From assembly GCA_007644065.1 (NCBI GenBank), contig VJWN01000017.1, positions 372,001 to 436,000 of the forward strand: a DNA stretch of 64,000 bases. The letters are read 5' to 3'. The position numbers and the translations under genes were made by a program. The notes beneath the pieces were generated by a model that saw only the letters and a program-made list of their open reading frames with translations, ran no database searches and was not told the DNA's origin. This document shows positions 1 to 64,000 of this stretch, piece by piece. Within the stretch, counting starts at the first letter, position 1. Each line of letters opens with the position of its first letter. Source of the stretch: Margaritispora aquatica (taxonomy: Eukaryota; Ascomycota; Leotiomycetes; Helotiales; Discinellaceae).

Positions 1-708
1 AGCAACTGACTAGACTCCCCTCAGCAAATCATTTTTAGGTAGATAGATAGGTGCCGTGTTAGATATCTTGATACAGGAAAGTGCGGAAGAGAGGGAGACA
101 CGGCATGGCACTCAATTGTCTTGTGTGTTTCGTTACACATATAATAGGTTAATGAAACACAAATACGAAATATAACCAAGCAATCTCATTTCAGGATCTG
201 AGCTCCAACAAAGATACTCGCCTCTTGTTCGTATTGCAAAAACACATCGGAACCTGAATTCTACATCTACTTCTATTACCACCACTTAGGATAGTTAGCT
301 AAATTGTGATAATCAGGGAACAGTGTACCGAGCTCGAGTGAGCCAGCCTCAGCTGTAGGGAGATATTACGACGAGTTATGAAAATTGAGGATTGTATTGG
401 GTGATGTGGAGAGGTGGTTAAGTTGAGATTGAGATTGAGATTGAGATTATGGTCAATGTATTAATTTGTATATCTATCTATCTACCTGCCTCCTCTTTTT
501 TCTCCGTCACTGTATCTAACTATACTCCGAATATCTATCTACTCCATTTCCCCAACCCATCTACTTCCATTTCTATTTCCACTTCCATTCTTTTCCCATC
601 CACGGAACAATACATACAAACCTAGCCATATACTCATACTCGAACACGATTTCCACTTTCAGCAAAAGCACATCTTCACCCCACCCCACCCCAATCCCGA
701 AAGACATT
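1..708. other. intergenic, 3' side of the FAD monooxygenase
   Basis: I see no convincing coding region here. It contains a short tandem repeat of TTGAGA (four copies, about 423-448), a TATC/TCTA tract near 470-485, and a pyrimidine-rich stretch from 485 to 710. It lies downstream of the minus-strand gene that ends at 709, so part of it is probably 3' UTR. Confidence 0.5.
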
Positions 709-2268
709 CTACTCATGGCTATCTACCACCACCTTCTTCTCCTCCTCTGGCGGCGGAGGCATATGGCTTTCAAAAAACCTCACAAACGGCCCCGGCGCCT
801 CAACATCGAAGATCATCTCGAGATTATCCCACGTTCCCTGCGCAATAGGTTGCATGCGCTCAAACATGCTCTGTTCGTATTCTTTTACCGCGTTATCGAT
901 CTCCCCCCATTTGGCTTCCCAATTCCCCTCACCAGCAAGAGCAGCGACCAACCCCCTCCCCAAAAGTCCCGCATCCCACATGCCGCAATTGACGCCCTCG
1001 CCCGCAAATGGCGTCATCAGATGCGCGGCGTCGCCGAGCATCGTGAGACCGGCTCTGTGCTCCCACTTGAAGCCGATGGGGAGCATGTATAAAGGCTTCA
1101 CACTGATCTTTTCTTCCTTGGCTGCCGCTTCGAGACACCCAACACGGATGAGTTCCTTCAACTCGTCGCACCAGGTGCCGAAAAGGCCGTTTTCGGGGTC
1201 CAACAGTGTCACGCTGAGTTCGGAGGGTGTAAGATTGAGGAGATTTTGAGAGGCGAGGTATCGGTACCCATCCACATCGCGCTTTTCATCCCGGACTCTA
1301 TTTCCCTTCTCATTGCCATTGCCATTGTTATCGAGAAAAGGTCTTCCCGCCTCCCCACCATCTTCAGGTTCCCTAAGCATCAAGTACACCCTCGCGCTGC
1401 CCCGCCCGGCCCTCTGCGCCATGACGCTCCGCCATGCCGCAGAAGCGGTATACGACCCTTTCCCAATGAATTCCGCTAAATGCGGATATTTCTCCTCAAT
1501 AGAGGGGATGGTGAGTGTGATGCAGGAGACGCTGCTGGGTTGTGGGGTCGTGGAAGTGAGGAGTGAGCGTGCGCGTGACCAGGCGCCTGAGGAGTCGAGG
1601 ATAAGGTTGTATTTCTCGGTAGAGGTGCTGCTGGTATTGGTGTTGGTGAAGCGGATGGTGTATTCTGAGATTGAGGCATTGGGTGGGGATGAAGGCGCAA
1701 TGTCCAAAACTTTACAACCCCATCTCAACTCTCCAACAGCCTCGTCTCCATCGAGTTTCAAACTCCGCAACAAAAGCGCCATCAACTCATTCCTCACCAC
1801 CTCTGGTCTGCCTCTTCCCCCACCAGCACCCTCGCCCCCCTCTTTTCCAACATCCTCTTTTCCACCACTTTCCTCCCCCTTCCCACCATCTCCCTGCATC
1901 GCAAACTCATCCCAGACCCTCTTCCCCTTCTGATCGGCAATGACATACGCCTCCTCACACACCTGACCCTGGCTCTCCAATAAGCTCTCAAACTCCGCCC
2001 AAAGCCCACACTCCTTCAAGGCCCACAACCCACTCTCCTCGTGCAAATCAAGACAACTCGATACCTGCGTCGTCGACACCTCAGAATTCGGGTCTGTAAG
2101 TGGTGAGGACCGGGCTTCGAAGAGCGTGTAGGGAATGCGAGATTTGGTGAGCATGGAGGCGAGTGTTAGGCTGACGGGACCACCGCCTAGGATGGCGATT
2201 TTGGGGAAGGAGGGTAGTGAAGATGATGGTTGCGAGGGAGCAGTAGTGGTGGTGGTGCTTGGCGACAT
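709..2268 (-). CDS. TetX-like FAD-dependent monooxygenase
   Basis: This single-exon 519-residue protein belongs to the class A flavoprotein aromatic hydroxylases, which use NAD(P)H and O2 to hydroxylate or degrade a ring substrate. The N-terminal dinucleotide-binding motif ILGGGPVSLTLASML is at residues 26-40, ending the first strand with acidic E51. The second FAD motif is GDAAHLMTPFAGEGVN at 412-427, a form typical of the TetX-like branch, and RPEVVRNELMALL (154-166) matches the conserved arginine segment of that branch. The central DG motif is degenerate: LDSSGAWSRAR (224-234) replaces the usual GADGAWS. A Gly/Glu-rich insertion (127-153) and an Asn/Gly loop (313-325) are low complexity. 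The substrate is unknown. No partner gene is adjacent; the SesA-like gene downstream on the + coordinate is on the same strand but 1.4 kb away. Confidence 0.85.
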   Translation of the reverse strand: MSPSTTTTTAPSQPSSSLPSFPKIAILGGGPVSLTLASMLTKSRIPYTLFEARSSPLTDPNSEVSTTQVSSCLDLHEESGLWALKECGLWAEFESLLESQGQVCEEAYVIADQKGKRVWDEFAMQGDGGKGEESGGKEDVGKEGGEGAGGGRGRPEVVRNELMALLLRSLKLDGDEAVGELRWGCKVLDIAPSSPPNASISEYTIRFTNTNTSSTSTEKYNLILDSSGAWSRARSLLTSTTPQPSSVSCITLTIPSIEEKYPHLAEFIGKGSYTASAAWRSVMAQRAGRGSARVYLMLREPEDGGEAGRPFLDNNGNGNEKGNRVRDEKRDVDGYRYLASQNLLNLTPSELSVTLLDPENGLFGTWCDELKELIRVGCLEAAAKEEKISVKPLYMLPIGFKWEHRAGLTMLGDAAHLMTPFAGEGVNCGMWDAGLLGRGLVAALAGEGNWEAKWGEIDNAVKEYEQSMFERMQPIAQGTWDNLEMIFDVEAPGPFVRFFESHMPPPPEEEKKVVVDSHE

Positions 2269-3639
2269 TGTGATGTAGTCGAGTTAGTCTTTATTGGAAG
2301 AATTGGTGATTGGTTCCTGTTGTTTCCGTTTGATGTAATATGGTGGAATATTCGTATAGATGCACTGATACCAGGAAAGAAAGGAAAGTTAATCGAAACT
2401 TGCAGATGCCTCCTTGGGTACTTATACCTCACTCCCCGCTCCACCACTGATCCGCTCACCATTTGGACGGAACCTTAGAAAAATCCCGAGACTTCGATTC
2501 ACAAACACGGACTCTTAGAAAAACCCCGCCTCGCTTACAATCGCTTATAAGATGATCGACAAAAGGGACTAAGCGATGCATCATGTGACTCAAACACCTC
2601 ATATCACCATACCGATACCTCCGTATGTGTACACATACAGTAAGCTCTATCAACCGAGAAAGGAATCCAAAAGCTTTTAGAAGATTGCAAGAAGATCGCA
2701 AGAATATTACATCGAGGCCAACTGTCCCCTAGTCCCATTTTGTGGCTTTGCGGACCAAACCGTAAACAGTGACTAAAAAGCTTGCAAGTGTAATTAGCAC
2801 AATATCGAGTCAGCTTACTTAGCTCTACCTTTCAAGCTAAAACAAAATGTCGTTCTATGTATTGACGGCGTGTTCTGTAGAAGATCAAGGTAGTAAAACA
2901 GCCTGATCGAAGACCTTGTTGGGCTGTGATAAAAGAAGTTGATGGCATTTAATCTTGCATACTACTAGTACCCGGAGCTCTACTTCGAGTCGATCGGGAC
3001 AGGGAGTATGTATGGGCTTTAAAGCCAGATAGCTGCCTCTGAACAGAGCACTCCCAAAATGTCTTCTCGAAGAAATAGCTATTCGATCTAACTAGCCGTT
3101 TCGTTGCCGACCAAGTTATATTCTTTGTGTGGATGGATTACAACTACTTGATATTGTTCAACTTCACAAGGTTTATTTGTATCCAATCTAGTTCTTACCC
3201 TGCGAGGGCTTGATCCCTAGGGCAAACATAAGGCATCTAAGCAATTGCAAATCAGAAAGGTTAGGAAAACCACTTTAAAAAAAAAAAACTTTCGACGAAG
3301 GAAAAACTAATCTAGATATCCTTAAGTTTACCGGTCTATTACTAGATTTATCAGTATGTCGTATAAATATAAATAGCTTTGCATTCCGCGTTTGATAAAT
3401 AAGTTTTTATATTAAATGATAGAAAACAACTTGCTCTTTCCTAAAGGCTAATTAAAAAAGATTCAAGTAAATCGCCCACTAAACATAAAATCAAAGCTTC
3501 AGCCGCCACTCACAAACGAAATAACATCTGGCGAACGCGTAAAACAGTCGCTGAAAGAGTTGTTCGAGTATCTTGATAAGGTCTTGGGCTCAGGTGGACG
3601 GACAAGTGTGTTCGAGTAGATGATTGGGAAATGAAGAAG
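2269..3639. other. intergenic region
   Basis: There is no supported gene. The part just above 2268 should hold the promoter of the FAD monooxygenase. From about 3230 to 3490 the DNA becomes AT-rich, with an A-tract at about 3277-3289, and looks like decayed sequence, but I found no paired terminal repeats there. Confidence 0.45.
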
Positions 3640-6600
3640 TTATGATGTAGTGGATTCGTGTGTAGTTCCATAATTTTGAAGAACTGTAACATCAAAAAGC
3701 CGTGAATTTTGTATCGTGGCTCTGATTGGCAACGAATCCGGCAAAGGATTTACCTTCTGTTCAATCACTGTCGTCGCTGGCACCGTCCGTTGCGCCAAAA
3801 GTCCTCCAAAACTACGCTTCTTCGACTTCATAAGGACCGAAACATGTTGACCACCAAGCTCATCTCTGTTCTGAACCTCTCGACCAACAATTTGGTTTCG
3901 CTTTGAAGTTAGAAGCCCTAAAAATCTTCCCGAGTTCCATGTGAGGACCTGGATGCTCTCATCCGGGCGACTATCTCGTTGCAAATAACCCCTTTGATTG
4001 AGCCAAATTTTATCAGCAGAAGAGCCTGTGTGCGGGATAGAAATTTGAGTTTCAAGCACCGTAAATCCCATTGGCTTAGGCGCTGCAGAGTCGCAAGTCG
4101 CAACAGAATGACCCAGTTCCCCACTATCCAAACAATTCCCATTGACAATAGCGTAAACAGACGTGAGATGTGAGTCCTCCAGAAACCCGGCCCAACTATT
4201 CAAGTGCAAGTCCACTGGGATTGAGGACTCCCTATTCCGGTTCAGGAACGCGGCTTTAAAACCCTCTGACGATAATCCGGTCTTGTCCAGTATCTCAAGG
4301 ACGCAGCAGACGAGCTCCGCGATTTGCTTTCGGAATTTATGAAATTCCACCCAGACTTCTTCAATAGCACTGTCATGATCACTGCCAAAGGCAGCTTGAA
4401 GACTCGTCCCAAATTCTGAGGAAAGCAAATCGGGAAACTGTCGATTTATGAGAGCCTGTATGGGCTTCATAGTAAAAATATCACGCAATTTAACTCTCCT
4501 GGCATTTCCGGTGCAGTGACTGATCTCAACCCCAAGATACATATTCAGAATTCTAGGATTTGCCCGTGATGGTTGATTGGTCCATTTATTCCAGATGGCT
4601 TGTTTCTGCGTTGTGCCTGGTAACTTTTTCTGGGTTCCTAGTACGGTGATGCCCACATACTGAGAAGCTGACAAGCCAACTTGACGCTCATCGAAAGTCC
4701 ATGAGGAGGCGGCAGTGCCTAGAGGGACCATTTGTAGTCCATGGTGTCTTTCAAGGTCGTCAAGTTTGTATGTGCACGCGTCGTTGATTCTCAATCCGCT
4801 GATCAGGAGCTTTTGGTCTTTTCGGATAAGGGCATTGTCATGCATGTCTGAAAACGGCGAAGGAATGAGATCAGAGAATTTAAACCAATGGCATGGCACT
4901 GCGCCTTTGACAGGGCACTTCATCCTATCTCCGGCTTGACATATAAGCCCAGTCGAGACATTGAGTTGTCTGATATGGTTGGGATAATGTTCTCCAGCTG
5001 AAACTTCCCATACCGGTCCCCATGTATCCGCAAACGCGTCAATTGACGTCAATATTGAGAGCGGATAGTGCATAGCGCTAGAAACCTTTGGCTCAGTCCA
5101 TAGAGGCTGACAAGTCCATACTTTCTGGCAGTTGAGAAACCCATCAAGACAAGCTAGGCTCTTAAGTGAAAATCGAAAACCAATAACGGGGTTCTCGGAA
5201 TCGCCTGCTACGAGAAAAGCCGACTGGTCTAGGGCCATGTACTCAAGATCAAACCGTGAGCCGTGAGACCCCATATAGGAGACTAGCCCGATATCCAAGA
5301 GTAATGTGAGGATCCTGCACAAAACCAAAATATCATATGGAGGAATTGACCGTCCAAGAGATATGCCAAGGCTCTCCATCAGTCTCTCACAGGCAGGCAT
5401 GATGACTTCCAACAGTGTTGACGACGTGACATGATCAGCTAGGGTCCGACCACCTTTCAGAATTTTCATGACGGCGTTGGCAATCCCTTCGTGAAAGTCA
5501 ACAATGGCTTCTCTTTCGATCTGAACCATTTCTGCAATGTCTCCAGGTTCCCGTTGTATCAATATCGTGAAAGAATTGTTACAAAATCCCTTCTGCCTCA
5601 GATTTTCGATGTTATCGAGGATATGGCAAAGAATTAGATAGCTCTTTCCAAGACTCAGTCCAACGCAGATTGGGTTGTCTGATGTGCTTTGTGAGATGGA
5701 GGTGGTGGTTGAAAAATGCAGAATCTTATCGAGGCATTTCCACACCTCTAACTGGCAATGAAAGCTCTTGAAGAAGTCGTCTTCCCGTTCGATACGACAG
5801 CTGGTAGGCTCATACTTTCCATTGGACTGATAGAACTCAGATCTTTCTACAACCATCTCCTCCAGTTTGTCAAGATCTTTGTAGTGACTTTCAGGGTTGA
5901 TCAAGTAATCGTCATCGTCAAAGCTCTGGTCGACATCCGAGTCGGCGTCATGGAAATCTTGCCTGTGGCTCGAGGACTCTGGCTCACTCGGCTGGGTTGG
6001 TTCGACTGGAGACGCAGTATTTTGGAAAGAATTAGTCCGCATTGATCTGCCCTTGGATACATAAGGATCTTGTAACATCGACGTCGATATTTCCTGCCGC
6101 CTGTCGAGAGCATCCATTTCAGTTTTCATCTTGCCATACCCTAAATGCGGAGACATGCTGCTAATTCTCCCTCCATGACCTAAAGGCAGACGTTTTTGTG
6201 GGTTGTTTCTTCTGTCTCGAGTGCTAGCGTATAATTTGATTACAGTAGTCCACCTATCTACCACACTCTTTGTCTGTCCTTGGTGTAATCTCAGGCAAAG
6301 GCAGTGCCGTGCTAGTCGTGGCAGATCGTCGAGCACTTTATGAGGTGATTTTTGGGACATCAAGTTGAGCAAGTCGTGAGCTTGTACCTTTGAATCTTCA
6401 AGGATGTCCCAACGGCAGAGAACACCATCTTGATTGATACCAACACAGTAAATATCACTGCTACCTCTAGCTATATCCAAAACCACGGAGGGCTTCCAAT
6501 ACGTTTTATTGTTCTTGATATTAGGATTCAGGTTGTGAATCAAGTCCGAACTGAACACGATATCGTTAGTATATTGGCTAATAATCTCAATTTGAGGTAT

Positions 6601-7109
6601 ACGTACTCAAAGCGATCTGGGAGGGTAGGGTCTATCTTAGATACCTCCTCAATCGCCTTGACCAGCTGTTCTTTCCTTTCTGAGCTCGTCAATTTTGGAA
6701 ACTTCGTTGCTAAGAGTAGGATGTCGATTAGAAACCCCTCCACTAAATCATCCACAAGACCACCTCCTCCAGTAGTCCGAGTTACATTTGCCGCCCCATA
6801 CCTCCTCCAAATATTTCCTTTAAGTTTAACCTGTCTAAGGAGTCTATCAAGTTGACGAGCTTGATACTGCCAGGCATCTAAAGTACGAACAAATACAGGC
6901 TCTGCTGTTAGCTTGTCCGCTTCCATACATTGTCTTATATCTCGGAGGAGTTCTAAAATAAGAGGGAGTTTTGTCCCCGTCGCCTTTAGATTTGTTGGAA
7001 GACCGACTTCGTCCCAAACAGCCTGATAGTACCTGTAAGTAGAATCGATACTTGACATAACCCCCCTAAGTTTGCGCGCTGCTTCCTTTACTAGTTCGAT
7101 GTCTGACAT
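3640..7109 (-). CDS. SesA-like N-terminal domain protein, large unassigned C-terminus
   Basis: Two exons, complement(3640..6550, 6607..7109), are joined across a 56-bp intron with donor GTACGT, a perfect TACTAAC branch point and a CAG acceptor. The product is about 1137 residues. The start chosen is the Met of MSDIELVKEAARK; an in-frame Met exists 15 codons upstream. The first roughly 130 residues are helical with the pattern VGLPTNLKATGTKLPLILEL, which resembles the SesA/NACHT_N domain at the N-termini of fungal STAND (NLR-like) proteins. The next segment (DIARGSSDIYCVGINQDGV...CRWDI) resembles a segment I associate with other fungal proteins but cannot name. I see no Walker A/B, ankyrin or WD repeats in the remaining 900 residues, so this is not a canonical NLR. 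An acidic linker sits around the DSDVDQSFDDDDY motif. The function may lie in allorecognition or signalling; this is inferred only from the N-terminal domain. Confidence 0.65.
6551..6606 (-). other. intron of the SesA-like gene
   Basis: The donor is GTACGT and the branch point is TACTAAC, followed about 12 nt later by TTCAG. Removing the 56 bp joins the N-terminal SesA-like frame (ending at DRF) to the long downstream frame (SDLIHN) in phase 2. It is a textbook ascomycete intron and is what unites the two reading frames into one gene. Confidence 0.85.
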
Positions 7110-7293
7110 CCCGATCGTATGAAAGCTAGTAGAATTCAGGAATACGAAGTGCAAACCCTAAGGATTCTTTACAAACAAGGCTGCGAGCGGAGTAGAAGCA
7201 AAGCGATATACTAAATACCTATGCAGATATGCGCGCGGTCACGACCACAGTAATCTTACCTACCGGGGTCGATAAGGCTGGGCCCAAATATTA

Positions 7294-7538
7294 CTCTACC
7301 CTCCCAAGAATAAAGTTTATTCAGTGGAGACGTGTAGATAGCTAACTAGGGTGTCGAGCGAGTGATATATCAGGTTTTGCGCCCTGTCGAGCTCTCGAGA
7401 ACCTTCTACAGCCACGCTGACTAGGATAAAAGACCAACTTTTGGCCTGTGTAACCAGCCAAATCAGGGCCTCGAGCCATTCATAGCAGCGGAATCCAGCA
7501 AGACCCGCCAAATAAACATTATTCTTGGGAGGGTAGAG
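7294..7538. mobile_element. MITE-like element with 28-bp TIRs and TA duplication
   Basis: The left end (7294-7321) begins CTCTACCCTCCCAAGAATAA. The right end (7511-7538), read on the other strand, is identical except for one base at the 21st position. Immediately outside both repeats is TA (7292-7293 and 7539-7540), the target duplication expected of Tc1/mariner-type insertion. The element is 245 bp and has no transposase; a 64-codon open frame fills the interior between the repeats but resembles nothing I know and is probably chance. The insertion lies about 185 bp upstream of the SesA-like start codon and so may sit in its promoter. It is presumably non-autonomous and mobilised in trans. 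Confidence 0.8.
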
Positions 7539-7540
7539 TA

Positions 7541-8570
7541 GCGCCGTGGGGAAGCACTGCTTACCTTACCTTAGCTACCTATTTTTGGAACGAATCAAGG
7601 CTAAGATATAAGGGTAAGTAGGTAGGTACATAGGTACTTCCATTGCAGACGGGTCAGTCCATAGATAGACACGTGATGATCCCCGTGTTTTCCTAGGTAC
7701 CTACTTAGTAGAAGAAGCATATTCTTATTATTCTTATTATTATTATTGTTACTATTGCTATAGTTATAATACAAAGCTAAGGTACTCACTACATCTTAGC
7801 ATATTATCACATGACACTACACTACCTGACTACCTTAGCTACCTACCTGAGGCTCTTTTGCTCGGTGGAGCTGAGAATCTTCAAGCGAGTTAAAGAGTGG
7901 AGCGGAGGAAGCCGATTTTGCAAGTGGCTGTAGGTAATCGCGAAGCTCGGTTGCGATCTCGGAACCGAAAGTGCCATGGAGACCGGCAGAGACCCAATAG
8001 GGTCTGATGGTACAAGAATCATCCTTGTGACATGTGTCATGTGACACTCCATCCCAGGTTGATTCGGTTGACTCAGGTCGAGTCATATATCTGCTCAATA
8101 TATTTCCATGTTGACTCGTCGTTCATGGGAGTCGAGAGAGAAGCATTAGGGAATTTTCAATTAACCCTGATATCGGTTTGTGTTATTGTGGTGCATGAAT
8201 GAGGTGGTGGCAGAGTTACACAAACTACCTTGCTAACCACTTTGGACAAACAAACATCATTTCAAGTCACACTTCCACATGATCATAGATACCTTCTTCG
8301 ACAATATTTCAATTCCCTATCAATTCACACGTCCTTAATTACCCTCGGATCGCAAATGCCCAGCGCGCTTTTCAATAGCAAAAACGAACAAGCACGCATA
8401 TGATACAAAAAGAATGCTCGTCAGAAGAGAATCCTTTCACCTCATGTCTTGAATCCACCATCATGCCCGATAGGCTCTTATTCCTTTCCCATTCATTCTA
8501 TCCATCATATTCATCTTCATTCCATCAACTCGTCATAGTATCATTGGATACGTGAGTAAATGCTAGGCAT
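7541..8570. other. intergenic region with TACCT/AGGTA-rich tracts
   Basis: No gene is supported. Several direct and inverted runs of TACCTTACCT, GTAGGTAGGTA and TAGGTACCTA occur at about 7563-7590, 7612-7640, 7690-7710 and 7830-7850, together with an ATT/TTA microsatellite near 7728-7752. The 8160-8570 part is the downstream flank of the rhodopsin gene. Confidence 0.5.
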
Positions 8571-9556
8571 TTACTCATCATCGCCAACTCTCAAGCTGCC
8601 CTCCACACCGAGTCCACGGGACCAGAAGCCATCAAGAGATTGAGCCTTGCGTCCATGAGCGAAGAGAAGCCAGAAACCGAAGACTGGCTTGGCAAGAACA
8701 TCGAGAACGGCATAAGCCATAATCTCAGCATCAACTGACCAGACACCAGCTCCTTCACCAAGACCCCAAACAATTGGGTACATGGTCCAAAGAATAAGAG
8801 TGAAGCCTCCAATGCTGGCGAAGAGCTTGGCTGTGTTGTTATCCTTGGCCATAACCGAACGACGACCTGGGACAGCGAGCTCGTAAACGATAACGAGGTA
8901 AGCAACGCAAGCCATTGCATAGTATCCCCACTTCTGTCCTGAGCTTGTACCGAATGCAGCGAACAATCCAGTGACGATCATGATGACATCGGCGACGACG
9001 GCAACCAAGATCTCAGCACCATTCAAGCCAGCCAGGAAGGCCAAGTCGAGGAGAAGGAGGGGAGTGGTGACACTCCAATCGACATAACGAGCCCAGAATA
9101 CTTGTCGGAATACGTGCTCATAGGTGTCTGGGACGTGCTTATGGGCCTCCTTGATGATCGAGTGCGAGTATGAGTTTCCATCACCGGTGGCCATGGCGAA
9201 GTATGAGATTGCAGCAAAGGTGGTGATCATAGCTGTGATAACGTGGAAGAGACGCTTTTGCTGTTTGGTCGTTAGAAATCGAATGTGCAAAGGGATTGTG
9301 CTACTTACAACTGGTACCGTCCATGCCATTGCGTAGAAAGCAAAGCTTGACAACAGCATAATCACGAAGACAACCTATTCCGAATTAGCATAGCAATGAA
9401 GCTTCAGACGTTCTTACTCACCCATAGGGTCTTCTTTCCTCCATCGCCAGCCACCTCATAGGTAGGTGGTGTTGGAACAACGGTTGGGAAGGATGTTGGA
9501 GCAAGCAACGATGAGGTTGCAGTCTTGAAAGCTTCAGCCATCTGATCTTGAATCAT
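8571..9556 (-). CDS. microbial rhodopsin, proton-pump type (CarO/LR-like)
   Basis: Three exons, complement(8571..9260, 9309..9374, 9422..9556), encode 296 residues. Both introns are clear: GTGAGT...GCTAAT...TAG and GTAAGT...TCTAAC...CAG. The product is a seven-helix retinal protein of the plasma or an internal membrane. Helix C reads RYVDWSVTTPLLLLD, giving D128 (counterion, bacteriorhodopsin D85), T132 (T89) and D139 (proton donor, D96). Helix F has WTMYPIVW (225-232), and helix G has LDVLAK with D254 and the Schiff-base lysine K258. E236 and E246 are placed like the release-group glutamates. All residues for light-driven H+ pumping are therefore present, unlike sensory or retinal-free opsin-related (YRO2/HSP30) proteins, which lack the lysine. 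An alternative start is Met6. Carotenoid genes that supply retinal are not in this window. Confidence 0.93.
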
Positions 9557-12500
9557 ATTTGCGGTATTGTTGGTTGAAATTGGACTTTGGGTGATCTTTC
9601 TGGTCCAGAGGAAGTTATGGTTGATGATTGAAGGAAGAGAAGACGAGATGAAGAGTAGAAGAGCTTTGGTGAATGAGGGGAAGGTAACACTCTAGTCCTC
9701 TTTCGATTCCTTTACAGCCTCCTCACTCCTCATGCAACACTCCTCTTCGTCTCCAAGGAAGAAGGCAGGGGCATAGCAAGGAAAGCAAGAAGGCAAAACA
9801 CAGCATGACGAAAGTAACGGAGCTCCTCAATCGCCAATCAGATCTGCACCTGCTCGATTGAACCAACCACAAACAGCTTCGATCGTGAGCTTCAAAGGCA
9901 ACTCTAGGTAACTAGTCCATATTGTGACTAATTCAATGGCTCGTGAAGGCGGCTAGACTGTTCATATCCTGCCATATTGCTGCAAGACTGGCGATACCCG
10001 GTTGGAATCTTGGATTTGATTCGATGAACACTTGATTCAGGTGGTTTGATGAAGACGTCATGATTTGAGGCTGCTGCTCGTTTCCTTTCGTGTTGGGTGT
10101 TGCTTTGTACCACCACCCGAGCCCCCCGGTACAAAGAGGAGAAGGAGGAGACCTTTGATGCAGAGATGCAGAGAAGGAAGGGATGAGCTTGGTTTACTTC
10201 CCATGTGCAATGCTGCCATACTTGCATACTTGCATACTTGCATATTTGCATTCCTACATTCCCCATCGAAAACTCAGAGGAAGCTTGAGTGGGTCTACCC
10301 GCTTGGAAGCTTGAACCAATCTCATCCAGGCGAGCCCATTCTTTTCCCTGGAAAGCTCCAGTTGAACTCCACTCGCATCGACATCAACAACAACCACTCT
10401 CATCACTCAGGTATCATGTCTCCAGCAGCACAATGAATGTCATCACAACCCCAATTGCCCTTTATTCTCCAGCTTCAAAACTCATGTCCGGATTAAGACC
10501 AAACTACCGCAGATTCCCACGATGAAGGGCAGATGTCCTCTTTCACCAGATCGAGCGAGTTGAATAAATGTACAAGGGGTTGCATACGTCGGTGGCAAGT
10601 GGCGTCAGTTCCACAGCACAGGGGTTGAGGGATCCGATTGTGGGGCTGTACGACTTGAAAATCTGGGGAAAACATGGAAATCTTTGGTTTGCCGTCTTTT
10701 GTTCTTTTGTTGGTCTTTTGGCCTTTGCATCGCTCTTTCGAATCACATCATGCCAAGCTCTGACATCACCTGATATGAGAAGTTCTCATCGTGCATTTGC
10801 ATTGGATCCTTTCTTGATGCATCGTTTACATAATCGGTCGTTCTCCATTTCTGTAGGGCATCCAATGTTTCAAAGTATCGTTTATCCCACAGTATTTATG
10901 GTCACTCTTTGAGTTGCCTTGTTTGTTTCCATGTTTTGTGCATGTTTTGATATGCGCCATGTGTAAGATGACGATGAAAGGATCCTTCGTTTCGATGCCC
11001 AAAGTTCTAGGTGGAGAAAGATACCGGTACATGGCTACCTATCCCAAAGTTGGATAAAGTGGTTGTGTGCTTAGACGCAACTGGCTAGACCGGACCATAG
11101 CTCCGTTTGACAATGACAAGTGTCGATCAATCATACCCAGGAATCCAAGATTCGCATCATCGCATTTCTAGTAGCGGAACCTAGACCGCCAAGACTGAGC
11201 GGAGTGGAGATTCGGATACATTGGAAGGAAAACTTGGGAAAGGTGCTAAGGTTGTAGCATGAACGTTTTGATCTCGAGGTTTGGTGAGATATTACGAATG
11301 GATGTTCAATGCTGAGGCCGCAAGTGGAGAAGCGAGGAAGCGAGAAGATGGATGTGATTGGCTCAAGGATGAGAGTTGGGGACGGCAAAGCGTCTGAGTC
11401 ACATGATACTCGCTTCTCGATTCCCGCACTCCGTACCGTTCCCGTTCTGACTCTTTTCCCGGTCGGATAACGGCCCGACATTCTACTTCTCTCGGCTGAC
11501 TGTTTGATTATTCGGCTAGTTCGGTTCAGATTCTCAAGCTTTCTCTTCCAAAACAGCTCTCAGGAAAGGATGCCTAAGCCAACATTCACGGGGCGATAAC
11601 ACTATGATAAGAGAACAATGCTTTTAAATATAGTCATTTCTTCAGGTAGCTGGTAGGTCTTTAAGATCGAATTTGCCTAATTCGTTTTCCATTCTTTACC
11701 AACCACAGACTATAGGTCGCAAAATGTGTTTTGGTTGAATTCTGCGAATATGACATTAGAGACAGGCACGTCTCGCTTTTTCTCTCTATAAAGATATGCT
11801 TGTTTCGATCTTAATTCCAAACTCTAAAGTATCTGGCTTTAGCTTCTTTACCCAGAATCTCTCGCATTATGTATCTCACGTCATTCACACTTGATTTGCG
11901 TCCTATGAATCGAGTGTTTGGTGGATATTAGGGTATGGTATGGTTTCTTTGCAATAGACACACTTCTATCGCTATGAGTAGGGCTCATCCATGTGCAGGT
12001 GTGGTCGTCTATACCGCACAACCCGATCATCATTCATTATTCTGTAAATTTGTTAAACAAATCACAATAGTCGCTGACTTTTGAAGTCAACCTGGCCTAA
12101 GTTGTGCTTAGCTATTTATGATTGCTGGATAAGGTAAAATCTCAGTCTATGGAGTTTTCGGATTCAGAATTCTAAGGTTACTATACGAATTGAATGCAAG
12201 GCACGATTAAAAGATTACCAAATTTCTCCTAATATACCTTCGTACATCACCATCATTAATACTTGAAAGTGACAAACAGACACGGATAGCGCATCAATCT
12301 CACAAGTGGCCTATAAATACAGCAAGGCACTTCTACCAAACAAATATGGTGGTGCAAACAACTACCTGACTAGATTCTAGTAGCTAACACCTGCTTGCTC
12401 GCTACAATCCATAGAGCTCGCAGATTTTACTGCATACAAGCACATTTCATCTTCTGGAGTAGATGAAATAGCTAGCTCGGAATCAATCTGCTCACATGAA

Positions 12501-14024
12501 CCAATTATCATGTTTATACAATGTAAATAACAAATCCTGATATCGATTACAGCTCATTGTACCGCTTTTTTGTTTGTACTGACACTGTTCGTTCGAGGTC
12601 TCTGTCTTGGTAAGATTCCTCCGTATCGGTGAATTCCCTCAGCGTTGATTGTCAGCTCTTTTATTCAATTTCTTTTTTCTCATCTTGTTCCTTCTCCCTA
12701 TTTTCAAGGTATTTGCGTGTTTCTGGTCTAAGTTCAAACCAACCGTACCTGATCTGATTGCTCCCAAGTACTCAAGTGTGCCGTTTAACAAAACACGGCA
12801 CAAAGTACACCACATAATCCTTCTTGAACCTCCTTTAGGCTTTTTTGACTCCTGAGACTTTCTACTGCGTGTGTGGCACCAAGACTTCTAGAGGCTTGGT
12901 AATACAGTGGTTTTATCTGTCGACGTCAACGATTGCATGTTCAAAGCGAGTCAGTAAGCTTTTAGAAGGTAGACATATTGTGGCAACAACAAACAACCAC
13001 TGCGTTGTAAGACGTGATATTATGTTTCCTGTATACAATGTACCTTACAATGCGTATAAAGCACCTACCTACCTTATGTTGCGTGACTTGATACTGCAAT
13101 CTCCACATAAGGTAGCGTACCGTATGAGGCTCATCCGTCTATTTCCTCCCTACCCACCGCTAGGTATCGGCATCATTGCCTCTACGTTCGAATACCGATA
13201 TGATTCGCTAAACTCGCGAAATAATCAGATCAGATCAGATTAGATAGGCAAGCGTATCATACACCTCATTGTGCTTGTTTTCCAACGCCTTGATGCGGGG
13301 ATTTAGCTTTGTGCCTCTACTCTACCCGTGCCTTTATAGATCCACTACAGTGTGATGATGCAAGGAATGAAATCGATATCGTTATGAGCGGGATGAGCAT
13401 GTTTTCATTTGTGTATTCCATGCCTATGATGGACGAGTAATGCGTAGTAGTAGTATACAATAGTCCTATCCTATCCTATCTTGCCCATCCTCTCTATCCC
13501 TGCTCTAAGGTACTCAGCTCATCACTAGCCGTCTTCTCTCTCACTAAGCTAAGCTAAGCTAAGAAAGAGACACAGATAGATTCATGATGCATGACATGCG
13601 ATAGGTGAACGCCAGGCAATGCAAGCTGGCTGAACTGTACCTAGGCCTGCCATATCTTCCTTGCTCCCTCCCTCCTGCTGAATGAGCAGCTTCTTTCGTC
13701 CCTCTATCCATCCATCCATCCTTCGCGCGCGCACGTGTTTTAAATCAAAATACCTCTCTCCAACCCACCGTTCCCCTCCAGTATGCTGTGCATGAGATGC
13801 AATAACCACCCACCCACCCACCCGCGCAATGCAATAAAATCAAACCAAAATCAAAATCAAACTTTTCGGTTCATGCGACACACCTCATTCGTCGGCCGTT
13901 GCTTGTATCCCGGTTTCGGCTCGCCAGTGGTCGATGGAAGTGCGAAGAATCACCGTGACCAAACCACCTACTCTCAACCCGCAACTTCGCTCGCAACTCC
14001 AACGGCACCAACCCCGACTCTAAC
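9557..14024. other. 4.5 kb without a supported gene
   Basis: Only short, unconvincing open frames on both strands occur, none with domain-like composition or splice continuity. The first few hundred bases should contain the rhodopsin promoter (minus strand). Landmarks are an 8-bp tandem repeat CATACTTG at 10217-10248, TACCTACC tracts near 13065, an AAGCT repeat near 13548-13562, and CCAT and CCCA microsatellites near 13700 and 13805. A rapidly evolving or noncoding transcript cannot be excluded. Confidence 0.45.
10217..10248. repeat. 8-bp tandem repeat CATACTTG x4
   Basis: Three exact copies of CATACTTG are followed by CATATTTG. This is a simple repeat in noncoding DNA. Confidence 0.85.
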
Positions 14025-15263
14025 CTAGCCCTCTTTCTCCAACAATCCCATCAACGCGCCCAAAGCCCTCTCGCTTCCCTCAGCGCTCAACACCACTGCA
14101 CCAGCGCGCGCTGTACTCAGATACCCCATCTCACCCTCGCCCTCTGCTTCGCCATCTCCTCCATTCCCCATGCCAATACCACCGCCACCAACCCTCCGCA
14201 TCTCCTCAACCAACTTCCCCGCAACACCACACACGATACCCGTGCTACCCTCTGGCAAACCCGCCAGATCCAGGAAAATAGGCACCAAATCTCCCTCCGT
14301 ATCACCTACTAGCGAGTTCCCAAACAAGAACAGCAAACTCTTGTCGATCAACAGACTTGGTGCATCATCCTGCGCGAGTGTGACCGAAAGAAAGCGCGGC
14401 TGTGTTGAGAGTGCGGAGATGAGTCCCAAGTAGAGCCTGGGGTCGAGGGTGTCGAGGAATGAGCGTCTCTGTGAGGAAGATGTGCCGTTGGAGTTGTAGG
14501 GATAGTTGTCGTCGATAGGTATGATTTCTTTGCCGGAGCACTGCACCAGATGCAGACCGGGCTCAATATACGGCACTACATTCCGCTTGCGCAGCTGCGC
14601 GAACGTCCGGACCTGTAACTCGGCCACGTTACTAGGTGGAGGCGTTGGAGGTGGTTCACCTGTATTGACACTCGGGCCCCGTGAGTGTGTTACTGTCGGC
14701 GCCACGTACGCGGAGTCGTTCTCGGAGAACTCGAATCCCCTAGCGAGCAGTGCCGTACCGACTGTCGCGCGGTCCTTAGCAGGCACGAGGATGAAGTCCG
14801 TGTAGTAGGTCGTGATGAAGAAGATGGGAATTCCGGCCATGGCTAGCGGGGCCGTGAGGTCCATTACGCGCTGGCCGGCTTCCATGCCTGCTGAGGAAAC
14901 GGAGAAGACGTTGTAGGTGTCTTTGGAGATTTGCACTTGTTGTTGTACTGGTGGAGGGAGCATTTCGATGATGGGAAGGAAGACGGAGGAGGCCCAGGTA
15001 CGGTGGCACACGATGGAGCATTCGAGGGGGGTTATGGAGATGTTGAGGAAGCCATGTTGATGTGTCGTTGGCGAGAGGCCGGAGAGAGGTCCTTCGGGTT
15101 CATTTTGAGACGAGGTTGGTCCGCCTGTGGGTAGGAGGACCCGGAGGATGGGTTGGAGGAGCGCGGAGTACAGAGGTAGTGGAATGTGGATGAGGTTGAA
15201 TTGTCCTTCCTGTGGTGGGGAGCCGTTAGTGGACTGCAAGAGGACTGGTTTGATAGAATCCAT
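14025..15263 (-). CDS. CASTOR-like ACT-domain protein
   Basis: This single exon encodes 412 residues; the start is the Met of MDSIKPVLLQ. The frame is open upstream, but that stretch is unlike the family. The order of motifs matches fungal members of the CASTOR/GATS ACT-domain family: IHIPLPLYSALLQPILRVLL at the N-terminus, FLNISITPLECSIVCHR, then AGMEAQVRM-like AGMEAGQRVMDL, AMAGIPIFFITTYYTDFILV and a final GLPEGSTGIVCGVAGKL. Mammalian CASTOR1 binds arginine and regulates GATOR2/TORC1. The role in filamentous fungi is not settled, so amino-acid sensing in the cytosol is an inference from the family. A Gly-rich insertion (GGGGIGMGNGGDGEAEGEGE) sits near the C-terminus and is probably a loop. 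There are no membrane segments. Confidence 0.82.
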   Translation of the reverse strand: MDSIKPVLLQSTNGSPPQEGQFNLIHIPLPLYSALLQPILRVLLPTGGPTSSQNEPEGPLSGLSPTTHQHGFLNISITPLECSIVCHRTWASSVFLPIIEMLPPPVQQQVQISKDTYNVFSVSSAGMEAGQRVMDLTAPLAMAGIPIFFITTYYTDFILVPAKDRATVGTALLARGFEFSENDSAYVAPTVTHSRGPSVNTGEPPPTPPPSNVAELQVRTFAQLRKRNVVPYIEPGLHLVQCSGKEIIPIDDNYPYNSNGTSSSQRRSFLDTLDPRLYLGLISALSTQPRFLSVTLAQDDAPSLLIDKSLLFLFGNSLVGDTEGDLVPIFLDLAGLPEGSTGIVCGVAGKLVEEMRRVGGGGIGMGNGGDGEAEGEGEMGYLSTARAGAVVLSAEGSERALGALMGLLEKEG

Positions 15264-18200
15264 GTTTGGGTTTGAAGGTAAGGGGGATGGGTCCCGTCGT
15301 GCTCGCGTGAGAGCTCGTCGAGACAAAAACAGAGGTTCCAACGATTTTGGCCATTGAGCTCGGAAGAGGAACGACATAATTGTTGTCATAACAGAGATAA
15401 AACAAACATTGCAGCGAGGATGTTCGCCGTCTCTGTTACTGTCATTCAACAGTAGAGCTTTGTCCAAGAGATGCACCAAAGGTATAATAGCGAGACATGA
15501 AGTGTGACGTAGTATGAAGCAGCCTCTTGTCTCGACTGGAGATTTGAGGGTAGGTACTAAGAAAACGAGAGGTAACAATGCGACGCAAGAAGCAAGAAAC
15601 AAACGGTAGAATGAGATGATTTCTTACAATGAAGGATATTTGTGCATTCATATTGGTTTCGGTTTTCGATTTTAAACGAAGGCAGGGTATGTATGCAGCC
15701 TGACCTTTAAAAGACGTAGTGCCTTGCAGCCACCCGATTCCAAAGCAGACCAGATGGGTGATCTGCGTTGTCCAGTCGTAGCTCTAATTCAGCCTACTCC
15801 AGTAACAAACTCAGCTTAGATTGTCTGAGACAAAAGCTGGGGAATCCAATTACCGATATGGAAGGTGTTGGCTTGGGGCGTGGAACACACTGGAGTGGGT
15901 GGCGATTTGCTTTTGCTGAATTCGTATTGGTAGTATTTCCCGTGGTTCTTCTCTGCCTTGGGCTGAGTTGGTGGGAGGAAGTGGGTGGTGGAAGTGGTGG
16001 TGAGGAAGAGGCTGCTCTTGTTGGGGAGAGGATCGATAGGATCTCCTTTCTCATCGGCGGGGTAATCCTGGAGAAGTGGGAGCGAGAAAAGTTGATAGAT
16101 TTTGATGACGATCTATGGGGGTCGTCTCTTCTCAGCTGATCTTCAAGTAAGGTAAAATTCTGGCAATCCCATAAGCACCTCCCCACGCAATACACCAAAC
16201 AAGGCCGCAACACCGCAGCAACCAGGGCTCAAGACACAGCTCTCGCAAGTTCTTCTCGATCCTCCTGTCTCAACTCAACAATTCCGCACGGTCAATGCTT
16301 TTGCTTTCCCAGGATTTCCAGATCGTATTGCCGTTTTCCTGGTGTAATTCAGGGTTTAGGGATGGGGGGTTCGCCGAGCTTCTTATTCTCCCAGAGTCCC
16401 AGGCGGGGATCACGACGGGATTCAGGGTCTTTGTTGTCGAAACTAGCACCAAAACTGTGTGTCCTGCATGAAATATGCAGTGTGGTGCAGATGTGGTGTC
16501 GTCTGGTGCAGCTAAATGGAGAGAATTGGGAGAATGGCGGGCTTTGAAATCAGCCACCGAGTGTGGGGGTCCCAGAAACTCGTTCGTGAATGTTGCTGAT
16601 GCTGCTGATGCTGCTGATGAACGCACGCCCTGATCCCAATGGCGGGGTAGGGGGGTCTGATATTGATATTGATATTGATATTGGTGCGGGATGCGGGATG
16701 TAACCAAGATATAATGTGATATAATATGATGCGATGAGATGGACTATATGGTATGTGGTACGGATAATTTATGCGGGTAGGGATGAGATAAAATACTAAT
16801 TGTAGACTAAATCTTCGCGGGAGGGAGATAAAAGATTAAAACGTTGTGTGATTGAAGCGTAGGTTGGTATTGGTTGTGGGTGAGAAGTAGTGGTAGAGCT
16901 AAGCGGTCCTAGTAGTTCTAGATGCGAACTATGGATCTTTGTTAAAGGAGCTTGACGGCGGGACGGTGGAACGAGGCTTGGCTCTTGAGTCGTGAAAGAC
17001 GGAAAGTGAAAGATGAGTGAGTATGTTGAAAGAAAGAATAAAAAACAAGTAAAACATAAAACAAACCAAGAATCCAAAACTGGAAGCGAAGGATAAAGAC
17101 GTGATACTCGTAGATGGGGGTCATAATCATAACCATCAAAGATGGAGAATAATTTTGGATTGTTCTAGACTTGAGAGAGTGAAAGTGGAAATCCTTGTTA
17201 TGCCCTACAGACAGACGAACAGACAGTAACCCTAACAATATAGTAAGGTAGAAAGAACTTTGCCGAGCGAATATCTACCGAGCCCCCGAACACGTGATCG
17301 GATCGCATAGGGCGGTAGAGTCAATTCTCCAAGTCCAACAAAGCACAACCTCTCGACATCGATGATCCAAAGGTGCCAACAACGGTGGAAATGCATCATC
17401 CAAGCATACCGGTATGACCCGCGGGACCAATGCTAGGTACTATGGGAGATGTGGTTGCGAAGTGGCTATCCATATGTCGTACTCGCTATGCGTTCTGATC
17501 TCTTGGTCACACCAGCGAGTCGAGGTGAGTCGAGTCAAGTTGTGCCCAGCCCGCAAAGTGGGATGCGGACAGCGATAAACATCGCAACGAGCGAACAGTC
17601 TTGCTCCTGGATCTTCCATTGTCCTCGATGAACAGCTCCCTTGCGCATACGTTGTGATCCCGGAGAAATCTCGCTGACGCTGTGCAAGTACATACAGTAC
17701 AGCACAGTACGTAGTTGTGTTGTCAATGCCGTCTTGCATCTCGAGCCATAAATGCAGCAGACGCAAGTGCTTGTCCTAGCTATACATGTACCAGTACCGG
17801 TGCCGCATGCAAGTGCTTGCTTGCTTGTCTCTCATTATATTATTGCAGGTCGATATATACAGTATCGGCCGAACCCGAAATGATATGGATCCATCAAGAG
17901 ATGGGGGTCATACCTACCTCGTCATATCAATTATGTACGCGCTTATATCGAATATCAACCTTGATGTACCGTACCTGGTACCTGAGGTGCTCGCTTGACA
18001 CGTGCAAATAGGTACCGGTAGTTTATTGTCTGGTGTAAAACTGAGATCTGTAGCTAGATACCTTCAACTGCCGCCAGTATAGTGAGGTTGGACTGTCACT
18101 ACAGGACAGGCGTACCATATAATCATGTTGGTGATTGTTTCTTTAAGTTTTGTCTTTTGTAATAAAGGACGAGCAATCGTAATACGACACAATATAATGA

Positions 18201-19990
18201 CAACTCAGAATTATCACCATATAATCTATATTCCTTGAGGTGTTAGTTTCTGTTTCAGTTTCAACACCACTTTGATTTTGCTACAACTTCCCAAATCTAC
18301 ATGTCTTAGATCTTTTTTTCCTACCAAGGATTAAGGATCAAGGATTATAAATCTAGAGGAGCATATATACCTACCCAGTTTTTTTAATTCATGTGAAATA
18401 TTAATACATAACAGTCTTAATTGCGACAAGCATAATACAACTTCCTAGCATCACATTTTGTGCCCTATATCGTCGACACTTGATAGTGGATATCTATCTC
18501 GAGATATCCAACCAAGCGGTGTTCCAAGTCCATACTTTCCTCAAACCCACTTAGCACCCACCCCCCACCACCACGAAACAAGCAATAGAATCCATCAGGC
18601 ACAATATCGATCTTGCCCCCCACGCCCAGACACTCCACTCCACGCCACGATACAGTACATACATGCATAGGTACATACAGAATATGCGGCGTCTACTTGC
18701 ATCTTTCCTTCTTAGACAGGCAACATGGAACCTGTCTTGGTTGTCCTGTCCTCCACTCGGAATATGCCGTCACGTGGCACAGCATATTACCTTACCTAGG
18801 TGCGCATCTCATTTCTGTATGGCGTTTGAAACATAATGTAGGTAGGTAGGTAAATGTACAGTATATACATATACAGTAGGAAGGCTGGCTTCCTAGTGGT
18901 TGAGTGCGCGTCAATACTTAATGCTTTGAAAGCACATACAAGGAAAGTCCTGCCACCTCATCGCACCGCACTGCACCGCACCTCATCTCACACTCACCTC
19001 ACCAAATACCTACCTACCCCTCTACCAAGCCACCGTAGGTCCCTCGATATCCCACAAGGACATCTTACCATGGCGCCCCCGATAGAAGCCATGGTATTCA
19101 CTGCATAACCAGAAACACCCAGCTACATGTGAATGAAGAACCATTTCCCAAGCCCGTCCGTCATAAGGTTGCATTATGGATCGTGTACCTAGCCATGCGT
19201 AGGTAGGAAGGGAGGTATTCTGCACACGATTAAGTACCTATCAAGGTGCTTGGCGCCCAAGCCAACCAGAAGAGGAGCAAGCGAACATCTTACGCCAACA
19301 TTTAGGTTTGTAATTACAGCTCCAGAGGTTTCAAGTGTTAAGGCAGGTACCGTCGGGTAGTTTTACGTGACGATGCTGCTCTGCTTCGGTAGACTGCGAA
19401 AGGAAATTTGCGTTGCGTTTCTTCTTAGCGCGATTGTGTGCTTGTTGGCTGTTGTGCCGTGTCGTGGGTTTTTCTACCTTGTACGTTGGGTTGGTAGAAA
19501 GAACAAAAGAACGAGGAGTTCGTGGAGTATTGATACTTGCTTGACATGGAGATGTAAGGTTTTGCGCATTCATTTCTCACACCTCCATACATACATAGAA
19601 CCAAAGTACTAAGCCGGTAGAGCATTACTATAATTCACATCCGCTAGTCATACCACCTCTCAAAGTGTGGGGGTTTTATGAGTATGAAATCCATGCTTCT
19701 TGTGTTGGGTTGGGAAGGGAGGGACGGGCCGTTTGCGAGTTGGCAGGTACACATATATAGCTGAGTTTCTGGAAATTTGTGGATTTCAGATACGATGCTC
19801 GAGATGCTGTAGTGTGCAGACTTCGCTACTGGTGGGGAGAGAGCCAGGCAGGTGAGGTTGAAGCGAGATTTATATGAATGTACAAGTTAAGCAGCGCTAA
19901 TCAGACAATGATGGAGGCATGGGACGACAAGAGTAATACACTATCATCTTATTAAGTATTATTCTAAATTTGTACGTCTATGCATCATCA
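15264..19990. other. 4.7 kb without a supported gene
   Basis: Short frames of up to about 145 codons occur on both strands, but their composition follows simple repeats or the complement of low-complexity sequence. Landmarks are GCTGCTGAT copies at about 16593-16620, GATATT x4 at 16659-16682, and GTAGGTA/TACCTACC tracts near 18838 and 19008. A 93-codon plus-strand frame starting at 15859 has one possible membrane helix and an acidic tail and is the least poor candidate, but I would not call it a gene. Confidence 0.45.
16659..16682. repeat. GATATT x4 microsatellite
   Basis: Four exact copies of GATATT lie next to a GCTGCTGAT repeat about 40 bp upstream. This is simple sequence in a gene-free stretch. 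Confidence 0.85.
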
Positions 19991-21660
19991 TCAATCTCTC
20001 CTATCTTTACTTCTAGATCTCTCAATCTCAGTCGTTGAGCTCTTCTGGACTTTGATCTCTTTAACCTTCATGTCGAGACCAACACGGAATTTCTTCCCCC
20101 TCCACATGACCGTCGTACCACCATAGCAAGCCCAAGACCAGATAGGCAGGGCAAGGAATTCTCTGCCTAACCAGGCACCCATCCATTCTCTGAACGATCG
20201 CCTGTGGTTTCCAGCTTGTGGTCGTGCAAACGATGGTGTATCGCCGTCTAGCTCGATGGATGCCCCTGAGTGAAGCTTGGCGTAGACAAGCGAATCGACA
20301 GTCATCCATGCTGTTGCAATGCCCAGCCAGAACAAGGCGAATGCCGTCCAAGTATGTGGTGCAGGGGACCACGGCAAAGTTGTGATCGCGAATGAGCCAT
20401 AGGCTGAGCAGAGAAGTGGCTCGACTCCTGGTTCGACGAATGTCGCTAGAGTGACTGTCCACTTACGGACTCTGAGCCATCGCACTCGTCGCGCGATGTA
20501 TTCTCGTACGGACATGCCAGCCATAGGCTGGATAGCAAGGTCTCCGAAAACTAGGCCATGTTTGTAGAACTTCTGGCCAGCTTTCTCGTCTTGTACTTGC
20601 TTCCGCCAAAGAAGATCTCCAATCAAATGGTCTTCGCAGATGTTTTCGGAGAAATAGTCAATTCCGGGGGAATATGTTGAGCCAGACGTGAGATCGTTGA
20701 GATGCGACTTGCGGAACATGTTCGATTTGCCGACGATACATGGGGCTATGGCAACAGTGTTGATAGCAGTATAGAATTTGGCATGCGACGATGCCATGAA
20801 CATCTCCTCCAACCTGCCACCGCCTGTCCGCAGGGCCACATCAAGACTTGACTCTTTCGTGGGTGGGGAAGAGATGTCATAAGCCGAAGAGCTCGTAGAC
20901 GAGACGTGGCCATCTTGGAGAAGTCCCCGACTCTCCTCTTTTGCGCTGGCTCCAACGCTGTCAACCACAAGTGGAAGCTGGTGCACAAATTTATACGGAA
21001 TTGCCCTCTGTCCATCTGCCGAGTATCCGCAAAGCTTGTCGACCATGCGCCCAGCAACACCCTTTCCAACCCAGACATTACAGTCAATAACCCAGATGAT
21101 ATCGCCCTTCGACTCTCGATATCCTCTGCTCATGTTCCGGATTTTCGGATTGGGTCCAAGGTTTCCGCCATTTGCTGTCAGGTTGGGATCCTCTTCCTCA
21201 ACAAAGATCTTCGCATCGAACCGTGGGAAATCTGCCAACAGGCGCTGCAGCACAGGGAAAGCCGGGTCATCTCTGGTAGATACGCAGAAGTAGATGGTCA
21301 GCTTTTCGATCGGATATGTCTGCAGAAATGTGGCAGCGAGGCATTCGTAAAGCTGGGGCTCGAGACCCTTCACCGGACGGAGGATGGTAATATGCGGGAC
21401 ATGGTCGAGCTTTAATGTCGGAGAGACAGCTGGCTTCGGCTTTGAAGAATAATTGCGATATCTGCCACAATTAGCAGAAGCCCACCGTCGAGCTGACAGA
21501 CATACAATTGCGTGAATCCAATAGCTTGCACCAAAATAATGAAAAAGAACCAGATGCCACAAGCCACAGCCACAGATAAAATCAAAGTTGACATCTCATA
21601 GTCCACTGGAACTGCTGCCACTGCAGTGGCCAAGGAACTGGAGGAAGAAGACGTCTTCAT
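19991..21660 (-). CDS. ceramide glucosyltransferase (GT21)
   Basis: Two exons, complement(19991..21461, 21506..21660), encode 541 residues. The 44-bp intron has donor GTATGT, branch GCTAAT and acceptor GCAG, joining GFTQL to YRNYSSK. The enzyme transfers glucose from UDP-glucose to ceramide, making the glucosylceramide that filamentous fungi carry and Saccharomyces lacks. Visible motifs are RPVKGLEP near residue 80, D1 in STRDDP (about 116), D2 in VIDCNVW (178), D3 in ENICEDHLIGD (329) and the product-site RRVRW (376-380). An N-terminal anchor lies at about 25-50 and C-terminal hydrophobic segments follow the catalytic core, as usual for this Golgi/ER membrane enzyme. A Ser-rich insertion (about 225-255) is species-specific. 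The start chosen is the Met of MKTSSSSSS; a second Met (MSTLILSV) is 22 codons on. Confidence 0.93.
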
Positions 21661-23589
21661 ATAGAACGAAAGCAATTTCTTACATCTGTCTTCTTCAAGA
21701 ATAATTACAGTCTCCGCGCTGGGTGCTGGCTGTGAAGTGGTGGCTGCTTGCTTGTTGTGTTCCACCACTCTCCAACCCCTGGAAATTTTATTTTTCGAGT
21801 CCAATCCGAGATTCCACCTCACCGTCTCACGTGTGCAATGAGATGAAACGTCATTGGTATTGGATTCATACAGTACGTCTTGATGATCTTTGGACTCGAC
21901 GAGAGAAGATCTAGCTGAATTGTCCGTGGACTGAATTCCAATTTCAATGTCGGTGTTTAGAGAAGCTTTGGGTTTGGTATGTCGTGGGTAGGGAGGTGAT
22001 TGGTTAAGCTTAATTCTACTATTCTATTGTACCTAGTAGAGCGTTGGGATATTTGATTCTATAAGTCAGTCAACAAAACAAAACAGATCGTGCTCATTTA
22101 CTTATAATAATATTCTGAATAATCTCCAAAACATTGCGGAAACTTGTGTAGCATTTTTGTCTTACCTAAACCTCATTAGCAAAGGAAGAAATTAGCTGAG
22201 GAAACTTGACTTCTCAACAACACTTTTACCTGTGGCTCCTTTTCATGCTGAATATTCTTCATTTCCCTTCCTTGACACCAAAGAGCTGCAGAGACAGTGA
22301 TAATCAGTCATACATGGCTATTCACGTTGGGAATCTGAGGCGTCGAGTGGTAGGCCTTTTGTTTGTTGATCACCTAGAGAAATGTAGAAATGTACATTTT
22401 CTGCTAACACACTGCAGACAAACCTTCGGATGTCCAACGATGGTAATACCAAAATCTTGGTAAATACTCTTGGAATTAAAGATTCTTACTCATTGCGCCA
22501 ACATATAAGGCATATAGCAATCCATTCTGAGATTCTTCCGCTGAATAGATGAAGATTAAGGAGTACCACCATCACTCAGGCTGCTCAATCTCCTTCACGG
22601 CCAGCTCACACATAATCATTCACGTACTTAGGAATCGAGAATGAATTGACTTTGGCAGTACTTGGGGCTAATGAATTCAGGGCCGATGTTGTAATCTTAT
22701 ACTTCACCGCAGAGAGCACCCATGTCGTTGAACAATAACCCATACTCCTTAGTGAAAGAAGAGGAGCTTTAGATATCCGACAAGCAAGTCTTTTGATGCC
22801 TGGGTAAACAAATGGTTACGGACAATATAAGTAAACATGGAGACGAACGGTTGTAAGTTGAGGTTGCCCAGATGGCTGACGCTATTTGAACATTATGTGT
22901 CTTAGAAAGCAAAAGAGAATCTTTATAATGGGAAGACATCCAGATAACCTTATCAATTGAAGCTTCAGCCACTTGGCTTCTACCGATCAGATCTTGCGAG
23001 AATTTTCGGTCAGCAGATTAAAAATATGTAACCTAGAAGTATATTGGATATTTTTTTCAGGATGGATGAGTAACGAACTTTCAGGTTGCAGATTACAAGC
23101 CTTCAAGCCTTCAAATCTTCAAATCTTCAAGCCTTCAAAATCCGCTGTCGCCGATTCGCTTAGAGTGACCTGCACGTGAAGATAGCGCCGCACTAGCGTA
23201 GGACTCGGAAGAAATCGCGCTAGAAATATTCACATTTAAGCAGAGAATGCTCCAACCTCCAACATCTCAATACCACTCTCTCAAATCCTGCAAATTCGTC
23301 TCAATTTGCAAAGAGAGTCGCACTGCAAGCTGTAAGTAGAGTTCCTCTTTCATTCTGTACTCCTTGCGATAGCACAGAGCTGTCGAATAATGCGGTGATG
23401 ACACATTTGATGCCTAGGAGATGTAACTCTGACTTTATGTTACCTCCATTGCTGGCTCAATTCTCTTTGAGAAGACTACAACGGTATCTGAGCATTGAGA
23501 AAAATATCTGCAGATCAATCCGGACATGTTTGGAATCTCTGCTGACAATCATGGTACAGATCGACATGTGGTAACAAACCGAAGCAAAT
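21661..23589. other. intergenic region between GCS and Sen2
   Basis: This is the divergent promoter region for the minus-strand glucosyltransferase and the plus-strand Sen2 gene. No coding region is supported. A run of CAAGCCTT/CAAATCTT units is at about 23097-23142. GT/AG signals just before the Sen2 ATG (for example GTAAGT at 23331) suggest a possible 5' UTR intron, which I cannot confirm. Confidence 0.45.
23097..23142. repeat. degenerate tandem repeat of TTCAAGCC/TTCAAATC
   Basis: Five to six copies of an 8-9 bp unit (CAAGCCTT or CAAATCTT) stand in tandem about 450 bp upstream of the Sen2 start codon. Confidence 0.75.
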
Positions 23590-25356
23590 ATGGCAGATTC
23601 GACCCCAAAGCTTGAGGAGGGCACGAAGCCTCAGAGTCCTCCTAAACCGAAGCGACTCACCAAAGCACAGCAGCTGAATAAGCTCTATGCACTTCCTGCG
23701 CCTTTGAGAACGTTTCCTCTACCTACCTTCGTGCCACACAATCCTATCTCTCTCTTCCAAATACTATACGCATGGGTATCACAAACACTTGATCCGTCCT
23801 CCTCGCACCTCGATCCACTGTATCAAGCTTTATTCTCCCCTCACACGAGATCTGTTCATGTTACGGATGTGCGGAGCATTCGTGGCCTATGGGAACAAGG
23901 ATTCTATGGCAAGGGAACTCTAAGCAGAAGTGAACCTGCTTGGTTAGAGGGAGAAAAGCGGCGGCATGGAAGCAGCGGGAAGACAACTAGTGAAGAAGTC
24001 ACAAGAAAGCGTCGAGCTGAGCGCCAGCAAACCAAGTGGGAAAGAGCACGAAAGGAAAGAGAAGCAATTGATCAGAAATTATTGGAAGAAGCTGAAGCTG
24101 CTGTTCGGCAGAACAGTAGAATTGATGCAGAATTCCTTGGCAAATCAATCATTGCATTGGTAGACAAGGCCAGCAATGGCTACGTTGCACCAGTCGGCCC
24201 ACTGGAGCTCCTAGCTTTGCCAAACTCAGACATGCAGAACCCTAACAATATCCATGATGAGGTTATTGTCTGCCGAGATGAGGAGTTTGAACAAAGCCCC
24301 ACAGCAAGATTCTATGCATCACCGGTAGGTCCGTTCGAATTATTGGCGCTTCCAAATTCTGTCAATTCCTATGAGCCAAAACCATATCTAGCTGAAGATC
24401 CACCAATGGATCACAGTCATACCAATGGGCATGGCTTGCATCAGTTGAACGGAAGCATCATGAACGGACATGCCAAGGTTGATGATGAGATAATCGGAGG
24501 TTCGGACACCAACGAAGAGACGGCAGATGATTCAACAACGTCTGAGAAGAGCACAAAGACCAATGGCTCTTCTATCGCGAATGGTCGACCCACAACACCA
24601 ACAATGAAACGTCAGAAGAGTGTCCGATTTTCGCCAACTGTTGAGAAGAACACCTTCATACAAACTGAACCTCCAAGTCCGGAACGATCTTCGATCTTTC
24701 AGGTGATTGACCCTCAACCAGAACAAGAGGTCGATGAGATATACGAAGAGCCTGTGGTCATCAAAGAGCAAGAGCATCTTCAGGTAACTCTCGAAGAAGC
24801 TTTCTTTCTTTCTTATGCTCTAGGAGCTTTGACTGTCTCTGACCCACAGACCAAAAAACCCATCCCAACTCAGGAACTTTTCTACCTTTTCCGCAGAAGT
24901 TCGTATTTCCCACCACAGGCAACCCCATCTCTCTCTCCTGACGATCCATTCATGATCAATTACGTTGTATACCATCATTTCCGCTCTCTAGGGTGGGTGG
25001 TCCGATCTGGCATCAAGTTCTCTTGTGATTACATGCTTTACCTGCGAGGTCCCGTGTTCTCACATGCTGAATTTGGAGTGATCATTCTCCCATCTTATAG
25101 CGATCCTTACTGGAAGAGTGACGCGTTCCTGGAGAACTATACCAAGGGGAAGGAGTCACGCACCTGGGCGTGGATGAGTTGTATCAATAGAGTGATTGGC
25201 CAGGTGAAAAAGACCTTGATTTTATGTTATGTCGATATACCCAAGCCGTTAGATGTGGCAGAGGAGCAGAAGATGGGAGTAGATGGTATCTTGGCTAGAT
25301 ACAAGGTGCGGGAGATCATCCTGAAGCGCTTCTCCACCAACCGTATGAGAGATTAG
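23590..25356 (+). CDS. SEN2: tRNA-splicing endonuclease subunit Sen2
   Basis: This single exon encodes 588 residues. Sen2 is the catalytic subunit of the SEN complex that cuts the 5' splice site of intron-containing pre-tRNAs. The N-terminal part has the conserved VTDVRSIRGLWEQGFYGKGTLSRSEPAW region (about 91-117). The C-terminal nuclease domain has YHHFRSLGWVVRSGIKF (461-477), catalytic Tyr484 in YMLYLRGP, His492 in FSHAEF and Lys540 or 541 in VKKTLILCYV, so the triad is intact. The middle (200-395) is a long disordered linker, larger than in yeast. It contains a short internal duplication, PVGPLELLALPNS (201-213) and PVGPFELLALPNS (245-257). An RVxF-like KSVRFSP sits at 343-349. It is nuclear or mitochondrial-surface by homology. 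Confidence 0.92.
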   Translation: MADSTPKLEEGTKPQSPPKPKRLTKAQQLNKLYALPAPLRTFPLPTFVPHNPISLFQILYAWVSQTLDPSSSHLDPLYQALFSPHTRSVHVTDVRSIRGLWEQGFYGKGTLSRSEPAWLEGEKRRHGSSGKTTSEEVTRKRRAERQQTKWERARKEREAIDQKLLEEAEAAVRQNSRIDAEFLGKSIIALVDKASNGYVAPVGPLELLALPNSDMQNPNNIHDEVIVCRDEEFEQSPTARFYASPVGPFELLALPNSVNSYEPKPYLAEDPPMDHSHTNGHGLHQLNGSIMNGHAKVDDEIIGGSDTNEETADDSTTSEKSTKTNGSSIANGRPTTPTMKRQKSVRFSPTVEKNTFIQTEPPSPERSSIFQVIDPQPEQEVDEIYEEPVVIKEQEHLQVTLEEAFFLSYALGALTVSDPQTKKPIPTQELFYLFRRSSYFPPQATPSLSPDDPFMINYVVYHHFRSLGWVVRSGIKFSCDYMLYLRGPVFSHAEFGVIILPSYSDPYWKSDAFLENYTKGKESRTWAWMSCINRVIGQVKKTLILCYVDIPKPLDVAEEQKMGVDGILARYKVREIILKRFSTNRMRD

Positions 25357-26366
25357 ATAGCGATTATTGTATAATGTGTATGAATAAATGAATGCTACGC
25401 AATTTGTTTCTTCACTACTTGCAACTACACATCCTTCATTGTGTCCACTCGATCATCAACGCATCTTGACTTAATATCCTTGAAATCGACTATGTCATAT
25501 GTAAGTTATGACAAGAGCGGTTACTATATCAGTTAGAAGCAAACAAATATGCGTTATTCCTATTCTTCGTTTTAATAGTTGTAAACGCACATGGTGTATC
25601 TGGGTATACTATTTATCATTGTCAGGGTCATGCGAATCAACATAAAGCAAGCCATCACAGAGAATGGTGCACATTTAATAATGAAGTAATGAAACGAACA
25701 TATAACGACGTCAAGCTGAGAATATAGGCTAGAGATGCGGGTATTTCTATTTCATTCTTTCACCCTGTGTTTCCTCTGTACATACCTTATCTTCTACCTA
25801 CCTATTTGAGAAGGAGGTTATGCACATGACCTAGTCTAGAAATACCAGGCTCCTGAGTCAGGAAGAGGAGCAAACCTCCCAGAGTAGACTGGGAGCTGAC
25901 CATCAGGTCAGTTCATGGGTAACAACTAAAGTGAAGACTATATGTGGTGTCGATTTTGCGCTCTGATAGGGAGTGTTATTTCCTCGATGTGTGGACTTCG
26001 TACTTTGATATTGGGGGGTATTTTCTGCGCTTAGTATACCTACATCATGATTCCTCACATTGCAGCGTTAATTTGGTAATGCGGTTGAAGGATGAATCTT
26101 CCGGCGTATTCAGGAAAATAGTGATTCGCAAGTTGGCCATGAATGTCCCAAATCTGATTTTGATGCTGATGATGGCCATAGGTGTATTACAATGCCCAAT
26201 TACAGTTTGAAAATATGTGATTCCATAGCCATTAGCAGCTGTATAAATTCTTGCAACGAGGAAGCTTTGTTTGTACTCCATAGCAAAGACAGTCCAAGAC
26301 ATCCAGACACTATCAGAATCTCAAACAAATATCCAAGCCAACAACTTCCCCCAAAACTACAAAAGA
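25357..26366. other. intergenic region
   Basis: No gene is supported. It contains the Sen2 3' UTR, a TACCTACCTA tract near 25795 and a mixture of short unrelated frames. Confidence 0.45.
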
Positions 26367-26744
26367 ATGGCCTCCCCACGCTCAAGCAACAACTCACTCT
26401 CCTCTACTGACTCGCGAAACCCTAACTTCACCTCCACCTTCATCAAGCTGGCCAAACAAACCATCAATCACACCCCCATCGGCCATCGACAAAGAATCAC
26501 CAGCACGCCCACGCAGTGGACATTTCAAAATTTCGGAAACAAGAACTCTATCTCCATCTGGTGCTGCACCACTGATGGCATGACCCGTGATTTGATCACC
26601 ACGCAAGCGCTCAAGACCCAGCTGCTGGCGCTGGCGGCGAATGGTGAGAATGCCGAGGGAACTGTGCATGGCGTCTTTCTATTTAAGATTATTTCTGGTG
26701 GGAATGCCTCGACTGCTAGTCAGGTCTCGACGCCGTCTATGTAG
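26367..26744 (+). CDS. small hypothetical protein
   Basis: A 125-residue frame starts at MASPRSSNNSLSSTD; the same frame is open for another 32 codons upstream. I do not recognise a family. The N-terminus is Ser/Thr/Asn-rich. A central part (TPTQWTFQNFGNKNSISIWCCTTDGM) looks folded, followed by an Ala/Leu-rich helix (TQALKTQLLALAANGENAEG) and FLFKIISGG. There is no signal peptide or membrane helix. An antisense frame of 91 codons overlaps it, but the sense frame has the better amino-acid mix. No conserved neighbour gives a hint to its role. Confidence 0.45.
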   Translation: MASPRSSNNSLSSTDSRNPNFTSTFIKLAKQTINHTPIGHRQRITSTPTQWTFQNFGNKNSISIWCCTTDGMTRDLITTQALKTQLLALAANGENAEGTVHGVFLFKIISGGNASTASQVSTPSM

Positions 26745-28849
26745 ACTTTGTAGGTTTGTTGGGTGATGGATGGGTGAGTGAGTTGTGGTAGGGTGTGAGT
26801 GTAGAGAAGACACAGGAGTAGAAGGGGGCTTAAGCGAAGATACAGGAGTGCGGAAGAAAAGTGTACGATTTGCTTTTAAAGCTAATGCATCTGTAAAATA
26901 ATTGATTTGTTCCCTTGTAGGAAGAGTTCAATTGTTGTAAACCAATTTTCAAGAGTTTTTCTGGAAATAAATCGCTTGTTTGCGAGACCTAAGGATGTGT
27001 TAGTTGAATTTGATTCCAATAGTTCGACAAAGAGTGAGCCGATATTCGAGAGATACGAAGTCCCGACAAATGGTAACATCAGATCTATGATCTGACAGCA
27101 TCAGATAGCCTATGTGATCAGTCCCGAGTGTATCGTGTGAATGTAATCGAGAAATTCCTTGTAAGTGAGAAATATGGCAAAGGAAAAAGCTTGACATGCT
27201 TGCTTACTAACCCCTCGCAAACCCCCTCGTCGACCAGACAGAGCGTCATCAGCTTCTCGTCAGATTCAGCCATCAGTTGCCAATCCTCGCAAAGGCTTTC
27301 AAATCGTCCCTATGAGCTGACACCACTACCGCCGCAAAATCGTCTGATCTGAACTCCAGTTTCGGCTAATCCGTTCACCCCCTGGATTGTGATGGGTACC
27401 AAAACGGCCGTGCTGCCCAAGATACGCATCAGAGGAGGCACCCTTCGTGTTCGTGTTCCTCTCTTTGCGGCGGAGAGTTTGGTGCCGGTGAGATGGCCTG
27501 TTCATGGAAAGACGGCGGAAGGAACCAGGAGGTTGAAGAACTCAGATTTGTTACGTGTTTGTTTGATCCCTGCCGTTGATCTCTTAGTGGAATGTTCTTC
27601 CAGTACCTGATTAACGGGAGGATTTCTATGTCGTAGGACTCGCTTATCATGCTATATGGAACGGTATGATTACCTGGGGAAGAAGAAAGGGCACTTAAAT
27701 CCCGGGCCGACTTCGTGGAAAGTCAGAAGGTAATCCGGGCGGTTCGGTATATCTTTACAATTACCGGCATCTTTCAAACTGGGGAAACCGCATTTAATCT
27801 AAATAAATAGATGTAAGAATACCCTAGAGAAGACAACACTTAAGCGCCTGTTTGAAGCCATGGTAGTTAAGGAATATAGAGTGTAGAGGTACGGCACCCA
27901 AGCTACCTTACCTAGGTAAGGTAAGGTCAGGTTGACGGTCACATGATCTACGGCTAGCAAAATGGAATCTGAGTGTTCCAGACATCCACCTCCACATGAG
28001 GTGTTTTGTTTCATCTTAGAGATCGCTAGCTTCGTGAACAATCTCAACAGAACCCCCAAGACCATTCAGTAGCTTTATTTGAACCAGGAATTCTCTCATC
28101 CGTCCAAGGTATCACTTCCGGGAATATGATGTTATCCACTAGAGCTCAAAAGACAACCAAACAATCTGCCTGCTTCATCCAGCGTGCTGCTTTTTGAAAC
28201 TGTCAAAACAAGCCGCTGTGGATCCCAAGGACTTCTCCGATGTTTAGTTTCATCTCTGTCTGATTAATTGGACCTCTATACTCCTATCCGTCAGAACGTT
28301 GTGGTTTGCGATTTGAGCAAGCATCCGAATGTTGCATCTCTATTACTGCTAACAATTATTATTGATTCTTGTGCAGAAATTCTGCTTCTGAGAGATGTAT
28401 AGCAGTCAAAGCTATGGCTTGGTTTGAAAGGCTCTGTTGGTATCGTCTCCTTACATTGCACAGCTGAGCTAAGCCAGAAAGTCAATAGTATCACAAGGGC
28501 ATGTTTTCTTGTCACGCTTGGATCTTCATAATACCTGTGGCAAGTGCTTCAGTCGTTGGAATCGGGGTTTCCTTGTATTTACGGTATTCTTCTCGACCAC
28601 CACGCTGATGTTGACAGACCAGCGGTGTTTGAACCATGTGGATAGACCACTATCCTTGATAGCCGATGCGAGCCCTCCATCGCGCGAACCACTTATATCA
28701 GATATTCTGGAGATCATATACAACTATATGTAGATGAAGCTCTACGTTTGAATTTCTCAACTTTCTGGTTTTTGCAAACTCTCATGTCTGGCACAAGAAG
28801 TTCTTGATATTTCTTATTCTGTCAACTGATTTCTTGTTTATTTCATATC
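26745..28849. other. intergenic region with a 20-bp perfect palindrome
   Basis: No coding region is supported. A perfect 20-bp palindrome (TACCTTACCTAGGTAAGGTA) is at 27904-27923. The last 100 bp, pyrimidine-rich, lead to the ATG of the membrane protein. Confidence 0.45.
27904..27923. repeat. 20-bp perfect palindrome of the TACCT/AGGTA type
   Basis: TACCTTACCTAGGTAAGGTA equals its own reverse complement. It is a concentrated instance of the TACCT/AGGTA words seen in many intergenic parts of this window. It could be a protein-binding site or a repeat remnant. Confidence 0.7.
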
Positions 28850-31510
28850 ATGGGTTCTCATCAGGATGGGAAACTCGCCTCTATGGTGTTGGGGCGTTTA
28901 GGCTTTCTTCTTTTGGTTGCAATAGTTGGTATATCATCCGGCATTTTATCACATTCCCTTACAGCACACTTGGCGAGGAAAGAACACGCCATCCGGGTGG
29001 AAGAGCTCTCTAGCCTCATCGACGCTCATCGAACACAACTGGAGATACGAGACATCAATACTCGCGACTTACAGTCAGCATGGGACAGCTTTGTAGGTAG
29101 CCTGCAGGCTGGTGCCAGCTCAGCCGTAAATTCTATAGAAGCTGGTGCCAGTAGTCTACTGCCAAATTCGACGACAATTCTCAACAGCTTGGTCAGTCTT
29201 ATAACTGGAGGAGGGAACACATCGACTATTGTTGATAGTCTTCAAGAGCCCGCGAATTCTCTGGGTGTCGGACTTTCATCTGGGGCTATAGAAGGTCTAA
29301 ACTTGACGATGCCAACGGCTATGATGGCTACCGTTAATAAGACTGGCTTGAGTGGCTTAGCATTGAATCTTGGTTCTGGACTGAGTTCTACAATCTTCTC
29401 GTCTTCAGCAGTCTCAGATCTGTTCGTCATGGATCCCAACCAACCAGGAGGGACCCTTGGAGGGAGCACTGGCACAGTCGGACAGGTAGCTCTCGCACTC
29501 GCCCAAGGTCTCGGTGGAGGTGCAGTCACCGGCCTGAAGATGACAACTGTAACGCCGGCAGCGTATTACAATACGAGTGGAATAAATGGAGTAGCAGGGA
29601 ACTTTGGTCAAGGTCTTTCTCAGACTTTCTTAGGCGGTGTTCAGATTCCTTCAGTCCAATCTCTTATTGCAATGTTTCAGACATCAAATACCACCATCAA
29701 TTTTGCTGAGGTTGGATCTGGAGTGGGAACGGGAATCGGACAGGGTGCCGTTGTGGGCTTCGGGTTGCAACAAGATTCACCAATGAATGTCTCTGGAGTC
29801 GCCGGAGTTGCTCAAGGTTTTACCAAAGGACTGGTATCAAGTTTCTTGATCAACGGAACTGCGAGCAAACTCGTCGATATGTTCACTTCCTCAGCCTCTG
29901 TATCAGCGATGTTTGGAAGAGCATCTGCAAATGCGTCTGCATCAGTAGGAGGGACAGCGGCAAATGCATCAGCAGGCTTCAGCCTAGGCGGACTCAATGT
30001 CAGTGATATTAGTTTCTCAAAGGTAGCCGAGGGATTTGCAGTTGGTCTTGTTTCAGGAGCAGGTTCAACCATCATGTCGCTTAAGTTGGTGGCCGCGGAT
30101 ACTACCAATTTCGACGACTCGGTTCAAGGTGCATCAACTGGCTTCGGAAGAGGTCTAGGTACGGAGGGATCGAAGATTGTCCAGATGATTTTAAATGGTG
30201 CAACACCAGTAGACAATGCTGCGACGGATACAGACTCTGCCATGGAGCCGGCTGCAACTCCCAGCTCAAATGTAGCAGCTCGAAGGAGATCGATCAAGAC
30301 ACTGGACAGTATTAGAGTTCGAACTTCTAAACAACTTGGGACTATAAAGTCACGCGAAGCTGCTCTTCCAAATGTTACAGATATCGCTGGTGTTCTGAGC
30401 AACTTGAACGCCTCAGCTATCAACCCTCTCACTCAATATGGCATCGACAAACTGACTTGTACTGGTGTTGGAGGCCTCGCAGCAGTCGGACTTGGTCTCA
30501 TTGAGAGTGGCACGATTCCATTCAATATTAAAGACGCTCTGAAGGGAATGACAAGCTCGACAATACAAATTGACGGCAAGAATGTGTCGCTTCCAGATCA
30601 AGATTTCATTTTCAAGAACGACGGCAATACTTACATGCTCAACCCCGCTCAAGGTGTTATGACAGTGATGGTCAATGGTCTGGGAATCAATAAGCTTATT
30701 GCTTTGGCAGTTGTGCACAGTAAGTTCAATGTCTATCATGAGTCAAAACACCGCTTACGATGAACAGTTGCTCTCATGATCATTATTTTTGTAGCGGTGC
30801 TACCGTCACTTCTCCTCTTGCGCAGTAACGATACGTTCACAGTGCTCATATTCTCTCCTGGAAGCCCAAAGCCACCTGTCAAACGATGGATGCTGATAAC
30901 GTCCTACTGCATGATCCCTCTTACTATTGTGGCGTTCGGATCAGGAATTGGACTTCGTGGCAATGCAAAGCATTTCAACACAGGACACGGAGTATGTTGA
31001 ACACTCCTCTCGTTATCCCTCCATTACTATACTAAACAGCTACAGATTCTCGGTCTCATAACAATGATCCTCACTCTCGTTGCAGGCGTCTTATTTCCAC
31101 TAAGTAAACGCATGCCCACGCCCAAGGTAATCCTCGCACACAAAGCCAACATCGCGATCCTCCTCAACGTCGCCACAGCAGCTATCCTCGCCGGCATCAC
31201 CGACCTCAACAACCTCGCATTCTGCGCCATCGGCACCGTCGTGTCGCCCGCGGCGTGGGTGACGATCGGTGGTGCGCTGACAATGCAACTCGCACTCGTG
31301 CAGGGAGTCGAGAGTCTCAAAGTCTGGCTGTGGTGGGTAGAGAGGAAAGTGCGGAAGGGGAAGGGTGCAAGTGTTGGTGTCATTACCCCAGGCATGGGAA
31401 CGGACGAGAAGGGCGAGAAAATGATCGTGGGACCGGGTGGGAAGAGGCTGAAAATTGAAAAGGTGGGGTTAGTGGAGCAGGTAAGCGAGAGGAGTAGTTT
31501 TCGGGTATGA
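28850..31510 (+). CDS. glycine-rich multi-pass membrane protein, cytochrome b561-like C-terminus
   Basis: Three exons, join(28850..30719, 30768..30991, 31046..31510), encode 852 residues. The introns are 48 bp (GTAAGT...CAG) and 54 bp (GTATGT...ACTAAA...CAG). Residues 12-38 form a membrane anchor. Residues 40-560 are a Gly/Ala/Ser-rich ectodomain with N-glycosylation sequons and at least four diverged repeats (starting near 138, 218, 292 and 393) of the type G-x-G-x-x-x-GA-x-x-GL followed by SG-x-x-G-x-A-x-x-x-G-x-GL. The C-terminus has five hydrophobic helices. VVHIALMIIIFVAVLP (H623), GHGILGLITMIL (H697) and LAHKANIAIL (H730) follow the spacing of cytochrome b561 heme-ligand helices, but the second helix (WMLITSYCMIPL) lacks its histidine. 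Electron transfer is therefore doubtful. The b561 assignment is pattern-based; the ectodomain is unrecognised. Confidence 0.7.
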
Positions 31511-32598
31511 GTAAATAGGTATCTCTGAGCAACCTTTCGATAAAAACGTTAAAACGATAGGAAACCCGGGAGAACGATGAGGAGAACTGTGGTCATGAGT
31601 CAACGAACTTGTTTTTGGCGTCTGGGCATATACTTTGTACGATTAGCGTTTACGAATTCCTCCGAGCTCATCGTAGAACGAGAGCTTTGTAAGATAAACT
31701 ACCTACTTCATCTATAAACATTAGTTTCTATATCTGCCACCAGGGTACTTTATGTTTCCCTCGCATTTCGCCACAAGAGTCCCAGATAAACAAGCCTCCT
31801 CCTCCTCCTCCACTCCGAAGGGCGATCTCTCGCAACCACCAACCAAAAAGCAAGCTCATCCGGAACTCACCCAACACCCAACCTAAAGACAACGAACGCT
31901 CAGCCCTCCCACTAAACATGCCGTCTCCCCACCCCACAAGCTCACTCACCCACTCACTCTCAATCGTCAAGATTTCCTTTTCCCTTTTAGCCTTCCCCCC
32001 ACCCCTGCCCAAGCGAGGATCTGTAACGAGGCCCGTTATGCATGCACGCCCGCGTCCCGGGATGCACCCCGCAACGCCCACTTCGTCGCCACCGTCACCC
32101 GTTCACACGCCCGCCTGGCCAGCCCTATCCCGGGAGTCGCGAGAGTAGCATGAGCCGATATACGATGGGCCGTTTCTCGGACAATGCAAAGACTGGCGTC
32201 GTGACGTACACGTATACTCCCATTCCCACTCGCTGATATGGCGCGGCGTGGCTGCGAACAAAGTTCACATACACACTCTCTCGACTCATGCTTATGCTCA
32301 TGTTCATGCTCATACTCAGCCCATTTACTTACTTACTCACTCACAGTTCGCATGTTCGTTCTTCGTCCGAGAGAGTGAGGGTACGAATGAGATGAAAACT
32401 GGACTTCTACCCTATGCCTTCTCATCTTATCTCATCCCATCCCATCTCATCTCATTTCATTTCAATTCAGCTCACCAAATCTCCTTTCAGCTCCCGGTGG
32501 CTTTCCTCTAGATTATGCCTAAGCGGCTCATTCCAGCTTGTTGATCACTTGAATACGAGCATCACCGCGTTAGCTAGCCCCTTATACCAGCCACCAAT
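31511..32598. other. intergenic region
   Basis: No gene is supported. A TCATC/CCATC-type simple repeat and pyrimidine-rich DNA (about 32275-32490) lie upstream of the proline-rich gene and probably form its promoter and 5' UTR. Confidence 0.45.
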
Positions 32599-34230
32599 AT
32601 GGATCTGATGACACTACATCAGCGCTCGCAGCTGCAGCGAGAGGAGGAGAAGACAAAACCATATCCCTTTTGGCGGGGCCACAAACGAGCCCACACTACA
32701 GCCAACACACATCCGAATCGACCAGTCCATCCACAGCAACCGCTCACGCCTACTGCACCATCCACAACGCTCCTCGCGCCCAAGAGACTCCACGACCGCC
32801 CGCCGCTGAAGCTCCAGCACGTCCACACCGAAGAAGTGCCCATCGTGTTCCTGTCGCCCATCAGACGCGAACGTCCGGCTTCACCACTGACTATCCGCCC
32901 TCCAAAGCCAACACGCTCCGCTCCATCGACGCCGTGGCCACTGACGCCCAACAGTCCGCCTCCCCTCAACGTGCAGAAACCCCTACCTCCACCACCTTCA
33001 CCATCGCCAACATATCCCAAAGCCCACACCATCTCTCTCTCCCTCTCAGCACTGCAGCCTCCAGGCCCAGCACCGACGATCCCGTTGCCGCCTACACCTA
33101 AGAGTCCCGCTCGCTGGGACAAGAGAATCGAGGATCTGAAAATTGTACAGCGTTCCGCGAGTGAGCGGATCCCGAAACGTGAAGCGAGGAAAAGAGGATT
33201 GCAAGGCGTGTCACTCACCATCTGGCCTCCAGAGCGTACCAGAAGCAGTACTGTCTCCTCCCCAAACCCATCACCGCGTCTCGAGCCACCACCCAAGAGC
33301 CCGCTTAGGACCATGACGCCTATCGCACCGCTCTCACCACGAACCCCCCAAGCTTCGACGACACCGTTGCCTCCCACGCCCAAAAGCATGAGTTCCAGCA
33401 GCAGCAAGACGCGGAAGATCTCGCCGCCACCACTCAGGAATCCCACACGAGATTCTCTCTATCCGCCCGCGCTCACACCACCACCCATGCCCAAGACACC
33501 GACGCAGCTGCTGCCGCCCTCCACGCCGTCTTCATCATCAGCAGCACCCGCGGTGATGACGTCCCTGCTGCAGGAAGTCCTCACGATCATGGACAGCATC
33601 ATGGCGACGCACCAGTCGATCCAGCCACAAGACATGATCCTCGACGAGCTGACCGAGCTCGTGGTCATCATGCAGCAGGAGGCGGAGGACCTGCTCACGC
33701 TCGCGGGCCTGGTCGAGGAGTTCGTCGAGGAGGTCGAGAGCGCGGAGCAAGCGGCTAGCATGCAGGAGTGGGCTGAAGAGTGGGCGCTTGGCAATGCGGT
33801 TGTGAAGGTTGACGGGAGTCAGGGTCAGGATGCGGAGAAGAGAGAGAGAGAGAAGAAGGGCCATGTGAGAGAGGACTCGGCAGTCAGTCTTGGCGCTGAA
33901 GATGCCTTTCTGGCAGGCGAGTTGCGCGAGTCCGTGTATAAAGAGGTGTCTATCATGAGGAGGCACACGCCTGAGAATCGGGAGGTGAAGGAGGTGCGGA
34001 TCGGGAGGGAGACCATGCTTGTGAGAGTCGAAGATCCCCGTGTGCAAAAGGAGGAGCCGGTCGGTATGCCCGTGATGATCTCGGCGCCGAAACCGAGGAA
34101 ATTGACGCCGAAGAAATCGATGTATTTGTTCCGGGACTCCGGGTTGGGATTCTTGAGCCCGAAGGGCAGTGTAGGTAGTAGGAAAGAACCGAAAAGTCCG
34201 AGGAGTCCGTGTAGTCCGAGATGGGTGTAA
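32599..34230 (+). CDS. proline-rich, largely disordered protein
   Basis: This single exon encodes 543 residues, starting MDLMTLHQRSQLQREEEK. No family is recognised. Residues 35-330 are rich in Pro, Ser and Thr with recurring PLPPTPKS units (twice) and the paired segments SPLTIRPPKPTRS and SLTIWPPERTRS. These look like SH3- or WW-binding and proline-directed kinase sites. Residues about 333-400 (TSLLQEVLTIMDSIMATHQ through VEEFVEEVESAEQAASMQEW) form an acidic amphipathic helix that could be a coiled coil. A basic Ser/Pro C-terminus (KSPRSPCSPRWV) ends the protein. The features suggest a cytoskeletal, polarity or signalling adaptor, but that is only an inference from composition. A 275-codon antisense frame over the same DNA is a by-product of the GC-rich proline codons. 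Confidence 0.7.
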   Translation: MDLMTLHQRSQLQREEEKTKPYPFWRGHKRAHTTANTHPNRPVHPQQPLTPTAPSTTLLAPKRLHDRPPLKLQHVHTEEVPIVFLSPIRRERPASPLTIRPPKPTRSAPSTPWPLTPNSPPPLNVQKPLPPPPSPSPTYPKAHTISLSLSALQPPGPAPTIPLPPTPKSPARWDKRIEDLKIVQRSASERIPKREARKRGLQGVSLTIWPPERTRSSTVSSPNPSPRLEPPPKSPLRTMTPIAPLSPRTPQASTTPLPPTPKSMSSSSSKTRKISPPPLRNPTRDSLYPPALTPPPMPKTPTQLLPPSTPSSSSAAPAVMTSLLQEVLTIMDSIMATHQSIQPQDMILDELTELVVIMQQEAEDLLTLAGLVEEFVEEVESAEQAASMQEWAEEWALGNAVVKVDGSQGQDAEKREREKKGHVREDSAVSLGAEDAFLAGELRESVYKEVSIMRRHTPENREVKEVRIGRETMLVRVEDPRVQKEEPVGMPVMISAPKPRKLTPKKSMYLFRDSGLGFLSPKGSVGSRKEPKSPRSPCSPRWV

Positions 34231-35006
34231 AACAAACAGTCAAATATAGACCATTGCTTCCATTACTTTACGTCTATTTTCCCGTACTTTAGTCGTCATG
34301 ATGCTGAAAGTTTTGATGATGGTGAGCTCTATATAATTCCAATGATGCAAAGATCAGATTGATGGATATCGTAAGCCTTGCCCCCATTTACTTGCGTGCT
34401 CTTCATGCGAACGGCCATGACTTTCTGTCATATTCTAGCGGCCAAGCACTACCCGAAATTGAAGTCGAAACTGCAGGCAATGAGTACTTTGTCAAATCCC
34501 CTTGCACTGCCTTTGCCAAAGACAAGCGAAATAAGAACAGGCTGCCCATATACTCTCGGACAATACCCAGAGACTGATGCGTGATACATCCACAATAGAC
34601 AAGGTGACGTAGGATGTAGGCCACGAAGAGAAAAAGGAGGTCTTGGGAAAAGAGATGAAAAGTTGTGCTCAGAAAATTATACGAAATGTGCTCACATTGA
34701 CAAGAAATTCGCAGTTCTTGCCTTCTTGCCAGAGCTGAGAAAGGATTGGAGCCGAGGAGCAGAATTCTGGTTGCTTCCACTGAATTAACACACGAGCTTA
34801 CCGTTTTGTCAAAAGAGGTACATGAGAACTGACCATATAACTATTCGTGCCTTAACCTCGCCATAGCAAAATGAATGTGCAGCCCACTGGAGCCTTGTAA
34901 ATCACGGAGAATCAATAGATGCAATTCCTACGCCGAGCAACAGACACACACTTATCTGTGATATGCAATGATAACCTATAAGCCCCAAACGCCGTGTAAA
35001 AATCCC
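34231..35006. other. intergenic region, convergent 3' ends
   Basis: The region lies between the 3' ends of the proline-rich gene (+) and the mannosidase (-). Two short frames occur on the plus strand, but neither has convincing composition. Confidence 0.45.
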
Positions 35007-36992
35007 CTATGTCGGCCGTCGAAGTGGGTGAGCTTCGGTGTTGAGTACATACTCATCTAGATTCACCACATCTGGAGTGCTAAATAGCAAGTAGAAATAC
35101 TTCAGTGTCTCGGCCAACCAGAAACTCTCCATCTCGTCCACCTGCAGGGGAACAGGTGTCATGACATCTCTAATGGCAGAATGTGCAATGTCGGTTGTGC
35201 AATGTGCCATAATAGACTTGAACATAGTCCATCCACTCTCAACCCAATAAGAGTCCCCTGTAATTCGATATAAGATGAACACCGACTCAATGGCCTCGGG
35301 TCTTGAGAGAAGTTAGCACAAGTTCTCGCATTCTATAGAGTATCATACCTGAGAAGGTATCTGGCATCGTTGACACTTGCAAATCCTGGAGTTAATCTCT
35401 TCGACTCAATAAACTGCGTCATGGCACTCTCCTCAGTTCCGTAAATATTGGCCGCTTCCAACCATTTCTTGCTATCCCATTTGCAACTTGTTGTATTTCC
35501 ACAATCAACTGCAGTGAAGGTTTCTGGCATTATACCGGTTGGTGTGTTTCTGTATGCCCAAACACAGCCATCGGCTAACTTTGCTCCATCAATGACATCT
35601 TCAGGACGATTGAAAATCTTCCCAGCAATAGCCAACATACCTCCAGTAAAACAAGTCAAATGTTGCTGTACAGGATTAAACACAGGAGTTTGTGCTCCCT
35701 TAAGATCAAAATTTCCTGCCATGAGCAGATCTTCATCACCCACAGTCATCGGACGGAAGAAAAGTTTCTCTTTAGCGACAGGAATGAACTTCTCGTACAT
35801 TGTCTGATAGATTTTTGACTTGCCACCAAGGAGCATGTATTCCTAAGGTCATTAGCTTTAGTCTTGCATTCTCCTTTTGTTGCCTACCTTTGGAAGATAC
35901 TCATAAGTAGAGTCAGCAAGTGCTCCCAGAGTATATTGATCGTCTGAACCTGCCCAAGGCGATGACAATAATGTCGTTGCATTCACCACTTGTGAATTGA
36001 CCATTGCAGGCCACATGCCCGGTAGTGTTGTGGTATCCTGCCATTTAGCAAGTTCGTTCATAACTCTCTGGATCGCATCAAAGTATTTGTCATTTCCAGT
36101 TATCTGTGCCAGACGTGTGAATTCGAGACTGAGCGATCCTAAAACCGCAAGTACAATCGAGGAGCTCGCTTGATGGTCGTTTGCTTGCGCATTCGTTCTT
36201 AGTGTGTTAGCATTATTCGCCTCTAGAAACTCGTGCCTAACTTACGCAGACCAGGTGAAGTGGGGGGTGGGCATTCGATTCGGCGTATCAAAAGCAGTAT
36301 ATAGAATCTCTGCGAGTTCCACGGCTTTCTCCACAAGAATAGGATAATTTCCCCCACTGAGATCATATGCCGAGAGCAAACCTCCAAGATGCCGGATCGT
36401 GGTTTCAAACAGATTGACCTGACAACCCTCGGTAGCTGTGAAGCTAACATTTCGAAGCTCGCTCAGTGACAGTTCGAATTCCTTCTTTAAGCCCATGATC
36501 CAAAGCGTATCGAGGGAATCAACCATTGTTGCTGCCCATCCACAAAATGGTGTCTTGTAACCTCCGGCTATAGGTCTCAACTCATCCTTCGCCCATGCCT
36601 CCTTCTTATACCCCGCCCACGCATGCAAGTATGCTTCGCGGACCTCCTCTAACCTGCTTTCACGAACAGCTCTCTGCTTAGGTGTCTCCGAGAAGAATTC
36701 GAGCTGGATCTTCGGTATTTTTACGCTACCATGTGGCATTTGGAGATATTTATCGACAGGATATCGCTCCGGGCGAATTGGTATCGGCACATAATTGAAC
36801 TTGTATGACGAGCCTCTGAGTGCTCCTCGAGTTTCTAGGTGCCAGACAGCAGCGAGAAATGCGCATACGAGGAGCGCGCTCCTAATCAATACTACTCGAC
36901 GCTTGCCTCGAGGGATAAGTGGTGCCTGTACTTGATGTTAGCATGTAACGCATGTAACGCATGTACAATGATCTGCTAGGGACACCTACCAT
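35007..36992 (-). CDS. GH47 alpha-1,2-mannosidase
   Basis: Five exons, complement(35007..35301, 35349..35842, 35888..36197, 36246..36925, 36990..36992), encode 593 residues. The first coding exon is only the ATG, followed by a 64-bp intron (GTAGGT...GCTAAC...CAG); this gives the natural type II N-terminus [17 protein letters not shown] and a membrane anchor at about 12-30. Family signatures run in order: [91 protein letters not shown] and the C-terminal [10 protein letters not shown] with the calcium-binding Thr. The enzyme trims alpha-1,2-mannose from N-glycans in the ER/Golgi or acts in ERAD; which GH47 subgroup it belongs to needs a tree. The intron at 36198-36245 uses an AAG acceptor, which is less usual. 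All other junctions are standard and all phases agree. Confidence 0.93.
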
Positions 36993-38183
36993 GATAGCCA
37001 CCAATGTATTTTACCTTAGCACATGGAACGAAAGGTCAAATGAATCTTGTGGCTAGATGTTTATGGTGTTCTTTGGATAAATCAATCATTGCCAAGGGCT
37101 CACCACACAGAGTCACGGCCCTTCAAACGGAAGCAGTGTCGCGCGTATCCACTGAAGGGGCGACCGAGTGTTGGTTGAGTGGTAACAATCCACTGCTTCA
37201 GCCATGTTGGCCCGATTGAGAACAAGGGTCGTCATTTGGCTGATTCAATTGGAGGCATCGACAAAAATGTACTTTTTCTGTCTCAGAATAGTGCGAGAAG
37301 AAAGTCAAGTTGGAATGTTGGTAGCTGTTGGTAGCTGTGGGTTGTTGGTGTTTTTGTTTTCTGGGAAGAAAGCAGCCACAGGAGAGAGGAGGTTGGATTT
37401 AGAATGCTGATGGGGGTGGGTCTGAGATTCCTGGTACATAACTGGTACATAACACTAACCCTGGGCAACCACGGAGGTAACTCTATTCTGACTCTATTCT
37501 GAGGTAGTTGATCGACAACAACCGAGGCCAAACTTTATTTATATCCTCATGTTTGGGGTCATGAAACAACGTTGGATAATTCACAACATCTGACTCTCCC
37601 ACTCCACAGAAACGAAGGCGCTTGGATAAAAAGCGTTAAATCTGCTATGAATATCTGTTATGGAAGTGCTCGGAGTTTGTCATGTCCAGCAATTGACTGC
37701 CAGCTGAGCCTCAATGGCTGACCTCACGAGAGTGTTGGTCGGATCTGGCTGGTATACATTCGATCGTTGAGGCCATTTACTGTAAGATCTAAGTCTTCGA
37801 AAGTGGGATGAAAGCTTTCGTTTTGGAAAATCGTGAGCGTTGCCATGTTGAGTGTGTAGTGCACAAAGTCCATCTATATTCGATGGCCCTCCATCGAGCC
37901 GGTGAGTCAAGTTGATCAGTTGAGAAGCTCGTCCTAGTGTACTTGCTCACTCCTCTGTATAGATTGATATGGCAAATTGTATATTGATGCTTTGTCCTCG
38001 ACATATGGTGCGGGCGAGTAGAGATCATATCACACCTTGCGGAATTTTCGTCATGCGTCTAGTGTTACCATTTTCGACGGTGTAGTGTAACGCAGCCATC
38101 AAGTCTGTTTTTGATGTGTTTGCTACTCAATTTTGTTGCAATCACCAAAGCAAGCTTCTCTGTTGATGCCAAAGAGCCTCACG
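36993..38183. other. intergenic region
   Basis: No gene is supported. The left part is the mannosidase promoter; the right part leads to the broken HET gene. Confidence 0.45.
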
Positions 38184-40397
38184 ATGCAAAGTCATTTCTG
38201 TGAGCCATGTCGATCTGTCCTAGACCTCTACACTAGACCCTTTGGACAACATGATTGCCGATTTGGACGAGAGCAAAGCTTTCGCCTTTACACATCCCAC
38301 AGTTTCGAACATAATGCCAACACAGAGGAATGTCGGTTGTGCATCCTGATCCTCTCGATGTCAACTTCGTTGCAGATTGAAGAGATGAGGGAGCAGGACT
38401 TCGAAGATCGCGTCGAGCAAGGCTATGAAAGAAAGCATCGAACCTATTTTCAGATCACTACTTACAGCGATCCGATTGAAAAAGTATTGAGGATCTGCTG
38501 AGCACGGAACTCAAATTGCAACTCTCACGGCATCAAATACTGGCTTTGCGGGGAAGTAACATTTGCTGAAGCCAGTAAGCCTCAATCTCGCTTGATATAT
38601 GTATCATATTCATAGATTTGATATAGGTAGTCGCGACCTTAAGGTTGAGAAGATTTTGGCAACCAATACCGGTCATGCCATGATCTTGAATGTGGCACAA
38701 AAATGGCTTGACCAATGCTACAAAACGCATACACTATGCCAGCCGCACAGCTCACTCAAAGCGAAATTGCCAACCCGCTTAATATGTGTTGGGCAAGAGA
38801 GGCCCATTACGCTCTGCCTTGGGGAGAATATCCCTCAAGGATCCAAGTATGCCACTCTTAGCCACAGATGGGGATTGCTAAATCCTCTTCGACTTCTCTC
38901 ATCTAACATTTGCTCCTTTATGATTGGGATTCCTCAAGAGCGGCTAGTAGAGAAGTTTCTTGATGCTATCCAAGTAACTCGTTGCTTAGGGTTAGAATAT
39001 CTCTAGATCGACTCACTATGCATTATCCAAGATTCGGTGTCAGACTGGCTAGCAGAATCAAGCGTCATGGGTCAGATATACTTGCATGCGCATATCAAAA
39101 TTGCAGGATCGACGGGCACATCATTAGGTGGGAGATTATTTTCTGATAGAGACACCAGATATCTGGAGCCTTGCACCGTGGACTATGGATCCTCACCGCC
39201 ACTGAATGGGAATCTTGATATTATTGATCGTCATCTGTGGTTTAATGCCGTGGAGAAATAATCTCTGAATTTACGTGGATGGGTGACCCAAGAGCGTTGT
39301 AAGTATTTGATGCTCTTAGAGTCAAAAACGGCTTCTTGCCCATTTTGATTTGATACGAGCTAAGACATCCTGTGGCAGATCTGTCACAACGTACGATATT
39401 CTTTACGGAAACCCAATTATTCTGGGAATGCCATGTAATGACAGCTTGCGAGCGGTTTCCAGTTGGGATGCACCCAACTATTCTTAGCAAGATGGCTGCT
39501 AAACCTAAGCAACTTGGCTTTAAGATTGATAAGTATAGCATCAACCCATTCGTTCAAGCCTACCGCGTGTGGGCCGAAATCGTATCAGTATATACAAAGG
39601 CATACTTGACTGTCAAAACTGACAAATTGATCGCTATTTCGGCCTTGGCATGGTACTTGGAAGTGAATTGCGGAGAAAGTTTAACATATCTTGCTGGACT
39701 TTGGGACAAAAACCTGACAGCACAGCTGTTGTGGAAAGGCTTCGGAGGAGCTTTCGAAAACACGATACAGGAGAAATGGCGAGCACCAAGTTGGAGCTGG
39801 GCTTCGATAGATGGGGCCATCGAAATGCCTGAGCTAATTCAGTGCTGTAAGGGAGGAGATCCCTTCGTCGAGATAAAGGACGCTTGTGTTGACTTGCTAT
39901 CACAAGACAGGTTCGGCCCTTTAACAGGAGGACGACTGCTTGTTTGCGGCCGACTAGCCTCGATCATGGTGTGTTCTTGCATGGAAGACGTGGTTGAATC
40001 TGGTTGGCGAAACCCGAAGCCTGTTTACAAAATCCTCATCAACATGGATTGCTATATCAATACAGGGGCAATGGCTTTTCCAAATTCTGACTACGAGAAT
40101 GGAGCTTGGGTCCAGGGAGTTTTCCATGACCTCTATTTCATGCCATTTAGAAAAAGACCTCGGATTACTTACGAATGGGGGATAGATTTTAACCTCGAGG
40201 GTTTAATACTGAAACGAGTGAATGGGACTATGAATAGGTTCATGAGGTGGGGATTAGGGCGGGTTAATGACACTATCGATGGAGATATTTTTGATGAGGC
40301 TTACAAGGAGTTTGAGGTTCACTGTGAGGCAAATGGTTTCATCTGGCAAAAAGGAAGTGATTCTGATTTTATCCGTTACGAAGTTACTCTCGTCTAG
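38184..40397 (+). pseudogene. HET-domain gene disabled by stops and a frame change
   Basis: HET-domain proteins trigger cell death after fusion of incompatible hyphae. The reading order is typical: a Cys-containing N-terminus (FCEPCRSVLDL), LPTRLICVG, KYATLSHRWG (family norm SHCWG), YL*IDSLCIIQDS, GWVTQER, LFWECHVMTACE and WRAPSWSWASIDGA. The frame is broken by TGA (38499-38501), by a change of frame between about 38500 and 38620, by TAG at 39004-39006 where the family has Trp (YLWIDSLCIIQD), and by TAA at 39259-39261 just before SLNLRGWVTQER. An 80-bp intron (39299-39378, GTAAGT...CAG) is still usable, and the last 340 codons are open. The two best-placed stops equal TGG to TAG and CAA to TAA, the changes produced by repeat-induced point mutation. 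A translated C-terminal fragment could still exist. Confidence 0.85.
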
Positions 40398-42358
40398 ATT
40401 TATATGAAGGTAGGCTTCATGCTGGAAGTCTGACGGTTGCGTTTGTCCTCGCGTTGAGATTGAATCTTGACTTGCGAAAGTAAATGCAAAAATTGTCATA
40501 TTGTGCCAGAACATCTTCAACTCAGTTCACAGTCCCACAAAACAGATTTGCGTGTACTTCTCCTACTACAGAGTATGATAGTTCCATGACGAAAATTCTA
40601 GGGATCACACGGTAAGGCAACGGGAAATCGTTGGTCATTAGCAGCACCGTCTCGCAAATCTTTCCAGCCTAAACTTGTGCTTAACCAGAGCTGCTCCTAT
40701 CAGCCAACTTCAAGCGATCCTGGACTATTTTCGGGATTGGAGCTCTTCCTTAATTTCTATCTCTACTTAGATAGAGAAGCCAAGTCACAACGATCTTGAA
40801 CTGCTGAGGGAGGAAGCAGAGCTCGTTAAATCAATTGGCTGCGAAGAGGGCTTGCTCGAAGACACCATTCAGATCGCTGGGCCTGACCGTGAAGATACAC
40901 CTGTTGTCGTTCTTCATCCAGCAGTCGATACGGTGTTTCGAGTCGCTTTCAAACTCGACTGAGGAGGTTTTGAGTGATGACTGCTCGAATTCGACAGGTT
41001 TCGAGGCCAAGAATTTTGTGAGGGAGGACTCAGCAGAATGCAAACGAGCACTCTGGAGGCTACTACAGAACATCTCATAAATTAGCTGATCACACGCCAA
41101 AGGCTTCTGTAACGAAAGGCTGACGAAACAGAACTAAGACTGAAGTATACAAGTAGGACCTACGCCACGAATGGAAATATCTTCCGTAAAGATAGACTTC
41201 AAACCCTTCTCTTTTGGTCATCGGGCACTGGAATTAGGATTGTTGAGCCGAACGCGCAATCTACCCAGTCTTACAATATATACATACCTTATGTATAGGT
41301 ATTAAGGATGTTCTCCTCCATCTGTGCACCTACTTCAATCATTGGGTTGTTTGCCGACATAGGTGAGCAAGACACCAACAGCAGCTGGAGTCATAGGCGG
41401 AAAAGAGACAATGGTAGGGCTGAGAGCCTAGGTCCATGATTGAGTTATGGTATTCGAAACGATCAAGAAGTGGTCTATTGCTAGTGTCGTTCCAAAAATC
41501 CGTCACATCAAACTGAGCTTATGATCGATCGAAGCATCTATCTATTGGCTGTCTTAGCATTAGAGTGATATCAACCCTCAAAAGTTCATCACAAATGGAT
41601 CCTTGGCACATGAATGATACCACCAACCAAGTGTCTAAGCAAGCTAATTTGGTTTCTCGGACAGGAACCAAAGATGACTAGCAAGTTCACCAAGTGGCGG
41701 CAGACCTGCAGGCAAATAGGCGAAGCACGTGAGGGGTATATCTCCACTCCTTCATGTGATCCTTGGTACTCAATGCAACCTCATGCGGGTCTTGTCACCG
41801 CCAAAAATTTCTACGGAGGAGGGTTCCTGAACTCAATTCCAACCTCGCACCATCTCTTCCACGTTCAGTCGCTCTCCTCTCCGATACAACGGTCGTTGGC
41901 ATATCCGTTCCGGTTGACCGTGAATTTCAAAACTTAAGCACAATCATCAAGCAACGCACGGTTCTAAAGCCGTTGAAGATTCGAGAAAGCCTCCACGTTC
42001 TCGGGCTCGGACCACGAGCTTACTGCGACGGCGTCGTCGCTATGCTTTAGCTGGTGCCATTGAGTGATGTCAAGAAGACCGCTTTGACCTCAACCCAAGC
42101 GAAATTGAGTAGAGCGGGGAAAACATATGGACATTAAGGTAAGAATAGAACGGTTTCTGTATTCTTTACGGTGTATTTTGGAGTGGAGACTCTTTTCAAA
42201 TTTGAGCGTCACAATCTGTCATCTGTTCCTGGATATTTAAGCACGCTCATTCCCACATCCAATTACACTTACCTCATCACCATACATACTCACATACACA
42301 CCAAAATTTCCAAACATTTATTCACATTCCACATCTTGTTACCGATCTCAAGCACAAT
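40398..42358. other. intergenic region
   Basis: No gene is confidently supported. Two overlapping plus-strand frames (41614-42050) and an 89-codon minus-strand frame (40831-41100, with KHRIDCWMKNDNRCIFTV) have slightly protein-like composition and could be gene remnants, but I see no domain. The last 150 bp are CA-rich and form the likely 5' UTR of the next gene. Confidence 0.4.
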
Positions 42359-45010
42359 ATGAGTGCTGTTGTTGGACGACATTATGCAGGGGGTAGTGTT
42401 GGAAGAGGAGGTAATCATACTTGGGATTCTATGAGCAATTTTGACCCAAGCTCCAACAGTAACTTCGCTAGCAGCCAAATGCAACGTGGAATCAGAGACA
42501 ACAACCAACATTCTCGCAATAGCCCTGCTGCTGCTGGTTGGGACGCTGCTGCTCAAAGATCAGGAGCTGAATACGACTCTTGGATTTACCCCGACCCATC
42601 GACCTCGTCAAGAATGGTTAAACAAGAACCGCACCCTTCCCAGGGATCTAGCGTAAAGGTTGAGCATGTTACAGGCGCAGTTATAATGACGCTCGGCGGC
42701 AGACGCGGACCTGATTCGATCCATGGCGATTCTCGTGGGTCCAGTGAAAAGGCTGAGCATGTTCAAGGCTCTACAGCAAGTGAACACGACCCTTGGATCT
42801 ACCCTGATCCATCGGCCTTAACAAGCAATCTCAATCAAGAACCACACCCTTCGCAGGGATCCAGTGTAAAGGTTGAACATGCTCCGGGTGCAATTATCAT
42901 GACTCTCGGCGGTAGACGGAATCCCGAATCGATCCATGAAGATTCCCATGAATCTAGCGTCAAAGGAGACAATCTTCCAGGCTCAAATTCAATGAACCCA
43001 AGTGGTCAAAGTAATTTTGGCCGTAATCAAGCAACTTCGACTATGGCAACAGCGACCAATGTTCCTTCAGGAAATCAACAGAAAGAAAACCTTACATCGC
43101 AGGATGCTGCTGGAACAAGGCAGATGGCCTGGGATACTGCCATCCACAATGTGATTGCCAGTCAGGAGAAGGGAAACGGTATTCAGTCAGTTTTCGATGC
43201 AGCAAGTGTCAGAGCAGCCTTTGGTGCCGGACCACTACTGGATTGGGAGCCTACCAGTGCCCAAAGTTCCACAAAAGAACCTCGAAAAACTAAGGGAGAC
43301 CTTGAATCTGTTCAAAATACATGGGATTCTCCATTGACTGGCACTATGCATGGCACGAATGACGAGAATATTAGCTGGTACCCAAATGCACGTCCTATCA
43401 TCGACGACAGAGCAGAACAATCCGAGGAGACACAGAATCATTCTTCAACCAATCAACCTCGAAAGACCGACGGAGAAGTTGAGTCTATCCAAGATGCCTG
43501 GGAATCCCTATCTGCTGGCGCAATGGACGACAAGAGTGGTGACCATATTGGGTGGTATCCGAATGCACGCCCTATAATCGGCCCAGTTCAAAACACATGG
43601 GACTCTCCATCAGTTAACGCCACAAAGGACCCGAATGAGGGCGAAAGTAACTGGCATTCAAATGCACGTCCTATAATCGATCCCAAAGGGAAACAACCCG
43701 AGATGAGTCAAGATACTTGGGATGTGGCACAATCCACACCTGGCGACTACTCTACTCAACCTTCAGGGAATTCTTGGGATTCAACGCCAGCGAAGGTAGC
43801 TGTCAGCCAACAAAATATTGCAACAACTGACGAAGCTTGGGAGACTAAATTCAACCAAGTCCCACAAACCGGTGGGTTTCAGAGTGAGTGGGATTCCACA
43901 CCAGACAATCCAACCACGCAAGAAAATCTGGAGGAGAATTCCTGGGTGGAACCTGGCCCACCTAGGGAAGAGAAGAGCAGTTGGGATATTGAAGACAATA
44001 GTGGATTTGGGTGGGATGTTCCAGAAGAATCAGAAGAAGCTGTAGGAAACTCTTGGGATATTAGTCAACCATTTCAAGAACGTCGATCCTCACGAGGTCA
44101 GTATGGCCGGCGCCCTTCTCGTGGTGGCTATAACGGGAATGGAAATGGTTTTGGAGGGTACAGAGGTGGTTATAAGAAAACGGAATTTGAGAACAACAAG
44201 ATCAGCGAATTCGGGAGCGGAGATGTGAGACGGTATTCGATTGATACTCACAACAGTGATAACAGTGTTCCTCGGACCCGAAATCAACATTACTATCCTC
44301 CCGTGAGAATCGACATGCCGCGAGGAAGACAAAACCGAGCACCAGAATTCGGTCAGATCTCAACCGAACACATTGCTCAACATCCAAAACAGCAACCTGC
44401 TCCAAATTTCGGCCCAAGCTTCCGCAGCCCACAAGTCCGAGTCAATGAGGGTACATACAATCTGGATGGTGAGATGGCCCGAGATGCGACTCCGAAACCA
44501 AGTCAAAGTATTGTCGAGAGCACTTCGCAGTATACAACCTATCCATTCTGGATGATTACAGACTCTGGGTACCACTATACCAACGACATTGACGACTTTG
44601 CCCCTCGTACCTATCTGCCTCCACCGCCAACAGGCGAGCCGCTCACCGTAGCTAAACACCCTGTTTATGGGATCGGATCCGTCGAGCTCTCTGTTCGTCG
44701 CTCCCCTCTAGACCGCGAGGTACATACCTTGGTTCTGAAGAAAGTGCTGTACATCCCGAGCGCCGAAACCAAAGGTTTTGATCCTGGTCTGCTCGGCATG
44801 CAGCACACGCAACGCAATGGTATCTTACAGGGCTTGGGTAGCAGGGCTAGAGAGGTTTGGTACGCGGATTTCTGGCGGCAGAGCCCTCGTTTGGTACTTC
44901 CTGGCGAAACGCAAAAGCAAAGCGATGCTCAGGCCTGGGCCCGGGAAAGCATGTATCCTTCAGATGTCGAGGTTGAGGTGTTGGGTGAGTGGACTGCACT
45001 GCTGAAGTGA
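42359..45010 (+). CDS. Trp-repeat, RG-rich protein with Copia-type retropepsin-like domain
   Basis: This single exon encodes 883 residues. Residues 20-570 are a disordered, polar region with about 20 regularly scattered Trp residues in contexts such as NTWDSP, NSWDST, AWESL, GWDVP and SWDIS. It includes a tandem duplication of about 73 residues (WIYPDPS...EPHPSQGSSVKVEH...IIMTLGGRR; copies near 74-128 and 147-199) and three copies of the (W)YPNARPII type. Residues about 575-605 are Arg/Gly-rich, suggesting RNA binding. Residues about 728-800 read FWMITDSGYHYTND, YGIGSVELSV and LVLKKVLYIPSAE. This is the layout of the beta-barrel/protease region of Copia (TNT1-94-like) Pol proteins (W-DSG...GIG-V-L...L-NVLYVP), with the D735-S-G triad kept. 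No integrase, RT or RNase H follows. It is probably a host gene that captured or shares this fold. Confidence 0.72.
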   Translation: MSAVVGRHYAGGSVGRGGNHTWDSMSNFDPSSNSNFASSQMQRGIRDNNQHSRNSPAAAGWDAAAQRSGAEYDSWIYPDPSTSSRMVKQEPHPSQGSSVKVEHVTGAVIMTLGGRRGPDSIHGDSRGSSEKAEHVQGSTASEHDPWIYPDPSALTSNLNQEPHPSQGSSVKVEHAPGAIIMTLGGRRNPESIHEDSHESSVKGDNLPGSNSMNPSGQSNFGRNQATSTMATATNVPSGNQQKENLTSQDAAGTRQMAWDTAIHNVIASQEKGNGIQSVFDAASVRAAFGAGPLLDWEPTSAQSSTKEPRKTKGDLESVQNTWDSPLTGTMHGTNDENISWYPNARPIIDDRAEQSEETQNHSSTNQPRKTDGEVESIQDAWESLSAGAMDDKSGDHIGWYPNARPIIGPVQNTWDSPSVNATKDPNEGESNWHSNARPIIDPKGKQPEMSQDTWDVAQSTPGDYSTQPSGNSWDSTPAKVAVSQQNIATTDEAWETKFNQVPQTGGFQSEWDSTPDNPTTQENLEENSWVEPGPPREEKSSWDIEDNSGFGWDVPEESEEAVGNSWDISQPFQERRSSRGQYGRRPSRGGYNGNGNGFGGYRGGYKKTEFENNKISEFGSGDVRRYSIDTHNSDNSVPRTRNQHYYPPVRIDMPRGRQNRAPEFGQISTEHIAQHPKQQPAPNFGPSFRSPQVRVNEGTYNLDGEMARDATPKPSQSIVESTSQYTTYPFWMITDSGYHYTNDIDDFAPRTYLPPPPTGEPLTVAKHPVYGIGSVELSVRRSPLDREVHTLVLKKVLYIPSAETKGFDPGLLGMQHTQRNGILQGLGSRAREVWYADFWRQSPRLVLPGETQKQSDAQAWARESMYPSDVEVEVLGEWTALLK
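42570..42960 (+). repeat. in-frame tandem duplication, unit about 210-220 bp
   Basis: The segment encoding DSWIYPDPS...EPHPSQGSSVKVEHVTGAVIMTLGGRR (from about 42570) recurs with mostly synonymous and conservative changes as DPWIYPDPS...EPHPSQGSSVKVEHAPG...GGRR (from about 42785). It indicates internal growth of the Trp-repeat region. Confidence 0.85.
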
Positions 45011-47090
45011 GAGGGGTTTTCTTGAAGGACTGGCTGGACTTGATTGGAGTTTCTGGATACTTTTGGGTTTGGTTTGGGCGGATATCGGAAGAGTTAGGAT
45101 GTAAGAAGATATCCCCGGGTTTGGATTTTGGGATTTCTAGGTGTTTGGATCTAGTTTGGATTCTTCGATCCGCTGGCTTCTCTATCATGTAAACATATTC
45201 TTCTCTTTAATAAGTGTAATCAAAATACAAACTCATACGGAAAGGTTACAATGCATAGCATTTAAATCAATATTCCAATCATTACTGAAAGGACTTTGTG
45301 CGACATGACTAGACTCGAATCTATGATCCGACAACCCCGTCTCTTTATCATTAGAGTGTCAAATAAGTCGGCAGCCAAATCAGCGAATATATAAACTCTT
45401 TTGATAAATTATTTAGGTAGGTATTATAAATTAAAAAGTCATTTAGCGTAAAAAAGAAAAAATTAGCGTGTGAATTAGCGAAAGCTTAAAAAGTATATAA
45501 TTTCGGAATTATATTAACACTTAGGTATAAATTTTTTTTTTGGATTTTTAGTGTTCGATTTGGCTATTGATACGCAGTTTTAGCTAGTTAAGGCCTTGAT
45601 TCCGGATAGCTAATAATTAACGCTACAAATACCTACTTTTATTCCTTTTTGGGGGGGGGGGGCGTTTTGATTCTCAATTTTCAACGCCTTATCTCGAGTA
45701 GCTAAAGCAAGACCTTCTGGGTGTCAAGTGTATGTAGTGTGATTCATTCACTAGCCATCGTCCAGATAAGTTTGTTCGTTTGATCCTTAGTATTATAGAA
45801 GTTGGAGTTGAGTCTGTTTAGGTGGGCAGTTTCTTGAATTTCCGCATTGAGAATATATCATTCTTCAACATTAAGCGTGACATTATGGATACTAGGTGTC
45901 ACAAGGTGTGCGGGGGAAGGAACAAGTAGTTTAGTCATGAGTCTGATTCATGAAGAATTAATAACTACTGTTCGGTCAAAGTCAAGGTAAGCCTGACTTC
46001 GACCTTGGAACTGCCTACGCAGGCACGGTGCGGTCACGCACCCCGTAACACTAGATATCCTTGGAATGATCGAGATGAATGTGCTACTCTTGAGCATACA
46101 GTAAGATACTCGGCCAAGATGACGGAGATTTGTTCAAAGGGTAGTCTGATTTTTGGTGATAGTATGCCTACATGGTCCGATTCGTTTTTATTTCACCTGA
46201 AGGAAGCACGATGCGAACATAAATCTTCATTGATTGCGTGATATCAATTGGCATATAAGAAGTCAATATTCTCTGCACCTGTACGCCCGCTTACTGTGAA
46301 TGTGACTTCACAAAAACCCGATTCGTTACAACCTTACCCTCATGCATATAAAGCGGGCCTAACACTTTTTCGAAGCCAGGCTTTGGCTATTTCATGATCC
46401 AATACGCGCAATTGCATTAATTATGTGATGTGAATGGCGGGACCACGCTTGTCGTGTCATGAGGTGGACCTACCAATCATCACGCCCCTGCAAGTTTCTG
46501 AAGCAAAATCCCAATTTCTGAATATTCGGTTAAAGTCAAGAGCCAGCACAGGGTCAGAAATGTATGAACCTGGGAAGCAAAAATAGGCTACAACAATCAG
46601 ATGAGTTTTCTTCGTATGACAGCAGCATGTCAACTTTTATCCTAGTTGATCTTGAGGATTTGCAAAGGTAAAGGGATGTGGCTGCTACTTTCCCACAAAA
46701 AAAATAGACTTCTCAAGTAGGAAATATTATCCACGAAGGAGAAGATCTCTCCACCTTTTGTTTGCCAATGGCAGACATCATAAGATACATCTCCATACTT
46801 CACTGCTGATGTTGTAACGAAAATGTAACCTTGACCGCGGTGCACCTTTCATATTAATCGAACAAAAGAGATGAGTCCCGAGCTGTATGAAATTTGAATC
46901 ACATCATGATATGATGTTAATCACACGTCCATGCTTGACGCCTCTGTGGGTTGATGATTTGCGTGCCACGGTTTAGTCGAACTTGCGGATATATAATTTC
47001 ACATTATCGTGTCGTTGAGCATCCGTTCAGAACTAATAAACATCATCACAAAACAATCCATTATTCACAATACAAGCCTCTCAAGTGACT
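45011..47090. other. intergenic region with an AT-rich degenerate block
   Basis: From about 45400 to 45680 the DNA is strongly AT-rich, with three TTAGCG words, A- and T-tracts and a run of about 12 G near 45650-45661. A short inverted pair GTAGGTATT / AATACCTAC lies at 45417-45425 and 45628-45636. It looks like a decayed repeat. The rest (45700-46980) holds no supported gene. The promoter of the next gene is at the right end. Confidence 0.5.
46990..46996 (+). promoter_or_regulatory. TATA-like box of the 47.1-kb gene
   Basis: TATATAA stands 95 bp before the ATG at 47091, followed by a CA-rich leader, a normal spacing for a fungal core promoter. It was assigned by position only. Confidence 0.4.
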
Positions 47091-48819
47091 ATGGCTACCT
47101 ACAAGCTCATCATCTACATTGACGAAACACTTATCAATTCCTCCCCCGTTCAAGTGGGGAACCTCGTCTTTGCCCGAGTAGTCAACGGAGAATCCAACGT
47201 TGTGTTCCAGAGCAAGGGAACTAAAGACTTATCTGCTGTCAATATCTTGAGCTGGAAGCAGTCCTACCAAATCAGTGCTACCCAAGATTTAAAGGAGGGT
47301 GCAATGGTAAGCCCGATTTCTCAGAAATTTCCTCCTGGCCTCCTCTTTTAGTTGGAGGGCTTAGTTCAAGACAAGCTATTAATATCAGAGCAGATCACAG
47401 CCGGTACCTCCATGCGGAATATTGCTGCAGATACAATATGTGATTGGACCCCAAAGGAGGGTGAAGTAATCCGTAATATGCCCAATGCTACGAAGGCTCC
47501 CCTAGGCTGGAAGCCACTAGGTTCGTTTGGAACGCTCAACATGCCCAAAGAATGGAAGAACCAAATTTGGTGCGCCACCGGTACTGGGGCTTATAGTTGT
47601 ATCTTTGCCGATGTCAATCCCATCCCTGGGGAGACTCATCGGTCTTATCTTGTTGAAAATAACTACCAGGTGAGGTATATCCTGTCATTGAGCGGTCCTC
47701 TAGCTGACATTAAATTAGCTTAATTGGAGCACTGAACTTAAATCTGCGAGTGTTTTGTACACATCCTGGTCAGATGCTTACACAGTGGAGTATGGACCTC
47801 GTGAAACGGTTAAGTGGGTCAGTTGGGTAGGCTCTTCTTTCCTTTGTTTTATAAATAATGAAGGCTGATGGTTTGTAGGGGTATGAGGTTGCTGGTGAGG
47901 GCGAACCAAGATGGTTTGTTTATGCATCCGATCCATCAGCACACAATCCAGCCAAGGAAGTTATTATCAAAGAAAATTCGTCTGGGGGTCCGGTAAAGCC
48001 ACACAGTTATGGCATTCCGGTTCATTTCGAGTACAACTACGCCGACGATGCCATGTTGAGCTCCATTGGTGCTAAATCATGTGCAAAAAATCTGGGATTA
48101 TTTTTGGAAAGCTCAAGTCCCCAATACCTGTCCGTATCATTGCATCCTTCATCCTTCATCCTTCATCTGACTTCTCTCTCTCTCTCAATCTACTAACTTG
48201 CTACCACAGCAACTGCTCGGTTGACTCGATTTTCCCCAAAACATCAGTCACTGCTCGTTTAGATCTACTGTCGCCATGCTATGATCTTCTCCATGGAGAC
48301 ACAGCATTGGAGAAGACCATCTGCGCAGTACAGAGTCTCATGAAGGGGCTGTCGGTAAAATATCTTCCATTCTCGGAGACCATCAGCTTCAGATCTCGCC
48401 AAACTCTACCTACCCCTGACCCGGGATCTAATTCAGATGATGAGCTGGAGGGAAAAAGAGGTGTCGGCAAGATCTACAGGTACTTCAAGGGAAAGCTCAC
48501 TTGGACAGGTGGACTCGGCAGACAAAACTGGGGAGATATCGCTTCGATGATCAACCAGTACTTCGCTGCTAACACAAACTTTGTCATGGACCAGCCTACC
48601 TTCGGCGGTGGCAACATAACAATGCTTCTTCCTTTCAAAACCGCGCCTGGTGGTGAGGTTGGAACTGACATTGCGGACCAGGCTTGGAACATGGCCTATA
48701 GCAAACTCGAACAGAACTTGAGGACTCAGTTGACAAATGATGGAGCTGAAGTTGACGCTTCCCCGCCTGCAGACAACCCCCAGCCAAAAGGTTACTCAAA
48801 CGGTTTTAATGGCATCTAA
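47091..48819 (+). CDS. five-exon protein of unknown function
   Basis: The exons join(47091..47306, 47352..47669, 47719..47826, 47879..48129, 48210..48819) give 500 residues; every phase closes. Introns use GTAAGC, GTGAGG, GTAGGC and GTCCGT donors; the last has a clear ACTAAC branch and CACAG acceptor but a weak donor. The protein begins MATYKLIIYIDETLINSS without a signal peptide. It is rich in short beta-strand-like segments and Trp (for example GTFGTLNMPKEW-type and WFVYASDPSAHNP stretches), suggesting a cytosolic beta-sandwich. The C-terminal part has FKGKLTWTGGLGRQNWGDIA, FGGGNITMLLPFK and an Asn/Pro tail. I do not recognise the family; a lectin- or aegerolysin-like fold is only a guess. 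Residues encoded around the fourth junction (48129/48210) are the least certain. Confidence 0.6.
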
Positions 48820-49785
48820 TAGGAGAGGTATAGTTTTTAATTTTTGAGAGGTAATTTTGATTATGGGGGTTTCTTAATAATTTTCAGGCCTCGTTTACAT
48901 TGGAACTAAATTGCTACGTCCGGACCGATTCAGATTAGTTGCAGGAAGTTTGTCGGGAGTTCTGCCTCATTTCTTCTTTTCATACTTTTTGTATTTAGCT
49001 CTAGCAACCTATTTCTATGGTTAAATTCAGACTGATACTCGCTCCCATACGTTTTAAATCAGTGACCTTAGTAGTGCTGTAGCAACCATCTATTCACACC
49101 GGCGTAACTCCTGGACTTTATTCTTTTCCTCTCTGAATCTCGACCCATTAAGTCGAAAGAATCTCAAGACAAATACTGAAAGTAGGAGTTTATTGGACTA
49201 CGTGGAGACGGGCGAATCTAGTCAGAAACGCCTTCATAAGTTTTCCAATACAGAGAAGATGATCACATCGAAAGCGTTGCTCAGCAATTCAAAAGGATAA
49301 AGCTTGCGCGGAGGGAGAGAGTAGAGAAGTCGATAAGGGAACAGAGATGGGTGGAAAGATCCGTTTGAAAACATATCGAAATTATCTGCTAGCCGAAAAC
49401 GTAGTCTATGCAATACGCTCTCCAAGTATACTAAACACTTCTCTCGCCGCACACGTCATTATGGCTATAATCAGAGCCTTTTCTCTTTCTTCAACGTCAC
49501 CATAGCATCTGTTCTATCATAGACCATCCCCATGTCTCTCTATTTTGGCTGACAATTCTCCTCAGGATGGAATTCGAGATTCACAGAGGTGGTGACTACT
49601 TTATCTACCATGGGAATTCGCTTGAATTAAGTGGAGATGTCCCAACCTTTTGGTGCTGGAGCAATGACAGCGAAGTCATGCGAACCGCGAAATGTCTCAT
49701 CGACGCGTAAGACATAGCAAACTTTGTCGCTAGAGGGCTGTGCAAGACTCAACGTGGATCCATCTCTCCCCCTGTGGGCCATGCC
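48820..49785. other. intergenic region with a possible small 3' exon
   Basis: There is no firm gene. At 49567-49710 (+) a 47-codon frame (MEFEIHRGGDYFIYHGNS..., containing FWCWSND) follows a CTGAC branch-like site and a TCCTCAG acceptor-like site. It could be the last exon of an unresolved gene or a remnant. Confidence 0.4.
49567..49710 (+). CDS. possible small ORF or terminal exon, 47 codons
   Basis: The frame has protein-like composition (aromatic, Trp-Cys-Trp) and begins right after the sequence GGCTGACAATTCTCCTCAG, which has the form of an intron end. I could not find a matching upstream exon with a good donor. It may be a standalone microprotein, a 3' exon or a gene fragment. Confidence 0.25.
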   Translation: MEFEIHRGGDYFIYHGNSLELSGDVPTFWCWSNDSEVMRTAKCLIDA

Positions 49786-51051
49786 TCAATAAATCCACTC
49801 ATAGTCTGGCAGAGGGAATGCCTTTGTGTCCGCAAACGCCCCCCCAAGATATCTCTGCAGGAATTCTGCTATCCCCGTCCACGCGATGAAGGCAAACACA
49901 TGGTTTCTCAGCCATATTCCCCACGCCGTTTGTGGACCCAGAATTGTTGAAACGAGAGGTGGGATAATCTGCAGTTCCTTGATGATAGGCCGCATTTGCT
50001 GCTCATAGCCTTGGAGTCCTGCCGCAAGATCACCACTGTGCTTTGCAAGCTCTCCAGCTAGCATATAGGCGCCTGTAAGAGCAAGACTTGTCCCGCCTCC
50101 TGTCGGACCAGCTGCGTAACCTGCGTCACCGACCATTACAAACCTCCCTTTGAACAGACTTGGAACCTTGACCTGCACGATCTCGCTAGCGTACAAGTCT
50201 TTCGAACTCATCATCTCTTGCAGCACGAAATCGGTCTTCCACCCCACACCGCGATATAGCTGGGTGATATACCCCTTGAGTGCATCATTGCCTGCTTTCA
50301 CGGCCTGGCGAAAAGGCAGCGTGGCGTCGCGTTTGTCCTTGGGTTGGAATGCCATCAACATAATTCGGCTGAAGCCTGCTGGGTCTGATCCAATGCTGAC
50401 CGAACGACCACCTACGGCGCTGAATCCGTGGCCTATCTTGCTTCCTTGAAGGAGGTCTTGCTCGATGGAGAAGTAAGCTGCCCAGATGTTGGTTGGGTGG
50501 ATGTGGTCCCAGACGCTGCACTCGAGACCCATAGCTCGTGTTCGTGATGTTGCACCGTCACATGCAACTACGAGGTCGTACTCTGAGGTTTTTGTTCCGT
50601 TGGCAAATTCAATGGTGATAGGACCAGTCTCAGATTCACTGTATTTGATGGACGCAATTTGCTCTCCAAAGATGTACTTGATGTTTTCATTGTCCTTTGT
50701 GAAGTTGTATAGGATCCTCGAAAGGTCGCCCCGATAGATTTCGAACTCGGAAATGAGGGACTGTTGATCCGGATTCCCGGTCGCTCTGATGATTCCATAG
50801 GGTCGTCCATCATCTCGAACAAAACAAACACCTTCTTCTTGAGTCGACTTCGCCCTCACTTGAGCCTCCATACCTGCCGTCTTGCGCATGACGGAAACCC
50901 CGGCAGTACGGATGTCTACCGCTTGCCCACCAGTGCGTAGTTCGGAGAACCGCTCGATGACAGTGACTTTAGCACCAGCCTTTGCTAACCAGTAAGCTGT
51001 TGCTGGGCCGGCAATGGATGCCCCGACTACTAAGACGTTCAACCCGGACAT
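49786..51051 (-). CDS. FAD-dependent monooxygenase (PHBH-like)
   Basis: This single exon encodes 421 residues. The Rossmann motif is VVGASIAGPATAYWLAKAG (8-26) with VIERF ending the second strand. The DG motif is VVACDGATSRTRAMG and the second FAD motif is FVMVGDAGYAAGPTGGGTSLAL, so all three flavin signatures of class A hydroxylases are intact. It most resembles the fungal and bacterial group of small-molecule ring hydroxylases. A hydrophobic C-terminal stretch (LRNHVFAFIAWTGIAEFL) may be a membrane-associating helix. It is divergently transcribed from the questin-oxidase-like gene with an 820-bp shared upstream region, so co-regulation is possible. The substrate is unknown; an aromatic or polyketide compound is plausible from the neighbour. 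Confidence 0.9.
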   Translation of the reverse strand: MSGLNVLVVGASIAGPATAYWLAKAGAKVTVIERFSELRTGGQAVDIRTAGVSVMRKTAGMEAQVRAKSTQEEGVCFVRDDGRPYGIIRATGNPDQQSLISEFEIYRGDLSRILYNFTKDNENIKYIFGEQIASIKYSESETGPITIEFANGTKTSEYDLVVACDGATSRTRAMGLECSVWDHIHPTNIWAAYFSIEQDLLQGSKIGHGFSAVGGRSVSIGSDPAGFSRIMLMAFQPKDKRDATLPFRQAVKAGNDALKGYITQLYRGVGWKTDFVLQEMMSSKDLYASEIVQVKVPSLFKGRFVMVGDAGYAAGPTGGGTSLALTGAYMLAGELAKHSGDLAAGLQGYEQQMRPIIKELQIIPPLVSTILGPQTAWGIWLRNHVFAFIAWTGIAEFLQRYLGGAFADTKAFPLPDYEWIY

Positions 51052-51870
51052 CTTGTAATGGTGGTTCTGGACTTCGTTCTAGTAAGCGACGTACAGAAGT
51101 TCACTTGGCTGGAAGTAAGTCTTCGGCGACATCTTGACATGATGAATATGTGGCTTAGGTAATGTTACAAGGTCCAAGGAGAAAAATGTCCGCAATGGGC
51201 ATTTCGGACTCTTGAAAGACCCCGAAAAGACTCGAGGACGTTGTAAATGCACCGCCACATCTAATTGCTTATCATACTAGCTTGATCCACCCAGTTGACT
51301 ACATGTGTGGCGTAAGTCTGGAGTCAAGACTCAAACACTGAACTTCGTCGATCAAATTCGAAGTCTTCTCTCGCTTAATCCTTGGGTATTGTTGCATCTT
51401 TTCCGGAGTGAGGATGATAAAGCGTCGATGTCACGCTCCTGGTCCTTAATTTGGGTATTTTCTATTCTCAAGACACAACCGCGTCTCACAACAACTCTGT
51501 AGCATACAGAAATTCAAGCACATATCAAAGGAAAGAAGCCTTACAACTATTGTTACATTGACTTTGGACTCAGAGGGCAGTGTTGTGATATCCGAGGTAT
51601 CGCCCTGCTTACAAACATCGGTCTTAACGGTCCTCGGAGCGGACGATTGTATCTTACGAGACTATTCCAGATCAGCCTGTACACGCCTAACACCGTGAAC
51701 TCTTTCATCTCATAGGGCACAGCTACTGTCAGATATTCAGTTCGAGAAGACTTATTGGTGATAGGAAGAGGGGTATTATACGTCATCTGACACACCACGT
51801 GATGGGTTTATCTACCAATGGCGGATATATTCTTCCTTTATGTTCAGCGAGAGGGAGTCATAGAGTACAT
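51052..51870. other. shared divergent promoter region
   Basis: This 819-bp region separates the starts of the FAD monooxygenase (-) and the questin-oxidase-like gene (+). It has no credible coding frame. The plus-strand frame of the latter is open from an earlier ATG at 51799, so part of this region may be coding or leader. Confidence 0.5.
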
Positions 51871-53382
51871 ATGTTTTCATCAAAAGCCTTGAGCTCCTTC
51901 TGCCAACCAAAGGTAAGCTTTCGAGGTTTCACCGTAGTCCGATCTTTGGCGGCAGCTCCTAGCTTTCAGAAACGGCATATATCCACCAACAATATGGCTA
52001 CACCAAGCAAAATACACCTCACAGTTGACAATATCGGGATTGTGAAGGTTAAAGCTCAGACAGAAGAATCAGCACGCTTGATATCTAAACTGCTTCAAGA
52101 AAATCATGATGTAAGGTAGAAATCGAGATTCTAAACTTCGACTAACGTGTGACAGAAACACCACATTTACTTCAATCCGTCTGGGTTTCATAACCATATT
52201 GCTCATCAGCTTCTTTCACTTTATGGAGTTGGTGCCCCATCCTCGATTATGCAAAAACAATACGATGCCAATGTCACCTACCAACGTCCAATTGTTCAGA
52301 CTAAGATACAGCGTGAGCTCGATATGAGCAATCCCGCAAAATTTAAGACGTGCCTTGGGAAACAACAATACTATCACGACTTCTTGATCTTTTTTCGAAA
52401 AGAGATGGACGCGAAAGGGTGGCAAGATGTGCTTAATGAATATGTCTTTTCGGGAAGCGAAGAAGCAGATGATATGCTTGGTAGGATGTATGCTGGCTTC
52501 TTACATCCTATTATTCACCTCGGATTTGGCATCGAGTTCGGCCAGCCAGCAATCATGGCTGAAGCCCTAGCCCAAGCAGCAATTCACGACACCTGGACGA
52601 AGGATTTCCTCTTGAACCTCGAAACAGCAGCTGCTACACGACCACCAACAACACCTAAAACCATGCCCGAACTCCTGGACGACATTAGAGCAGATAAGAA
52701 ACTCTCGATGGCGGCAGATTGGAATGACAACAACAAAGTTCGAGACGGCGTCCTCAAGAGAGCATCATACGAGATGTCAAAATATGCACTTGCATGGGCT
52801 CCCACGGCAGAGAATCTAGAGCAGAAAACAGTTGAGATGACCAATGCCAATATTTACTTTTCAGCTTGCGCCCAATCACCACCCAAACAGATCAAATTCG
52901 ACTTCTACTACATCCATTGTCTCAATTGCAGCATATTCTTTCCTACCTTCAACTCCCAGACCTGGCTGAGCACCGAGAACAAAGTCCGAATGCTAAAATT
53001 CAAGGGCTGGAGTGATCTCGCTTTATACGCATCACGTAGATCCCCGGAGCTCCTCATAGACGAGATCATAAATTATGTACCCATGAAGCCAGATGATAAC
53101 GATGCGAAATGGCCGGGCATCTTCAGGCGTCTGTGTGAACTTGACGATGATGACGGGCACGCGGTAAAACTTGGGAGAGCTGTGAGAAATGGTCAGTTAA
53201 TCACCGACGCATGGATCAAGAGTGGTGGAAATGAGGAAGAGGTGAGGATCAAGAGTGATATGTGGGAAAAGATTGGCAATATGGTTATTGACTCTGTGGA
53301 GAGCCCTGGGGAGCATTGGGTGAGAAGTGCGGGATTCAAGCAGGCTTGGGACAAGTATGAGGATCGTCCTGAAAGAGCATAA
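51871..53382 (+). CDS. questin-oxidase-like protein (DUF4243 family)
   Basis: Two exons, join(51871..52110, 52156..53382), encode 488 residues. The 45-bp intron has GTAAGG, GACTAAC and GACAG and joins QENHD to KHHIYFN. The protein matches the questin oxidase/AflY-like family, which performs Baeyer-Villiger-type ring opening in fungal polyketide pathways. Visible family segments are HHIYFNPSGFHNHIAHQLL, YDANVTYQRP, FLHPIIHLGFGIEFGQPAI and NIYFSACAQSPPKQIKFDFY. The His residues in HHIYF, FHNHIAHQ and HPIIHLG are conserved candidates for the active site. A first Met at 51799, this one (MFSSKALSSFCQPKVSF) and 51994 (MATPSKIHLTVD) are all in frame. The second gives a basic, acid-free N-terminus resembling a mitochondrial presequence; the third matches family starts. 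No polyketide synthase is nearby. Confidence 0.87.
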
Positions 53383-53702
53383 TTGTAGTTTTAGTCTTGA
53401 AAATGTAATCTTAATAAAAACCTCCCACCAAATAAATACGCCCCATCAATACGCCACGGATGTTGGAAGTTTCACTATAATGACCTTAGCTGTGGCGGTG
53501 CTGGTGGGGTTTCAAAATGTTGGTCAATGCGATCCATGCGCATGTCAGCATGGAATGACCTCACTGCCTTGAAGGAGGAGCTTCTAAGCAACCTGTTTTA
53601 TATGTCAACAACGGCATCTTTCACGTAAATCCTTCTCTCGTAACTATCCATCGCGATAGTTGCAGCTTCTCAAGTTCTGCGAACATCACCGCAATCATCA
53701 AT

Positions 53703-55687
53703 ATGGCTTTGCAGGACAAGGCTACTATCGCCAGCTCGGTAGTTCTTCGAGCACTCACTTACTGTTTCTTGCGATGGATTCCAGGACATGTATGTTCCAC
53801 AAGCCATACGTTGTTAATGATTATTTCTGACCAAGAACCAGCAAATCCCCCCAGTGGTTTACACTTTGTTCGCCATATACGTGCCCTCGTTCCTCGCTAG
53901 TTTCTTCACGCGTCGGCAGTATACCGTAGTTGCGGATAAAATCGATATCAAGGTGACAGAGACCGAGTTTGATGAGCAGCCACCAACATATGCATCCACT
54001 GCTGCGCATTCCCGAAATCTGCGAAGTGAAGATAAGCCGAGTCTTGTGGAAGAGGAGATCGACATCGAGGAAACTATTGTGCTAGAGAAAAAGCCAGTTT
54101 CACCACTCAAAACCCTGTTGACGGGAGCTCCGGACCCCTCATCGACAATCTTGTCGCTTCTCACATTCTTGATCAATACTGCGTTAGTTCTAGCTCTGAC
54201 AGATTTCGTCTACAGAGGGAAGGTTTACCATCCGAGCCATGATCTATCATTTGCTCGTCTTGGTTATGTTTCTTCGACTGAGGCCAACCTACTGGTTAGA
54301 GAGTCGAACTCTTCACAATTGCCTGTCTTTGTATCTTACCGAGATGTTTCCTCTACTCTTGCGAGCGAAGCTTCCTGGAAATCTGCAGGAGTTCTCAATG
54401 CTCTTGGAAATGATACAGACTACACTGGAGTGGTAACCATCCCACTACCGAACAGTGCCCAAGGTACATACCAATGGACAACTTCCAACAACCACACAGG
54501 ATTTTTTACAGTTCCTCCAAAAGTAGGCCATGTTACAAAATCTGGAGATTTTACGTTTCTTACTTCGAGTTGTATTAAACCACGCTTTCCTTACAATCCT
54601 TTGGATCATCCTCTAGCGATACCTGGTTTCAAACATATGGCAAACGTTATCAATTCTATTCCAGGAGGCGCTCAGTTCATGCTGTTCCTCGGAGATTTTA
54701 TCTACATTGATGTTCCAAAACGATTTGGTACATCAGCTGAGGATTATCGTCGAGAATATCGACAAGTCTATGCTTCTCCAGACTGGCCTTTAGTTGGCCA
54801 AAATCTCAGTTGGATTCATGTACTAGATGATCACGAGATTGCTAATGACTGGGATGGAAACACGACAGGAGTTTATGAGGCTGCAGCTGATCCTTGGCAT
54901 CATTATCAGACAGCTGTGAATCCACCACTTGCTCGAAAAGCCGGATCTTATCACGCTGCCAGAGTTGACACCACCTATTTCGAATTCACCCAAGGTCCAG
55001 CCTCCTTCTTTATGATGGATACCCGAAAGTATAGAGACTCATCTTCGGAATTACCAGTCAATAGCACAGAGAAATCAATGCTGGGTGCTGGCCAGCTGGC
55101 TGATCTCTTGGCTTTTCTCGAAAGACCAGAACCCAAGGGTGTGAAGTGGAAGATCATCGCATCCAGCATTCCATTCACCAAAAACTGGCGGATCAATAGC
55201 AAAGATACTTGGGCAGGATACCTTAATGAGAGGCAAACTATACTAGAAGCAATGTGGGATGTTGGGCTTCGTGGAGGCGTTGGTGTTGTAATCATCTCAG
55301 GTGATAGACATGAGTTTGCTGCAACAGCATTCCCACCTCCAGCTGGAGGACGCTGGCCTATCAGTGCGACGGTCAATGAGTTTTCGACTAGTCCTTTGAA
55401 TCAGTTTTATCTGCCTACGCCAACCTATGCACAAACTGACGAGGAAGATGTTCTTGTCAAGTGAGTCTCACTTTATCTGCTAATAATCCATTGCTGACCT
55501 GTGTAGATACATTCCTCATGGAAACTCTAAGCTTGGAGCAATCACGATCGAGAATCCAGCGGCTAGCGACCAGAGTATTCTGAGGTTTCGCCTTTATGTC
55601 GATGGCGTGGAGGCGTGGTCTTCTGTTCTTCTCTCTCCACCTTCGATTGCAGGCAGGCGGTGGGGAAAGGATGCATTGTGGGGGTAA
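53703..55687 (+). CDS. PhoD-like phosphatase, membrane-anchored
   Basis: Three exons, join(53703..53789, 53842..55460, 55507..55687), encode 628 residues. The introns are 52 bp (GTATGT...CAG) and 46 bp (GTGAGT...GCTAAT...TAG). The C-terminal two-thirds is a PhoD-type metallophosphatase: FTFLTSSCIKPRF, MLFLGDFIYIDVPKRFG, WIHVLDDHEIANDWDGN, FFMMDTRKYRDSSS and VVIISGDRHEFAATAFP supply the metal-binding Asp/Asn/His set. Hydrophobic helices lie at about residues 28-48 and 118-140, separated by an acidic cytosolic-looking loop, which places the phosphatase domain beyond the second helix, in the lumen or outside. PhoD-like fungal proteins of this shape are found in the endomembrane system or plasma membrane. 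The substrate is unknown. The last exon (KYIPHGNSKLGAITIEN...GKDALWG) completes the family C-terminus. Confidence 0.92.
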
Positions 55688-56322
55688 GGATGAAGTTGAC
55701 CAACGTTTCGAGGTGAGGCTGGCAAGGAAGGCGTTTAAATTGATGAATTACGATATACCAGGACGGGCGAACAAGCAAGGATAAAGCTATGTTTTTAGTG
55801 TGTTGATAGAAATGATACAGGTGGCGAATGGCTTTTTTGAGGAATCTGATACATATAAGAAAAATTAGGCAACTCGCTCAGATGTTTTAGTTCCACAATC
55901 GTTGGTTTATGATCACCGTAGATGAGCTTGTTGCTAAGAAGTAAGTTTAATCCATGTATAGAATAGAGTTGTGTACCTATAGCTAGCTTGTTAAGCTTTC
56001 ACTAAGTCTGATAAAAAGAAACAAAGATGCACAACGTAATCATAGGGCGACAGATACAGAATCCATGTTTGAGGAGGCCATCCTATCTAAGAGTGTATGG
56101 CAAAGTTTAACACTACATCAGGTCGGCTGCAAGAAGTGAGAGGCCTGCTGAAGTTTCCATAAACCACTCGATTGTAATTCGATCCTGGAGGTATCCTCAA
56201 CAAGATCGACAAACACAAACACCAATAACAAAACAAACTCCAATGCCCTCCTCCTCTCGCTCAAGTTCAAATACAAACAACCAGCCCACGCCTTCCCATT
56301 CCTGCCGTTGTGCCTATCCCAC
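55688..56322. other. intergenic region
   Basis: No gene is supported. The PhoD 3' UTR lies on the left and the 3' end of a minus-strand small gene on the right. Confidence 0.45.
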
Positions 56323-56598
56323 TCAATTCATCATCAAATAGATAAACACCAGCGGCCACGCCGTACTCAGCAATATCGCCGCCAACACCCCACCGAGTCC
56401 CATCTTCCGTCCCCCGTGTGGTCCGCCCCAACGATCGCAGAGCAGGACTGTCGAGGCAATCATCGCGATGACATACATGGAGGCAAGCCAGAGGATCAGA
56501 AGCGTCACCTCGGTCATTCGGTCCCCTGCACTGATGACGTCCCGTGATGGGTCACCGAAGGTGTCTTTGCTGTAGTTGACGGAGAGGTTGTTTCCCAT
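56323..56598 (-). CDS. small two-helix membrane protein
   Basis: This 91-residue frame starts MGNNLSVNYSKDTFGD. Two hydrophobic helices (VTLLILWLASMYVIAMIASTV, about 30-51, with CDRWGG after it; and LGGVLAAILLSTAWPLVFIYL, about 68-89) flank a short basic Gly-rich loop (GGPHGGRKMG). The N-terminal MGNN could be myristoylated. Composition, a clean ATG and a long pyrimidine/purine-asymmetric leader favour a real gene. No family is recognised. It ends at the membrane helix, with a tail of only two residues. Confidence 0.6.
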   Translation of the reverse strand: MGNNLSVNYSKDTFGDPSRDVISAGDRMTEVTLLILWLASMYVIAMIASTVLLCDRWGGPHGGRKMGLGGVLAAILLSTAWPLVFIYLMMN

Positions 56599-58369
56599 GG
56601 TGGCGGTTGGGGAGATGTGTTTGTTGGGTGTGGTGTGTTGAAGTTTTGATCTTGTGAACTCCCGAGTCTGAGAAAGTAGAATAGAGGCTGGATGAAAGTC
56701 TCGTTGTTTGAAGATTGATTGGAGCGAAAGTTGATTAGGATTAAAGAGCGATGTCTAGGATATTGGATGTTCGCAAGGTTGTCCAGCAACGAAAGAATCG
56801 AATTGAAATGAAAATGAATAGACTTGAATCGAAATTCGCTCAACGAGGGTGACTAAAAGAGAGAACAGAACAGAGCCAGACCAAGTTCCCATGCGCAAGT
56901 GATTTGTGTGTACTTATATACGTTCATAGGGGCCAAACCCAGAAAGCTTCATCCCATGATCGTCCGACCAAGAGGCAAGGTTCAGGGCCCAAATGATAGG
57001 ATGGCAGACGCTGGAACACGGCGATCTTACAGAGTTGAGATGAGGAGGCCGGGATCTGGTACCCGTCTGACAGATGCGGTTTGAGAATTGAGTCTGAGAC
57101 CTCGCTTGGGCTGGTTGGGGTGAAACTCGCTTAGGAGCAACGCAGCTATCAAGACAAGGGGGGAATATCATGTGATTCGTGATCTGCATGAGCAACGAAT
57201 GGAAGTCTTCGCCAGAGCTCAGATTAGGCCTGCTACATATGCTGGGTGGAAGAGCTTAATTTCTGTTTTGGACGTGTTTGTTCAATCACCAACAATCAGA
57301 TTTTGAATGGCATGTTGAAGAGTGGCATTTCTAAACATTAATGTACACACTTGTCGAATCACAAGATCACAAGATCATGTGGATACCAAAATGACCTCAA
57401 ATAATACCCAGCTCCCCTCCCAGTGTTTTTGGTTAGATCTTTCACAATCTGGCTAAGCATACATATGGTAATGGGAAAGCACTCGTAATTATACGCTAAG
57501 ATTTGTATGTGATTCTACACCAAAAGTCCACGACGGAATTTGGAGCCATCTTGGCCGTGTTTGCCCCACCAACACTGTGGTCGCGATTCCAAAATCACAT
57601 AGCATCGTAAATTTTACTAACGTAAATATTGGAACTTGGGATTTTATATCTGGAAATTAATTAGTCAGTACTTTTAAAACTATTGACCACGTATATAATT
57701 ACGAATTGAACACGTTGTTGAGTTCTACTTTGTTGAAATTTGAAACCATGATTTGTGATGTAGCTTCTGCGTGTGACAAGTGCTTGGCTGATTGTGAGTA
57801 GAGGCGAAGCTTTATACCTAGTCTGGTATTTCGCCTACAGAATGCCTTACCTAAGGTATGACAGTAGACATGAGTACTGTTCGGCAGGAAGTAGGCTGAC
57901 TACACTGGCTGCAGCCTCTACTTCAAGAAATATTGACGTGTCGACTATCAGGATTTTCGTATTTTTCGATGATCTGCCACTTGACAGTGCATGTTTACTC
58001 ACATTTGCCTATCAATGGATGTTCTCTCTCGTAGCAAGACCAAATGAACTTCTTAATGATAAAGAAAATTGGGCAAATATTCAACACCATATTTATATTC
58101 AACCTCGTCAAACGGGAACTGAATCTGCGACCTCATACAACTGTCGCAAACATACTTCAATAGTTTCGCAAGTAAGTGCCATGTAGATTTCCAAATGAGT
58201 AAATCTATCACGACCCAATATGAATTGAAAAAAGCCAGTCAATTACAGTGCAAAGCTGATTTCAAAGCCTTAACTACCCGCGGATTTACACCTTTATCTC
58301 TTTCACAAACATCATCGCGAAATCTCAATCAAGCGAACAAATTCATTAATATCTGTTCCAAGGCTCGCA
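56599..58369. other. intergenic region
   Basis: This is the divergent upstream region of the small membrane protein (-) and the 58.4-kb gene (+). A 137-codon plus-strand frame (57773-58186) starts in AT-rich DNA and lacks protein-like composition. Nothing else is evident. Confidence 0.4.
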
Positions 58370-59146
58370 ATGGCTTCAGTACCGATAGACATAAACAAGC
58401 AGCAATCGCTTTCAGGAGATGATCAAGCTGTCTGTGATGTAGTATACTGTAAGGACTTAGTCATCATGTCTCAGATGATTTTCCGAAATCGAGTCAAGAT
58501 TGGAAGTCAGTCAAATCAAAATGGTTGCGATGAGTTGGACATGAAATCTTATGATTACGACTTTGAGATTCATTTCAAGGGCATGAGCGCCAAGGAGAAA
58601 GCCGCTGTCTTTGAGGACAACGAGATCGAGATCATTGCAAAGATGATACTCCCAAGTGAGGAGATCGAGCCTTTCAACAAAGAAACCTTCAAAGCTGGCG
58701 AACCAATGTTCGTCATGAATCGTCTCAACTCTCTAGGCCCCGAGTTTGCCAACGGAGTTCAAGACTTGGCCATCACTTTGGACTTTGGACACCGTCGAAC
58801 TACGACCTGGCCGGAATTTAACCCCTCTTCACAGAATGGCAAGCTTCTTGCTGCAATAAAGCGCTATCTTGACACGTGTAAGAACAAGAAGAATATTATC
58901 GTCTTGCTTCGCATCCCAGAGGTTGAAAATGGCAATACACAGCTGACTTCGTCACAAATCATGCACGTCCTGCCACTCAGGACTGTTTGCTCGGTCAACG
59001 TGACGATCAGATACGCCATTGGTGAGGAAGTCGCGCAGCACGACATCAGCCCTTCGGCACGTGAGGGAGTTGAGAAAGCTTATGAGGTCTTGATGAAGAT
59101 GCGACGAGCTCCGAAGGGGATACCTAACCTTCGTTTTAGGTACTAA
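58370..59146 (+). CDS. hypothetical protein, 258 residues
   Basis: The single exon starts MASVPIDINKQQS. I recognise no domain. The sequence is well balanced and looks globular: a beta-strand-rich middle (YDYDFEIHFKGMSAKEKAA, DLAITLDFGHRRTTTW), a helix (NGKLLAAIKRYLDTCKNKK) and strands (NIIVLLRIPEVENG, CSVNVTIRYAIGEEV). The C-terminus is basic (MRRAPKGIPNLRFRY). There is no signal peptide or membrane segment. Similar mid-size orphan proteins are common in filamentous ascomycetes, and neighbours give no clue. Confidence 0.65.
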   Translation: MASVPIDINKQQSLSGDDQAVCDVVYCKDLVIMSQMIFRNRVKIGSQSNQNGCDELDMKSYDYDFEIHFKGMSAKEKAAVFEDNEIEIIAKMILPSEEIEPFNKETFKAGEPMFVMNRLNSLGPEFANGVQDLAITLDFGHRRTTTWPEFNPSSQNGKLLAAIKRYLDTCKNKKNIIVLLRIPEVENGNTQLTSSQIMHVLPLRTVCSVNVTIRYAIGEEVAQHDISPSAREGVEKAYEVLMKMRRAPKGIPNLRFRY

Positions 59147-59565
59147 TTAGTGATTAAACTCTGTTTTCGATCTGCATCTGGTAACTAGCGACTGAGGAAC
59201 TTTACATGGAAGTCGGTTCTTGGTGAAGTCGCTTAGACTTAGGTAATGGCGAAGCATGCTTGGGTACTTGGGATTGAATGTCTTTAAGCAACTCTGAAGC
59301 ACGAAGTTAATGTCAACAGCTCGGTTTCTTTAACCACAAAAGAGCATAGTTTTACAAAATTGAAACTTGTCTAGCATGATAAGACGTGCTTAGTTTGCAA
59401 CCGTCTGTTGATTTCGCGTGATAACCACATGATCTACAAAACAGGAAGAAAAAAATTATGTTTCAAAAACTGTGTTCACAATCCCATTTCACCAAGTCAA
59501 GATGCTAAATTCAATCAGGTAACTTCATCTTCGCTTTTTAAGCATCATCTTCATACTACCTAGAA
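59147..59565. other. intergenic region, convergent 3' ends
   Basis: There are no coding signals. The region holds the 3' flanks of the 58.4-kb gene (+) and the Cys-rich gene (-). Confidence 0.5.
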
Positions 59566-60409
59566 TCATGGTACATAACCAACGACCACAGCCCCATCCC
59601 CGCCATCATAATTCCCCGTTCCATCCAAGCCCGGAAACAAGCTACAGAACGTCCCATCCCCGGTCTTACTCTCATCATGCCAACTTATTGCAACACATAC
59701 CAAATCTTTATAGCTTGCACATGCTTCGATGCACTGCTTGAAAGTATGCAGGTTGGTGAGGAGCTTGAAATCGTAGTATGAGGTGTAGTATTTGCCACAT
59801 GCGAGGTTGAAGGTTCGTGGTGGTGAGACTCCAGTTGGTGTATATGGATTAGCGAGGTTGGTACAGGCGGCTCCGATGTAGGTTGTCTGTGAAGTGTTAG
59901 ATTATGGAATAGAAGAGGATTTGGGAGAGATGGAGAGGAATGGGCTGTGGCTTACTGATGGCGGCATGTTTATGGTTGTTGTTACTGTTGAGGGAATAAC
60001 TTCAAGGCAGTTACATGCACTGCTGAGCTGGCGCTCGAAGTCCGAATAACCCGTCACTATGCAGATAAGCATCTTTATGTAAGAGGCAATTCGAACTATT
60101 ATCACTTACAATGTGCTGACTTGACATAGCTCGAACACCTCGTTGAAATACCATGCGGCGTGACTTTTGGTTTGATCGTGGGCCAGGGAGTTATAGACGG
60201 CGAAATAGTAGTTGTGCCCGAAATCGTTCTGCTCACTTGATCAGTTCCGGTTGCAAGGAAAGTCAGGAGTGGAATAGAGAACAAACACGATCGGTGTAAT
60301 CAACTTCGTAACGGAGGAGCGGATGTATGTGCTGCACAACGACTTCGCAGTCTTGGGAGAGCTGGAGAATGACACGAATTTTGGTCGCAATATGTGTACG
60401 TAACAGCAT
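59566..60409 (-). CDS. multi-exon Cys-rich protein with PAN/apple-like C-terminus
   Basis: The exons complement(59566..59886, 59956..60019, 60110..60228, 60287..60409) give 208 residues from the Met of MLLRTHIATKIRV. The last exon contains no Met, so it is invisible to ATG-based ORF finding, but it reads cleanly as TTYIGAACTNLANPY, FNLACGKYYTSYYDFKLL, FKQCIEACASYKDLVCVAIS and GDGTFCSLFPGLDGT to TGA. The C-x(n)-FKQCIEAC...CVAIS...FC spacing is that of PAN/apple-type domains, which bind carbohydrate or protein outside the cell. Preceding exons add ACNCLEVIPS and NDFGHNYYFAVYNSLAHDQ. The introns are 69, 90 and 58 bp. A signal peptide is expected but not found in this N-terminus. An acceptor-like TTCGTAG directly before the ATG suggests a further 5' exon. 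Confidence 0.62.
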
Positions 60410-62134
60410 CTACGAACTTAGTCAAATTGGAGAGCGCAAATATTAGAGATTTGAAGTCGAAGAACATTATCGCTATGGTGAGACTAAATTGACGAGGTGG
60501 GAAACAAGTGAGACAAGCACGTTTTGTCCACTGAAAAGAGCTGATATGACCTCTGCATATATTTTGCACAGGTTAGTGAAGGAATATGAAAGATTATGTG
60601 GCGGAACAATCCTTCACTCAGCCTCTGGCTTCTGCCGCGCTGGGCGGCATTTATATTGCTTCTTTCCTGAATTGGAGATCTGAAGTAGCACTTCAAGATC
60701 AGAATTGGATGAACAAGAATCCGAAAGTTTTTGTGTAAGTTTTGCAAATTGTGTAGAAGCTCATCTACGGATTCATTTTGAAACATCACAGATATACGTA
60801 TCTGATTTTGCATTGGAATTTTCAACGAATCGATTATTTATCGAAATGGTAGCATGCACAAAGCCACCGAAGCACCATAGCATGTATCACTTCGGAAGAA
60901 CCCTTGAATCTAATAATAACCCTGTATTGTTAGAAGCTTTTTTACGGATTACACACCTGAATGAGGTAGCTTTGACCTTCCGCAGTCATTGAGGGCCCTC
61001 TAAGAAAGCCGTGGTTATATTATTATGGTTAGGTTGTTTTCCACGTACCAAAATGAATAGAAAATAGCCGAGGGGCACAGCAATCTGGCTCAGGAGGTAG
61101 TTCAGTACGAAGCTTGAGAATCAAGTTGAACACTGAGACTAGTGTGAGCGTGTGCTGAAAGTAATTTACTCCTTTGAGATGCAATAAAATTGTTCAGACA
61201 AAGGATGCCATGGGGTTCACATGATTTTAGATTTCCTTGAAGTCCGTGAAGTGGTTGGTAATAAGAAAAGGACTGTAGTTGATTATATTATCAATCGTTT
61301 TAATTACACCACCGATCACTACTTCAGCTGTTTCCCCTTGTTTAACCGCGACGTTTAAAGTGTTTTCGAAACACGGAGCATTTAAGGGAAAGGTTCTATA
61401 TCAAGGTGATATAGCTTATTCTAAAGACCAAGAGAGGAAAAAAAGGAGTCCGGGAGTTTGGCTGGTATGAGTAGAGTCGCTTAGTTACAATATACTATAT
61501 CCACACCCGAGCTCGTTATATTTTACTTAGCCGCTGTGGAAATGAAGGACCGCTCTGATTGATCCTACTGAACAGCAATACTACGTATTGGAATCACTGG
61601 TAGGGTAATTGAGGTAGACCGAGTACACTAAGAACTGCAAGTTTTACAAAAAAGCCCAAGCTGACGCCCATACGAGCCTTAGACTCAGAAAGCATCAACA
61701 TTCTTCTCTTACTGGGCACAGACCAGTCAGCTTAGCCATTTTAACGCAAGTGCAGTTCGGCAGTGGTCGACAACCTTCCGAAGGATTACTGTATGACCAC
61801 TGATGGCGACGCCTCGTGGCGTGGCGAGGTGCCCCAATGCTATTCCCCAATAGCAGTTACAGCATTAATTCCTTCTGACCATCAATATATGAAAGTTGGG
61901 AGGCGCAATCGCACGATCGGGCTACTGGAGGCTGCCATGCAGCAGTCGGGCAGCAATAAGGAGACACCGAGTCTAAGGACGAAAGTTTAGCAGGTAATAA
62001 AGGGCTTCACTTCGTCGTCTTTTGGCACCAGAATCTTTCTTTCTACTCCAAACTCAACTTCTAATTATCATCCCCAAAAGCATTAACACCATACAACCTT
62101 TGGAATTTGGAATCTCGCACCATCTCGGATAATC
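60410..62134. other. region with a possible 5' exon of the Cys-rich gene
   Basis: On the minus strand near 60545-60575 there is a CACTAAC branch and TGCAG acceptor-like pair, which may belong to an upstream exon of the Cys-rich gene. I could not resolve it. From 61000 to 62000 I see nothing convincing. Confidence 0.4.
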
Positions 62135-62425
62135 ATGCCTGATCAGACATCTCAGACCACTACTACAACAGCCCCTCAAACCGGAGGTGGACAGACGACT
62201 ACCACTACTGGCTCTAGTGGTATGTTCATTTGGTATTAAGGTTGTGTTTGTGGAGAATGAGCTTGCTTGATTCTCATTATCCAACTCTGGTAAGATTGCC
62301 ATGTTCATCTGCAGTATTATTATTTTGGTGAAATCTAACCTAAGCTAGTTAACATTCGATTTCGTCCATACGCCTTCGGTTATCAGCCAGCACCTTCGTT
62401 GAACTACACGCCACAGATGATGTAA
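62135..62425 (+). CDS. two-exon Thr/Gly-rich microprotein
   Basis: The exons join(62135..62219, 62349..62425) give 53 residues: MPDQTSQTTTTTAPQTGGGQ and a second exon NIRFRPYAFGYQPAPSLNYT ending PQMM. The 129-bp intron has donor GTATGT, a TCTAACC branch and a GCTAG acceptor, and the phase closes. The leader is pyrimidine-rich and CA-rich, as in other genes here. No family is recognised; the product is basic and disordered. It is too short for standard ORF thresholds. Confidence 0.45.
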
Positions 62426-63583
62426 ACTGGTCCCGCCTCATGTTCCAGAGGTCCATTTGGGAAAGCTGTATTTAGCGTTGGCATCAGCCGGGATAGCTGG
62501 GGATATGGTTGTGTCTACCAGTCGTTTGCAGGTGTCAGATATCAGTATTTGATAGGAGGCTCTCAGGATATAAACCACTCGTTGCAATATATTCCTAACA
62601 CAATGTCTTCCTTATCGCCTTAATTTCGTTCTTCCGTTTATTCCCAACACGGTTCTGTGTAGGATCATAAGAACCCTTTCTTGGCTTAGTATCCAATCAC
62701 ACCATTCGATACTGATGAGGAGTAATAAAATTATATTCGTGAAGATTTTTGCGTTTGTAACGTAAACCTGAGCATCTGGCTTCTTCCTCTTCTTCTTCTT
62801 CTTCTCCTCTCCGGTATAACGATACCTCTGAGCCCTATACACTTTTCCGCCTTGCTTTTGGCCTCATTTCTCATCCTCATCGATGAAGAAAGCCAAGGTA
62901 CCAGGCAAGAGTCTGCTTTATCAGCCGGAAAGAACAGCAGTTTATAACTTCTCCATCCCGTGATAGTAATAGCTTGTACAGTGGATTCCCCTTGGAGGCT
63001 TTGGTTACAAATCGAAGAGGTTCATTCTCAGCGCAGCGCAAAGAGAGAAGAAGTGAAAACCGGAAGTGGAAAGTCAGAAGTTTGTCACACAGAAGTATTT
63101 CCCTTGGAAGAGCATAGCTACTTTGTTGGCTGCGCATAGCACAGGGCCACTTTTTGCTCCAACTCAATCGAAGGGGTGTTAAGAAACAAGCGTTCTCGGG
63201 CAAGCACACTTGGCCGCAAACGTCGTAGCCACAGATCTTATTAAAATTTTACCGACGTTACTAGAACTATACCACCGCTTTGTAGGATCCTTGATCACTT
63301 GATTGGATATGTCAGCTTACCTATCTGGCAATGGGGATAATATAGAGCGGTCTGGCCGATTGGAAGTATTTAGGAGAGACATATAACGTAAATAAAATAA
63401 AAATGTATTAACTTTGATACATTCGTAGATTATGAGCGACTTGGATTCGAAGTACCTATAATATGTCTCGTTACAGGGTGCGTCTCGCTACATAGGAACG
63501 GAGGTTAATATGGCTAGAATTTAGTCTATATCTATAGTATGTGTGAGCTGGCTCATTATGAAAGCCACTTTACCTGCCGTGTT
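62426..63583. other. intergenic region
   Basis: No gene is supported. A CTT/TTC-rich microsatellite is at about 62778-62812. DNA from 63240 to 63560 is AT-rich without clear terminal repeats. Confidence 0.45.
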
Positions 63584-64000
63584 CTACTGCTCTGAATGGT
63601 TCCAGTTATCGCTTTTCTCCCAGTAATCAGCAAGGTCCTGACGACCCAACCAATTCATCAGGTCCCAAATCCGGAACCCTCCATCCGCGAGCACAGGTCC
63701 CAGTCTCCGTTCATTCTCGTCATCCAGAGCCTTCAACTCATCTTTCTCTGGGAGATCCTCGAGTTCGTCGAACCACTCCCGCTGCCACGTTGTCTGCAGT
63801 AAGTTAAAGAACGACTCCGGGTCGCCATTCTCGGCAAAGTCAAACATGGTAACGAGAGTGTCGACCCAATTACATACTTGAATACCAGTGATGGTGCCCT
63901 TGTGTTGGCGCATCTCAATCGTTTGTCTGCGCAGAGGTAGATTGCCGAACCTTACAAGGCTAGAGCAATTGCAGTATCCGTTGGCCTTGTCGCATTTGTT
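63584..64000 (-). CDS. partial hypothetical protein, runs off the window
   Basis: The minus-strand frame is open from the window edge to a stop at 63584. The visible C-terminus includes MRQHKGTITGIQVCNWVDTL, TMFDFAENGDPESFFNLLQ, WQREWFDELEDLPEKDELKA and a final WDLMNWLGRQDLADYWEKSD. It is acidic, Trp-rich and helical. No family is recognised. A GTAAGG at about 63952-63957 could be a donor, so the true exon structure at the 5' side is unknown. Confidence 0.5.
   Translation of the reverse strand, partial: NKCDKANGYCNCSSLVRFGNLPLRRQTIEMRQHKGTITGIQVCNWVDTLVTMFDFAENGDPESFFNLLQTTWQREWFDELEDLPEKDELKALDDENERRLGPVLADGGFRIWDLMNWLGRQDLADYWEKSDNWNHSEQ

Follow-up and report, generated by a model that had tools for sequence, protein, structure and literature searches.

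The window, the whole 64,000-nucleotide stretch of DNA analysed here, carries at 42359..45010 an open frame of 883 codons that begins with ATG and contains no internal stop; it is on the forward strand, as are all features below unless stated, and was treated as a single exon from the DNA sequence alone. A search of the genome (42,362,790 bases in 49 contigs) returns a single match to this frame, which is the frame itself. No reverse transcriptase, integrase or RNase H family is detected in it by Pfam, and none of the 29 genome matches to RVT_2 falls within the window, in agreement with the first-pass annotation, which had reported the absence of these enzymes. The single copy and the lack of RVT_2 in the window make this locus look like a host gene rather than a transposon. 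A weak match to RmlD_sub_bind at residues 321-370 (14.2-14.8 bits against a cut-off of 27) is taken as chance.

A bacteriorhodopsin-like opsin gene (PF01036, 139 bits) lies at 8571-9365 on the reverse strand, and a gene resembling FAD-dependent monooxygenases (49786-51051, reverse strand) adjoins a questin-oxidase-like gene (52249-53382, 329 bits); this pair perhaps belongs to a secondary-metabolite locus. At about 45897-46050, some 140-155 bp have genome copies of 84% (C47) and 77% (C17) identity and are perhaps a small dispersed repeat. No tRNA is found in the 64-kb window, and no Rfam family in its 40000-47500 section.

The amino-terminal two thirds of the protein form a scaffold (residues 1-570) in which S, G, P, N, D, E and Q are abundant and which is judged to be disordered by this composition alone. 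It holds 20 tryptophans, all within residues 22-566, and a further five follow in residues 731-878. This is the Trp-rich disordered chain described previously, and the motifs quoted for it (NTWDSP, NSWDST and GWDVP) are all found. The placement of the tryptophans is beyond chance: 14 of the 20 are followed directly by Asp or Glu, compared to an expectation of 2.8, the mean of 20,000 shuffles of residues 1-570 that never gave more than 10. In addition, the 15 tryptophans of residues 296-566 (43244..44056) are spaced more evenly than random (mean 19.3 residues, SD 7.4; P 0.0001). The scaffold is followed by an RG/G-rich patch at residues 575-606 (44081..44176), again as annotated, though a modest one with three RG dipeptides, two of which are RGG (at 588 and 602). 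Judging from its composition, this patch may hold RNA or RNP. A gag origin of the scaffold is rejected because the 883-residue protein contains no cysteine at all and therefore no gag zinc knuckle.

Two internal duplications reveal how the scaffold has been constrained. The first is the in-frame tandem duplication noticed earlier (211-nucleotide copies, 74% identity, spacing 213), with one copy at residues 69-139 (42563..42775), running from YDSWIYPDP through QEPHPSQGSSVKVEH to GAVIMTLGGRR, and the other at residues 140-210 (42776..42988). The second, an additional unit of 137 nucleotides (72% identity, spacing 177), occupies residues 304-348 (43268..43402), which end in WYPNARPII, and residues 363-407 (43445..43579). 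When the copies within this one gene are compared with each other, the tandem pair gives a dN of 0.22 and a dS of 0.89 (dN/dS 0.25; Fisher p 1.5e-5) and the second unit a dN of 0.26 and a dS of 0.94 (dN/dS 0.28; Fisher p 0.0014), while three shorter repeat pairs give dN/dS values of 0.35-0.59; these estimates cover the internal scaffold repeats. The stretches best kept between the tandem copies are WIYPDPS, QEPHPSQGSSVKVEH and IMTLGGRR, and a D[SP]WIYP motif is kept in both, as DSWIYP and DPWIYP. With dN/dS at 0.25 and 0.28 between copies, the scaffold is evidently real coding sequence, whose units stayed under constraint at the protein level long after they were duplicated. The suggestion that the scaffold is still growing does not hold, since the duplicated units, the tandem one included, are old by their dS of about 0.9.

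The tandem region also contains three SUMO-type sites, at residues 87 (VKQE), 99 (VKVE) and 170 (VKVE), within window positions 42620-42880 (residues 87-173). The nonapeptide QGSSVKVEH is identical in both copies despite the dS of about 0.9, and the V-K-x-E within it we take to be a SUMO-type pattern.

The carboxy-terminal tail contains a domain that resembles Copia-type retropepsins (residues 731-822, ends approximate; 44549..44824), delimited by profile comparisons. Pol_BBD (PF22936) is the only Pfam family that matches residues 700-883 at E values up to 10, and it does so below its cut-off of 27 bits, with 15.8 bits (E 0.018 over 24,736 models) for these residues and 12.6 bits for the whole protein. 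Conversely, a search of the genome with the Pol_BBD family does not list this gene even at E values up to 10; it finds 18 other places, 17 of them above the cut-off. A trimmed, Copia-only profile, built from five open stretches of the same genome and six database proteins with the query left out, matches residues 765-804 (44651..44770; GIGSVELSV ... VLKKVLYIPS) with a score of 37.8 (P 8.6e-6), as against maxima of 21.3 for 300 shuffles and 29.9 for 62 control pieces from the remaining frames of the window, whether these are coding or not. When the alignment is left untrimmed, about 90 residues are matched, the DSG triad among them, though with lower confidence (probability 43%, P 2.5e-4). The triad lies outside the locally matched half and is in register within this longer alignment; the chance of a D[ST]G falling within five places is estimated at 0.003. 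The tail is thus well supported as a statistically visible, predicted relative of Copia-type retropepsins, as the first-pass annotation had recognized.

The composition of the frame changes just ahead of this domain. The GC3 is 0.39 up to codon 718 and 0.58 thereafter (permutation p 0.0006), a step that lies 13 codons before the domain and marks a seam at the domain start. The GC3 of either part is normal for the window, since eleven other window frames span 0.40 to 0.66. Past the change point (residues 719-883, 44513..45007) the frame stays open over 165 codons, and only 19 of 20,000 shuffles are equally open. The seam after codon 718 and the absence of the other element genes support the earlier suggestion that a Pol fragment was joined to the Trp scaffold, and the tail can be read as a piece of a Copia protease that became fused to a host scaffold long ago; that the predicted domain is Copia-derived and fused in this way is, in our estimation, probable.

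An alternative is that the tail is a small beta domain of host origin, which shares DSG, GIG and VLYIP with the Copia proteins by chance. In its favor are the Pol_BBD score below the Pfam cut-off, the score of 29.9 that an unrelated 184-residue window-frame piece reaches on the same profile, and the outcome of AlphaFold, which gives no confident fold either for residues 721-842 as a single sequence (pLDDT 34.2, very low confidence) or for residues 714-866 with six database Copia proteins (seven sequences; pLDDT 40.3, very low confidence). Against it, the tail outscores all the shuffles and all the window controls, the DSG is in register and the GC3 seam coincides with the domain start, and we consider a host origin of the tail unlikely.

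The top-scoring control is a piece of a 972-residue frame at 3640-6558 on the reverse strand, which has no Pfam family. It matches the first half of the profile only and has D-I-G in place of DSG, and its resemblance to the profile is probably due to chance. Elsewhere in the genome, a Copia remnant (L007:751-1827) has an open frame of 359 residues that includes a Pol_BBD domain (66.8 bits) as well as a CCHC-like knuckle; this frame stops shortly past Pol_BBD, and an RVT_2 match with one stop follows about 2 kb on.

The D735-S-G triad (44561..44569), which occupies the position of the catalytic triad, is indeed kept and is the only DSG in the protein (residues 735-737). The residues around it are altered. 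In the 11 aligned Copia sequences the triad is preceded by L or M and followed by A (six), S (four) or V (one); here the preceding residue is Thr and the following one Tyr. Two residues are missing directly after DSG relative to the same sequences, and a His is found at D+4, compared to D+6 in 10 of the 11. These features bear on whether the tail could be a working aspartic protease with the scaffold or its clients as substrates. The intact triad speaks for such an enzyme; the Tyr, the two-residue loss and the Thr before the Asp, each of them absent from all 11 aligned Copia sequences, speak against it and make an active protease improbable. Given the altered turn that follows DSG, a loss of cutting is the likelier outcome, and, provided that the domain is Copia-derived and fused to a host scaffold, the predicted barrel is quite likely non-catalytic.

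What the tryptophans bind is a separate question. The first-pass annotation had pointed to Argonaute-type pockets, and in such a reading the motifs would dock into PIWI domains and the protein would serve RNA silencing. In favor of this proposal, four loci in the genome contain a Piwi domain, although in two of these the six-frame match is interrupted by in-frame stops; the flanks of the tryptophans are small and polar, and the spacing across the 20 scaffold tryptophans (10-112 residues) agrees with the TNRC6 site, in which Trp residues lie ten or more apart (PMC9262622). The details do not fit: Gly precedes only three of the 20 tryptophans and follows none, and the following residue is acidic in 14. 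The pocket itself was compared in two of the four Argonautes (L021 and L022, with L023 and L024 left out), and in each of them none of the four equivalents of hAGO2 590, 659, 660 and 695 is kept. These positions (P590/F659/K660/E695) were matched by a constant offset of 143, with all four letters agreeing, to P733/F802/K803/E838 of the C. elegans ALG-1, pocket residues shown to matter there (PMC5147811). Of the nine positions examined in L021 and L022, R688 and C691 alone are conserved; in place of F653 stands another aromatic residue, Tyr or Trp. Docking to Argonaute is thereby weakened, and we regard it as very improbable.

Not9 of the CCR4-NOT complex may be a better docking candidate than Argonaute. 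It is found in the genome, and three of the four published CNOT9 pocket residues (Y203, R205, H208 and R244; PMC11009413) are kept, namely Y203, R205 and R244, while H208 is replaced by Ala; the spacing of Y-x-R-x-x-H served to fix the residue numbers. The disordered region of S. pombe Puf3 is reported to contact Ccr4-Not by way of a DFWIP motif, and the same source describes the pocket residues of Not9 as being, in many cases, invariant across the eukaryotes (PMC12819147). The D[SP]WIYP of both tandem copies resembles this DFWIP. Not9 is placed foremost among the candidate partners because its pocket is kept at three of four positions and because DSWIYP and DPWIYP resemble the Puf3 motif. The reading is limited by the fact that Trp pockets are common, permissive docking sites and that H208 is lost, and docking of the CCR4-NOT type by these motifs would be rather doubtful as a specific claim.

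The Trp-acidic motifs may instead serve another partner, for instance autophagy, endocytic or motor adaptors, with the tail acting only as a dimeriser. Several known adaptors use Trp beside acidic residues, and the acidic residue that follows 14 of the 20 tryptophans counts for this alternative. Textbook matches are few, however: one WESL at a scaffold Trp (381) and one LDWE at 294, which we take to be an LIR-like and a kinesin-type W-acidic motif, respectively. Such a partner is possible, though less likely than not.

Taken together, we favor, with a rough probability of 0.4, a host gene that would combine a Trp-acidic scaffold and an RG patch with an old, divergent and non-cutting Copia-type domain, and that would act as a multivalent adaptor linked to RNA decay. 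An old Copia-type protease piece would have become fused to the disordered Trp scaffold, and the predicted domain would have lost cutting and been retained for pairing or peptide binding. Retropepsins act as dimers, and the predicted barrel may likewise pair two chains. The RG patch would hold RNA or RNP, and aromatic pockets in the mRNA-decay machinery would receive the Trp motifs, with Not9 as a better candidate than Argonaute. In its most specific form, this adaptor reading would have a Copia protease converted to a dimerisation barrel that no longer cuts, and the barrel would give a Trp-acidic, RNA-linked scaffold twice the valency for recruiting CCR4-NOT; this form is speculative and has low odds. 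If true, it would show a fungus reusing a transposon part in mRNA decay by a new route; if confirmed, the locus would provide a case of a Copia-type protease fused to a multivalent Trp scaffold, and Not9 would be its candidate partner.

Relatives were sought in collections of prokaryote, virus and metagenome proteins, in which fungal sequence is sparse. Within these collections, protein searches with residues 650-883 and with residues 1-883 (7,997 candidates scored) find no orthologue, and neither do searches of viral contigs and prokaryote genomes. A protein search with a mixed alignment returns six proteins, four with precomputed PF22936 and none of them a recognisable orthologue. Sequence searches of the PDB with the protein and with the Copia alignment give no match, nor does a search of NCBIfam. 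Because fungal sequence is so sparse in these collections, the absence of relatives is no evidence for an orphan gene. Presumably many fungal proteins in public databases are named after the Pol_BBD beta-barrel domain, and relatives may already be among them. In a literature search that was far from exhaustive, no title or abstract found describes a Copia-type protease kept within a fungal host protein; the Pol_BBD domain is named in one paper, on a plant genome.

Comparison with known systems helps to place this gene. Like the Pol_BBD family, the tail has the DSG, a G-x-G strand and a V-x-Y-x-P strand in the same order and at rough spacing; it differs in scoring below the cut-off, in the Tyr that follows DSG and the loss of two residues at this place, and in five additional residues after VLYIPS-AET. 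Unlike a Copia retrotransposon, the gene has no gag zinc knuckle, integrase or RT/RNase H. It shares with GW182/TNRC6 a disordered chain with many tryptophans at least ten residues apart, but here the tryptophans precede Asp or Glu rather than being flanked by Gly, and the partner pocket residues are changed in the two Argonautes checked. The likeness to S. pombe Puf3 lies in the Trp motifs of a disordered region, in the D[SP]WIYP that resembles DFWIP and in the kept residues of Not9 pocket 1, whereas a Pfam search of the frame finds neither PUF repeats nor any other RNA-binding domain. To our knowledge, retroelement proteases in host use come mostly from animals and are Gypsy- or retrovirus-type enzymes. 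The mammalian ASPRV1, a domesticated retropepsin, is one in which a piece of retroelement protease is retained in a host gene, as proposed here; ASPRV1 is an active enzyme of the Gypsy/retrovirus type, whereas the predicted domain described here is of the Copia type and probably inactive.
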